A DNA stretch of 42,871 nt from Bryobacterales bacterium (GTDB lineage Bacteria; Acidobacteriota; Terriglobia; Bryobacterales; Bryobacteraceae): assembly GCA_025462945.1 (NCBI GenBank), contig JAOAPO010000284.1, positions 1 through 42,871 of the forward strand, in the 5' to 3' direction. The number at the start of each line of letters is the position of its first letter. The first letter of the stretch is position 1. The notes under the pieces were generated by a model. That model saw only the letters and a program-made list of their open reading frames with translations, did no database searches and was not told the origin of the DNA. This document shows, in pieces, positions 1 through 42,871 of this stretch. The position numbers and the translations under genes are program-made.

Positions 1-239
1 TAGGCCACAAGGATAGGCCCCCAGCAGATCGGAGGCATCAGGGTGATAGGGCTGGGGTCTCCCGCCTTCTTTTCTGCGATGCCCACCGTATACACCCGAA
101 GCAACTCAGGAAAGGCCGAGCCGCCTACCGTCATTCCGCTGAGCTCGTCGATCGCCCCGCTGAACGCCTTGAGGTTAGAGGCGACGAACTTATCGATAGC
201 GTGCAGCCCTTCTTGCGTCTTCTGGTCGAATTCAATCAT
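1..239 (-). CDS. Phage gene downstream of tape measure, partial (runs off left edge)
   Basis: The reading frame opens with ATG at 239 (MIEFDQKTQEGLHAIDKF) and stays open for 79 codons to the edge of the window. It begins 7 bases after the tape-measure stop codon, with GGGAG of the preceding gene's end in ribosome-binding position. Genes in this place in tailed phages usually encode distal-tail or tail-tip proteins, but I see no recognisable domain in the visible part, so the role is inference from position only. The product is cut by the window, not by a mutation. Confidence 0.6.
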   Translation of the reverse strand, partial: MIEFDQKTQEGLHAIDKFVASNLKAFSGAIDELSGMTVGGSAFPELLRVYTVGIAEKKAGDPSPITLMPPICWGPILVA

Positions 240-246
240 TGGGTGA

Positions 247-3200
247 TTATCTCCCTGCCTGCGGCGTCCGTTTGGCGCGCTCGACCGTCGCCTGAACGCC
301 CGTTGAAACCGAGGAATCGTGAGCCGCGCGAATAGCCCTGAAAATGGTTCGTTCGTCAGAGCCGCGGGCGTCGACGTAGTACGTGTGCTTGTCGCCGCCT
401 CCCCCAGCCATGCCTACTGAGCCCTCCGCTATTCTGCTGGATGCCGCACTGATAGACCGAGGCGTTAGATCGTAACCTCTGGAGTTCGGCTGCATCAGCT
501 TTTTCGATTCGGAGTGACTGAGTATCCGGCCGTCCCCGCCCGTGAAGATCTCCGGGCCTTCTTCTCCAACGAGGTATGACTTTCCCCGCCGGGTTGGGCC
601 GCCCCTCGCTCGAGCACCGTCGAAAATGATCGAACTGTCGGTTGAGAACTGCGGCCCGCCGCCACCGCCACCTGCGAGTCCGCCGATCGCCGCCCCCACG
701 AGAGAGCCGAGGAAGGGGCCCCAGAATCCCTGCTTCCGTTGAATGGCTTGCGCTGCCGGTTGCTGGCTGCCGCCCTGAGACATCACCACATAGAAAGGGT
801 TTCCCGGCGTGCCGTCCGGCTTCCCCATGCCGCCCGCCGCATTCGGTCCGATGCCCTGAGGCATTCCGCCAAGGCTAAAGATCATCCCGCCGGCGGATCC
901 GCCGCCGAATGTGCCACGAAGCGCGTCAGTGACAGAGCCCCGGCTGCCCGGAGACCCGGGGCCAGACTTGCGGCCCAGCGCGCCCAGTAACCCCTGCAAG
1001 CTCGAACGGATCGTGCTGTTCACCATCTGGCGGCCGATGTCCTGCATCATTGCGCCCCAGTTCGTCGACTTGCCGGTCAGAAGGTCCGTGAGGTTGTCAG
1101 AGATACGATCGAGCGCGGACTCCATGCCCTCATAAAGGATTTGGCCGGGCTGTTTCGCCCTCCGCTGCATATCAGTGAAGAATGCCCGCCACCCAGCCGA
1201 CAGTGAGCCGTTCGCGAGCTGCTGTTGGGTGAGGATCTGGAGCCGCTCATCCTCCAGTGCCTTTCGAGCGTTCTCGATGTCGAGAATGTTCTGATCGGTT
1301 ACTTTGATCTCGTTGAGCGCCTCGGACTCTTTCGCGAGTTGCTTGAGGCGAAGCTGGAACCCACCGCCCGCACCCAGCGCCTCCTGCTGTAACCGGTGCC
1401 GGTACGTGGCCATCTGCTCTTCGTGATCCCCCCGGGCGTCTGCAGCTTCCCGGTCAATCTGTGCGATCGCTTCAGCGTAGTGCTCATCAGAGCGCCGCTC
1501 CTCAACGATGGCCCGCTCGACCCCCAAGGCTTTCAGGCGAATGGTAAGGATCTGATCAGCGAGCGCCGCCTCGTCACCGTCAGACTGGATTCCCGCCATC
1601 CGGATATTGCGGCCCGCGGTGTCGTGAACCATCTTTCGCTTGTCTGTGGCGTCCTGCCAGAGAATGCCCTGGACTTCTTTGGCCACCGTGGCCGACTTCT
1701 CGCGCTCAGATTTCACCTGAGCAACGACGCCAGCAGCCCACTCTTTCTGTGCGCGCGCCCAGTTGAGCTTCTCCGCCTCGAGCGCCGAGGATACCGAAGC
1801 AATACCCGCGGTGAGGGTCGCTTTGCGCAGTTCGTCACTGGCACCCGGCGGAAGCTGGCTCATGTTGAAATCGGTTTGCTTTGCAGCCTTTTCCGTCGGG
1901 GAGAGCAGGCCCGCCATCGTGGCCGCATGGTTGAGGGCCGCAATCTTACCCGGTTCCGCCAGGCGCTCGGCCTTGGCCTTATTGAGCCGCTCCTCGGCTT
2001 CGGCCAGCTTCTTAACGGCAGCTTCAGCAAAAGTGATCTGCTGAGTGGCCGAGATCACGTCTCGCGAGTAGTCGCGCACCTGGTCTGCTGTGAGCTCGCC
2101 GGCGTGCTTGCCCGATGTGTTGGCTTCGAGAGCTTCGATCGCGGTCGACCGTCTACCCTGGGCGGCGCCCAACATCGACTCCAGCCCCTCGCGAGTATTC
2201 GCCCGCGAACCGATGATCCCGCTCGCCTGGCCGCTGAGCAGTTTCGCGACGTCGGACTGGCCTGCAGCCTGGCCCCGCGCCCGGTTCGTCTCCATGGCGA
2301 ATTTGGCAATCTGGTCGTTCTCGCCAAAGCTGTCACCGAACAGATACTTCAGGGCCAGCGAGGCATACGGCGTATTGTCTGTTTTCCCGTAGACAGCTTT
2401 TGCATATTCGCCCTGTGCACCCTGGAGCGTTGCTCCGATGGCGTTGATCGAGGACTTGCCCGCGTCGTACGTCTTCGCAGCTCCCACGACGAGGGCCTGC
2501 TTCATCTTCTCGCCTAATGCCTGGAACCCTGTCCCCAGTGAGAGCACCTCATCCTTGAGGTTGAGCATGTCCTGGCGCATCGCAAACACCTGGTTGCGGC
2601 TGGTTTCGCTCAGCGTGAGCCCCCAGCTGTCGACGGCAACCGAACTCGCCGCGAACTGCTGATTTAACTGCGGGAGGACTTTTTCCCCGAGTTCTTCGCC
2701 GAACAACTTGACGGCCAGTCTTGCGCGCTCTGTGGGGTCAGTGATCGCGGACATCCGCTCAGCAATTTGACCGAGCAGTGCGGGGGTCGCAGCCCCTTTG
2801 GCGAAATCTGGGATGTTGAGACCGCTCAGGGCGCTTTGGACTCGCGAAGATCCTATGCCCGACCGAAGCGATGCGAGTGCCGCCAGCATATCGGACGAGT
2901 TCGCCCCACTCATGCCGGAGGAGAGCCCTATCTTCTCGATGTCCCCGAAGGCGACGCCTTTGGTCGCCGCGAGCATGGACTGTTGCTCAATCAGCTTGCC
3001 GCGGGCGTTTACGAGCTTGAGTGTCTCCTCGATCAGTATGCCGGTGGCGATTGTCGCCGCCGTGAAGGGGGTGGGTGAAAGAGCAAACCTCAGACCTCGA
3101 AATGACTCCTTCAGGAGGTCGAGGTTTGTTGCGCCCCGCGCTGTGGTGCCGAAATACTGCAGCGCCGCTGCGGTCGCAACGGAGGCGGCATCAGCGAAGT

Positions 3201-3372
3201 GGTGGGCCCCGTCGGAGGCCTCGGCCATACTCTTGGTCACTGCGGCGCCTGCGGCCCTGCCAGCCAGCCTCCATGAATCGAGGTGCTTATTCGCCAGCGC
3301 GATATCTTCCTGGAACTTTTGTGTTCTGGCGTCAATTGAAAAGTAGATCTGTCCGGCTCTGGCTCTCGGCAT
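247..3372 (-). CDS. Phage tail tape measure protein
   Basis: The 1041-residue product would form the extended rod inside a long phage tail and set its length. It has an alanine-rich helical N-terminus, a hydrophobic stretch near residues 95-120, long charged helical regions with coiled-coil character in the middle (about 400-760), and a glycine-rich C-terminal part. Near residues 932-943 it carries SYLVGEEGPEIF, a motif typical of the C-terminus of lambda/HK97-type tape measure proteins. It follows the gp10-like gene by 3 bases. A tape measure this long implies a siphovirus-like tail of considerable length, unexpected for a satellite that borrows tails. Assignment is firm. Confidence 0.93.
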   Translation of the reverse strand: MPRARAGQIYFSIDARTQKFQEDIALANKHLDSWRLAGRAAGAAVTKSMAEASDGAHHFADAASVATAAALQYFGTTARGATNLDLLKESFRGLRFALSPTPFTAATIATGILIEETLKLVNARGKLIEQQSMLAATKGVAFGDIEKIGLSSGMSGANSSDMLAALASLRSGIGSSRVQSALSGLNIPDFAKGAATPALLGQIAERMSAITDPTERARLAVKLFGEELGEKVLPQLNQQFAASSVAVDSWGLTLSETSRNQVFAMRQDMLNLKDEVLSLGTGFQALGEKMKQALVVGAAKTYDAGKSSINAIGATLQGAQGEYAKAVYGKTDNTPYASLALKYLFGDSFGENDQIAKFAMETNRARGQAAGQSDVAKLLSGQASGIIGSRANTREGLESMLGAAQGRRSTAIEALEANTSGKHAGELTADQVRDYSRDVISATQQITFAEAAVKKLAEAEERLNKAKAERLAEPGKIAALNHAATMAGLLSPTEKAAKQTDFNMSQLPPGASDELRKATLTAGIASVSSALEAEKLNWARAQKEWAAGVVAQVKSEREKSATVAKEVQGILWQDATDKRKMVHDTAGRNIRMAGIQSDGDEAALADQILTIRLKALGVERAIVEERRSDEHYAEAIAQIDREAADARGDHEEQMATYRHRLQQEALGAGGGFQLRLKQLAKESEALNEIKVTDQNILDIENARKALEDERLQILTQQQLANGSLSAGWRAFFTDMQRRAKQPGQILYEGMESALDRISDNLTDLLTGKSTNWGAMMQDIGRQMVNSTIRSSLQGLLGALGRKSGPGSPGSRGSVTDALRGTFGGGSAGGMIFSLGGMPQGIGPNAAGGMGKPDGTPGNPFYVVMSQGGSQQPAAQAIQRKQGFWGPFLGSLVGAAIGGLAGGGGGGPQFSTDSSIIFDGARARGGPTRRGKSYLVGEEGPEIFTGGDGRILSHSESKKLMQPNSRGYDLTPRSISAASSRIAEGSVGMAGGGGDKHTYYVDARGSDERTIFRAIRAAHDSSVSTGVQATVERAKRTPQAGR

Positions 3373-3375
3373 GGC

Positions 3376-3807
3376 TTATTCCAATTCCTCTCTGGATGCT
3401 TCTGTTAGTGCGGCGACGAAAGCTTCTTCGGCCGCGTCACCGGCTGCGATGCCGGCTGATCGCATGAACGGGTTTGCGGGAACGAACGGGCCCGGCTTGC
3501 CGCCGTGCGATACCTGCTGGTGTCCGTATTCGACCCAGAGTGCCCGGTAACCTTGCTTCCCAAAGCCGATTTCGGCGTGCGCTGAGCCGGCCGCCTCGTC
3601 GACCTCAACGTCCACAACTAAACTGTCGGCCAGGTGCGGATCGGTGTGGGTCGCTTTCGTTGATTGCGGGGTACGGGCGTGAATAGCCTCCGCGACAACC
3701 ACTGCGGCGGCGGTGACCGCCTTGCGGAGCCCCCGCCGCACTAAGCGGCGAGGGAGATCCGAAAGCAGCTTCTTGGCATCCTCGAAGCCCTCGAACGAAT
3801 CAGGCAA
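3376..3807 (-). CDS. HK97 gp10-like head-tail/neck protein
   Basis: The product resembles the HK97 gp10 family, small proteins at the head-tail or tail-terminator interface. Visible family traits are an N-terminal helix (FEGFEDAKKLLSDLPRRL), a basic alanine-rich helix, and the segment GYRALWVEYGHQQ followed by FVPANPFMRSAGIAAGDAAE, matching the usual 'vEyGt...ypaRPFmrpA' pattern. I placed the start at TTG 3807, giving 143 residues and an 8-base overlap with the upstream gene. The open frame extends to 3957, but that extra N-terminus is proline/serine-rich and lies entirely inside the upstream gene. The start is less certain than the gene. Confidence 0.75.
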   Translation of the reverse strand: MPDSFEGFEDAKKLLSDLPRRLVRRGLRKAVTAAAVVVAEAIHARTPQSTKATHTDPHLADSLVVDVEVDEAAGSAHAEIGFGKQGYRALWVEYGHQQVSHGGKPGPFVPANPFMRSAGIAAGDAAEEAFVAALTEASREELE

Positions 3808-4201
3808 TGGACTCGACCGCTTTCGCGTGGGCGTCTGCAATTGCGGCGGCGACTTCTTTCTGATCAGCACCGACGGCGTTGATTTGGTAGGCAGTGGAGG
3901 GGCCCTGCTTTGACGGCTCAGTCTCGCCGCCGTACCAGGCTGCGATGATGGCGTCACGAAGCGGAACAGCGTTGCCCATCGTGATCATCTTTCCAACGGC
4001 TTCGAGGGTGAACTTCTCGCCGGCCTTTTTCAGCGCGACAAAAACGAGCGCCCGGAGGAGTCCGAGAGAGGGAAGCATGATGTTCACCGCTCCCATGAGA
4101 ACGTTCATTCCCGTGATGTCCTCGGCCTCGATCAAGTCATTGGTGTCGAGGGAGATATCGTATTTCTTGTCGTTGAGTGTGAGTGAAACCGGCTTTTTCA
4201 T
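3800..4201 (-). CDS. Putative tail assembly chaperone-like protein
   Basis: This 133-residue protein begins MKKPVSLTLNDKKYDISLD, then has an acidic segment (NDLIEAEDITGMNVL), a hydrophobic helix (about 45-62) and a C-terminal alanine-rich tail. Small proteins with such a beta N-terminus and helical body directly upstream of the tape measure gene commonly act as tail tube or tail assembly chaperones. The gp10-like gene lies between it and the tape measure, an order that differs from most HK97-type phages. No frameshift extension is apparent. The gene call is strong; the function is inference from position and general character. Confidence 0.6.
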   Translation of the reverse strand: MKKPVSLTLNDKKYDISLDTNDLIEAEDITGMNVLMGAVNIMLPSLGLLRALVFVALKKAGEKFTLEAVGKMITMGNAVPLRDAIIAAWYGGETEPSKQGPSTAYQINAVGADQKEVAAAIADAHAKAVESIA

Positions 4202-4262
4202 TTGCTTTTTGTCCTTTGCATTTTGGGTTGTTGAAGAGTTGGTAAAGAGAGACGGGAGCCGT

Positions 4263-4580
4263 CTATGCGCCCGCCTGCGCGATCATGTTGATCCGAACCA
4301 GCTTGATCTCCCGGATCTCGCGGAACACCTGCCCGGAGCTTCGGCTTTGAAGCCACCGTTCCTTGATCACCTGGAACGAGATGGCTACTCCTGGCTGGCC
4401 GAAGCGAACGCCCCGGGGAGTCTCCACCACCGATACGCCATTTAGCGCGTGCGATTCGCGCAACGTCTTTGCGAGGGCGCTGGAGTCGATCACTTCCCGA
4501 AAGCCCCCGAGATCCTGCGACGGCCGCATATAAGCCATGAAACCGTCACAGAGAACCCGCGTTTCTGTTTCGCGTGGCAT
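4263..4580 (-). CDS. Small protein resembling a truncated HK97-type prohead protease
   Basis: This 105-residue product starts 4 bases after the capsid stop codon. GFREVIDSSALAKTLRES resembles the 'E.i.pGAF..tL' segment of HK97-type prohead proteases, and the C-terminal half (GVAISFQVIKERW, then FREIREIKLVRIN) resembles their 'G.SfGF.v..d.W...R.I..i.L.Eis' segment. A normal protease is about 150-200 residues and has a His-containing block between these parts; here that block is missing. Proteases are also normally upstream of the capsid gene, not downstream. It may be a degenerate or repurposed protease, or a head-completion protein of similar fold. The resemblance was judged by eye and is weak. 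Confidence 0.4.
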   Translation of the reverse strand: MPRETETRVLCDGFMAYMRPSQDLGGFREVIDSSALAKTLRESHALNGVSVVETPRGVRFGQPGVAISFQVIKERWLQSRSSGQVFREIREIKLVRINMIAQAGA

Positions 4581-4584
4581 CGAA

Positions 4585-5784
4585 CTACGGGCGAGCCGCG
4601 AGGGTCACGAACGCGCTCTTCGTGAGGCCGCCGTTCTTCGGAGTGATGGCCGATTTCAACAGCGGCTGGCCGTCGACGCGAAGACTAAACCGGTAGACGC
4701 CTTCGCCGTTGATGAACCGAACCTCCAGAGAGAGCTTGAGGTCCAGCGGCTTCTCGTAAACGACGTAGTACGGAAGGCTCGCGAGCACGATGTCCCCCAC
4801 CGCGCCCAAAGTGTTCGCCGTTTCCGAGATCACGATCGGGATCGTCATTAGGCGGCCGCGCGGCGCGCCGGCGTCGGGCGGGGTGAATAAGTTGCTTGCC
4901 GTGCTCGCACCCCCGCCGATCAGCGGAGCCGTGTAGAGGCTGGCCAGCAGCTCGGGACTGACGATGAAGACAGCAGAGTCGAAGCACTCCGGAAGCAGGC
5001 GCCGCACCATTGCCGTGATGTTCGCCGGAGAGATGGTTGCCGCCGTCTGCCCCCCTTCAGCCGCGGCCGTGATGAGAGCGGGGCTGTTCAGAATGCCGAG
5101 CGGCTGGCCTGCGCCGTTGCCTGCCGAAATCATCGAATCGAGGACGTAGGCCCCTTCAGCGGCAAATGCGTTGGCCACGAACGCGCCCAGTGCCCCACCA
5201 CTTTCGGTGACTTCGTCTGAAACATACACCAGGGCGATGAGCTTGTTGAGACTCATCTCCAGGCGGCGGAACTTCGGCTTTTTCGCCGTGACCGTATCGC
5301 CCTCATTGGCCCAGTAGCTCTGAACGCCGCCCCAGCGAGAACCCTCAGCCCGGCTAGTCTCATCAATTGCGGGAAGCGAAATAGACCGCTGAGTGGCCGG
5401 AAGCCGCATACAGCGCGATGCCAGCGGTGACGAATACTGGACCATCTCAGTGAGTGCGTCCGAGTATTCTGCGGGAATCATGAACCCGCCTTCAGAGGGA
5501 TCGCCGTTACCATTCAGCCCGGAACTAGCGCGGAACTCCAATAGCCGGGGATCGGTGCGCCCAAGCGCGTCGTTGCGGACGGCTCCAAGGTATTCCCCAA
5601 AGCCCCTCCACTTGCCCGTGTCGCTTCCTTGTTCCAGTGCGTCAAGGCGTCGCCGCGTGTCGTCGAGCTTATCGGCGGTGGTGAGGCCCAGCCTGAGCGA
5701 CGTCCCGATCATCTCGTTCGCCGTTGGCTCGCGGCGGTAGCCGCCCGTCTGGCCGGATCTGTTTTCATTTGTTCCGTGTTGCAT
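4585..5784 (-). CDS. HK97-fold major capsid protein
   Basis: The 399-residue product is a phage major capsid protein of the HK97 family. Residues 1-85 are a charged helical N-terminal arm with LDDTRRRLDALEQG, comparable to the delta or scaffold domain. The coat core begins at about residue 87 with GLNGNGDPSEGGFMIPAEY, the standard entry of this family, followed by the E-loop-like region and LNKLIALVYVSDEVTE. Later segments include YVLDSMISAGNGAGQPLGIL and the C-terminal VYEKPLDLKLSLEVRF typical of P- and A-domain ends. A GGAGAAA ribosome-binding site precedes ATG 5784. No portal or large terminase gene precedes it. Confidence 0.93.
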   Translation of the reverse strand: MQHGTNENRSGQTGGYRREPTANEMIGTSLRLGLTTADKLDDTRRRLDALEQGSDTGKWRGFGEYLGAVRNDALGRTDPRLLEFRASSGLNGNGDPSEGGFMIPAEYSDALTEMVQYSSPLASRCMRLPATQRSISLPAIDETSRAEGSRWGGVQSYWANEGDTVTAKKPKFRRLEMSLNKLIALVYVSDEVTESGGALGAFVANAFAAEGAYVLDSMISAGNGAGQPLGILNSPALITAAAEGGQTAATISPANITAMVRRLLPECFDSAVFIVSPELLASLYTAPLIGGGASTASNLFTPPDAGAPRGRLMTIPIVISETANTLGAVGDIVLASLPYYVVYEKPLDLKLSLEVRFINGEGVYRFSLRVDGQPLLKSAITPKNGGLTKSAFVTLAARP

Positions 5785-5845
5785 TTCCGTTTCTCCTTCG
5801 ATCAGCGCCTATGCGGCGCTTCAATTTGGCTTGTGCGTCTGCGGA

Positions 5846-6409
5846 TTACGGCTTTTGCGGCCCTAAGCGGTCGTAATTTGCGTCATGGCGAAGCCAGGCC
5901 GTGGCGCTGTTGACCATCGCGAGTTGCATTGTCCGGCGAGCAATGTCCTCGGAGTCTTCAGGTGTGGACGCGGGGAACACAAACTCGCCCCAATGGTTCA
6001 CGACAAGCGGGAAATTCTCCGGCGTGTTCAGAAGCTCCATCACCTCAAGGGTCGCGTTTCTCAATTCGAAGGTTGCGGCCCTTAGGCGCCCCAACTGCTT
6101 CGCGGCTGCTTTCTTGAGCACCTCGCGGGCCTGGTATTCCTGTTGGCCCTTGTCTGCTTCTTCTGTCTTTCGGACTTCTTCGATAGCGCGATCGATCGTG
6201 GCGACACGCCGGCTGATCTCTGACTCTGCCGATTCGAGCTCTGCGAGCTTCCGCTTCAGCTTCGGGTCCAGTTCGCGATCTTCGACGAGCGCCTTCGTTT
6301 CTTCGGCTTGCATCGCGTTCCGGGCCGCGGTGAGTTGCTTGTCAATCACCGCCAGTTCTTTCGCAGCGTCCTCAGATTTGCCGATGAGTTTCTGTAATTT
6401 CGTGGTCAT
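5846..6409 (-). CDS. Coiled-coil phage protein upstream of capsid, possible scaffold
   Basis: The 187-residue product has a long charged N-terminal half (about residues 5-105) rich in Lys, Glu and Ala with heptad-like spacing, strongly suggesting coiled coil. The C-terminal half contains aromatic residues and ELLNTPENFPLVVNHWGEF and ends with a short helix. It sits immediately upstream of the capsid gene, where phages often encode scaffold or protease proteins, so a scaffold role is plausible but unproved. The start ATG 6409 has a good GGAGC ribosome-binding site four bases upstream. I do not recognise a named family. Confidence 0.65.
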   Translation of the reverse strand: MTTKLQKLIGKSEDAAKELAVIDKQLTAARNAMQAEETKALVEDRELDPKLKRKLAELESAESEISRRVATIDRAIEEVRKTEEADKGQQEYQAREVLKKAAAKQLGRLRAATFELRNATLEVMELLNTPENFPLVVNHWGEFVFPASTPEDSEDIARRTMQLAMVNSATAWLRHDANYDRLGPQKP

Positions 6410-6456
6410 TCTTGCTCCTGTTCTGACGTTATGCCGGATCGATTCGAGGGCGTGAG

Positions 6457-6489
6457 CCGTTCACAGCCGCTTACAGCCGTTCACAGCCG
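6457..6489. repeat. Three tandem 10-bp repeats (CCGTTCACAG type)
   Basis: CCGTTCACAG, CCGCTTACAG and CCGTTCACAG follow one another without spacers at 6457, 6467 and 6477, followed by the first three bases of a fourth copy. The array spans the stop codon of the HTH gene and the short gap before the coiled-coil gene. The 10-bp period gives one face of the helix. Short repeats in a small-terminase region can be DNA-binding or packaging recognition sites, but nothing here shows that directly. Confidence 0.6.
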
Positions 6490-6765
6490 TTTTTCTTCGT
6501 GGCCCCGATAAACGCGAATTGACTTCGCTGTGATCCGCTTGAAGTGGCCTCTGCCGATGCGCTCCAGTTCGCCCAACTCCACCAGTCGGCGCAGATGGCG
6601 CGCCCCGATTTCGAGCACCTCGCACGCGTGCCGGTAGTCGAGCGCCGCACGCTCCCGGAGAAGGTCCTCGAGATCGGCGGCGCCTGGCTGCTCGGTTTCG
6701 AGGTGGTCCATGAAACGCCGCGACCCTGCTTCAAGATCGGCGAAACGGTTCGGTGATGGCTTCAT
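6481..6765 (-). CDS. Small helix-turn-helix protein in the terminase cluster
   Basis: This 94-residue protein has an acidic N-terminal half (about 1-45) and a C-terminal segment ACEVLEIGARHLRRLVELGE followed by LERIGRGHFKRITAKSI, which reads as a helix-turn-helix with a short wing, like excisionase-type HTH domains. Its ATG overlaps the stop of the preceding gene as TAATG, so translation is probably coupled. The position directly after two small-terminase-like genes suggests DNA recognition during packaging or local control. Its last codons lie within the 10-bp tandem repeats at 6457-6489. Function beyond DNA binding is not known. Confidence 0.7.
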   Translation of the reverse strand: MKPSPNRFADLEAGSRRFMDHLETEQPGAADLEDLLRERAALDYRHACEVLEIGARHLRRLVELGELERIGRGHFKRITAKSIRVYRGHEEKRL

Positions 6766-7082
6766 TAGTGAATCTCCGCTGGTTGGGTAAGTCCGATCTC
6801 TGCCCGCAGGTGTTTGACTGACCCCGGGCTTAGCATGAAGTCACTGCAGAACTCCATCACGATCTCCCTGGTCTCTGTTGACTCGACGCCCGCGCCAGCT
6901 TCAAGGCACGCCTTCAGCCTCGCAGCGGTGCACGCAAACAGTTCCAGTGACAACGCGTCGCTCCTGATTAGGGCCACGCCGGACGCTATGCACTCCATCA
7001 CGATGGACTGCCAAAACGCTCGCGCCTCCGCTGGCAGTCGCGCGGGCGGCTGGGGAAATGAAGCGACTACGCTCGCCAGCAT
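6765..7082 (-). CDS. Second small-terminase-like protein
   Basis: The 105-residue product overlaps the end of the P27-type small terminase by 16 bases. Its layout mirrors that gene: a proline-rich start, LPAEARAFWQSIV aligning with LSDASRAEWVRIT, SDALSLELFACTAARLKACL aligning with LDQAALRDYLLCWDRLREC, and a final 'LRAEIGLTQPAE' aligning with 'WSREIGLTFASR'. The middle loop is shorter. It therefore looks like a divergent duplicate or partner of the small terminase, made by coupled translation. A specificity or regulatory role in DNA packaging is inference. Confidence 0.6.
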   Translation of the reverse strand: MLASVVASFPQPPARLPAEARAFWQSIVMECIASGVALIRSDALSLELFACTAARLKACLEAGAGVESTETREIVMEFCSDFMLSPGSVKHLRAEIGLTQPAEIH

Positions 7083-7519
7083 TCAGCCGCCATTTGTGCA
7101 AACCGGTTCTCGCCGGTCTTCTGCTCGGGCATTGCGAGCCGTGTCCTCGATGCGAACGTCAGGCCGATCTCGCGAGACCAAACGACCAAGGCATCCCGGT
7201 ATTGCCTCGCAAGCTGACACGCGGGGTTCTTCACCCGCTGCCGTCCGTTGATCCCTTCAACCATCACGCCGTGCTTTGTAATCTCGGCTTCACATTCCCT
7301 GAGCCGATCCCAGCAGAGCAGGTAATCGCGGAGTGCCGCCTGGTCGAGTGCGTCCAGTGCGCCCCGATCGCGAAGTAGCCCCGTTATGCGAACCCATTCA
7401 GCACGTGAGGCATCGCTCAACCCTTCTGGCTCCTGCGGTTCAGCGGGTGCACTGGCAGTCCCCTGCGCTACATTACGGGCCATCTTCGATGCCACTGATA
7501 TCGGTCCATGCTGCCCCAT
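7067..7519 (-). CDS. Phage terminase small subunit, P27 family
   Basis: The small terminase subunit recognises phage DNA and brings it to the packaging motor. The product has the P27-family pattern: LSDASRAEWVRITGLLRDRG, then LDQAALRDYLLCWDRLREC, a loop with GINGRQRVKNPACQLARQY, and the closing VWSREIGLTFASRTRL. I chose ATG 7519 (MGQHGP, 150 residues) because GGAGGGAGG lies just upstream; an open frame continues to 7627 but lacks such a site. The expected partner, the large terminase, does not follow; the next gene is a second small-terminase-like protein. That absence is notable, because the pair is usually adjacent. Confidence 0.88.
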   Translation of the reverse strand: MGQHGPISVASKMARNVAQGTASAPAEPQEPEGLSDASRAEWVRITGLLRDRGALDALDQAALRDYLLCWDRLRECEAEITKHGVMVEGINGRQRVKNPACQLARQYRDALVVWSREIGLTFASRTRLAMPEQKTGENRFAQMAAECWRA

Positions 7520-7647
7520 TAATTCCTCCCTCCAAAAAATCGGTTTGAACTCAACGCGTAAAAATGCGACGGGGGGACGGTCATGGGGGCCAAAGCCGTA
7601 GAGATTGAGACCGCCCCTGCCGTCCATGTGTCGCTGACTCGCCTCAT
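7519..7647 (-). CDS. Possible 42-residue coupled phage protein
   Basis: This short frame starts with ATG 7647 inside the ATGA overlap with the end of the preceding 69-residue gene and stops in a TAATG overlap with the small terminase start. That double coupling is the main argument for translation. The predicted peptide (MRRVSDTWTAGAVSIST...) shows no recognised domain. It may be only a translational bridge that carries ribosomes to the terminase gene. An alternative frame reading through into the terminase (start 7627) uses the same bases, and the two cannot both be major products. Confidence 0.4.
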   Translation of the reverse strand: MRRVSDTWTAGAVSISTALAPMTVPPSHFYALSSNRFFGGRN

Positions 7648-7853
7648 GCTGCCGCCCTCTGCTGTGGCTGAAGCCGCTGCACTACAAGGCAAGCCCACGT
7701 GTACCCGAACGATTCCCAGCCACCACACAAGTCCGGATCTTCCAGAAACTCCAGTGCGATCTCAAGATTGCGGGTGTCGAAGTCTTTCCGGACCTTCACC
7801 AGCGACTTCTCCCGCTTCGGCTGGGGTCTGAAGTTGAGGCGGTTCTGAGTCAC
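7644..7853 (-). CDS. Small phage protein of unknown function
   Basis: The 69-residue product begins at GTG 7853 behind a strong GGAGGT ribosome-binding site and reads MTQNRLNFRPQPKREKSLVK, then DFDTRNLEIALEFLEDPD, ending in a tryptophan- and glutamine-rich tail. It is the first gene after the iteron array, so it opens the packaging/morphogenesis part of the operon. No family is recognised. The basic N-terminus and acidic helix would suit a small DNA- or protein-binding factor, but that is a guess. Confidence 0.6.
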   Translation of the reverse strand: MTQNRLNFRPQPKREKSLVKVRKDFDTRNLEIALEFLEDPDLCGGWESFGYTWACLVVQRLQPQQRAAA

Positions 7854-7867
7854 CGGTTACCTCCGCT

Positions 7868-8034
7868 TGTTCCCGTGTTCCCACTGTTCCTGCTACAGTG
7901 CTCAAACTTTCCGAAGGCATGCCTGCGCACACACACACACATATACATAGGTGGGAACAGGTAGGAACATATAGATAGTGCACAACTTAGGGTGAGAACA
8001 GAGGCGGGAACAAGGCAGGAACAGGGTGAGAACA
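7868..8034. repeat. Iteron array, probable replication origin of the element
   Basis: Six direct copies of GGYRRGAACA begin at 7950, 7960, 7991, 8003, 8014 and 8025. The spacings of 10, 31, 12, 11 and 11 bases keep them roughly on one face of the helix. Three inverted copies (TGTTCCCGTG, TGTTCCCACT, TGTTCCTGCT) begin at 7868, 7876 and 7885. Between the two groups lie seven CA dinucleotides (7928-7941) and an AT-rich ATATACATA. The last direct copy ends at the base next to the helicase stop codon. P4 alpha-protein iterons (TGTTCACC type) and origins of pathogenicity-island satellites, which lie just downstream of their rep genes, are known parallels. Origin function is inferred. Confidence 0.8.
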
Positions 8035-9363
8035 TTAGCCAACCACTCCTGTTTTCTGGTAGCGCCACTGGAGTTTGTTCCCATCTCGACGCCGGAAGCG
8101 CTCCCACCCCAGTCGTTTGAGCGTTGCTCCGACAGCCATCTGATCGCCCTTGGTCCAGTGCTTCGGTTCCTTGCCAATGCAATGGCTCAAGATGTCCGCG
8201 ACAGTGACAGAGGTTGTGTCTGAATCCAGATCTGCGACCGGGTGCCCTTGGACGTCATACCGAGCGCCTGGATTCTGCAGCCATGCCTCGATCGGCGAGT
8301 CCCAGGGACCTTCCTGATAGCGCTCGCCCTGTTCGGCTTCCGCCTGCTCTATCGAGTCCTGGTCCTTCAGCCACCACGACGCGCCCGCCCTGAACTCTGC
8401 GATAGCTTCGGCCCAGAGCTGGTCTCGATCGCGCGCAAGGGCCTTGATATCAATAGCTCCGCAGCGAACGGGCCAGAAGCGGCGGGCGCCGGTCTCGTCC
8501 CTCAGGTATGCATCGTGATTGACCGTGCCAGCGAAAACGCAGTCCCGAGGCCATTCGATTATGTTCTTGCCATACGGCAGCCTGAAACGGTCGAACGTGG
8601 CCGACATGAAGCCCTTGATCCGGCTGCTCTCGGAACGGTTGATCGAGTCGAGTTCGGCGATCTCAACAATCCACACGCCGTGCGACTGCATAGCAGCGTC
8701 TTTGCTGCCGAGATCCGAGATCTGATCAGTAAACCATTCGCCGGCGAGTGTGCGGAGCGCCGTGGACTTGTAGATGCCTTGCGGCCCCTCGAGGACCAGG
8801 CAGCAGTCTGCTTTCGTCCCGGGCTTCAGTATCCGCGCGACGGCCGAGATCAACCAGAGCCGCCCAAACGTGCAGGCGATCTCCTTCGTGGTGCCAAGGT
8901 AGGCCCCGCACCAAGTATCCAGCCGAGGCTTGCCGTCCCATTTGAGAGAGTTCAGGTACTCTCGAACCGGATGGAAGCGCGATGCCGCTGCGACCGTCTG
9001 CACCGCTTCACCAGCGAGATTGGTCCCGACGAAGAGCCCTTGACGCTGCAACCATTCCGCCGTGCGTCGATCGTCGTTATCGCCCCACTGCTCGCCAGCC
9101 GGTTTACCCCATGGAGATGCACGCTTCGTTTGAACCTTGACGGCGAACTCATTGAAGGCGAGAACACGCTCCCACTCAGGGGCTTCGGATAGGGCCGTGA
9201 TCGCGTTCGCCAGTAGCGGCCGAACACCGCCGCGGCTGTCCCTGATTAGGGATCTGTGCCAGGCGGCCGGCATCTTCACAACCTTCTCTGACTTGGAGGC
9301 GGCCTCCTGCTCTTTGAGGATCTCGTCGCGAGCTGCTCCCTCGAAATGTTCGGCGGTGATCAA
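8035..9363 (-). CDS. VapE/D5-like replicative helicase (virulence-associated E family)
   Basis: The 442-residue product is a P-loop ATPase of the VirE/VapE family, which act as replication helicases in phages and phage satellites. The family entry motif HPVREYLNSLKWDGKPRLDT is at residues 131-150. The Walker A variant GPQGIYKST is at 193-201, Walker B WIVEIAELD at 231-239, and a sensor-like FAGTVNHDAYLRDETGARRF follows. The start is TTG 9363, overlapping the previous stop as TTGA, which indicates coupled translation. Residues 1-130 contain no primase motif that I can see. The iteron array begins at the base next to its stop codon, so this protein is the likely initiator that binds it. Confidence 0.9.
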   Translation of the reverse strand: MITAEHFEGAARDEILKEQEAASKSEKVVKMPAAWHRSLIRDSRGGVRPLLANAITALSEAPEWERVLAFNEFAVKVQTKRASPWGKPAGEQWGDNDDRRTAEWLQRQGLFVGTNLAGEAVQTVAAASRFHPVREYLNSLKWDGKPRLDTWCGAYLGTTKEIACTFGRLWLISAVARILKPGTKADCCLVLEGPQGIYKSTALRTLAGEWFTDQISDLGSKDAAMQSHGVWIVEIAELDSINRSESSRIKGFMSATFDRFRLPYGKNIIEWPRDCVFAGTVNHDAYLRDETGARRFWPVRCGAIDIKALARDRDQLWAEAIAEFRAGASWWLKDQDSIEQAEAEQGERYQEGPWDSPIEAWLQNPGARYDVQGHPVADLDSDTTSVTVADILSHCIGKEPKHWTKGDQMAVGATLKRLGWERFRRRDGNKLQWRYQKTGVVG

Positions 9364-10055
9364 GCGGCTAAGCCTCGCGCTTCCTTGGAGTCGGCCAGCA
9401 TGTCCACGATTAGAGATGTGATGCGCTCGGCTTCCATCCGATCGGCCCGCCCGTATTCCATGACTCGCCGGGCCGCCTCTGGGTGTGTCCGGCAGGTGCG
9501 GACATACGCGCCCGCCACCAGCCGCGGACTGGCCTGTTCAGGGAGAAGCGCCGTGATGGGGAGGCGGGAGATCCTCTCGCCGATGGATTCGGCAAGGGTG
9601 TCCGCCCCTTCCTGCCATGCCCACTGCAGAACGTCGACCAGCTGGCGCTTGCGAGCTTCCGCGAGAAGACGCAGACCATGCGCCCAGTCGGCTATCTCAG
9701 CCGCTAGATCTGGCGCCGCGGCTCGAGCACGGTTCCAGCGATCACGATCTTCGGGTGTCACCGTTCCGGATTCGGGCGGGATGCCGGCGAGTTCCGCAAC
9801 GCGGCGTACGGCATCGGTGAAACCGCTGAGCCCCTCGATCCGCTGAACGAAGTCGAACACGTCACCGTCGGCCTCGCAGCCGAAGCAGTGAAAGCGTTGC
9901 CGATCGGTGGAGACCGAGAAGCTCGCCGTCTTCTCGTGATGGAAGGGGCACGGCGCCACCCGGCGAACCCGGCTCACGCTCCGGAGCGGCAGATATCCGA
10001 GAACGATCGTTGCGATGTCGGCGCCCGCCTTCACCCGCTCGCGGTCGTATCTCAC
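9360..10055 (-). CDS. CHC2 zinc-finger primase-like protein without catalytic domain
   Basis: Residues 1-100 form the DnaG-type zinc-binding domain: Cys36, His39, Cys57 and Cys60 in C-x2-H-x17-C-x2-C, within PCPFHHEKTASFSV and FHCFGCEADGDVFDFV. DnaG would continue with an RNA-polymerase/Toprim domain, but after a charged linker this 231-residue protein has only an alanine- and arginine-rich helical C-terminus. It may therefore supply template recognition while another protein primes. The start is GTG 10055, overlapping the previous stop as GTGA. The downstream VapE-like gene is also coupled, so the two probably act together in replication. Confidence 0.85.
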   Translation of the reverse strand: MRYDRERVKAGADIATIVLGYLPLRSVSRVRRVAPCPFHHEKTASFSVSTDRQRFHCFGCEADGDVFDFVQRIEGLSGFTDAVRRVAELAGIPPESGTVTPEDRDRWNRARAAAPDLAAEIADWAHGLRLLAEARKRQLVDVLQWAWQEGADTLAESIGERISRLPITALLPEQASPRLVAGAYVRTCRTHPEAARRVMEYGRADRMEAERITSLIVDMLADSKEARGLAA

Positions 10056-10315
10056 GCCTTCACCATGGCGGAAACGGCCTTCGCCTGACCGGAGATCAGA
10101 TCGAGGGCTGCCCTGAGCACGCGAGGGTTACTCGTGCGCTGCGCTTCTTTGGCGAGCCCTTCGACGCCGGCGAAATACTGCCGGGCTGCCGGCATATCAA
10201 CCGAGGTGAGTCGCCTGAGCGCCGCGGCCGCTTCCCGTGGGGCGAGCCGTTCGGCGTTGCCACTGGGAAGAATCCGAACTACTATGGTTGAGTTGGATCT
10301 GGATGGTTGCGTCAT
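10052..10315 (-). CDS. Small phage protein of unknown function
   Basis: This 87-residue product (MTQPSRSNSTIVVRILPSG...) is mostly helical, alanine-rich and basic, ending in ALDLISGQAKAVSAMVKA. Its stop overlaps the GTG start of the zinc-finger gene by four bases, so it is expressed with the replication genes. The AlpA-like gene lies 70 bases upstream. No domain is recognised; a replication accessory or regulatory role is only suggested by the neighbours. Confidence 0.65.
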   Translation of the reverse strand: MTQPSRSNSTIVVRILPSGNAERLAPREAAAALRRLTSVDMPAARQYFAGVEGLAKEAQRTSNPRVLRAALDLISGQAKAVSAMVKA

Positions 10316-10385
10316 CTGGTTTCCTTTCGTGAACTAAAAGGCCCGGGTCGCTGGCGAGCGATACCGGGCCGAATTCTTTTTAGAG

Positions 10386-10628
10386 CTAAACTGCACGGGA
10401 TCCGCCCGAGCGGCACTGCTGTGCCCATGCCTCTACTTCGTCGAGCGCGTAACGTACGGCGCCATTCAACTTCCTGTATGGAGGACCGGAGCCCATCACG
10501 CGCCAACGCTCCAGCGTCGACGCTTTGATGTCGAGGATCGTCGCTAGCCGCTTCGGGCTTACTCGAATACGGACACCAGCCGGAAGCGTGCCGGTTTCGA
10601 CTGCATTCTTTACTGGACTTGCGGCCAT
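10386..10628 (-). CDS. AlpA-like helix-turn-helix transcriptional activator/excisionase
   Basis: The 80-residue product contains an AlpA/MerR-type HTH: VSPKRLATILDIKASTLERW, then RVMGSGPPYRKLNGAVRYAL and DEVEAWAQQC. The 'tl.rwR..G.GPpy.kl...vrY' pattern is characteristic. In P4-type satellites and other integrated elements AlpA relatives activate replication or integrase genes. I start at ATG 10628 because AGGAGAG lies seven bases upstream; the frame continues to 10655 with a lysine-rich extension lacking such a site. It is the first gene of the leftward replication and morphogenesis unit, and it may control it. Confidence 0.82.
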   Translation of the reverse strand: MAASPVKNAVETGTLPAGVRIRVSPKRLATILDIKASTLERWRVMGSGPPYRKLNGAVRYALDEVEAWAQQCRSGGSRAV

Positions 10629-10740
10629 CTCTCTCCTTTTGCTCTTCTGTTTCAAACGCAGTTGGATCTTTGACAGCCGCTGAGCGGGGTCGACTGAACG
10701 GACCTGCGTTTCTTTGTTTGGAATGAACTAGGGGTTTAGC

Positions 10741-10779
10741 TTGGCTGGCTTGCCAACCCTGCTATACCCTGAAGTCAGG
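10741..10779. promoter_or_regulatory. Two palindromes between divergent genes, possible operators
   Basis: The 167-base gap between the AlpA-like gene and the divergent gene at 10796 contains TTGGC-N6-GCCAA (10741-10756) and CCTGA-AG-TCAGG (10768-10779). Both are short dyads of the size bound by small HTH dimers. They lie just upstream of the rightward start. No convincing -35/-10 pair was assigned. Operator function is inference. Confidence 0.35.
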
Positions 10780-10795
10780 TACATCTTCAGTATTT

Positions 10796-11551
10796 ATGGG
10801 TCACGCGCAAAACTCCAGAACACCGATTGGCTCGGTTTCGTGTTCCACGGAAGACTGGCCGGGAGACGTGGAGGGGCGAGGCTGTTTCGTGCTTGCGCTC
10901 CGCACTCAGGCACCGCAGTTTTGGCAATCGCTGAACGAGATGTGGCGCGCGAGAGACCCGGCGGCGCTGGACCCATGGGCAACTGCGCACGGGGTAGTAG
11001 ATCTTTGGTTCCAACAGGTGATCGCAGACACGGTCACGGCATGGGAGCACGATCCGGAAGGGCCCAATGCACAACTGGCCTCCAATCACCCCTGGTACTA
11101 CCTGCACCTTGAAACGGATCATCCGAACTTCGAACCGAAGTTAACTAAGCCGTACCTGACCTATGAGTATGATCATCCAGAGATTCCCCGAGAGGCAATC
11201 TTCAAGTGCTCGGGAGAGACCGCAAGTGAGATCCTCAAGGCCTGCAGAGTCGAAACCCCGGAGGATCTGGAGGTTCGTTTGACAGCGGAGTTCAAAGCGC
11301 AACTGAAGGAATACGTTAGGAAGGTTCGCGCGATGATCACTCACAGAAATAGCCCCGAGAGGTACAAGCACGCCCAGTGGACCGCTCGCGTTTTCACCGG
11401 GTCAACGCCGGCGGATATCGCGAAAGGTCTCTACGAAGGGTATGAAGAGCCCGAAAAAGCTGTAGCTGTAGCGGTTCGGCGCTTCGCACGATCGATCGGC
11501 CTGACGATGCCAACGCAGACCCGGCGGCCCGTAGGCGGCAAACCGGCCTGA
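10796..11551 (+). CDS. Unknown protein, divergent accessory gene of the element
   Basis: This 251-residue protein has no recognised domain. It is soluble in character, tryptophan- and acidic-rich around residues 40-115 (LNEMWRARDPAALDPWATAH, HPWYYLHLETDHPNFEP), then has charged helices (LEVRLTAEFKAQLKEYVRKV) and a basic C-terminus. It is transcribed opposite to the replication operon and faces a convergent unknown pair 21 bases beyond its stop. Isolated, oppositely oriented genes in prophages are often accessory genes (lysogenic conversion, defence or immunity), so cargo is a reasonable inference. No good ribosome-binding site precedes ATG 10796; an internal start such as GTG near the conserved-looking LALRTQAPQF is possible. 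Confidence 0.7.
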   Translation: MGHAQNSRTPIGSVSCSTEDWPGDVEGRGCFVLALRTQAPQFWQSLNEMWRARDPAALDPWATAHGVVDLWFQQVIADTVTAWEHDPEGPNAQLASNHPWYYLHLETDHPNFEPKLTKPYLTYEYDHPEIPREAIFKCSGETASEILKACRVETPEDLEVRLTAEFKAQLKEYVRKVRAMITHRNSPERYKHAQWTARVFTGSTPADIAKGLYEGYEEPEKAVAVAVRRFARSIGLTMPTQTRRPVGGKPA

Positions 11552-11572
11552 TCGGCATTGGGGTCGGCGAAC

Positions 11573-11788
11573 TCATTGGAGAAGTCCTGCCGGGGTCGAG
11601 ACAACAAAGGGACGCTTGGGAGACGGACATCGGCCGCAACCCCTGAGGTCAGCGAGATGACGCTTGAGTGCATCGTATTCCTCGACTGTCAGCTCAATCT
11701 CCTGAAACGGATGATCGGAGAGATTTAGGTCCGCAGCGGCGAGCGAATAGCCGATTCGTGGCGTGTTGAGCATCCATTCGGGATGCAT
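11573..11788 (-). CDS. Small protein of unknown function, coupled to upstream gene
   Basis: The 71-residue product starts MHPEWMLNTPRIGYSLAAAD and contains EIELTVEEYDALKRHLADLR, a likely amphipathic helix, then a Cys-x2-Cys pair (CGRC). ATG 11788 overlaps the stop of the upstream 161-residue gene as TAATG, supporting coupled expression of the pair. Neither partner is recognised. The pair faces away from the HTH gene at 12497, as control genes in temperate elements often do. Confidence 0.6.
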   Translation of the reverse strand: MHPEWMLNTPRIGYSLAAADLNLSDHPFQEIELTVEEYDALKRHLADLRGCGRCPSPKRPFVVSTPAGLLQ

Positions 11789-12273
11789 TAGTAGTCCTTC
11801 GGAAGAGGCTTCGCAACTTCCTCGATAGATTCAGCGGAGAGCACGAGCGCCGGGAACTCGCGAATACAGAGGCGCGCGATCTCAAGGTAGCTGAGAACTT
11901 GCCCTTGGGGATCGCCGAGGCCGTTCTCGCGGGCGATCTCCCACATCCGTTTGTGCTGGTCACGGTAGGCCCTTGGGCAATCCGGCCCGCCCAGCACGTC
12001 GCCAGGGTAATTTGCCACGGTGGACTTTGCGGCCTCGATCGCGTAATCGAACTCTTCTCGAAACGACTTCAGGTATTTTTCGATGTCATCCGGCGTTATG
12101 GCGGCCCATCCGCCTAAGGCTTGCCCCCTTACGAGGTCCAGAATCATTTCCTCGGCTGGCGTCGTGCAGCCCCGGTGGTTGGTCACCACCACAGCGAACT
12201 CGGCCATTCTCAGGCGGTTAGTCTCACTCATCTGGATGAGCTGCTCACAGGTGAACGCTTTTTCGTTAAGCAT
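11788..12273 (-). CDS. Unknown protein in the control region
   Basis: The 161-residue protein starts at ATG 12273 behind AAGGAG; the frame runs to 12306, but that extension lacks a binding site. It is helical and acidic, with FTCEQLIQMSETNRLRMAEF near the N-terminus, a small central part with ITPDDIEKYLKSFREEFDYA, and DYRDQ-type charged segments near the C-terminus. No HTH or enzymatic motif is evident. It is transcribed divergently from the excisionase-like gene across a 223-base region, a position where temperate elements often keep a repressor or immunity gene, but the sequence does not show that. Confidence 0.65.
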   Translation of the reverse strand: MLNEKAFTCEQLIQMSETNRLRMAEFAVVVTNHRGCTTPAEEMILDLVRGQALGGWAAITPDDIEKYLKSFREEFDYAIEAAKSTVANYPGDVLGGPDCPRAYRDQHKRMWEIARENGLGDPQGQVLSYLEIARLCIREFPALVLSAESIEEVAKPLPKDY

Positions 12274-12496
12274 CTTAGTTTCTCCTTCCGGGCACACTTC
12301 GGGCACTGGGCCGGGGGCCGGATCAAATTCGACAACTGTGAAACGAACGCCGCCGCACTTGCACTAGAGTTGTGTTAAGTCGCGTGTTCTTGCCTAATAT
12401 CGCCTATACGTGGGGTTGGTGTCAACACTTATTGTCGTGTGTTCGCACGTCTTCTTGTGTAAGAATGGGCTAAGACACCTGAACGACGGGAGTTAG
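12274..12496. promoter_or_regulatory. Divergent control region with dyads and one iteron-like site
   Basis: This 223-base AT-richer gap separates the leftward unknown pair from the rightward HTH pair and must hold promoters for both. I see GTGT-CA-ACAC (12419-12428), CGTG-N6-CACG (12436-12449) and a copy of the origin iteron consensus TGTTCYYRCC (TGTTCTTGCC, 12385-12394), with a near match TGTTCGCACG at 12440. GGGAG at 12488-12492 is the ribosome-binding site for 12497. No -10/-35 pair is strong enough to name. If the iteron match is real, the replication protein could also act here. Confidence 0.4.
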
Positions 12497-12721
12497 ATGG
12501 AAGAAAAAAGAATTACGGTAGCCGAGGCAGCAAAAGAGTTGAACGTTGGCATCGAGACCATGCGTCGATACATCCGAAGCGGCCTGTTCACGGGCGCGAA
12601 GATCGGTCGAGCCTACCTGATCCGCGAGGCGGACGTGAAGCGATTTCTGGCTGACAAGTTCGCGGAGGCTGATGCGAAGCGCAAGCCGGCCGACGTCGGC
12701 CGTAGCGGGGGCGAGGAGTGA
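12497..12721 (+). CDS. Excisionase-family helix-turn-helix protein
   Basis: This 74-residue protein is almost entirely an excisionase-type HTH (MerR-like wing): ITVAEAAKELNVGIETMRRY, then IRSGLFTGAKIGRAYLIREA and DVKRFLADKF. Such proteins bind DNA at attachment sites to direct excision or act as small regulators. It has a good GGGAG ribosome-binding site. Its stop overlaps the next gene's GTG by four bases. With the divergent pair and dyads upstream, it is a candidate switch gene of the element; whether it is an excision factor or repressor cannot be told from sequence. Confidence 0.85.
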   Translation: MEEKRITVAEAAKELNVGIETMRRYIRSGLFTGAKIGRAYLIREADVKRFLADKFAEADAKRKPADVGRSGGEE

Positions 12722-13002
12722 AGGAGGTGACCAGAGCCGAGAGGCTCAGTAAAATTCGTGCAATGTCACCGGAGGACCACGTCCATATGTTCATCGATCT
12801 GCTCGGTGTCCTTCCAGAACAAGACCCCCTGCGGCATCGAATACAGCGGTTTTTCGAGGATTTAGATGATTTGAGGTTCGATCCCAAGGCCCTTGCGGAG
12901 TTGAGCGATGGTGACTTTGATGCTTGGGAGGCTCATGCCACTTCGGTCCTTAAAGGGGAGCGCGAAGAGATCGCCCTCGTGGCTAGGAAACGAATCCAGT
13001 GA
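12718..13002 (+). CDS. Small acidic helical protein coupled to the HTH gene
   Basis: The 94-residue product starts with GTG 12718 inside a GTGA overlap. It is acidic and helical (LSKIRAMSPEDHVHMFIDLL, then RIQRFFEDLDDLRFDPKALA), and ends in KGEREEIALVARKRIQ. It has no recognised domain. Being translated together with an HTH protein, it may modulate that protein or belong to the same regulatory unit. The 325 bases after its stop, up to the next gene, contain no convincing gene, only a hairpin and a long-spaced inverted repeat. Confidence 0.65.
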   Translation: MKEVTRAERLSKIRAMSPEDHVHMFIDLLGVLPEQDPLRHRIQRFFEDLDDLRFDPKALAELSDGDFDAWEAHATSVLKGEREEIALVARKRIQ

Positions 13003-13120
13003 AGAAGACGGATGGGAAACCCGCCTCAACCCGCTAATCAAGTTCTCGGCTCCGGCGGCCCGTGCCACCGACCCGAACGATGTTGGACAACTCAATAGCC
13101 CTCTGGCAAAGAGCAGATAC

Positions 13121-13149
13121 GGGGTGCCGGGCAGTGACGCCGGCACCCC
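13121..13149. terminator. Perfect 10-bp hairpin, possible terminator
   Basis: GGGGTGCCGG (13121-13130) and CCGGCACCCC (13140-13149) form a perfect stem around a 9-base loop, about 120 bases after the stop of the gene ending at 13002. No T-run follows, so intrinsic termination would be atypical. It could also be an RNA or DNA binding site. The rest of 13003-13327 shows no gene. Confidence 0.45.
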
Positions 13150-13258
13150 AAGGCAACCCAGCGAAGCAGACAGGAACCCCAATCACAGAATTACTGATCC
13201 CGTGCCAAAAATGCGACACTTTCGCCAGGAACCTACCGGAAACAATTCACTATGTAAA

Positions 13259-13300
13259 TGTTAGGTTACTGAAAATACAGCCAGTTAAGACTTCCTAACA
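13259..13300. promoter_or_regulatory. Inverted repeat upstream of the protease pair
   Basis: TGTTAGG (13259-13265) and CCTAACA (13294-13300) are exact 7-base inverted copies separated by 28 bases, ending 27 bases before the first ATG of the small-protein/retropepsin pair. TGCTATGCT at 13311-13319 resembles an extended -10 element, but no matching -35 is seen. The arrangement suggests a regulated promoter; this is inference. Confidence 0.3.
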
Positions 13301-13327
13301 CTTTGGCACGTGCTATGCTCTCCCCAA

Positions 13328-13597
13328 ATGGTTATGGACAAAGAATTGACCATCAATGACGAAATCGCGGCCTATGAGGGACTGCGACACCATCTTGAAG
13401 TCGAGCACATGGGTAAGTGGGCGTTGATAAAGAATCGTGAGCTCGTATCACTGTTCGACTCTTTTGATTCGGCAGCAGAAGAGGCAGTGAAGCGGTTCGG
13501 TCGCGGAACCTATCTAATACGTCAAGTTGGAGCGCCGCCCGTTTCTATGCCCGCATCCGTAATGTTTTGCCCCGACTATGGCACACTGCGGGTTTAG
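13328..13597 (+). CDS. Small DUF5678-like protein, partner of the retropepsin gene
   Basis: The product (89 residues from ATG 13328; GTG 13310 and ATG 13334 are alternatives) has an acidic helix NDEIAAYEGLRHHLEVEHMG followed by GKWALIKNRELVSLFDSFDS, AAEEAVKRFG and the strand YLIRQVG. This 'GKWv.i.dgevv...dsf.eAl..A...fg...ylirqVg' pattern is that of small DUF5678-type proteins, often found directly upstream of retropepsin-like genes. Function is unknown. Its end overlaps the protease start by 20 bases, so the two are co-expressed. It could be the substrate, inhibitor or partner of the protease; the sequence does not decide. Confidence 0.75.
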   Translation: MVMDKELTINDEIAAYEGLRHHLEVEHMGKWALIKNRELVSLFDSFDSAAEEAVKRFGRGTYLIRQVGAPPVSMPASVMFCPDYGTLRV

Positions 13598-14030
13598 TGA
13601 CGATCCGAGCAAGGGTGTCTCCGGTCCCGATTCTCTGGTGAGACTCGGACCCACGCTCCAAGTGGACATCGGGTTTGACCCGTCTTACGACCCCCACGGA
13701 ACCATTCTGCCTGCACCTGGCGTAACGGGAGTTCACGCTTTGGTTGACACTGGGGCAACCGAGTGCTGCATTGACGTCTCCCTCGCCACCTCACTTAACC
13801 TTCCCATCGTGGATCGCCGCAACGTGTCAGGTATTGCAGGAAGCTCGGAGGTTAATGTCTACATGGCGCAAGTGCACTTTCCGTCGCTCGGCAAAACTAT
13901 GTATGGAGCTTTCTCCGGTGTATCGCTGCTGGCTGGAGGCCAGGTCCACAGTGCTCTCATTGGAAGAACTTTCCTCCGGCATTTCACGATGACATATGAC
14001 GGCACGACCGGAATTGTAGAAATCGTTTAG
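13578..14030 (+). CDS. Retropepsin-like aspartic protease
   Basis: This 150-residue protein has the retroviral-type aspartic protease fold signature: HALVDTGATECCIDVSLA with catalytic DTGAT at residues 57-61, the flap region VSGIAGSSEVNVYMAQVHF, and the closing SALIGRTFLRHFTMTYDG, where 'aLIGrdfL' is the second conserved motif. One DTGA per chain means it should work as a homodimer. No signal peptide is visible, so it probably acts in the cytoplasm. It lies between the control genes and the integrase, in the position of accessory genes. Its target is unknown. Confidence 0.85.
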   Translation: MAHCGFSDDPSKGVSGPDSLVRLGPTLQVDIGFDPSYDPHGTILPAPGVTGVHALVDTGATECCIDVSLATSLNLPIVDRRNVSGIAGSSEVNVYMAQVHFPSLGKTMYGAFSGVSLLAGGQVHSALIGRTFLRHFTMTYDGTTGIVEIV

Positions 14031-14154
14031 CCTGAACTCAACCAGAGCCAACCGGTATATAAAGAGCCTGAAAACTTGCGATCCCCGCCCCGCAGGCGTT
14101 CACAAGGGAAGCTCATCAAAGAACGGTTGATCTAGGTACAATGGTGCCGCCCCT

Positions 14155-15270
14155 ATGGCGATCTACAAACGCGGCGACGTCTACTGGTATTCGTTCATCT
14201 TTGCTGGGCAGCGCGTCCAGGAGAGTTCGAAGAGCAAGAGCAAGACGGTCGCGAAGGAATCCGAGAAGCAGCGGCGCCGGGAGCTTGAGCGCGGGCTGAA
14301 CGGCCTCGAATCCACGCGCGAGACGCGAATCCGGACCGTTGCTGACGTTGCGGCTGAGTACCTGGAGGATTACCGCCTTCGGCACCGCGGCGTGAAGTTC
14401 GCTGAGTATGCACTGAAACATATCAGCCGGCTGCTCGGGGAGCGGATGGTGGTCGAGATTGGTGAAGCGAGCGTGAAGGACTACCAGAGCAATCGCCTAC
14501 GCGAAGCGGCAGCGCCCAAAACGATCAACGACGAGGTTGGTTTTCTGATCCGCATCCTGGGCGAAGCAGGCGACGTTCTGCGAGTTCGGCTAAAGAAGAA
14601 CAAAGCGCTGAAGCTGAGCGTACCGCCGACGACAGGTAAGCCCTACAGCCACGACGAGAAGCAGGGCCTCACGGACGGCGCGGCTAAGGCGAGATCTCCA
14701 CACATCGAGTTTGCACTCTGTCTGGCGTTGAACGCGGGCATGCGCGACTCCGAGATCAAGCGGATAACGTGGGGCCAGATCAACACCGCAAAGGGCGTCA
14801 TCACCGTTGGCAGAGCAAAGACAGCGGCGGGAGAAGGCCGAACGATACCGATCGGCGAGACGATCCAAACTGCCCTCGCCAGGCATCGCGAGCGGTACGT
14901 GAAGAAGTTCGGCGAGCCGCGGGCCGACTGGTACGTCTTCCCGTTCGGCAGGCCAACACCGTCAGACCCGACGCGACACGTCACCACCTTAAAGACAGCG
15001 TGGGGGAACGTACGAAAGGCAGCAAAGGTAACGGGTCGCTGGCACGACGCACGCCACACGCTCATTACCGAGCTGGCCGAGACCGGTGCGGGCGATCAGG
15101 CCATCATGGACATCGCTGGCCATGTTTCGAAGCAGATGCTGGCCCGATACAGTCACATCCGGATGCAGGCCAAACGGGACGCACTTCAGAAGGTGGCCGA
15201 AAAAAATCTTGAAAATAGTCGGCGCTCAGAGCAGCAAGTGAACCCAAATACCCACACGCCCCCCGATTGA
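14155..15270 (+). CDS. Tyrosine recombinase/integrase
   Basis: The 371-residue product is a phage integrase that would insert and excise the element at the adjacent tRNA-Asn. An N-terminal SAM-like core-binding domain (about residues 58-140) precedes the catalytic domain. The catalytic set is complete: Arg197 (GMRDSE), Lys222, His297 and Arg300 (RWHDARH), His323 (AGHVS) and Tyr332 (ARYSHI). It is transcribed toward the tRNA, which begins 147 bases beyond its stop. It may have its own promoter in the 124-base gap after the protease gene. Confidence 0.95.
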   Translation: MAIYKRGDVYWYSFIFAGQRVQESSKSKSKTVAKESEKQRRRELERGLNGLESTRETRIRTVADVAAEYLEDYRLRHRGVKFAEYALKHISRLLGERMVVEIGEASVKDYQSNRLREAAAPKTINDEVGFLIRILGEAGDVLRVRLKKNKALKLSVPPTTGKPYSHDEKQGLTDGAAKARSPHIEFALCLALNAGMRDSEIKRITWGQINTAKGVITVGRAKTAAGEGRTIPIGETIQTALARHRERYVKKFGEPRADWYVFPFGRPTPSDPTRHVTTLKTAWGNVRKAAKVTGRWHDARHTLITELAETGAGDQAIMDIAGHVSKQMLARYSHIRMQAKRDALQKVAEKNLENSRRSEQQVNPNTHTPPD

Positions 15271-15417
15271 CCTTCGGTCAGTGTAGTGGAAACTGTAGAG
15301 AGTGTTGTTCAGGAAATGGCTGTTTTGGTATGGATTTAGCAGGGTTTGATGAAACGAAGGACTGGCAGCCTGTTACGGTCACTGCCTTTGTTTTGAAGTA
15401 CTTAGGAGGGAGAAGTT

Positions 15418-15492
<75 letters not shown>

Positions 15493-15527
15493 GCAACGCC
15501 AAACTTTCCCTATGATACAACACGGCC

Positions 15528-16301
15528 TTACGCCTTCTGCTTGCGGGCGTCGAGGTCTCGAACCAAACTCCTAAACCGTGCCATTCCTTGCAGATGGCGT
15601 GGCGTCAGTTCGAACTGAATATGTCGCTCGAGATAGATCCGGGCCAGTTTATCGCTGAACCCGCGTTCCGCCTTGGCCTGCGCCACAATCTCGTCCAAGT
15701 GCTGCATCCCCCAGCGCCACGAGTCCACAAACGAGTCCCGAACTCCGGGCCCGCCCAACGCTGCGGAACTGCCCGCCCACGCCGCGAAGACCATCGGCAG
15801 CCCGGTCCATGCGGTCCACTCGGCCCCCAGATCCAGCCAGCCATACGGCAGCACCGAAGGTTCGAGGCGCAGGGCCGGGTCGCCGATTACTAACGCAGCA
15901 TCGCTCCCGGCCAGCATCTGGTCCAGGTCCGGAGCATGCGCGGTCAGCAACGGGGAGACCCCGTAGCGTTCGCGAAGCAAAATCTGCACCAGAGCCACCG
16001 AAGTCCGCGAGCTCGAATCCACCGCCAGCGTCCGAATATCCGCGAAGGGCACCCTCGAAAACAGCAAAATACTCCGAACCGGACCTTCGCACGCGATTCC
16101 CGTATCAGGCAAAAACTCCAGCCCCAACCGCTCGATCTCAGCCACCGGCACCAGCCCGATTGCTGCTTCGCCCTTCGCCAGCGATTCGGCGCACCGGGCG
16201 GGCAAGTCGAACCGGAAGTCGAACCGCCCCCGCTGCGGACCATGCAAAAAACCCCAAACGAGGGGCCACGTATTCAGGTAACTAACAGCGGAAATGAGCA
16301 A
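15528..16301 (-). CDS. mqnA: Chorismate dehydratase MqnA (futalosine pathway)
   Basis: MqnA dehydrates chorismate to 3-[(1-carboxyvinyl)oxy]benzoate, the first committed step of menaquinone synthesis by the futalosine route. The 257-residue product shows the family's periplasmic-binding-protein-like fold markers: an N-terminal ISAVSYLNTWPLVWG, SSSRTSVALVQILL around residue 95, and an IGDPAL turn near 139. The C-terminal part has helical segments such as DSFVDSWRWGMQHLDE. It is transcribed leftward toward the tRNA, with no mqn partner gene nearby. It implies menaquinone-based respiration without the MenF-type route. Confidence 0.9.
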   Translation of the reverse strand: MLISAVSYLNTWPLVWGFLHGPQRGRFDFRFDLPARCAESLAKGEAAIGLVPVAEIERLGLEFLPDTGIACEGPVRSILLFSRVPFADIRTLAVDSSSRTSVALVQILLRERYGVSPLLTAHAPDLDQMLAGSDAALVIGDPALRLEPSVLPYGWLDLGAEWTAWTGLPMVFAAWAGSSAALGGPGVRDSFVDSWRWGMQHLDEIVAQAKAERGFSDKLARIYLERHIQFELTPRHLQGMARFRSLVRDLDARKQKA

Positions 16302-16422
16302 TTTTTAAGTCTAGCCAATCTTCAGCGCCAGCCATTTGTTCCGGAACGTCTCCGGCCATACCGTGTTAATTTGGCTATAGGGCTTTCAAGCACGCGCCCG
16401 CGCAAAACGCATAAAAATCGCA

Positions 16423-19400
16423 ATGGGAAAAGTCCTCGCCCGCATCGCCGCCGCCGCTGTTTTTGTCCTCGTGGCCAACGCACAAATCACTCTCAACCCA
16501 ACCCCGTCGCGGTCAGTGGGACAGACATCGAATACCATCAGCAGCACCAATCCGAACCTCGTCGAAGGTCGGGAACTGCTCAACCCGCAGGGCATCGCCC
16601 TCGATGTGACGACCAACCCCCCCGGCCTTTACATCGCCGACACGGGCAACAATCGAGTTCTCGGGTTTCGCAGCGCCCTCGGTTTTGCCAACGGCAAAAA
16701 AGCTGACATCGTTCTCGGTCAGGTCGACTTCGCCACCACTTTTGCGCAGGGTCCGAACCGCGGCAACGGCACCCGTACCACCGGCACCAGTTCTCCTACC
16801 GGCCTGGCGGTAGACTCGCGGGGCAGCCTCTACATCGTCGACGCTGGAAACAATCGGATACTCCGCTTCCCGGCACCGTTCCGCCAGACCGGTGACCAAT
16901 TGCCGGACCTTGTCCTCGGCCAGCCCACTTTCACCAGCAACAGCCCGAACCAGGGCAGTCTCGGCGCGGCCACCTTTGCCACCAGCGTCACTACCTCCGG
17001 CACCACCACAACCGCCCTCTCCGGCCTCGTCTTCGATCCCACTGGCAACCTTTGGGCTACCGACCCCCTCAACAACCGCATCCTCCGCTACAACCTAAAG
17101 GACATCGGTGTGGACGCCGCACCCGGACCGGCAGCCGACCTCGTCCTCGGTCAGACGGACTTTACGACCAATACGTACGCGCCGAGAGGCAATCCGCTCA
17201 CCTCGCTAGCTGCCATCGTAGCCCCATCCAGTCTCACCTTCGATCCCACGGGCAGATTGTTCGTGCTCGAATCCATCGGCACACAGCGCGGCCGCGTGCT
17301 GATTTGGAACTCCCCCGCTTTCTCCGGGCAGCAGGCTTCGCGCCTTCTCGGCGTTGTGACCGATTCCACGCCCCCCGCCGTCAGTGACCTGCAGATGGCG
17401 GGCGGCCCGTCAGGCATCTTCATGGCGGGCGACCAGTTGGGCATCGCCGATACCCTGAACAACCGCCTTCTCTTCTACCCGCCGGTAAGCCAGTGGACGT
17501 CAGATCAGTTGAACCAGCCAGCGATCGCTGTTGCCGGCCAGAAAGACTTCTTTTCGGGCAGCGCCAATCAAAGCGGAGTGGCGGCCGCCGATACTTTGTC
17601 CCGCCCTGCCACCGCCGCATTCTCAGGAAATGAACTCTTTGTTGCGGATGCGCTCAACCACCGTGTCGTCGTGCTTCCCCGCTCCGGTAACACTTTCGCA
17701 CCCGCTATTCGCGTGCTGGGGCAGGACGGTCTCGACCTCAACGGGCCCAACCTGATCGAAGGCCGGGAATTCAACTTCTCTTCTGGCGGCGATGCCGGTC
17801 TGGCCGTCGATCTCACCGCGAACCCGCCGCGCCTTTACGTGGCCGATACCTACAACAACCGGATTCTCGGCTTCAAAGATCTCCGCAACATCCCCTTCGG
17901 CGCCAAAGCGGATATCGTCATCGGCCAGCCTGATTTTCAGCGCCTCACAGTGAACTACCCGTCCAACGACTCGGCTCGCCCAAATCAATCCGGTCTTTTC
18001 AGCCCCACCGGCCTGTACGTAGATCCGGACGGCAATCTTTTCGTGGCCGATTCCGGTAACGGTCGCGTGCTGCGTTTCCCCAAGCCATTCGACAATTACG
18101 CGCCCGGTGTCCTGCCCAGGGCGGACCTGGTACTGGGGCAACTCGGCTACTTCAGCAAAATCACCGATGCTTCGGCTCGCACCATGGCATCGCCGTACGG
18201 CATCGCCCAGGCAAGCGAGCACGGCCTGCTGGTTTCGGACGCCGGCAACAATCGAGTCCTCTTCTTCCCCGGTACCTCCAAGACCTTCACCAGCGGCCAG
18301 TCCGCCACCATCGTTTTCGGACAGAAGGACTTCAATTCGGCCGCCACTGGAAGCGGCAGCAACCAGATGAATGCTCCGCGGCACATCGCCACCGACTCGG
18401 ACGACCATCTTTACGTCGCCGACGCCGCCAATGGCAGAGTTCTGATCTTCGACCACGCCCCTTCGGCCCGCAATGACAGCGCGGCTGCCGTTACGCTCAC
18501 GAACGGTCTCTCCAGCCCTCGGGGGATGTTTGTCAGCGCCGTTACCGGCGACATCTGGGTCGCTGATGCCGGCGCCAACATCACCTATCGCTTCCCGAAC
18601 TTCAACGGCCTGGTCGGCAACAACTTTACTTACAACGCAGCGATCCCGTCAGTCAGTCCCCGCGCAGTCGCGCAGGATGGGTACGGCAACGTGTTCATCG
18701 CTGACAGTGCCAACCGCGTCGCCATTCACGTGCCTGGCATGACTGCACTGAATGCCGGGAATTATCTCTATCCCAATCGGGTCGCGCCAGGCATGATTAC
18801 GGCACTTTTCTCGCGCGGCAACCTGCACCAGTTCGGTGAGAGTACGGCTTCCAGTACGGCGCTGCCGCTTGCGAGGACGCTCAACGGTCTCCAGGTGCAG
18901 TTTGAGGGCGCTCCGGTTCCGCTGTTTTTCGTCGGCACCGACCAGATCAACTTCCAGATGCCCATGAAAGCCCCCCAGACCGGGACGGGAACGCTCCAGG
19001 TTATCGAGCTTGCCAGTGGCCGCATCCTGGGCGAAACGACGGTTGCCATGGCAACCGCGGTTCCCGGCATCTTCTCGCAGGCTGCCGATGGCATAGGGGC
19101 AGCTGTCGCTGCGAATGAAGACGGCACGCTCAACACCGAGAAGAACCCGATCGTCGCCGGCAAAGTGATTGTCCTCTACGGCACGGGTCAGGGCTTCATC
19201 GAAGGCGCTCCCGAAGACGGCACCGTATCGAACAAAGCCCTGCAGTCATCGCGTCCGCCCACCATCATCGTCGGCACACAGTTCGTAACCGGTGCAGATG
19301 TTCTCTACGCGGGCCTGTCGCCGGCGCTCGTCGGAGTATGGCAGATCAACGTACGCGTGCCGAAGAATCAAATCACGCTGCCTGACAACGCGACACAGGT

Positions 19401-19479
19401 GGTTGCCATTCAGGACAGTGCCATCAGCGGCGGCGGCGGCTTAGGCCGCAAGCTCATCATCTACGTGAAACAGCCTTAG
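16423..19479 (+). CDS. Secreted NHL-repeat protein with Solibacter-type C-terminal domain
   Basis: The 1018-residue product has a signal peptide (MGKVLARIAAAAVFVLVANA). I count about eleven NHL-type motifs with the pattern 'lyvaDtgNnRvl.fp' (for example LYIADTGNNRVLGF, LFVADSGNGRVLRFP), which would form beta-propellers. The last 230 residues form the C-terminal domain (TIGR03437 type) common in Solibacter-like acidobacteria: VAPGMITALFSRGNL, VPLFFVGTDQINFQMP, and VIVLYGTGQGFIEG followed by the closing GVWQINVRVP. The function of that domain is unknown; an extracellular or cell-surface binding role is inferred. Its last 4 bases overlap the convergent phosphodiesterase gene. Confidence 0.9.
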   Translation: MGKVLARIAAAAVFVLVANAQITLNPTPSRSVGQTSNTISSTNPNLVEGRELLNPQGIALDVTTNPPGLYIADTGNNRVLGFRSALGFANGKKADIVLGQVDFATTFAQGPNRGNGTRTTGTSSPTGLAVDSRGSLYIVDAGNNRILRFPAPFRQTGDQLPDLVLGQPTFTSNSPNQGSLGAATFATSVTTSGTTTTALSGLVFDPTGNLWATDPLNNRILRYNLKDIGVDAAPGPAADLVLGQTDFTTNTYAPRGNPLTSLAAIVAPSSLTFDPTGRLFVLESIGTQRGRVLIWNSPAFSGQQASRLLGVVTDSTPPAVSDLQMAGGPSGIFMAGDQLGIADTLNNRLLFYPPVSQWTSDQLNQPAIAVAGQKDFFSGSANQSGVAAADTLSRPATAAFSGNELFVADALNHRVVVLPRSGNTFAPAIRVLGQDGLDLNGPNLIEGREFNFSSGGDAGLAVDLTANPPRLYVADTYNNRILGFKDLRNIPFGAKADIVIGQPDFQRLTVNYPSNDSARPNQSGLFSPTGLYVDPDGNLFVADSGNGRVLRFPKPFDNYAPGVLPRADLVLGQLGYFSKITDASARTMASPYGIAQASEHGLLVSDAGNNRVLFFPGTSKTFTSGQSATIVFGQKDFNSAATGSGSNQMNAPRHIATDSDDHLYVADAANGRVLIFDHAPSARNDSAAAVTLTNGLSSPRGMFVSAVTGDIWVADAGANITYRFPNFNGLVGNNFTYNAAIPSVSPRAVAQDGYGNVFIADSANRVAIHVPGMTALNAGNYLYPNRVAPGMITALFSRGNLHQFGESTASSTALPLARTLNGLQVQFEGAPVPLFFVGTDQINFQMPMKAPQTGTGTLQVIELASGRILGETTVAMATAVPGIFSQAADGIGAAVAANEDGTLNTEKNPIVAGKVIVLYGTGQGFIEGAPEDGTVSNKALQSSRPPTIIVGTQFVTGADVLYAGLSPALVGVWQINVRVPKNQITLPDNATQVVAIQDSAISGGGGLGRKLIIYVKQP

Positions 19480-20258
19480 TCGCCGTAGACGACGTGCCGG
19501 CGCACCGAGATGGCTTTGCCGGTAGCATCGTCAACATCTACTACCACCGAATGCAGCTCCACCGTGTTCTTCGCGGCTTCCATTTTCACGGGCTGCCCTG
19601 AAAGGAACTTCCGGATGATCGGTTCCTTCTCCACTCCGATCACTGAGTCGTAAGGTCCTGTCATGCCGCAGTCGGTCTGGTAAGCCGTGCCGCCGGGCAG
19701 GATGCGCGTGTCCGCGGTCGGGATATGGGTGTGCGTGCCGACCATGGCCGAAACGCGCCCGTCCAGGTACCAGCCCATCGCAATCTTCTCGCTGGTGACC
19801 TCGGCGTGGAAGTCCACAAACCGCACCTTCACCTCTGCGGGCAGCGCGGCAAGTATCCCGTCGACTTTCCGGAACGGGCAATCCGTGTTTGCCATATAGA
19901 CTCGGCCCTGGATGTTGATGACGGCACACTTCTCGCCCGTGGGCGTCTCGTGAATGAACACGCCCGACCCGACAGCCGGCTCCGGATAATTAGCCGGCCG
20001 CAGCAGCCTCGGCTGGTGCTGAAAGTACGGGATGATGTCTTTCTTATCCCAGATGTGATTGCCTGTCGTGATGACGTCCACACCATAGCTCAGCAAATCC
20101 TGCGTGATTCCCGGTGTAATGCCAAAACCTGCGGCGGAGTTCTCGCCATTGGCGATTACCACGTCTATCTCCTGAGTAGCCCGGATATCTGCGAGATGGT
20201 CGGCGACAATGCGGCGCCCCGCGTGACCGAAGATGTCACCAATAAAAAGAAGTTTCAA
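19476..20258 (-). CDS. YmdB-family metallophosphoesterase (2',3'-cyclic nucleotide phosphodiesterase)
   Basis: This 260-residue protein belongs to the TIGR00282/YmdB family, dinuclear-metal phosphodiesterases active on 2',3'-cyclic nucleotides. The metal-binding motifs are all visible: LFIGDIFGHAG (residues 4-14), VIANGENSAAGFG, TTGNHIWDKK, DFHAEVTSEK and GTHTHIPTAD. Length is normal for the family. The start is TTG 20258, overlapping the acetyltransferase stop as TTGA, so the two genes are likely translationally coupled. In Bacillus YmdB affects motility and biofilm choice; whether that applies here is unknown. Confidence 0.92.
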   Translation of the reverse strand: MKLLFIGDIFGHAGRRIVADHLADIRATQEIDVVIANGENSAAGFGITPGITQDLLSYGVDVITTGNHIWDKKDIIPYFQHQPRLLRPANYPEPAVGSGVFIHETPTGEKCAVINIQGRVYMANTDCPFRKVDGILAALPAEVKVRFVDFHAEVTSEKIAMGWYLDGRVSAMVGTHTHIPTADTRILPGGTAYQTDCGMTGPYDSVIGVEKEPIIRKFLSGQPVKMEAAKNTVELHSVVVDVDDATGKAISVRRHVVYGD

Positions 20259-21241
20259 GACCCTTGTGTCACACCCTGAACCGAGTTTGACATACGCGGC
20301 GTCGAGTTCCAGACGATGGCGCAGAAACGGCGGAGTTCAGCGAAGCCGGCGGTGTCGTAAATCCGGTTCGCCCTCGTGTTCGTCGCCGTCACCGTCAAAG
20401 TGACCCTCTGGACCCCGGCGGCCTCCAGCGCCACCAGGCACCGACGTAACAGTTCCCGACCTAAACCGCTCCCCTGCGCCTCGGGCATGACGCAGATTTG
20501 CGTGATGTGGGCGGTATCCGGAGCCACGAGGCTGGTCAAAATCACTCCTGCCAGCCATTCGGTATGCCTGTCGACCGCCACGAAAGACGCGCCTCGCGAG
20601 AACTGGCCGCAGCCCGCATTCTCCAGCAGCGCGCGCAGGAACGAGGATGCACCCCACTCCGTCGTGAACTGATCGTTGATTTCTGCATCGATCTGCCCGG
20701 CATAGGCTCGAACGATGAGGCGCGGCAGAGAATCCATCGCACTCGCGTGCCACTCTTCGACTCGGTAACGCGGGTCCAGGTCTGTCGGGCCGCCCGCGAT
20801 CGGCTGGCTGAGTTGCCGCGACAGCAGTCTCCTCTCGAACAGCTGCACAAAACGCGATCCGCTCAACGCGCGCACATCCTGGGGCGGCAGCAGCATCAAC
20901 TGGCTCTCAATCCGCTCGATGCCCTCGGTGCCGGTCAACGCGTCGAGCAGTACCTTGAAGAGCCGCACCTCGGACTCCAGGCCCCGCCATCCAGGCCGCA
21001 GATACACGTCACCGATCAGACCCTTCGGATGCTCCAGCACGGTATAGCCATAGCCAGCCACTTCGCCACCATCCAGTAACGCCACCCCGGGCAACGCACG
21101 TGGTCCGGCAAACCGGCGAATCTGCGCGGCATTCCGTGAGAAGTCCCAGTCGAGCGCCTTTTCCCACTCTGCTGTCTCCTCCGCCAGCAACGGTTCCAGT
21201 TGCTGCAGATCGACCTGTCGCAGATCTACGAGTTCGGGCAA
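20255..21241 (-). CDS. GNAT-family N-acetyltransferase
   Basis: The 328-residue protein looks like a tandem GNAT acetyltransferase. The C-terminal domain (about 165-315) has the acetyl-CoA loop: ITQICVMPEAQGSGLGRELL, with QGSGLG as the Q/R-x-x-G-x-G/A motif, then VQRVTLTVTATNTRANRIYD and TAGFAELRRF. The N-terminal half (about 30-140) has GNAT-like strands (GYGYTVLEHPKGLIGDVYLR) without a clear coenzyme loop. The substrate cannot be inferred. Thymidine kinase lies 12 bases upstream on the same strand and the phosphodiesterase is coupled downstream, so the three probably form an operon. Confidence 0.88.
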   Translation of the reverse strand: MPELVDLRQVDLQQLEPLLAEETAEWEKALDWDFSRNAAQIRRFAGPRALPGVALLDGGEVAGYGYTVLEHPKGLIGDVYLRPGWRGLESEVRLFKVLLDALTGTEGIERIESQLMLLPPQDVRALSGSRFVQLFERRLLSRQLSQPIAGGPTDLDPRYRVEEWHASAMDSLPRLIVRAYAGQIDAEINDQFTTEWGASSFLRALLENAGCGQFSRGASFVAVDRHTEWLAGVILTSLVAPDTAHITQICVMPEAQGSGLGRELLRRCLVALEAAGVQRVTLTVTATNTRANRIYDTAGFAELRRFCAIVWNSTPRMSNSVQGVTQGS

Positions 21242-21253
21242 GTGAGGCTCGCG

Positions 21254-21928
21254 CTAACTGGCTTCAACCGTTAAGGGCCAGATGGAGCCCTGCGGTGAAG
21301 CCTCGTCCACGCCGGGGTAATGACGGCCAGGCAAGATGAAATGCTCGTCGCAGCGAGGCTCATACGTCTCATCGCCGCCCACCAGAATCTGCGGGCTGTT
21401 GTAGTGCGCGGGCTCGCCGTTGATGATCCTCTGGGGATACAGCGCCCTCTGCCCACAACGCGTACAGTAAGAAGTCATCCACATGCAGCGATCCTCGGCC
21501 AGCATCGCCAGATCCGGCGTTGACCCGAACGGCTCGCCCCGAAAATCGAACGCCAGCCCTGCGCCAAGCACGTCATAGCCCTGTTCCAGCAAATGCTTGA
21601 CCAGTTGAAAGAAGCCCGAGTTGCGCGGGAAAAACTGCACTTCGTCAAAGGCGATGATCTCGAACTTCGAGCCTGCTTCCGACTCGCGCGCGCTCAGGAT
21701 CGGCCACAGGTCGCTGGGGTCGGTCGCCGAGACTTCTTCCGCCAGGTCCTCATCCCCCCGCCGGCTACGGATGGTATTCATGCCGCTGCGCGTATCCGTC
21801 CGCGGCTTGAAAACGACGATTTTCTTATTGCCGTACCGCCGCAGCGTTTCAATCTCTGTGAGCAGATGCCGCGTCTTACCAGACGCCATGTTGCCGATGA
21901 ATAAACGTAGGAATTTTCCGCGAGCCAA
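21254..21928 (-). CDS. tdk: Thymidine kinase (type II)
   Basis: Thymidine kinase phosphorylates thymidine to dTMP for salvage. The P-loop reads GNMASGKT, a variant of the usual GPMFSGKT. The DxxQF-type site is IIAFDEVQFFPR, and the lasso/zinc region has CTRCG and YEPRCDEH, giving three Cys and a His as zinc ligands. Only non-ATG starts are available: TTG 21928 gives 224 residues starting just before the P-loop strand, as in relatives, and TTG 21958 gives 234 residues but intrudes on the leader of the divergent proC gene. I prefer 21928, but not strongly. Confidence 0.88.
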   Translation of the reverse strand: MARGKFLRLFIGNMASGKTRHLLTEIETLRRYGNKKIVVFKPRTDTRSGMNTIRSRRGDEDLAEEVSATDPSDLWPILSARESEAGSKFEIIAFDEVQFFPRNSGFFQLVKHLLEQGYDVLGAGLAFDFRGEPFGSTPDLAMLAEDRCMWMTSYCTRCGQRALYPQRIINGEPAHYNSPQILVGGDETYEPRCDEHFILPGRHYPGVDEASPQGSIWPLTVEAS

Positions 21929-21973
21929 CTGAAAAGTGTAACAACGTCCATGCGCCAAAATAGGAGCTTCAGT

Positions 21974-22813
21974 ATGGAAACCAACTCAGTTCTCAGCGCA
22001 GGCAGAACGCTCGGTGTCATCGGGGCCGGCGTGATGGGTACCACCCTGATCAAGGGCCTCGTGGCTGCCAGCCTCGTGACGCGCCGCCAGGTCTGGGCCA
22101 CCGCCCGCACGGCCGAGACCTGCGCCCGTGTCGCGGAAGAACTCGGCATTACCGCTGAGCAGGATTACAGCGAGATCGCCGAAGCCTCGGGCATTATCCT
22201 CGTCTGCTGCAAACCGGCCCAGATTGCCGCCATTTGCGACAAGCTCAAACACGCGAATATCCGTCCCGACACGCTGTTGATATCCATCCTCGCGGGTGTC
22301 ACCACGGAGCGACTGCACTCACTGCTGCCGGGCATCTGGATCCGCGCTCTCCCCAACACTCCATGCGCGGTGGGCGAAGGTATGACGGTTGTCTGCGCCG
22401 GCCCCGGGGCGACGCAAGACCACCTCAGCCTGGCCCAAAGGATTTTCGCCTCGGTGGGTCGCAGCCTGATTGTGGAAGAGCACTACTGCAACGCCGTGAC
22501 GGCGCTGAGCGGCAGCGGTCCCGCTTACATGTACCTGGTGATGGAAGCGCTCGCGGACGCCGGAGTTCGAGTCGGCCTTCGCCGCGACCTTGCCTTAACT
22601 CTGGCTGCCCAAACCATGCTCGGAGCCGCGAAGATGGTGCAGGAGACGGGTCGCCACCCCGCCTCACTGCGCGACGACGTAACGACTCCGGCCGGTTGCA
22701 CCATCGGAGGTCTGCTCATGCTCGAAGACGGCAAGATCCGCTCGGTTCTGGCGCGAGCTGTGGAGGAAGCAACGCGAATCGTCGAGCACCTCGGCAAGCC
22801 CGCGAAGCACTGA
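21974..22813 (+). CDS. proC: Pyrroline-5-carboxylate reductase
   Basis: ProC reduces 1-pyrroline-5-carboxylate to proline with NAD(P)H, the last step of proline synthesis. The Rossmann motif GVIGAGVMGTTLIKGL is near the N-terminus, followed by VCCKPAQ, ALPNTPCAVGEGMTV and the C-terminal signature LSGSGPAYMYLVMEALADAG with DDVTTPAGCTIGGL. The product is 279 residues from ATG 21974, which has AGGAG at 21962-21966; an in-frame ATG at 21950 lacks a binding site. It is divergent from tdk and abuts the convergent prmA with no gap, so no terminator room exists between them. Confidence 0.95.
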   Translation: METNSVLSAGRTLGVIGAGVMGTTLIKGLVAASLVTRRQVWATARTAETCARVAEELGITAEQDYSEIAEASGIILVCCKPAQIAAICDKLKHANIRPDTLLISILAGVTTERLHSLLPGIWIRALPNTPCAVGEGMTVVCAGPGATQDHLSLAQRIFASVGRSLIVEEHYCNAVTALSGSGPAYMYLVMEALADAGVRVGLRRDLALTLAAQTMLGAAKMVQETGRHPASLRDDVTTPAGCTIGGLLMLEDGKIRSVLARAVEEATRIVEHLGKPAKH

Positions 22814-23623
22814 CTAGGCTGGCCGGCGGGCCTCGACCATGCGCCACTCCAGTTCGCCCAATTCTGCTTCAATTGCCAAACCTGCCTTCGTCAGCGCCGC
22901 CGTTACGCCAGCCACATCCGGTCCCTCGAAGCCGCTCAGAATCGCCAGCCCGCCGGGCTTCAGAACCCGATACCAGTCGGCGGCCAACTCCGCAATCCAT
23001 GCCGGACTGATATTGGCAACGATCAAATCGGCTACGCCACTCGCCACTGCATCCGCTGACCCGGTAAAGACCGGTACGCTGACTCCAGCCTTCTCAAGGT
23101 TCTCGCGGGCGGCCGCAGAAGCCTGCGGATCGGTGTCGGAAGCGAACGCCCGGCTGGCACCCAGCTTCAACGCCGCCTCGCTCAGAATCCCGGAGCCCGT
23201 GCCAATGTCGACCACCGTCATCCCTGGCCGTACCTGCCGCTCGACCGCCTCCAGACAGAGCCGGGTCGTCTGGTGTGCGCCGGTGCCAAACGCCAGCCCG
23301 GCATTGGTTACGATACGGATGCGCCCTTCCGGCGTGGGGTCGTCGCGCCACTCCGGGACTACGAAGATGCGCTCGCCGAACTCCATGGGGTGCAGGTGCT
23401 CGCGCGAGAAGGCGACCCAGTCGCGGCAATCCGCCGGCGCTGCTTCGCCGCCGAAGCGGGCCACGAGCGCCGCTTCATCGGCGCCGATGTCGAAGAAGAC
23501 GCGCATCCGCACAATGTCGTCCCACTCCTCCAGTTCTACGATGCCCGTGCAGCCAGCCTCGTAGAGGTCAGCAATGGTGAAGTCTTTGTCCGCCTGCGGA
23601 CAATCAAGGTCGATTGAGAACAT
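22814..23623 (-). CDS. prmA: Ribosomal protein L11 methyltransferase
   Basis: PrmA methylates ribosomal protein L11 using S-adenosylmethionine. The 269-residue product has an N-terminal substrate-binding ferredoxin-like part, then the family signature GLAFGTGAHQTTRLCLE, the SAM motif VVDIGTGSGILSEAAL, an acidic residue after the next strand (FASDTD) and the catalytic-region motif DLIVANISPAWI. The C-terminal strands SGFEGPDVAGV and LEWRMVEARRPA complete the Rossmann fold. ATG 23623 lies 8 bases from the start of the divergent gene at 23632, so the two promoters must overlap the opposite genes' 5' ends. Confidence 0.92.
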   Translation of the reverse strand: MFSIDLDCPQADKDFTIADLYEAGCTGIVELEEWDDIVRMRVFFDIGADEAALVARFGGEAAPADCRDWVAFSREHLHPMEFGERIFVVPEWRDDPTPEGRIRIVTNAGLAFGTGAHQTTRLCLEAVERQVRPGMTVVDIGTGSGILSEAALKLGASRAFASDTDPQASAAARENLEKAGVSVPVFTGSADAVASGVADLIVANISPAWIAELAADWYRVLKPGGLAILSGFEGPDVAGVTAALTKAGLAIEAELGELEWRMVEARRPA

Positions 23624-23631
23624 GGAGTTTG

Positions 23632-24516
23632 ATGAAATTTCAGGGAATCTACGTAGCCGCTGCCACGCCGTTCGATCACACTGGCGCGATGTACCGCACC
23701 AAGGTCCAGCATAACTTCGAGAAGTGGAGCAGGACGTCGGTGGCCGGATTCATCGTCGGCTCCCTTGCGGGCGAAGGCCCCCTGCTGTCCGACGACGAGA
23801 AGATCGAACTCACCGCCCTTGTCGCAAAGGCCGTACCGGCGGACCGCGCCATCATCCTCGACATCTCTTCCGAAGGTGTCCGCAAAGCCGCCGACCTCGC
23901 GCAGCGCGCCGCTGCAGCCGGAGCCCACGCTGTGGTCAGCCTGGTGCCCCACCAGTACCGGGGCATGATGTACGGACCCGAAGCGCAGTCTCTCTACTTC
24001 CGTGCCCTCGCGGACCAGTCGCCGGTCCCGGTCCTCCTCGAAAACGGGCCACTCACCACCGGCGTCGACCTCCAGCCCGAGACCGTAGCCAAACTGTCCG
24101 AACACCCGAACATCCAGGGCATTATCGAAGCCGGTACGCCGCCCGGCCGGATCGCTCACCTTCGTTCCGTCTGCGGCAAGGACTTCGCGATCCTCGCCGG
24201 CACCGAAGGCCAGCTTTGGGAATCTTTGCGCACGGGCGCGAACGGTGCAGCCCTCGCCTTCGCCTCCGCCGCACCCTACGCCACGATCGCCATCTGGGAA
24301 GCCTATCGGACGCGCGAGGAAGAGGCTGGCATCGACTGGCAGGGCCGCATCGCGCATCCCTCCATCCTCGTGACCGATCTCTACGGAGTATCCGGCCTCA
24401 AGCACGCTATGGACATCAACGGCTACTACGGCGGCCCCCCGCGCCTGCCCTTCTCGCCGGTCGCCCTTGATGCCCGCGCGGAGATTGAAGATGCTTTCCG
24501 CGATCTGCGAGGCTAA
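23632..24516 (+). CDS. DHDPS-family protein lacking the catalytic lysine and tyrosine
   Basis: The 294-residue product aligns along its whole length with dihydrodipicolinate synthase/N-acetylneuraminate lyase family TIM barrels: GIYVAAATPFDHTG, GSLAGEGPLLSDDE, VPVLLENGPLTTGVDLQPET, NIQGIIEAGTPPGRI. Key residues differ. The Schiff-base lysine of 'GIKEA' is Ile165, the tyrosine of 'lYNvP' is Glu137, and 'GTTGE' reads SLAGE. It therefore should not do normal aldolase or lyase chemistry. It is followed after 3 bases by the yggS-type gene and starts at ATG 23632, after GGAG. A binding, regulatory or unusual catalytic role is possible; the family call is sure, the role is not. Confidence 0.85.
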   Translation: MKFQGIYVAAATPFDHTGAMYRTKVQHNFEKWSRTSVAGFIVGSLAGEGPLLSDDEKIELTALVAKAVPADRAIILDISSEGVRKAADLAQRAAAAGAHAVVSLVPHQYRGMMYGPEAQSLYFRALADQSPVPVLLENGPLTTGVDLQPETVAKLSEHPNIQGIIEAGTPPGRIAHLRSVCGKDFAILAGTEGQLWESLRTGANGAALAFASAAPYATIAIWEAYRTREEEAGIDWQGRIAHPSILVTDLYGVSGLKHAMDINGYYGGPPRLPFSPVALDARAEIEDAFRDLRG

Positions 24517-24519
24517 AGC

Positions 24520-25182
24520 ATGAGCCTGCGAGACAATCTGGAGCGCGTACAGCAGAGGATTGTCGACGCCTGCGCTCGTGCCCATCGCGACCCGCAGGAT
24601 GTCCGCCTGCTCGCCGTCACCAAGATCTTTCCCGCAGAGGTGATCCGCGAGGCTTACGCGGTCGGGCTGCGTGAGTTCGGCGAGAACTACGTGCAGGAGA
24701 TGGAGAACAAGGCCGCCACCGTGGCCGATCTCGAAGGTTCACGCTTCCACCTCATTGGCCATCTGCAATCCAACAAAACGAAGAAGGCCGCCCAGCTTTT
24801 CGCCGCGATCGACAGCGTTGACTCCGTCAAGCTTGCCCGTCGCCTGGATGGCGAAGGCGTGCCGCTCGATATCACCATTGAGGTGAAGCTGTCCCATGAA
24901 GAATCGAAATCGGGCACTGCTGCCGACGCCGTCGCCGAGATCGTGGAAGCCGTTCGCGCCAGCACGAACCTGAAACTCAAAGGGCTGATGACGGTGCCGC
25001 CCTGGTCGGAAGACGTGGAACTGTCCCGGCCCTACTTCGTTACGCTGCGCGAACTCGCCGCCACCCACTCCATCCCGGAGCTCTCCATGGGCATGTCGCA
25101 CGATCTGGAAGTCGCCATCGAAGAAGGCGCCACCTGGGTCCGTGTCGGCACCGCGCTGTTTGGCCGCCGAAAAAAACAGTGA
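24520..25182 (+). CDS. YggS-family pyridoxal phosphate homeostasis protein
   Basis: This 220-residue single-domain fold-type III barrel binds PLP and helps maintain free PLP and amino-acid balance. PLP-binding Lys35 lies in LLAVTK, followed by FGENYVQEMENKA, FHLIGHLQSNKTKKA, VKLSHEESKSG, LKGLMTVPPW and the phosphate-binding MGMSHDLEVAIEEGATWVRV ending GTALFG. All hallmark motifs are intact. It starts 3 bases after the DHDPS-like gene and its stop overlaps the GTG of the glycosyltransferase gene by four bases, so these three form one transcription unit. Confidence 0.93.
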   Translation: MSLRDNLERVQQRIVDACARAHRDPQDVRLLAVTKIFPAEVIREAYAVGLREFGENYVQEMENKAATVADLEGSRFHLIGHLQSNKTKKAAQLFAAIDSVDSVKLARRLDGEGVPLDITIEVKLSHEESKSGTAADAVAEIVEAVRASTNLKLKGLMTVPPWSEDVELSRPYFVTLRELAATHSIPELSMGMSHDLEVAIEEGATWVRVGTALFGRRKKQ

Positions 25183-26240
25183 ATGCCTGGCACCACGCCC
25201 CGCCCTTAGGTTCCCGTTCCGGAGTGGCCGACTACGCCGCTGCTCTCGACAAGCAGCTTGTAGGCGACTACACGCCTCTCTATCACGTCGGCAACAACGG
25301 CCTGCACCGAGAGATCTACTCCGCCGCACTGGCGCGACCGGGCGTGATTGTGCTCCATGACGCCGTACTCCACCACTTCTTCCTGGGCACTCTCAGGCGC
25401 GATGAGTACATCACCGAGTTCACCTTCAATTACGGCGAGTGGCGTCGCGATCTGGCGGCCGACCTCTGGACCCATCGCGCAGCCTCCGGCACTGATCCGA
25501 GATACTTCGAGTTCCCGATGCTCCGCCGCCTGGTGGAGACGGCCAAAGCAGTGATCGTCCACAATCGCGGAGCCGAGAATCTGGCCCGCGACCACGGAGC
25601 GACGAACGTTCACGTCATTCCGCACTTCCACGAGCCACCACGGACTGAAGCGGTGGACGGCGTCTTCTTTCGCGGGCGGCTGAACATCGCACCCGGCACG
25701 ACGCTTTTCGGGATATTCGGCTATCTGCGCGAGACCAAGCGAATTCTGCCCTCGATCCGAGCCTTCACGCGCCTGCATGCAGTCCGCCCGGACACTGCCC
25801 TGCTGATCGCCGGCGAGCCTGTCTCCGACGACCTCCGCCGCCTGATCGACTCCGAAGCCGCGAGGCCGGGCATCATTCGCCTGGGGCATCTCACGGAAAG
25901 CGAACTCAGCGCTGCGGCCACTGCGATCGCCTGCTGCATCAATCCTCGATGGCCAGGTGCGGGAGAAACTTCCGGTATTGCCATTCGGATGATGGGCGTG
26001 GGTAAGCCCGTGATCCTCACCGAATCGCCGGAGATCGAAGACTTCCCCGAAGGATCACGGCTGGTGGTCAGACCAGGAGCTACCGAGATCGACGACCTCT
26101 TCGCTCAGATGGCGCTCGTCACCGACTTCCCGGCGTTAGCGCGCGAGATGGGCATGGCGGCCCGGCGTCACATCGAAAGCAACCATCAGCTTTCCGAGGT
26201 CGCGCGCTGCTATCGCGACGTTCTGCTTAGTGCGGGATGA
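25179..26240 (+). CDS. Glycosyltransferase, GT-B fold (family 4 type)
   Basis: The 353-residue product resembles GT4-type glycosyltransferases: an N-terminal donor/acceptor half starting [20 protein letters not shown], then the conserved C-terminal half with [38 protein letters not shown] and [20 protein letters not shown]. The last matches the 'E.fG...lEAma.G.PVi' nucleotide-sugar site, with some change in its acidic residues. Sugar and acceptor are unknown; no other cell-wall or polysaccharide genes are near. It starts at GTG 25179 inside the yggS stop and overlaps the convergent ABC ATPase gene by 14 bases. Confidence 0.85.
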
Positions 26241-26967
26241 CTTCGTCGCGCTCAACCTTGCCGTCGCGAACAGCGATGACGCGATGGGCATGCAGGGCAA
26301 TGTCGTGTTCGTGCGTCACCAGCACGATCGTGTTGCCTTCTTTGTGAAGCCTCTCGAACAGCGCCATTATTTCGTTGCCGGTCGCCGTGTCGAGGTTACC
26401 CGTCGGCTCGTCGGCCAGAATGATGGAGGGGCTGTTCACGAGTGCGCGCGCGATCGCCACACGCTGCCGCTGACCGCCCGACAATTCGTTCGGCTTGTGG
26501 TCCATACGGGCTTCCAGATCGACCTGCCGCAGCGCTTCCTTCGCCTTGATAATCCGTTGCGCTGGAGGTGTGCCGTTGTAAATCAGCGGCAGTTCCACAT
26601 TGTGCAGCGAACTGGCACGCGGCAGCAGATTGAACGTCTGAAAAACGAAGCCAATTTCCTTGTTCCGGATCTCGGCCAGCTCGTCGTCCACCAGCTTACT
26701 GACCAGGCGGCCGTTGATGTAGTACTCGCCTTTCGTCGGTGAATCGAGGCATCCGATCAAGTTCATCAGGGTCGACTTGCCTGACCCGGACGGGCCCATG
26801 ATCGCCACGTACTCGCCACGCTTGATCTCAATGTCCACACCCGACACTGCATTGATCACCTGGTCGCCCATGACGTAGGTCTTCCAGATATCGTACGTGC
26901 GAATGACGATGCCGTCACGCTTGAGCTTTTCGCCCTTTTCGGTCTCTTCCGCCGTTGCCTGTACCAT
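26227..26967 (-). CDS. MacB/LolD-type ABC transporter ATPase
   Basis: The 246-residue ATPase has Walker [10 protein letters not shown], the Q-loop [13 protein letters not shown] signature [15 protein letters not shown], Walker [13 protein letters not shown] and the H-loop VTHEHD, all intact. The 'eiRn..iGFVFQ.FnLLpr.s' pattern is that of the MacB/LolD/YknY group, which work with a MacB-type permease in export of macrolides, lipoproteins or peptides. The membrane fusion protein gene lies 16 bases upstream on the same strand, but no permease gene follows; the next gene is a convergent glycosyltransferase. It probably serves a permease encoded elsewhere. Confidence 0.93.
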
Positions 26968-26983
26968 GTATCCTCAGTAGCTA

Positions 26984-28399
26984 TTACGTAGTCGGCTTCG
27001 ATGCGACTGGCGGTTTGTTGTCGATTTTCACGAGAGCGCCATTCTTGATCGTGCGGATCACCTGATAGCTGCCCGTGATGATCTGGTCGCCTTCTTTCAA
27101 ACCGCTCAGCACTTCAATATCAGTCGCGCCCGTGATGCCCGTCTCTACCTTGCGGAACTGCGCTTTGTTCTCAGCGCCGATGACGAACACACCCTGCGAC
27201 TCCACCTTATTCGCCTTGGCCGTCGCGGGATCGGGGTTGATCGGTCGGTCCTTCTCGGGGATAAGATCCCCCCGGGTGCGCGAAGTCAAAGCCTGAATCG
27301 GAACCGCCAATGCGTCTTTTCGTGTCGCCGTGGTGACCTTCGCCGTGCAGGAAAGGCCAGGGCGAATCTCATCCGGCGGGTTGTCCATCGCCACTACAAC
27401 CTTGAAATCTTTCGCTTCCTGGCTGGAGGTGGTGCTGGTCGATGCCGCCAGACCAGTGGAACGCAGGATCGCCGTGTTGCCAATCTCAATCACATGACCC
27501 GTAAACGTGCGGTTCGGAATCGCATCCACCGTGATCTCAGCAGGCTGCCCCAGCTTGACGTTCACGATATCCGTTTCGTCCACCTTCACTTCGGCCGTCA
27601 CGATGGACATGTCCGCGATCGTCATGATCGTGCTGGCGGCGGAGTTCTGCACGCCGGGCACTACGGTTTCGCCCACGCGAACCGGCAGATACGTCACCAG
27701 TCCGTCAATCGGCGCCACGGCGTTGTGCTTGCGGAGGATATCGTCCACCCGGGTCAGGGCAGCCTGCGTCTGGGCGATGCGGCGCTGCGAGCCTGACAGC
27801 TGAGCGCGCAGTTGTGCCAGCTGCGATTTAGCCTGTGTGACGCGCGACTGCGCTTCCAAAACCGTGGCCTTCTGGCTGTCGAACATCGCCTGACGCTGCT
27901 CGAAGTCGGAACGTGGAATCAGGCCATCTTTGAACAGCTGTTCGCCCCGCTTGAAATCGCGCTCGTAGCGCTCAAGGTCAGCTCTTGCACGAACAACGGA
28001 AGCCTCAAGAACCGCGATATTGTCCTCGCCTGCACGGAGCCCGGCTTCGCTGGCGGAGGCATCGGCTTCTGTAGAAGCCAACGCGGCACGCTGCGCGTTC
28101 ACATCTGCCTGCGACTGCGCACCGTCAATCCTCGCCAGCAGTTGACCTTTGCGCACATGCGCGCCCTCTTTCACGAGGATCTCAGTCAACTGGCCCGAGT
28201 ATTCCGCGCCGATGCTGATATAGTTGCGAGGCTTAACCTCACCAGAGGCGGTGACCACAGACGCGAGATCCTCCTTCAGGACCTTGCCGGTCTGCACCGT
28301 GATAACGCCCCGCTGGCGATACTTCACACTTCCGGCAACGCCCCCGGCGATCAGCAAAACGAGTAGTACGCCGATCGAAATCTTCCATTTGGTCTTCAC
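26984..28399 (-). CDS. HlyD/MacA-like membrane fusion protein
   Basis: This 471-residue periplasmic adaptor starts at GTG 28399 with a membrane anchor (WKISIGVLLVLLIAGGVAGS). Next come the lipoyl half YISIGAEYSGQLTEILVKEG, a long alpha-hairpin of about 120 residues with repeated Ala/Gln/Arg, the second lipoyl half (NAVAPIDGLVTYLPVRVGET) and beta-barrel strands with VKLGQPAEITVDAI. The C-terminal part holds TGITGATDIEVLSGLKEGD, the usual closing strand-loop of the family. It links an inner-membrane exporter to the outer membrane. The ATPase gene lies 16 bases downstream and completes two of the three expected parts. Confidence 0.92.
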   Translation of the reverse strand: MKTKWKISIGVLLVLLIAGGVAGSVKYRQRGVITVQTGKVLKEDLASVVTASGEVKPRNYISIGAEYSGQLTEILVKEGAHVRKGQLLARIDGAQSQADVNAQRAALASTEADASASEAGLRAGEDNIAVLEASVVRARADLERYERDFKRGEQLFKDGLIPRSDFEQRQAMFDSQKATVLEAQSRVTQAKSQLAQLRAQLSGSQRRIAQTQAALTRVDDILRKHNAVAPIDGLVTYLPVRVGETVVPGVQNSAASTIMTIADMSIVTAEVKVDETDIVNVKLGQPAEITVDAIPNRTFTGHVIEIGNTAILRSTGLAASTSTTSSQEAKDFKVVVAMDNPPDEIRPGLSCTAKVTTATRKDALAVPIQALTSRTRGDLIPEKDRPINPDPATAKANKVESQGVFVIGAENKAQFRKVETGITGATDIEVLSGLKEGDQIITGSYQVIRTIKNGALVKIDNKPPVASKPTT

Positions 28400-28567
28400 G
28401 ATTCGAATGCTCCGCTCTGATGAATAAATGCCTGCCGGACATACGGCTGCAATAGCTTACAGACGCAAGTTCGCCCCGATTTGTTCTGAGATTTCCTCAG
28501 GATATCACGCAAGACCGGCGAGCATCCTGTAAGTTACTGAAAAAAGGAGGGCTTTACGATTCTTAAG

Positions 28568-28846
28568 CTACTTCTTCCACGTGACTTTGCGGGGCGCGCC
28601 CTGCTCGCACTGCAGCAGCGCTGTCATCCCGTTCGTGAGATCAGTACAGGCAGTACTGGTGCCGATTCGCTCGGCCTCTTCCCGCGTGGTTGCCGCAGCG
28701 TTGCGGCAAATTGTGCGGCCTTCAAAGGTAACGCAAACTTCGCCCCGGAACTGGTTGTTCCCGGTGCTCGAATAGACCATCGCGGCGATGAAAACGACGA
28801 TGAAAGCAACGCCTGCGATCACCGGCCACTTCGTTTTTTTCTTCAT
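28568..28846 (-). CDS. Small membrane-anchored or secreted cysteine-containing protein
   Basis: This 92-residue protein has a basic N-terminus and hydrophobic segment (VIAGVAFIVVFIAAMVYS, about residues 9-26), then an extracytoplasmic part with four cysteines: GEVCVTFEGRTICRNA, TSTACTDL and ALLQCEQ. The pairs could form two disulfides. It lies 10 bases after the accA stop codon on the same strand, so it may be cotranscribed with accA. I recognise no family. Upstream of the membrane fusion protein gene, the 168-base gap at 28400-28567 holds no other gene. Confidence 0.7.
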   Translation of the reverse strand: MKKKTKWPVIAGVAFIVVFIAAMVYSSTGNNQFRGEVCVTFEGRTICRNAAATTREEAERIGTSTACTDLTNGMTALLQCEQGAPRKVTWKK

Positions 28847-28856
28847 ACTCGCGTCC

Positions 28857-29699
28857 TCATAAGGGAGCAGCGAAGAAGTTGCCCATCACTCGGAACTTGT
28901 CGTAGCGGTGCGTTACCAGTTGTTGCGCCGTCATTCCCGACAACTCCCTCAAAGACTTGTGGATGCCTTCGCGCAACAACCGCGCCGCTCCATCCCAGTC
29001 CTCATGGGCCCCGCCGACCGGCTCCGGGATGATGCCGTCGACGAGCCCCAGCTTTACCAGGTCCTCGGCCGTCATCTTTAGAGCCGCTGCCGCGAGTTCC
29101 GCCTTCGCCGCATCGCGCCACACGATGGCGGCGCAGCTTTCGGGAGAGATCACGCTGTAAACCGCGTTTTCCAGCATCAGAACGTGATTGCCCACACCCA
29201 GAGCCAGTGCGCCGCCGCTGCCGCCCTCGCCGATACAAATCGAGATTACCGGCACGGTCAGCCGTGACATTTCGCGCAGGTTACGGGCGATCGCTTCTGC
29301 CTGGCCGCGTTCTTCCGCATCGATGCCCGGATAAGCACCCGGCGTGTCGAGGAGCGCGATGATGGGCCGACCGAACTTTGCCGCCATCTGCATGGCACGT
29401 AAGGCTTTTCGGTAACCTTCCGGCTTCGGCATCCCGAAATTGCGAAGCAGCTTCTGCTTCGTGTCGCGGCCCTTTTGTTCGCCGATCAGCATCACGGGGA
29501 TGCCGTCGAGTTTGCCAGGGCCACAGACGATAGCGGCATCGTCACCGAATGCACGGTCGCCATGAATCTCCTGAAAATCGGTCAGCAGGCGCTGAACGTA
29601 ATCAAGAGTATGGGGACGCTTGGGATGGCGCGCGTTCTGGACTCGCTGCCACGGAGTGCGAGTGGCGGGAGCTGGTGCGGGTTGATCCCCAAGCGACAT
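28857..29699 (-). CDS. accA: Acetyl-CoA carboxylase carboxyltransferase subunit alpha
   Basis: AccA with AccD transfers the carboxyl group from biotin to acetyl-CoA, giving malonyl-CoA for fatty acid synthesis. The 280-residue product has ARHPKRPHTLDYVQRLLTDF, IHGDRAFGDDAAIVCG, the crotonase-like core FGRPIIALLDTPGAYPGIDA, ERGQAEAIARNLREM and CIGEGGSGGALALGVGN, all standard. It is somewhat shorter at the N-terminus than E. coli AccA (319 residues). accD is not adjacent, as is usual outside a few groups. The start is ATG 29699. Confidence 0.96.
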   Translation of the reverse strand: MSLGDQPAPAPATRTPWQRVQNARHPKRPHTLDYVQRLLTDFQEIHGDRAFGDDAAIVCGPGKLDGIPVMLIGEQKGRDTKQKLLRNFGMPKPEGYRKALRAMQMAAKFGRPIIALLDTPGAYPGIDAEERGQAEAIARNLREMSRLTVPVISICIGEGGSGGALALGVGNHVLMLENAVYSVISPESCAAIVWRDAAKAELAAAALKMTAEDLVKLGLVDGIIPEPVGGAHEDWDGAARLLREGIHKSLRELSGMTAQQLVTHRYDKFRVMGNFFAAPL

Positions 29700-29753
29700 A
29701 TTCGTCTTTTAGGATAGCGAACTACTTCTCGAACCGGGCTTTCAGGAAGGAAA

Positions 29754-32700
29754 TCACGAACCCAGCAGCGCTGAACGTCTGTCAAGCCCCCTCTCCGGGA
29801 CGTCCAGGTTGTACAGGCAGATGTGATCGAAGGCCCAGAGATTGTTGTTCGTCAGCCCGGCAGATATCGCCAGGGCCAGTTCCCGGTGCCAGGGCGTCGC
29901 GATGCCAAATATCGGCACCAGATAACGTACCGAACCCAAAGGCCAGCCGAAGTCCGGGAAGAGGCGGATCGCTTCGCCAGCCAGATCGAGACTCCGCATG
30001 CGGCTCGCAAACGCGAGAGCTTCCACCTTCATGCTATCCAAACCACTGGTCTCCTTCTGCTCCCACTCGACCGGAAGATTGATGAACCGGTTCAGTTGCC
30101 CTCCCAAATAGCCGTCCTTTGGGTCCGGCTCCGGCTGGGGTACAGGGTAGTTGACGTCGTAAGGCCACAGGAGTTCACACTGCACCGCCGGATACGCCGC
30201 CCGAACATCAGCAACCAGCGCCGCCACATGGTCACGGAGCCGGTTGCGCAGAAATACCGCATCCGCCCCGCCGTTCACACCGGGATCATCATCGGGGGAG
30301 GTGAACAGGTGCAGCGGGCGGCCGAGTTCGGCCTCGGCGGCCGCCAGTGTGTCGTCATCGTATAACGCCATGCCCCCTGGGCCGGAGAAGAACCACCAAA
30401 GGAATTCACCGTACTGAAGGTTCGGAATCAGACCCGCCGCGCTCTGCAATTCGGCAAGTGCTCGATAGACCTTCTTCTGGTACGCCAGCATTCCCGAATT
30501 GCCGATGGCGCAGTGGGCTGAGGCCAGGGACCCGAAGCCCGTCGCGGTCACCACGGGGCTCCGCGCCTCGTCGGGATACCTCGCCACGAACGCGGCCGGT
30601 GGATGCACGAGTTCCATGGAGCACGCGGTGGTGACCTCCCGGCCACGCGCCGCGCACTGCGTATAGAAGTCCGCGTGCCAGTCGCGAGCGGCCCGGTTCA
30701 GCGGAGGGTTCGCGGCGGTGTCAACCATCCACGTGCCGTACTCACCGGGAACCGGCACAACGGTCAGGGTCGCCGTACCCGCGGCCGATTTGACCACCGG
30801 CACCGTGACGCTGACGGTGTAATCCGGCGCGGGCGAGCGCCCGTAGATTCGCAGCGTTCCACCCGCCGCTTCCGCACGGGAACCGACGAACCCGCCATTG
30901 ATCCACATGGCGAAATGATTCGCGATCGTCGCAGAAGTGTCTGCGGGGAACACGTCCTTTTTCATCGTTGTGTGGTTCAACGTCAGGGACACGCTATCGC
31001 CGCCCGCAAACTCGCCCCCGAAAACGATTTCGGCTATCGACACTGACCCACCGCTGAGCGTGCGTTCATTCCACCAAAACACCCCCAGATACTCGTTCAT
31101 CGCACCGGCATAGCCCAGCTTGTCGAAGTTCCAGAGAAGCCGCGAAGGGGCCATCTTGTAGGTATGGTCGGTGTCGAAATCGAGTGCCGGGGAGATGTTG
31201 GTACGCGGGGTGAGCGCATCCGGCACATCGCTCAAAACAGCCGCTTCCAGAAAGTCGAAGTAGAAAACACCGGGCTCCACCAGGCGCACCGTCAGCGTGT
31301 GCCGACCGGCCGGTACCGCGGTCCGCACCCTGCGCCGGGTCACGACAGCCAACCCTGCGTTCAGCCTGCAATCGAGCTCCGATTCGGCATCTTCGTCCAC
31401 GCGAACAGCCACCACGGCACGGTCAGAATACAGCGACGTTCCAACGTACAGATCGTGTTCGAACTGGCAGGTGTAGTTGACGGTCAGAGTTGCCGACGTG
31501 TCACGAGTGGCGCTCGCGAAATACTTCGAGTAGAAGCCAGCCTCCTGCGTCCATACTCCGCTGAAGGTGCATGCGGAATCCGTTTCTTCCAGGCGCACGG
31601 AGCCGGGCCCTGCCACCTTTAGCTGTCGCTTTGCTGCAGGTCCCGTGACCTGCCAGTTGGTAAACGCGGCGTCCCATTCAACGGTCTTGAACGCGGCGTT
31701 CTGCAGGGCCAGTGCAAAGGTGAGCCAAAGCTGCCGTAACTGCCTTAAACCGAGAAATGAAAAATCGAACCCAATTCGCCATCCTGCCGCCGAGGAACCG
31801 CCCGTGAGACGCAGTGCCGACTGGTCCAGCCGCAGGGAATTTGTCTTGTTCGTGGAGTACAGCTCCAGTAAATTACCGTCGACTCCGCCGCGCGGGGCCG
31901 CATAGGCCGCACCCGACTGCGTGCCCGCACTCGACGTAAGGGTCAGCGCCACAGGCGATTGCACGCTCGCCACAACGTAGTCCGTGCCGGCAATGCGGAT
32001 TCGATCGCCTGCCGAGAGCCCTGGAAAGCGTGTGCCCGAAGCCCACGTGACGCTGCTGCCAGAAGCATTCACGCTTCCGTAACGCCCGGCCGTCAAAGTC
32101 ACCTCGCTGCCAGTCCGCTCCGCGAGCAGTGCATGAGTCGTGTTGGCCGTCTCCCAGTCCGTGCTGTTGATCGCGACGGCGAGGTCCGCAGCGACAATTT
32201 GAGGGGTGGTCAAACGCATTGAGACTGCGGCGTTCCCGTCGGAAGCGGAGACCGAAATCGCAGCGCCGGCCCTCGATGTCCGCACCTTCAGCAGCACCGT
32301 ATGCGCAGCGCTGCCGGAGGAGGCAATAACGTCTTCATCCTCCGCTCCATTTATTGCCGCGATCAGGGCTTCCGCCTGCATCGCGCTGTTCTCGCCTTCT
32401 GGAACAGCTTCGATATGAGCATAGGTTCGCCCGTTGATGCTGATCGAATGCTCTGTGCCGTTTCCGCTCGCATAGAACGCGAATTCGGCATCGGCATAGC
32501 CTGGCGGCGCGATGTAGTCGAACGCCAAATTCTGGAACCAGAGAGTTACGCGATCATACGAGGCGATTCCCTCTTCGGTCGTGACCACGTTGAAAGACGA
32601 TCTGGCGGCTGCGAAACTGCCGCCCACCAGCATTGCGTTATCCCAAAGCGAAACTTTCGCGGCAGTTCCATCCGCGCAGATGCAGTCGAGAGTCGCCCAA

Positions 32701-32999
32701 TCGATCCAGTTGTATTTCGGAGAATCGATCGGCTGCATGCCTGCCGAGTACTCTACGTCGAACTGCAGCGTGAGTCCGTCGAAGTCGAAATCGGGCAGGT
32801 AGCGAATGGAAGGGTGATCAAAGAAGTTGTCCGCATCGTAGAGAACCGCGACCGCAAAGTCCGCAGCGTCGCGGAACGTGCCGGTGACATGGAAACCGGT
32901 GGCCGTCGCGGTATGGACGGCAGCTGCGGCGGCGAAGGTGTCGAAGCCGCGGAGGTGGAGCGTGCGGTCGGGCTGAAGCTTGAAGATCGTCTCTGGCAT
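29754..32999 (-). CDS. Very large protein of unknown function, tail-fibre/glycosidase-like character
   Basis: I do not recognise a named family. From ATG 32999 the product is 1081 residues; the open frame continues to 33188 but that extension is Cys/Arg/Ser-rich and unlike a leader. The N-terminal part (IRYLPDFDFDGLTLQFDVEY, MQPIDSPKYNWIDWATLDCI) and the middle are beta-rich with carbohydrate-module-like stretches (HTLTVRLVEPGVFYFDFLEA). The last 330 residues read like a TIM barrel, with GEFLWWFFSGPGGMALYDDD and CELLWPYDVNYP supplying Trp and acidic residues suited to sugar binding. No signal peptide is clear. The mix recalls phage tail or host-binding proteins, yet no phage genes are adjacent. 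Confidence 0.75.
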   Translation of the reverse strand: MPETIFKLQPDRTLHLRGFDTFAAAAAVHTATATGFHVTGTFRDAADFAVAVLYDADNFFDHPSIRYLPDFDFDGLTLQFDVEYSAGMQPIDSPKYNWIDWATLDCICADGTAAKVSLWDNAMLVGGSFAAARSSFNVVTTEEGIASYDRVTLWFQNLAFDYIAPPGYADAEFAFYASGNGTEHSISINGRTYAHIEAVPEGENSAMQAEALIAAINGAEDEDVIASSGSAAHTVLLKVRTSRAGAAISVSASDGNAAVSMRLTTPQIVAADLAVAINSTDWETANTTHALLAERTGSEVTLTAGRYGSVNASGSSVTWASGTRFPGLSAGDRIRIAGTDYVVASVQSPVALTLTSSAGTQSGAAYAAPRGGVDGNLLELYSTNKTNSLRLDQSALRLTGGSSAAGWRIGFDFSFLGLRQLRQLWLTFALALQNAAFKTVEWDAAFTNWQVTGPAAKRQLKVAGPGSVRLEETDSACTFSGVWTQEAGFYSKYFASATRDTSATLTVNYTCQFEHDLYVGTSLYSDRAVVAVRVDEDAESELDCRLNAGLAVVTRRRVRTAVPAGRHTLTVRLVEPGVFYFDFLEAAVLSDVPDALTPRTNISPALDFDTDHTYKMAPSRLLWNFDKLGYAGAMNEYLGVFWWNERTLSGGSVSIAEIVFGGEFAGGDSVSLTLNHTTMKKDVFPADTSATIANHFAMWINGGFVGSRAEAAGGTLRIYGRSPAPDYTVSVTVPVVKSAAGTATLTVVPVPGEYGTWMVDTAANPPLNRAARDWHADFYTQCAARGREVTTACSMELVHPPAAFVARYPDEARSPVVTATGFGSLASAHCAIGNSGMLAYQKKVYRALAELQSAAGLIPNLQYGEFLWWFFSGPGGMALYDDDTLAAAEAELGRPLHLFTSPDDDPGVNGGADAVFLRNRLRDHVAALVADVRAAYPAVQCELLWPYDVNYPVPQPEPDPKDGYLGGQLNRFINLPVEWEQKETSGLDSMKVEALAFASRMRSLDLAGEAIRLFPDFGWPLGSVRYLVPIFGIATPWHRELALAISAGLTNNNLWAFDHICLYNLDVPERGLDRRSALLGS

Positions 33000-33220
33000 G
33001 GCGGTTGCGTCCCGGCTTGAGTCTTTCAGCGCGAGGCTGTAACACGAGCTTCCGGAGGGCCCTCCACGCACCATGACGGGCAGCAAGACTATGCTGTTCA
33101 GGTATTTACGGGCTACGAAATAAATCCCCGCCGCTCGTGACTGAATTGTGCGGCATACGGAAAAACACGTCATCATAATTACTGGCACTAAAAATGACAG
33201 ACCCCCGTCTACAAATACGT

Positions 33221-35248
33221 ATGAACATCGACAAGAAGCTGGTTGCGCTGGTACTTAGCGTCGTTTTAGTGCAAGGGGCTGAGTTGCCCGTCCGCACGGT
33301 TGTGCTCTACAAGCACGGTGTCGGCTACTTCGAGCGAGCGGGCACACTGGGACCGGGTGAGTCCGGCCGCCTCGATTTCAATGCGGCCGAGATGAACGAT
33401 GTTCTGAAATCGCTCACCATCACCGATAACGGCGGCAAGGTCACCGGCATCCGCTACGACTCCAACATTCCTCTGCAGCAGAAGCTCAGCGAATTCCCCT
33501 TTTCCCTTCAGCCCGGCGAACCGTTGAGCCGCGTGCTCGACCAGGTGAAGGGCGCGCGCGTCGAGATGGAGTTCGGCAACCAGAAGGTCGCAGGGGCCAT
33601 CGTCGCGGCACGTCTGATCCCCGGCGATAAGGACCGTCCTGAGCGCGAGCAGTTGACGCTGCTCCTCGATTCCGGCGAACTGCGCAACGTGGATCTTTCC
33701 GCGGCCTCGGCGCTTCGCTTCAGTGACCCCAAGCTGCAGCTTCAGTTTCGCGATTACCTGGGTGCGCTGACTGCGGAGAGGTCCAAGGATAAGCGCACCG
33801 TGTACATCGATTCCACGGATACGAAGTCTCGGCAGGTGACGGCGAACTACATCATGCCGATGCCGGCATGGAAGTCGAGCTACCGACTGTTGTTCGATGC
33901 CACCGGTCTGCAGCCGGTCATTGAAGGCTGGGCGATCGTCGACAACACCACGGGAGACGACTGGACGAACGTCCATATATCGTTGATCTCGGGTAAGCCG
34001 ATCTCGTTCATGAGCGAGCTGTACAACCCCAAATACATCCATCGCGAAGGCGCGGAGTTGCCAGAAGACCAGGCAGTGGCGCCGGTGCTGTACAAAGGCG
34101 CGATGAACGCGCTGCCAGCACCGGCGGTCGCCGAGAACAGCAAGCGGCAGGAGGTCATCGCTGGCAATGTTGGTGGCGTACCGGGAGCCGTCCGGGGCGG
34201 ACGTTTCATGACCGCTGAACCGGCAATGCCGAGTGACAGAATGGCATCCACGCCCAGCTCACTCGCTATAGAGGGCTCGGGCACCGAGGTCGCCGACCTC
34301 TTCGAGTACTCCGTCAAAGACGCGGTCACCGTCAAAAAGAACGAATCCGCCATGCTGCCGTTCCTCCAGCAGAAGATTACCGCGCGCAAGCTGATCGTCT
34401 ACTCCGACCAAAGCCGCCCCAACCCCCTGAACGCCGCCGAACTGACCAACACCGCCGGCCGGACGCTCGATGGCGGACCCGTCACCGTCTATGACGCCGG
34501 CACCTACGCGGGCGAAGCTCTCACTGAAACCATCAAGAGCGGCGACAAACGACTCATCAGCTATGGCGTTGATCTCGGGACCAGAATCTCAACCGCCACG
34601 AGTCCCTTGACGTCCGACGTTCGCGAGATTCACGCACGCAACGGCTCCCTGGTCACGAAGTATTCGCGGGTCCAGAAAAGGATCTACTCCATTCGCAATG
34701 TGGACGCCCGTGCGAAGACGCTTATCATCGAGCACCCCATCACCGGCGGTTTTACGCTGATCGATACGCCCAAGCCAGTCGAAACCACCTCGAAGGCAAA
34801 TCGGTTTGAGATCAAGCTCGCCGCCAACGCCTCAATCGACTTCCCGGTGACCGAAGAGAACATTTACGACCAGCAGACTTCCGTTACGTCCATGACCCCC
34901 GACGCGCTCCTCGTCTGGCTGCGCAACAAGGCCCTCTCCGATACGGCGAAGCGCCAGCTGCAGGCCATCAGCGACGTGAAGACGCAGCTCGCCGCGAACG
35001 ACACCGAAAAGCGGCGGATCGACGGCGATGTGGCCAATATCACTCGGGACGAAGAACGGAACCGCCAGAACATTTCCAGCCTGTCGGCGGTCAGCGGGCA
35101 GCAGCAGGTGGTTCAGGACTACGCCCGCAAGCTGGCCGACCAGGAAGTCCAGATTGCGAAGCTGCGCGAGCGTCAGGGCGCGCTTGAGACCCAGCACGCC
35201 ACGTTGCAGAATCAGCTCAACGGACTCATCGAAAAGCTGGAGTTCTAA
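33221..35248 (+). CDS. Secreted DUF4139-domain protein
   Basis: The product, 675 residues from ATG 33221, has a signal peptide (MNIDKKLVALVLSVVLVQGA), followed by TVVLYKHGVGYFERAGTLGP and LDFNAAEMNDVLKSLTITDN, an N-terminal strand-rich domain. The DUF4139 part (about 200-560) contains NYIMPMPAWKSSYRLLFDAT and GWAIVDNTTGDDWTNVHISL, the usual core of this family, and a C-terminal coiled coil (about 600-670). An in-frame ATG at 33194 adds nine residues before the signal peptide. Function is unknown; relatives are envelope-associated. It is divergent from the large gene at 29754-32999; the 221-base gap must contain both promoters. Confidence 0.85.
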   Translation: MNIDKKLVALVLSVVLVQGAELPVRTVVLYKHGVGYFERAGTLGPGESGRLDFNAAEMNDVLKSLTITDNGGKVTGIRYDSNIPLQQKLSEFPFSLQPGEPLSRVLDQVKGARVEMEFGNQKVAGAIVAARLIPGDKDRPEREQLTLLLDSGELRNVDLSAASALRFSDPKLQLQFRDYLGALTAERSKDKRTVYIDSTDTKSRQVTANYIMPMPAWKSSYRLLFDATGLQPVIEGWAIVDNTTGDDWTNVHISLISGKPISFMSELYNPKYIHREGAELPEDQAVAPVLYKGAMNALPAPAVAENSKRQEVIAGNVGGVPGAVRGGRFMTAEPAMPSDRMASTPSSLAIEGSGTEVADLFEYSVKDAVTVKKNESAMLPFLQQKITARKLIVYSDQSRPNPLNAAELTNTAGRTLDGGPVTVYDAGTYAGEALTETIKSGDKRLISYGVDLGTRISTATSPLTSDVREIHARNGSLVTKYSRVQKRIYSIRNVDARAKTLIIEHPITGGFTLIDTPKPVETTSKANRFEIKLAANASIDFPVTEENIYDQQTSVTSMTPDALLVWLRNKALSDTAKRQLQAISDVKTQLAANDTEKRRIDGDVANITRDEERNRQNISSLSAVSGQQQVVQDYARKLADQEVQIAKLRERQGALETQHATLQNQLNGLIEKLEF

Positions 35249-35272
35249 GGCTGCCCCGCTAGACTGGGGTCA

Positions 35273-37210
35273 GTGCAAACCGACGACGAGATTCGCATTG
35301 CAGCCCTGAATTACGGCGTGCAGCAGCAGTTCTGGGATAACTTCGGAAACGCCCATGCCACGTCGGGCGAGACCAACCTCGCCATCCTGAACGCCATCGG
35401 GCCGCAGCCTTTGCCACCTGACACCGTGCCGCCCGTCATGGTGGTTCTGGAAGGCATCCCCGAACCCATCCCCGGCACGGCGCAGAAGACGCCTGACCTG
35501 CCTCTCGGCTATCACGAGATCGAGGTGGGCGGGAAGCCCATGCGCCTGATCGTTACGCCGGCATCTGTCCGCCGCTGGGAAGGCGGCAAGCGCGCGGGGT
35601 TGGGCGTGACACTGTACGGCGTTCGCTCTGCCCGAAACTGGGGCTGCGGCGATTTCCGCGACCTTCGCGAACTGGTCACCTGGGCCGCCGCAGAGTTGCA
35701 CGCCGACTTCATCGCGCTGAACCCGCTGCACGCTATCCATAACCGCAGCCCGTACAACCAGAGCCCCTACCTGCCCAACAGCATCTTCTACCGGAACTGG
35801 CTTTACCTGGATGTCGAGGCAGTGGAGGGCTACCAGCCCGAACCCGCGATCCTCGCTCAACTCGACGCAGTGCGGGCCACCGACATTGTTCAGTACGAGG
35901 CCGTGGCGGGGCTGAAACGACGTGCGCTGGAACACATCTACAACTCCACGCCCCTGCGCCCGGAGTGCCGCAAGTGGATCGCTGCCGAGGGCGATCTGCT
36001 CCGCCTGTACGCCACCTACTGCGCTCTCGACGAACACCTCCATGCCGCCAATCCCGATATCTGGGTGTGGCCTCAATGGCCTGCCGAATATCAGGATCCG
36101 AACAGCGCCGGAGTCGCCGAATTCGCTCGCGCCCATGAACGTGAAATCCTCTTTCACGGCTGGTTGCAGTGGCTGGTGGATCAGCAAGTCGCCGCAGTTC
36201 AACAGCATGCTCGGGCCGTGGGCATGGGCACCGGCCTGTATCATGACCTAGCCCTGGCAACAGACCGCTGCGGCTCCGACCTGTGGGCTCATCGGGATTT
36301 CTTCGTTAACGGAGCCCGTGTCGGTTCTCCGCCCGACGGCTTCTCACCATCCGGGCAGGACTGGTCTTTCCCGCCACCCAGCCAGAAGCGTCATCTCGAA
36401 GACGGCTATCGTCTGTTCGCGGAGTCCATCGCGAAATCCATGCGGCATGGCGGCGCCCTTCGGATCGATCACGTGATGCGCCTGTTCAGGCTCTACTGGA
36501 TACCGGAAGGCCACACGGCAGCCCAGGGTGCCTACGTGAAAGACCGGGCGCGGGACCTCGTCCGTATCCTGGCGCTCGAAAGCGTTCGCAACAACGCTGT
36601 CATCGTCGGTGAGGACCTCGGTACGGTGGAGGATGAGGTTCGCGAAACCCTCGCCAGCTTCGGCGTTCTCAGCTACCGGTTGCTGATCTTCGAGCAGAAC
36701 GAAGCGGGCTTCAAAGCGCCTTCCGAGTACCCGGCGAACGCGCTGACTTCAACAACCACGCACGACCTCCCGACCATCGCGGGCTACTGGTCCGGCCATG
36801 ATATCGAAGCAAGGTTCCGCGCGGGCACCATCCCGAAGGCGTCGTTTGATGCGCAGCAAGTCGACCGGGTCCGCGATAAACAGCGGCTGCTGGATGCTCT
36901 CTTTGCCATGAACCTGCTCCCGGAGCATCACGGTCGCGTAGCTGCTGAACTGCCAACGATGACGCCCGATATCCACTCAGCGATCATGGGCTACCTGGCC
37001 ACGACCCCGTGCGTGATGTGGCTGGTCAATCAGGAAGACATGACGCAGGAACCGTTCCAGCAGAACCTTCCAGGCACCACGTCCGAGTACCCGAACTGGA
37101 GCCGCAAAATGCGCTGGTCGCTGGAGGATCTGCGTACACTGCCAGAGGCGAGAGGCACCGTCGAAATGGTCCGCCACTGGGTGGAACGCAGCGGCCGCAC
37201 GGGGGATTAA
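35273..37210 (+). CDS. malQ: 4-alpha-glucanotransferase (amylomaltase, GH77)
   Basis: MalQ transfers alpha-1,4-glucan chains between acceptors in maltodextrin and glycogen metabolism. The 645-residue GH77 protein shows GLGVTLYGVRSARNWGCGDF, ALNPLHAIHNRSPYNQSPYL, the nucleophile region GGALRIDHVMRLFRLYW (Asp in RIDH), the acid/base VGEDLGTV (Glu) and the third acidic residue in TTTHDLPTIAGYW. The N-terminal ~75 residues form a small extra beta domain typical of bacterial MalQ. The start is GTG 35273, 24 bases after the DUF4139 gene's stop. No other glycogen genes are near. Confidence 0.95.
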   Translation: MQTDDEIRIAALNYGVQQQFWDNFGNAHATSGETNLAILNAIGPQPLPPDTVPPVMVVLEGIPEPIPGTAQKTPDLPLGYHEIEVGGKPMRLIVTPASVRRWEGGKRAGLGVTLYGVRSARNWGCGDFRDLRELVTWAAAELHADFIALNPLHAIHNRSPYNQSPYLPNSIFYRNWLYLDVEAVEGYQPEPAILAQLDAVRATDIVQYEAVAGLKRRALEHIYNSTPLRPECRKWIAAEGDLLRLYATYCALDEHLHAANPDIWVWPQWPAEYQDPNSAGVAEFARAHEREILFHGWLQWLVDQQVAAVQQHARAVGMGTGLYHDLALATDRCGSDLWAHRDFFVNGARVGSPPDGFSPSGQDWSFPPPSQKRHLEDGYRLFAESIAKSMRHGGALRIDHVMRLFRLYWIPEGHTAAQGAYVKDRARDLVRILALESVRNNAVIVGEDLGTVEDEVRETLASFGVLSYRLLIFEQNEAGFKAPSEYPANALTSTTTHDLPTIAGYWSGHDIEARFRAGTIPKASFDAQQVDRVRDKQRLLDALFAMNLLPEHHGRVAAELPTMTPDIHSAIMGYLATTPCVMWLVNQEDMTQEPFQQNLPGTTSEYPNWSRKMRWSLEDLRTLPEARGTVEMVRHWVERSGRTGD

Positions 37211-37259
37211 CGCCGGGTTTCAGTTGTGATAGCATGCGCACGGAAATGTGAGGTGTTCC

Positions 37260-39356
37260 GTGAAACCATATGAAACCAAGGACATCAGAAACGTCGGCAT
37301 TGTAGGTCACGGTCACTGCGGGAAGACCTCCGTAGCGGCCGGGCTTCTTTATGCGGCGGGGGCAACCAATCGCCTCACGCGGGTCGATGAAGGCAACACA
37401 GTAACCGACTTCGACGAGGAAGAGATCAACCGCAAGCTGACCATCTCCTCGGCGGTCGCGGCTATCGAGTGGAAGAAAACCAAGATCAACCTCATCGATA
37501 CGCCTGGGTTCAACATGTTTATCAACGACGCGAAAGCGGCACTCATCGCCGCCGACGCCGCGGTCGTTGTGGTGGACGCTGTGGCGGGCGTCGAAGCGCA
37601 GACCGAGCGCATGTGGAAGACGGCGGAGGAGTACAACCTGCCCCGCGCCATCGTCATCAACAAGCTCGATCGCGATCGCGCCAGCTTCGAACGGACCATG
37701 GAGAGCATCCACGAGCGCTTCGGGCGCAATGCGGTGCCAATTCAGTTGCCCCTCGGCAACGATAAGGACTTCCGCGGCGTCATCGACCTGATGCGTATGA
37801 AGGCCTTCGTTTACACGATCGATGGAGACGGCAAGGGCAAGGAAGTGCCCATCCCTGAGGAGTACGCTGAAGCCGCGAAAAAGGCCCACGAAGAGTTGAT
37901 CGAGACGGTGGCCGAGGGCAAAGACGCGCTGCTCGAAGAGTTCTTCGAAACCGGCACCCTGCCTGAAGAACACGTCATCCAGGGCGTCGATGAAGAGATG
38001 CGCGAGCAGCGAATTTTCCCTGTGCTCTGTATGTCGGGCCTGCATGACATCGGTTCAGATCGCCTGCTGGAGCTGATCGTGGAAGCTTTCCCGACACCGG
38101 ACGGGCGTCCGCCTGCAAAGGTCATGCTGAACGGCGAGGAGATCGAGCGCCCCTGCTCGGACAAGCTGCCCGCGGCGGCCTTCGTCTTCAAGACGACCGC
38201 AGACCAGTTTGCCGGCCGACTCAGCTTTTTCCGCGTTCTGTCCGGCATCATCAAAGACGACGCGCATCTCTGCAACAGCACGAAGAACACGGAAGAACGG
38301 CTCGCGCACATTGGTTCGCCTCTGGGAAAAACAATCCTGCCGGTCACGGAACTACACGCCGGGGATATCGGCGTCGTGGCCAAGTTGAGAGATACGCTGA
38401 CCGGCGATACTTTGGCCGATCGATCGTCGATGGTGGTTTACCCGCCCCTCAAAGTGCCGGAGCCATCCATCGCGTTTGCCGTGGAAGCGAAGAGCCGAGG
38501 CGATGAAGACCGGATGGGCAACGCTCTCCACAAACTGCTGGAAGAGGACCTCTCGCTCCGCTTCTATCGCGACCCGCAGACCAAGGACTTCCTCGTCGCG
38601 GGTACCGGCCAGCAGCACGTAGAGATCGCTGTCAGCCGACTCAAACGCCGCTACAGTGTCGACGTGACCCTCAAAGCGCCGAAGATCCCCTATCGCGAAA
38701 CGATCCGGGGGACTGCCGACGTGCAGGGTCGCCACAAGAAGCAGACCGGCGGGCACGGTCAGTTCGGCGACTGCTGGATCCGCATGGAGCCTCTCCCGCG
38801 CGGCGCCAAGTTCCAGTTCGCGAACGAGGTTTTCGGCGGTGCCATCCCGAAGAACTACATACCGGCGGTGGAGAAGGGCATTATCGAAACGGCCGAGCGA
38901 GGCTACCTTGCGGGCTACCCTATGGTGGATTTCAAGGTGACCGTCTACGACGGCTCGTACCACGATGTGGATTCGTCGGAACTCGCGTTCAAGCTTGCGG
39001 CGCGCAAGGCCTTCCGTGCCGGTATGACGACCGCAAAGCCGGCGTTATTAGAACCCGTGATGCATGTCGAAATTCAGGCTCCGGTCGAGTACGCCGGAGA
39101 CCTGATGGGCGATCTGAACGGACGCAGAGGCCGCATAGCCGGTATGGATACGCAGGGTGGGACCCAAATCATCAAGGCGCATGTCCCGATGGCAGAGATG
39201 CTCAGCTACCAGAGCGATCTGACGTCGATGACGCAGGGCCGCGCGTCGTTCTCCATGGAGTTCGACCACTACGACTATGTGCCGCAGCTGGCGGCAGAGA
39301 AAGTCGTGGCGGCAGCGAAGGCGGCCCGGGCAGGCGAGGTGGAAGAGGAAGACTAG
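37260..39356 (+). CDS. Elongation factor G paralogue (EF-G2 type GTPase)
   Basis: The 698-residue product has EF-G domain order. The P-loop is GHGHCGKTS rather than the GHIDAGKTT of EF-G, the switch-I motif reads RKLTISSA in place of RGITI, DTPGFNMF is G3 and NKLDRDRA is G4. Domain IV has QTGGHGQFGDCWIRMEPL and domain V GDLMGDLNGRRGRIAGMDTQ. The deviations place it among EF-G-like proteins of the second type (EF-G2), whose role in translation is not settled. I use GTG 37260, preceded by GAGGTG, over the in-frame GTG 37248. No ribosomal protein genes are adjacent, in keeping with a paralogue. Confidence 0.92.
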   Translation: MKPYETKDIRNVGIVGHGHCGKTSVAAGLLYAAGATNRLTRVDEGNTVTDFDEEEINRKLTISSAVAAIEWKKTKINLIDTPGFNMFINDAKAALIAADAAVVVVDAVAGVEAQTERMWKTAEEYNLPRAIVINKLDRDRASFERTMESIHERFGRNAVPIQLPLGNDKDFRGVIDLMRMKAFVYTIDGDGKGKEVPIPEEYAEAAKKAHEELIETVAEGKDALLEEFFETGTLPEEHVIQGVDEEMREQRIFPVLCMSGLHDIGSDRLLELIVEAFPTPDGRPPAKVMLNGEEIERPCSDKLPAAAFVFKTTADQFAGRLSFFRVLSGIIKDDAHLCNSTKNTEERLAHIGSPLGKTILPVTELHAGDIGVVAKLRDTLTGDTLADRSSMVVYPPLKVPEPSIAFAVEAKSRGDEDRMGNALHKLLEEDLSLRFYRDPQTKDFLVAGTGQQHVEIAVSRLKRRYSVDVTLKAPKIPYRETIRGTADVQGRHKKQTGGHGQFGDCWIRMEPLPRGAKFQFANEVFGGAIPKNYIPAVEKGIIETAERGYLAGYPMVDFKVTVYDGSYHDVDSSELAFKLAARKAFRAGMTTAKPALLEPVMHVEIQAPVEYAGDLMGDLNGRRGRIAGMDTQGGTQIIKAHVPMAEMLSYQSDLTSMTQGRASFSMEFDHYDYVPQLAAEKVVAAAKAARAGEVEEED

Positions 39357-39373
39357 CAGCGCTCTATATTCGC

Positions 39374-39400
39374 CACGGCTCAGTGCGTTACTGAGCCGTG
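39374..39400. terminator. Perfect 11-bp hairpin between convergent genes
   Basis: CACGGCTCAGT (39374-39384) and ACTGAGCCGTG (39390-39400) form a perfect stem around a 5-base loop, 17 bases after the EF-G-type stop. It lies between that gene and the convergent cimA, so a two-way terminator is likely. No T-run follows on the plus strand. Confidence 0.65.
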
Positions 39401-39507
39401 ACCGTAAGGGAGTACACATGGCCGTGTCGGCCGCCGAATCGGATGAAGACGCCAGTTGGCGCGTCTTCAACGGAGCGGGACCGATTCAGCAGGGGGACGC
39501 GTTTCCC

Positions 39508-41118
39508 CTAAGCTTCCCAGCAGAACTCGGCCACTACTTTGTCCGCACTATTGTCCGTTTCAAGCAGGCGCATCAATTCAAGCTGCAAGGCCGTCACCAG
39601 CGCTTCCCAGCTTGCTTCGATGACGTCTTCCGAAACCCCGACAGTTGACCAGCTGCGCTCGCCGTCAGACCACTCCACCAGCACGCGTACCTTCGAATCG
39701 GTGCCGTGATTGGTATCGAGCACGCGCACCTTATAGTCGTTCAGGCGAACATCCGCCACACCTGGCAGGGCAGCCAGGCATTTCCGCAAACAGATGTCGA
39801 GCGCATGCACCGGACCGTGTCCGTGAGCCGTCTCGATCTGGTCTCCGGTCCGCGTGCCGATGCTGACCGTCGCCGTGGCGCGCGTAGACTTCGCGCGGCC
39901 CCCAACGATCATCACTTCGTAACCCTGCACTTCGAAGAACTGGATGCCGGGGTAAAGCTCCTGGCGAATGTACAACTCGAACGTGCCGTTGCCGGCCTCC
40001 AGATCGTAACCCTGGTGTTCAGCGTTCTTCACGCGATCCACCAGCCGCCGGCGAGCATCGTTATCGAGACGGGTCGCCAGAGTGGCGTACTCGCGCAGCA
40101 GGTAATCGACGTTGCTGCGCCCCGACTGATCACTCACCAGAACACGCTGTCGATTGCCCACCAGCTCCGGCGAGATGTGTTCGTATGTCGTCGAATCTTT
40201 CAGCACCGCACTGACGTGAATCCCGCCTTTATGCGCGAATGCCGAGGGGCCCACATAAGCCTGGCCCCGGGCCATCTGAAGGTTGGCCAGTTCCGCGATA
40301 TACCGCGCCGTCGATGTCAGGTTCTGCAGCTTGTCCGGACCAATCGTCTGGTGCCCCAGCTTGAGTTCAAGATTCGCAATCACGCTCGCGAGGTTCGCGT
40401 TGCCGCAGCGCTCGCCATACCCATTGAGGCAGCCCTGTACGTGGGTTACACCAGCCTTCACCGCAGCCAGAGTATTGGCTACAGCTACGTCCGAATCGTT
40501 ATGGAGGTGGCAGCCGAGCGTGCCTGGAAACCGGGACCGGACGTCGGCGACGATGCGCGCGAGATCGTCAGTCAGCGTGCCGCCGTTGGTGTCGCAGAGG
40601 CATAAAACATCGGCACCGGCGTTTTTCGCGGCTTCAAGAGTTTGAAGCGCGTATTCTCGGTTGTGGAAATAGCCGTCAAAGAAATGCTCGCAGTCATAAA
40701 TGACTTCTTTGCCGTGCTTCTTCAGATAAGCGATGGTGTCTGATATCAACACCAGGTTCTCTTCGAGCGTGATCCCCAACGCCCGATGAACATGCAAGTC
40801 CCATGTCTTGCCGAAGATGGCGACCACCGGGGTTTCGGCATCGATCAACTCGCGGACATTGCGGTCTTCTTCGACGGGGTTCTTCGCGAAGCGGGTGGAC
40901 CCGAAGGCAGTCAGTTTGGCGTGACTTAGCTTCAGGCCCTTCGCTCTCGCGAAGAACTCCCTGTCTTTAGGATTCGAACCAGGCCATCCGCCCTCAATGT
41001 AGTCAATACCGAGTTCGTCCAGTTTCTGGGTAATGAGGAGTTTGTCCTCGACCGAGAAGGAGACGCCTTCGCCCTGCGAGCCGTCACGAAGAGTGGTATC
41101 GAAAGTTTGGATGAGCAT
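39508..41118 (-). CDS. cimA: Citramalate synthase
   Basis: CimA condenses pyruvate and acetyl-CoA to citramalate, giving 2-oxobutyrate for isoleucine without threonine deaminase. The 536-residue product has the HMGL-type barrel: DTTLRDGSQGEGVSFS (divalent metal and catalytic Arg), GGWPGSNPKD, GCHLHNDSDVAVANTL and NGYGERCGNANLASVI. The C-terminal LeuA-type allosteric domain (about 420-530) suggests feedback control by isoleucine. The SQGEGV and GGWPGSNP variants separate this subfamily from 2-isopropylmalate synthase. It follows ilvC by 18 bases, so ilvN-ilvC-cimA is one operon. Length is normal. Confidence 0.92.
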   Translation of the reverse strand: MLIQTFDTTLRDGSQGEGVSFSVEDKLLITQKLDELGIDYIEGGWPGSNPKDREFFARAKGLKLSHAKLTAFGSTRFAKNPVEEDRNVRELIDAETPVVAIFGKTWDLHVHRALGITLEENLVLISDTIAYLKKHGKEVIYDCEHFFDGYFHNREYALQTLEAAKNAGADVLCLCDTNGGTLTDDLARIVADVRSRFPGTLGCHLHNDSDVAVANTLAAVKAGVTHVQGCLNGYGERCGNANLASVIANLELKLGHQTIGPDKLQNLTSTARYIAELANLQMARGQAYVGPSAFAHKGGIHVSAVLKDSTTYEHISPELVGNRQRVLVSDQSGRSNVDYLLREYATLATRLDNDARRRLVDRVKNAEHQGYDLEAGNGTFELYIRQELYPGIQFFEVQGYEVMIVGGRAKSTRATATVSIGTRTGDQIETAHGHGPVHALDICLRKCLAALPGVADVRLNDYKVRVLDTNHGTDSKVRVLVEWSDGERSWSTVGVSEDVIEASWEALVTALQLELMRLLETDNSADKVVAEFCWEA

Positions 41119-41136
41119 AAGTTCGTTTGGCGGCCG

Positions 41137-42156
41137 CTATTCCTGCGGTATGCCTTCTTCTTTCTTGCGTTTGAGGAAGGTCATCATCGACCGGAGTTCG
41201 GCGCCTACTTTTTCGATGAGCTGACCGTGCTGCGAGTCGCGCATATGTAAGAAGCCGGCACGGCCCGCTTTATTCTCGGCAATCCACGCCTTCGCGAATT
41301 CGCCGGACTGGATCTCCGAGAGGATCTTCTTCATCTCGGCGCGTGTTGCGTCGTTGATGATGCGCGGACCGCGCGTGTAGTCGCCGTATTCAGCGGTATC
41401 CGACACAGAGAAACGCATGTAGTTCAGGCCGCCCTCATAGATCAGGTCGACAATCAGCTTCAGTTCGTGCAGGCACTCGAAGTACGCAATTTCCGGAGCA
41501 TAACCGGCATCCACCAGAGTCTGGAAGCCAGCCTGGATGAGTTCCGCCGTGCCGCCGCAGAGAACAGCCTGTTCACCGAACAGATCGCTTTCCGTTTCTT
41601 CGCGGAAGTTCGTTTCCAGAACACCGGCGCGCATGCTGCCGATACCGGTTGCATAGGCCAGAGCATTCTCAAGAGCGTGGCCGCTGGCATCCTGCGCCAC
41701 GGCAACCAGGGCGGGTACGCCCGAACCTTCAGTGAACACTTCGCGAACACGATGTCCCGGGGCTTTGGGAGCAACCATCGAAACGTCGACGCCGGCTGGC
41801 GGCTTAATCGCTCCGAAGTGGATGCTGAAGCCGTGCGCAAACATGATCGTCTTGCCAGGTGTCAGGTTCGGCGCCATATCCGTCTCATACATGTCGGCCT
41901 GGATGTGATCCGGCACCAGAATCATGATGAAGTCGGCCATCTTCGTGGCTTCGGCCGGGGTGACGACAACGAGGCCAGCGGCCGTCGCCTTCGCGCGGCT
42001 CTTGCTGGACTCAGGGAGGCCAACCACCACATCGAGACCCGAATCACGCAGGTTCAGCGCATGCGCATGACCCTGGCTGCCGTAGCCGATGATGGCGATC
42101 TTCTTCCCCTGCAGCGGGGCAATGTTGGCGTCTTTTTCGTAGAAGCGTTTAATCAT
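41137..42156 (-). CDS. ilvC: Ketol-acid reductoisomerase (class I)
   Basis: IlvC isomerises and reduces acetolactate or acetohydroxybutyrate with NADPH in valine/isoleucine synthesis. The 339-residue class I product has [45 protein letters not shown] and the metal-binding [17 protein letters not shown], followed by [18 protein letters not shown] start at ATG 42156 ([12 protein letters not shown]), preceded by AAGGA and matching relatives; an in-frame extension to GTG 42204 is probably leader. It lies between ilvN and cimA in the same operon, with an 81-base gap to ilvN. Confidence 0.97.
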
Positions 42157-42237
42157 TGAACGTTGTTTCCTTGAACTGTTGGGTACCGCGCCCTCTTCGG
42201 TCACGGCTCAGTAAAGCTTGGAGCGAAAGGTCTGTCT

Positions 42238-42792
42238 TCAGGCAACCGGAGCGGAAACCGGCGTCGCTGTCGGGCCCTGTGCCGCCATCGTAATCGGCGG
42301 CTGCAGGCGGAGCTTGCGGGTCTCGAGCGACATCGCAACACTGCCCGAACGGGAGACTTCAATATCCCCGTAAGTGCGCATCACTTCGATGAACTCGTCG
42401 AGCTTTTCCGGATCGCCTGTGGCTTCGATAGCGAAGCCTTCCACCGACGAATCCACGATTCGCGAATGGAAAATCTCCGCTTCCTTCAGCACGGACGTGC
42501 GGGTCTCCTGCGGGCAGCGCACCCGGACCAGCACCATCTCGCGAATGACCGCCGGCGAGTCCGTCAGATCGCTGGCCTGCAGAACATTGACCAGCTTATT
42601 CATCTGCTTGACGACCTGCGTCCGCAGACGGTCTTCCACGTTGACCGTGATGGTCATCCGGGAGAGCTCAGGGTCCAGCGTCTTAGCGACCGTGAGCGTT
42701 TCGATGTTGTAGCCACGTGCCGCGAGAACCCCGGTGACGCGCAGAAGCGCACCGGGCTTGTTCTCGAGCAGGATGGAGATGGTTTGCAGCAT
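42238..42792 (-). CDS. ilvN: Acetolactate synthase small regulatory subunit
   Basis: IlvN/IlvH binds and regulates the catalytic acetolactate synthase subunit and confers valine feedback sensitivity. The 184-residue product starts with the ACT domain (ISILLENKPGALLRVTGVLA, residues 5-24, then RGYNIETLTV) and continues with MTITVNVEDRLRTQVVKQMN, LVNVLQASDLT and the C-terminal domain EAEIFHSRIVDSSVEGFAIE. A short Ala/Pro-rich tail ends the protein. The catalytic subunit gene should be upstream, just beyond the right edge. The order ilvN-ilvC-cimA reads leftward. Confidence 0.95.
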   Translation of the reverse strand: MLQTISILLENKPGALLRVTGVLAARGYNIETLTVAKTLDPELSRMTITVNVEDRLRTQVVKQMNKLVNVLQASDLTDSPAVIREMVLVRVRCPQETRTSVLKEAEIFHSRIVDSSVEGFAIEATGDPEKLDEFIEVMRTYGDIEVSRSGSVAMSLETRKLRLQPPITMAAQGPTATPVSAPVA

Positions 42793-42828
42793 TTTTGTTA
42801 TCTCGATTTCGTTGTACTGTGCAATTGA

Positions 42829-42870
42829 CTACGAGGATTGAATCAGGTCAGGAGCATTCACAGGCGCTTC
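42829..42870 (-). CDS. Possible 3' end of the upstream ilvB gene
   Basis: On the minus strand a frame enters from the right edge (EAPVNAPDLIQSS) and stops with TAG at 42829-42831, 36 bases before the ilvN start. A large-subunit acetolactate synthase gene is the expected neighbour upstream of ilvN. Thirteen codons cannot identify it, and this reading rests on position alone. Confidence 0.25.
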   Translation of the reverse strand, partial: EAPVNAPDLIQSS

Positions 42871-42871
42871 G

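What the first reader, a model, noticed from the sequence alone, without database searches (positions are those of the whole stretch)
13259..14030. Retropepsin and DUF5678-like pair as cargo next to the integrase
A cytoplasmic, intact retropepsin overlaps a small acidic DUF5678-like protein, with a 7-base inverted repeat ahead of the pair. The pair is recurrent in bacterial genomes but its function is unknown. Placement between switch genes and integrase is where defence or addiction modules often sit, so a protease-based module is a possibility.
Basis: partly seen in the sequence, partly recalled or inferred. Interest (0 to 1): 0.58.

Follow-up and report, generated by a model that had tools for sequence, protein, structure and literature searches.

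The report
Phage-borne retroviral-type protease with partner
A bacterial virus integrated in a bacterial chromosome carries, beside its integration gene, two small overlapping genes, a protease of the kind retroviruses use and a partner protein that may control it, a widespread but unstudied pair that moves between phages as one unit.

Summary
The pair is real: a DUF5678-like gene (13328-13597) overlaps by 20 nt an intact cytoplasmic retropepsin (13578-14030), just before the prophage integrase. The 7-base inverted repeat is not beyond chance. The pair recurs: 26 of 29 related retropepsin loci in genome contigs and 10 of 12 in viral contigs have the partner directly upstream. In 396 genomes of the window's phylum 16 of 16 family retropepsins had the partner, whereas 12 of 28 assessable partner genes had no retropepsin. 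Two related phages show it as a discrete ~850-nt cassette: one carries it at a site uninterrupted in the other, which carries a different-lineage pair nearby. In chromosomes its neighbours are mostly ordinary genes, so defence-island placement is not supported. The partner's C-terminal tail is highly conserved yet predicted disordered alone, as expected of a segment that folds on its protease. Best explanation (0.42): an exchangeable accessory cassette in which the partner restrains the protease in trans, toxin/antidote-like, to the lysogen's benefit. Protease activity, inhibition, toxicity and phage resistance are untested. New variant of a known kind (bacterial retropepsins such as RimB); interest 0.5.

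The parts
13328..13597 (+). DUF5678-like partner protein, 89 aa, predicted helix-strand-strand-helix-strand fold plus C-terminal tail
13499..13567 (+). codons 58-80 of the partner: GRGTYLIRQVGAPPVSMPASVMF; strand plus tail, the most conserved block; proposed protease-binding element (inferred)
   Evidence: entropy; residues 73-81 pLDDT < 50
13578..14030 (+). cytoplasmic retropepsin (clan AA, A2-like), 150 aa
13746..13763 (+). catalytic motif DTGATE (Asp57)
   Evidence: DTG invariant in 43 of 43 rows
13259..13300 (.).
12497..12721 (+). excisionase-like HTH_17 protein
   Evidence: E 3e-12; excise, E 7e-11
12718..13002 (+). unassigned small ORF, 94 aa, before the pair
14155..15270 (+). tyrosine integrase of the prophage
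   Evidence: Phage_integrase, E 7e-21
15418..15492 (-). tRNA-Asn, probable attachment site at its 3' end (the other att end was not found)
8035..10055 (-). prophage replication genes: VapE-like (8035-9363) and primase zinc-finger protein (9360-10055)

Best explanation
The pair is a self-contained two-gene accessory cassette (a phage 'moron') carried in the integrase-side cargo region of an Acidobacteriota prophage. The downstream gene makes a cytoplasmic retropepsin that, like its fold relatives, should work as a homodimer. The upstream DUF5678-like protein is its dedicated partner, encoded first and overlapping it, so probably translationally coupled. The partner's conserved strand-plus-tail (GRGPYLIRQVGAPPxTLPASV), whose tail is disordered alone, most likely folds onto the protease and holds it in check in trans, as a propeptide does in cis. 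Loss of the partner, or an event in infection that frees the protease, would release proteolysis. In the prophage this would serve lysogen maintenance or exclusion of other phages, in the manner of a toxin/antidote pair. Shown: gene pair, conserved active site, co-inheritance, purifying selection, cassette exchange between phages, one-sided loss. Inferred: homodimer, binding through the tail, inhibition rather than activation, toxicity, and benefit to the lysogen.
For: Partner directly upstream of the retropepsin in 26 of 29 genome-contig loci, 10 of 12 viral loci and 16 of 16 family retropepsins in 396 phylum genomes. Partner without intact retropepsin: 12 of 28 assessable cases in the phylum and 5 of 12 assessable viral contigs. 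Tail residues 70-80: mean column entropy 0.94 bits, against 1.35-1.56 for the helices and core, yet pLDDT < 50 at 73-81 in a model of the partner alone. Distances of the two proteins correlate over 40 pairs (r = 0.88, largest of 1000 shuffles 0.35). dN/dS 0.07-0.49 in the paired sets. Cassette presence/absence and replacement between related phages. GC3 unlike the prophage.
Against: Retropepsins without the partner exist at the edge of the family: viral L061 and L063 and the Enterobacter phage-like plasmids L023/L107, plus a truncated gene without partner (L045). Partner-only genes could equally mean that the partner has its own job; one solitary lineage is under weak purifying selection (dN/dS 0.19-0.89). 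Co-inheritance of adjacent genes is expected whatever they do. The model of a joined pair gave no usable placement of the partner (pLDDT 36-48 over most of it). Chromosomal neighbours are not defence genes. No toxicity, inhibition or binding data.
Confidence: 0.42

Rival explanations
1. The partner is an adaptor or activator: it brings substrates to the retropepsin or stabilises its dimer, as RimK and RimB regulate each other, and the pair is a regulatory protease module.
For: Obligate pairing of the family retropepsin with the partner (16 of 16) fits an activator as well as an inhibitor. Characterised bacterial A2 proteases often involve partner proteins (PMC11957791, introduction text shown; passages).
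Against: An activator or adaptor without its protease should be useless, yet 12 of 28 partner genes in the phylum stand without it and a phage contig keeps the partner while the protease is truncated (L069).
Confidence: 0.25
2. The pair is a true anti-phage (superinfection) defence system: infection frees the protease, which cuts a phage or host protein and aborts infection.
For: Moron-like cassette exchanged between phages; position near the integrase in three phages; partner-only genes in phages including a 441-kb contig (L076) could be counter-defence; 18 of 43 relatives weakly match PADLOC candidate PDC-M08B (best E 9.2e-5).
Against: The window protein itself matches no PADLOC model; the partner matches no PDC model. 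Chromosomal copies are not in defence islands. No phage-challenge data.
Confidence: 0.2
3. Host-type regulatory gene pair picked up by chance, with no benefit to the prophage; its role lies in bacterial physiology.
For: Most non-viral copies lie among ordinary chromosomal genes; the pair is rare in phages: no match in 50,697 phage records.
Against: Repeated presence in phage contigs, purifying selection in phage copies (dN/dS 0.12-0.22), a different-lineage pair in a related phage.
Confidence: 0.1
4. The partner is the substrate: the retropepsin trims its C-terminal tail and the product is the effector.
For: The tail is hydrophobic, extended and conserved, like a cleavage site (sequence).
Against: Partner-only genes mostly keep a tail although no intact protease is encoded beside them (L065, L067, L069, L076; L193 has lost it).
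Confidence: 0.03

Closest known systems
RimB (with RimK), Pseudomonas; and RloA proteases (PMC11957791, PMC12239564)
   Same: Bacterial A2-type retropepsin with DTG motif working with a partner gene of the same operon; horizontally patchy distribution reported for rim genes.
   Different: RimB's partner is an ATP-grasp glutamate ligase and its substrate is polyglutamate; here the partner is an 89-aa DUF5678-like protein and no rimK-like gene is beside the pair. RloA has a signal peptide.
APRc of Rickettsia (5c9f), DDI1 and retroviral proteases
   Same: Fold: Foldseek E 1e-5 to 1e-3; sequence profile matches DDI1 at 1.4e-7.
   Different: APRc is described as a rickettsial protease suggested to modulate surface proteins (PMC4140852 and PMC8649778, listing and abstract starts only); DDI1 is eukaryotic and multidomain (recalled). 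I know of no DUF5678-like partner for either (recalled).
Pfam DUF5678 (PF18929)
   Same: Weak match of the window protein (18.1 bits) and 13 of 52 relatives; two over-cut-off DUF5678 genes (G399, G403) also precede a TIGR03698-type retropepsin on the same strand.
   Different: Window protein is below the curated cut-off and carries a conserved C-terminal tail beyond the Pfam domain.
Type II toxin-antitoxin modules
   Same: Two small overlapping genes, first gene product acidic, moves as a cassette, protease lost more often than partner; in phage contig L193 a partner gene sits in the toxin slot of a HigBA-like locus.
   Different: No toxicity shown; no DNA-binding domain found in the partner (Pfam); the putative toxin is a protease.
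PADLOC candidate system PDC-M08
   Same: Its B model is weakly similar to 18 of 43 relatives.
   Different: No match of the window protein; the partner matches no PDC model.

Membership tests
A2 / retropepsin-like aspartic protease | D-T/S-G catalytic motif in a single-domain protein of about 100-150 aa | tested here: met
   DTG 57-59 invariant in 43 of 43 rows; 150 aa
A2 / retropepsin-like aspartic protease | Retropepsin fold | tested here: met
   Model part pLDDT mostly above 90; Foldseek matches XMRV protease 1e-5, APRc 6e-5, DDI1 7e-5; RVP over cut-off
A2 / retropepsin-like aspartic protease | Homodimer with proteolytic activity | not testable with these tools
   needs protein
Pfam DUF5678 (PF18929) | Score above the gathering cut-off (23.2 bits) | tested here: not met
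   window protein 18.1 bits, E 0.0024; filed as DUF5678-like only
RimB family | Co-operonic ATP-grasp ligase RimK | tested here: not met
   neighbours of the pair in the window are an unassigned ORF and the integrase
RimB family | Cleavage of polyglutamate | not testable with these tools
   needs assay
Type II toxin-antitoxin module | Small overlapping gene pair, antidote gene first | tested here: met
   20-nt overlap, partner first; overlaps of 1-32 nt in most relatives
Type II toxin-antitoxin module | Toxin not found without antidote; antidote may be solitary | tested here: inconclusive
   16 of 16 paired and 12 of 28 solitary in the phylum, but remote retropepsins without partner exist (L023, L061, L063)
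Type II toxin-antitoxin module | Toxicity neutralised by partner | not testable with these tools
   needs expression test
PADLOC candidate PDC-M08 | Match to PDC-M08B model | tested here: not met
   window retropepsin: no family at E <= 0.01; 18 of 43 relatives match weakly

The most novel reading that the evidence does not exclude
A retroviral-type protease serves bacteria and their phages as the lethal arm of a protease/inhibitor immunity module. The DUF5678 tail is a trans-acting pseudosubstrate or dimer-blocking strand, and solitary DUF5678 proteins, including one on a 441-kb phage contig, are antidotes with which phages disarm the module.
Probability: 0.17. Interest if true: 0.82.

Novelty: new variant of a known kind. 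Interest (0 to 1): 0.5.

Why it matters
Bacterial retropepsins are few and poorly understood, and how they are regulated is largely open. A widespread, horizontally moving pair with a dedicated small partner would give a genetically tractable case of trans control of a retroviral-type protease. If the partner is an inhibitor, its tail is a natural peptide inhibitor for this fold. If the pair protects lysogens, it adds a new protease class to prophage-borne exclusion and a function for a domain of unknown function.

Tried and rejected
Defence-island placement: Pfam on 120 neighbour ORFs from 17 genome-contig pair loci (L036, L038 and L040 dropped as near-copies of L035) gave mostly ordinary families; only the 25 commonest of 124 families are shown, so single mobile genes can be missed. 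PHROGs on the same set named one transposase, one integrase and one DNA methyltransferase among the 25 of 70 families shown. An integrase profile built from the window's own integrase found only itself in all loci, pair and control alike, and is uninformative, so the regions fetched for it gave no result there.

Inverted repeat as operator or cassette end: at chance level. Sigma-70 scan: one site, minus strand, shuffled mean 0.6; no terminator.

Docking of the tail: a joined reading of the pair was modelled with 27 retropepsin rows; the partner part had low confidence, so the test is inconclusive. Alignments with rows of both halves were misaligned and not used for the model. Coordinates of models cannot be read here.

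Known fold for the partner: none recognised (Foldseek best E 2.2; second look best Z 3.2); a missing match does not show that the fold is new.

Attachment site at the far end of the prophage: the tRNA 3' segment occurs once in the genome as held, so the left end lies in a gap or uses a shorter core.

Tree: retropepsin family not ordered by phylum for Acidobacteriota (5 changes against 5.6 shuffled), but few branches are supported, so transfer between phyla is likely, not proven.

A Pseudomonadota survey with both profiles was planned and not done.

Full report
What is there. The window is a whole contig (C525, 42,871 b) of a draft genome. Bases 1 to about 15,400 are part of a prophage. Pfam recognises a VapE-like protein, a primase zinc finger, an excisionase-like HTH protein and a tyrosine integrase. 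By eye the ORFs at 247-3372 and 4585-5784 look like tape measure and capsid. A tRNA-Asn lies just beyond the integrase. The far attachment site was not found.

The pair. The DUF5678-like gene (13328-13597) overlaps the retropepsin gene (13578-14030) by 20 nt; the retropepsin ends about 125 nt before the integrase start. The retropepsin passes three Pfam cut-offs. Its family profile matches DDI1 proteases in the PDB at 1.4e-7, and the modelled fold matches XMRV protease, Rickettsia APRc and DDI1. The partner matches DUF5678 below the cut-off. GC3 is 0.54 and 0.59 for the pair, against 0.72-0.75 for integrase, VapE and the capsid-like gene, so the pair looks like a later acquisition by the phage.

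Recurrence. A scan of genome contigs gave 29 loci; 26 have a partner hit directly upstream, and L045 (truncated retropepsin), L051 and L052 do not. A viral scan gave 12 loci; 10 have the partner (in L062 weakly, 26 bits), L061 and L063 do not. Scans with the partner gave 13 distinct viral contigs: 7 with an intact retropepsin, 1 cut by the contig end (L068), and 5 without (L065, L067, L076, L193; L069 with the retropepsin truncated before the active site). None of 50,697 phage records matched the window retropepsin or a partner protein. Among 72,556 plasmid records only two Enterobacter phage-like plasmids encode a distant retropepsin, without partner.

One-sided loss. In 396 genomes of the phylum the retropepsin profile gave 16 hits above 50 bits, then a gap to 43.5 bits; all 16 have a partner hit just upstream. 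The partner profile gave 30 hits in 24 genomes: 16 paired, one cut by a contig end (G298), one ambiguous (G360), and 12 without a retropepsin match at E 0.1 in the fetched surroundings; one of the 12 has stops. By eye, two of the 12 retain scraps of the lost protease (L111, L118). Caveats: before building the retropepsin profile A3 I dropped L023, L045 and L061, which lack the partner, and L001, L029 and L034; the first look scores at most 10-13 candidates per genome.

The partner's tail. In 17 close partner sequences the block FGRGPYLIRQVGA has mean entropy 0.22 bits and the following eleven tail positions 0.94, against 1.35-1.56 for helices and core and 2.36 for the last positions, which include the overlap with the next gene. 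A model of the partner alone shows helix-strand-strand-helix-strand, with residues 73-81 under pLDDT 50. Conserved but disordered alone suggests that the tail folds on another molecule; the protease encoded beside it is the obvious candidate. This is inference. No PDB fold stood out.

Selection and co-inheritance. dN/dS is 0.07-0.49 for both genes in two sets of close paired copies, and 0.19-0.89 in five solitary partner genes. Distance matrices correlate at r = 0.88 over 40 pairs and 0.76 over 25 close ones; no shuffle of 1000 reached the close value and the largest was 0.35 in the full set. Adjacent genes that travel together give this too.

Cassette behaviour. Phage contigs L053, L055, L056 and L072 share backbone segments of about 74-94% identity. 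In L072 the pair with about 50 nt of leader lies between segments that are contiguous in L053; L053 carries a pair of another lineage, in the opposite orientation relative to the backbone, some 360 nt away. The pair is thus gained, lost or replaced as a unit of about 0.85 kb without a recombinase of its own. It lies near an integrase in L056 and next to one in L058, as in the window. In chromosomes the neighbours are ordinary genes of many kinds. Among small ORFs within 450 nt of the pair, recurrent ones were found only between the related phages L053 and L072 (matches within the four Chloroflexi near-copies were not printed). The tree of 26 retropepsins does not group Acidobacteriota, with weak support.

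Mechanism. The simplest account that fits obligate pairing, the partner gene coming first, one-sided loss and a conserved disordered tail is a protease restrained in trans by its partner. One-sided loss disfavours an activator. The phage setting favours a benefit to the lysogen, such as exclusion or addiction; that step is weakest, because chromosomal copies are not near defence genes and nothing has been tested. I put inhibitor-type control at 0.42, adaptor/activator at 0.25 and strict anti-phage defence at 0.2 (it overlaps the first).

Comparison with what is known. Search of the held papers for DUF5678 gave one unrelated paper (listing only); retropepsin with bacteria and toxin-antitoxin gave none; retropepsin-like with bacterial and aspartic protease gave 18 (listing). 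RimB (PMC11957791: outline, passages and Discussion read) and RloA (PMC12239564: passages) are the nearest characterised bacterial retropepsins; both work with partner genes, but of other kinds. Within those searches I found no description of this pair.

Noticed in passing
L193:6560-7103: In a 34-kb viral contig a DUF5678-like gene is spliced to the last ~14 codons of a HigB/RelE-like toxin gene (tail IRIARKRLKEVKRG; compare LRIARKRLKEIGNG in Mycetohabitans L198; toxin name recalled) directly before its HigA-like antitoxin: the toxin gene was replaced by the partner gene.
   Followed up: partly
L076:9788-10261: A 441-kb viral contig encodes a solitary DUF5678-like protein with the conserved FGRGPYLIRQV block and a tail, without a retropepsin.
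   Followed up: partly
L156:9121-9354: A ribbon-helix-helix antitoxin-like ORF lies just upstream of the pair, where a toxin would be expected (one RHH_1 match among the immediate neighbours; assignment to this ORF by eye).
   Followed up: no
window 13121-13149 and 13201-13310: Perfect 10-nt hairpin GGGGTGCCGG/CCGGCACCCC and a 9-nt inverted repeat CGTGCCAAA/TTTGGCACG 92 nt apart in the intergenic stretch before the pair; possible operator or integrase arm sites.
   Followed up: no
L023:11492-11866 and L107:2872-3336: Two Enterobacter phage-like plasmids carry a retropepsin in reverse orientation among phage genes (tail genes in L023), without a DUF5678 partner.
   Followed up: partly
L119-L123: One family of the phylum (f48) keeps similar (78-91% identical) solitary DUF5678-like genes ending in PVLVGG in several genomes, without retropepsin.
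   Followed up: partly
L040:8910-10426 and L035:9328-10426: Chloroflexi loci with tandem DUF5678-like genes: two full pairs in L040, two partners and one retropepsin in L035.
   Followed up: no
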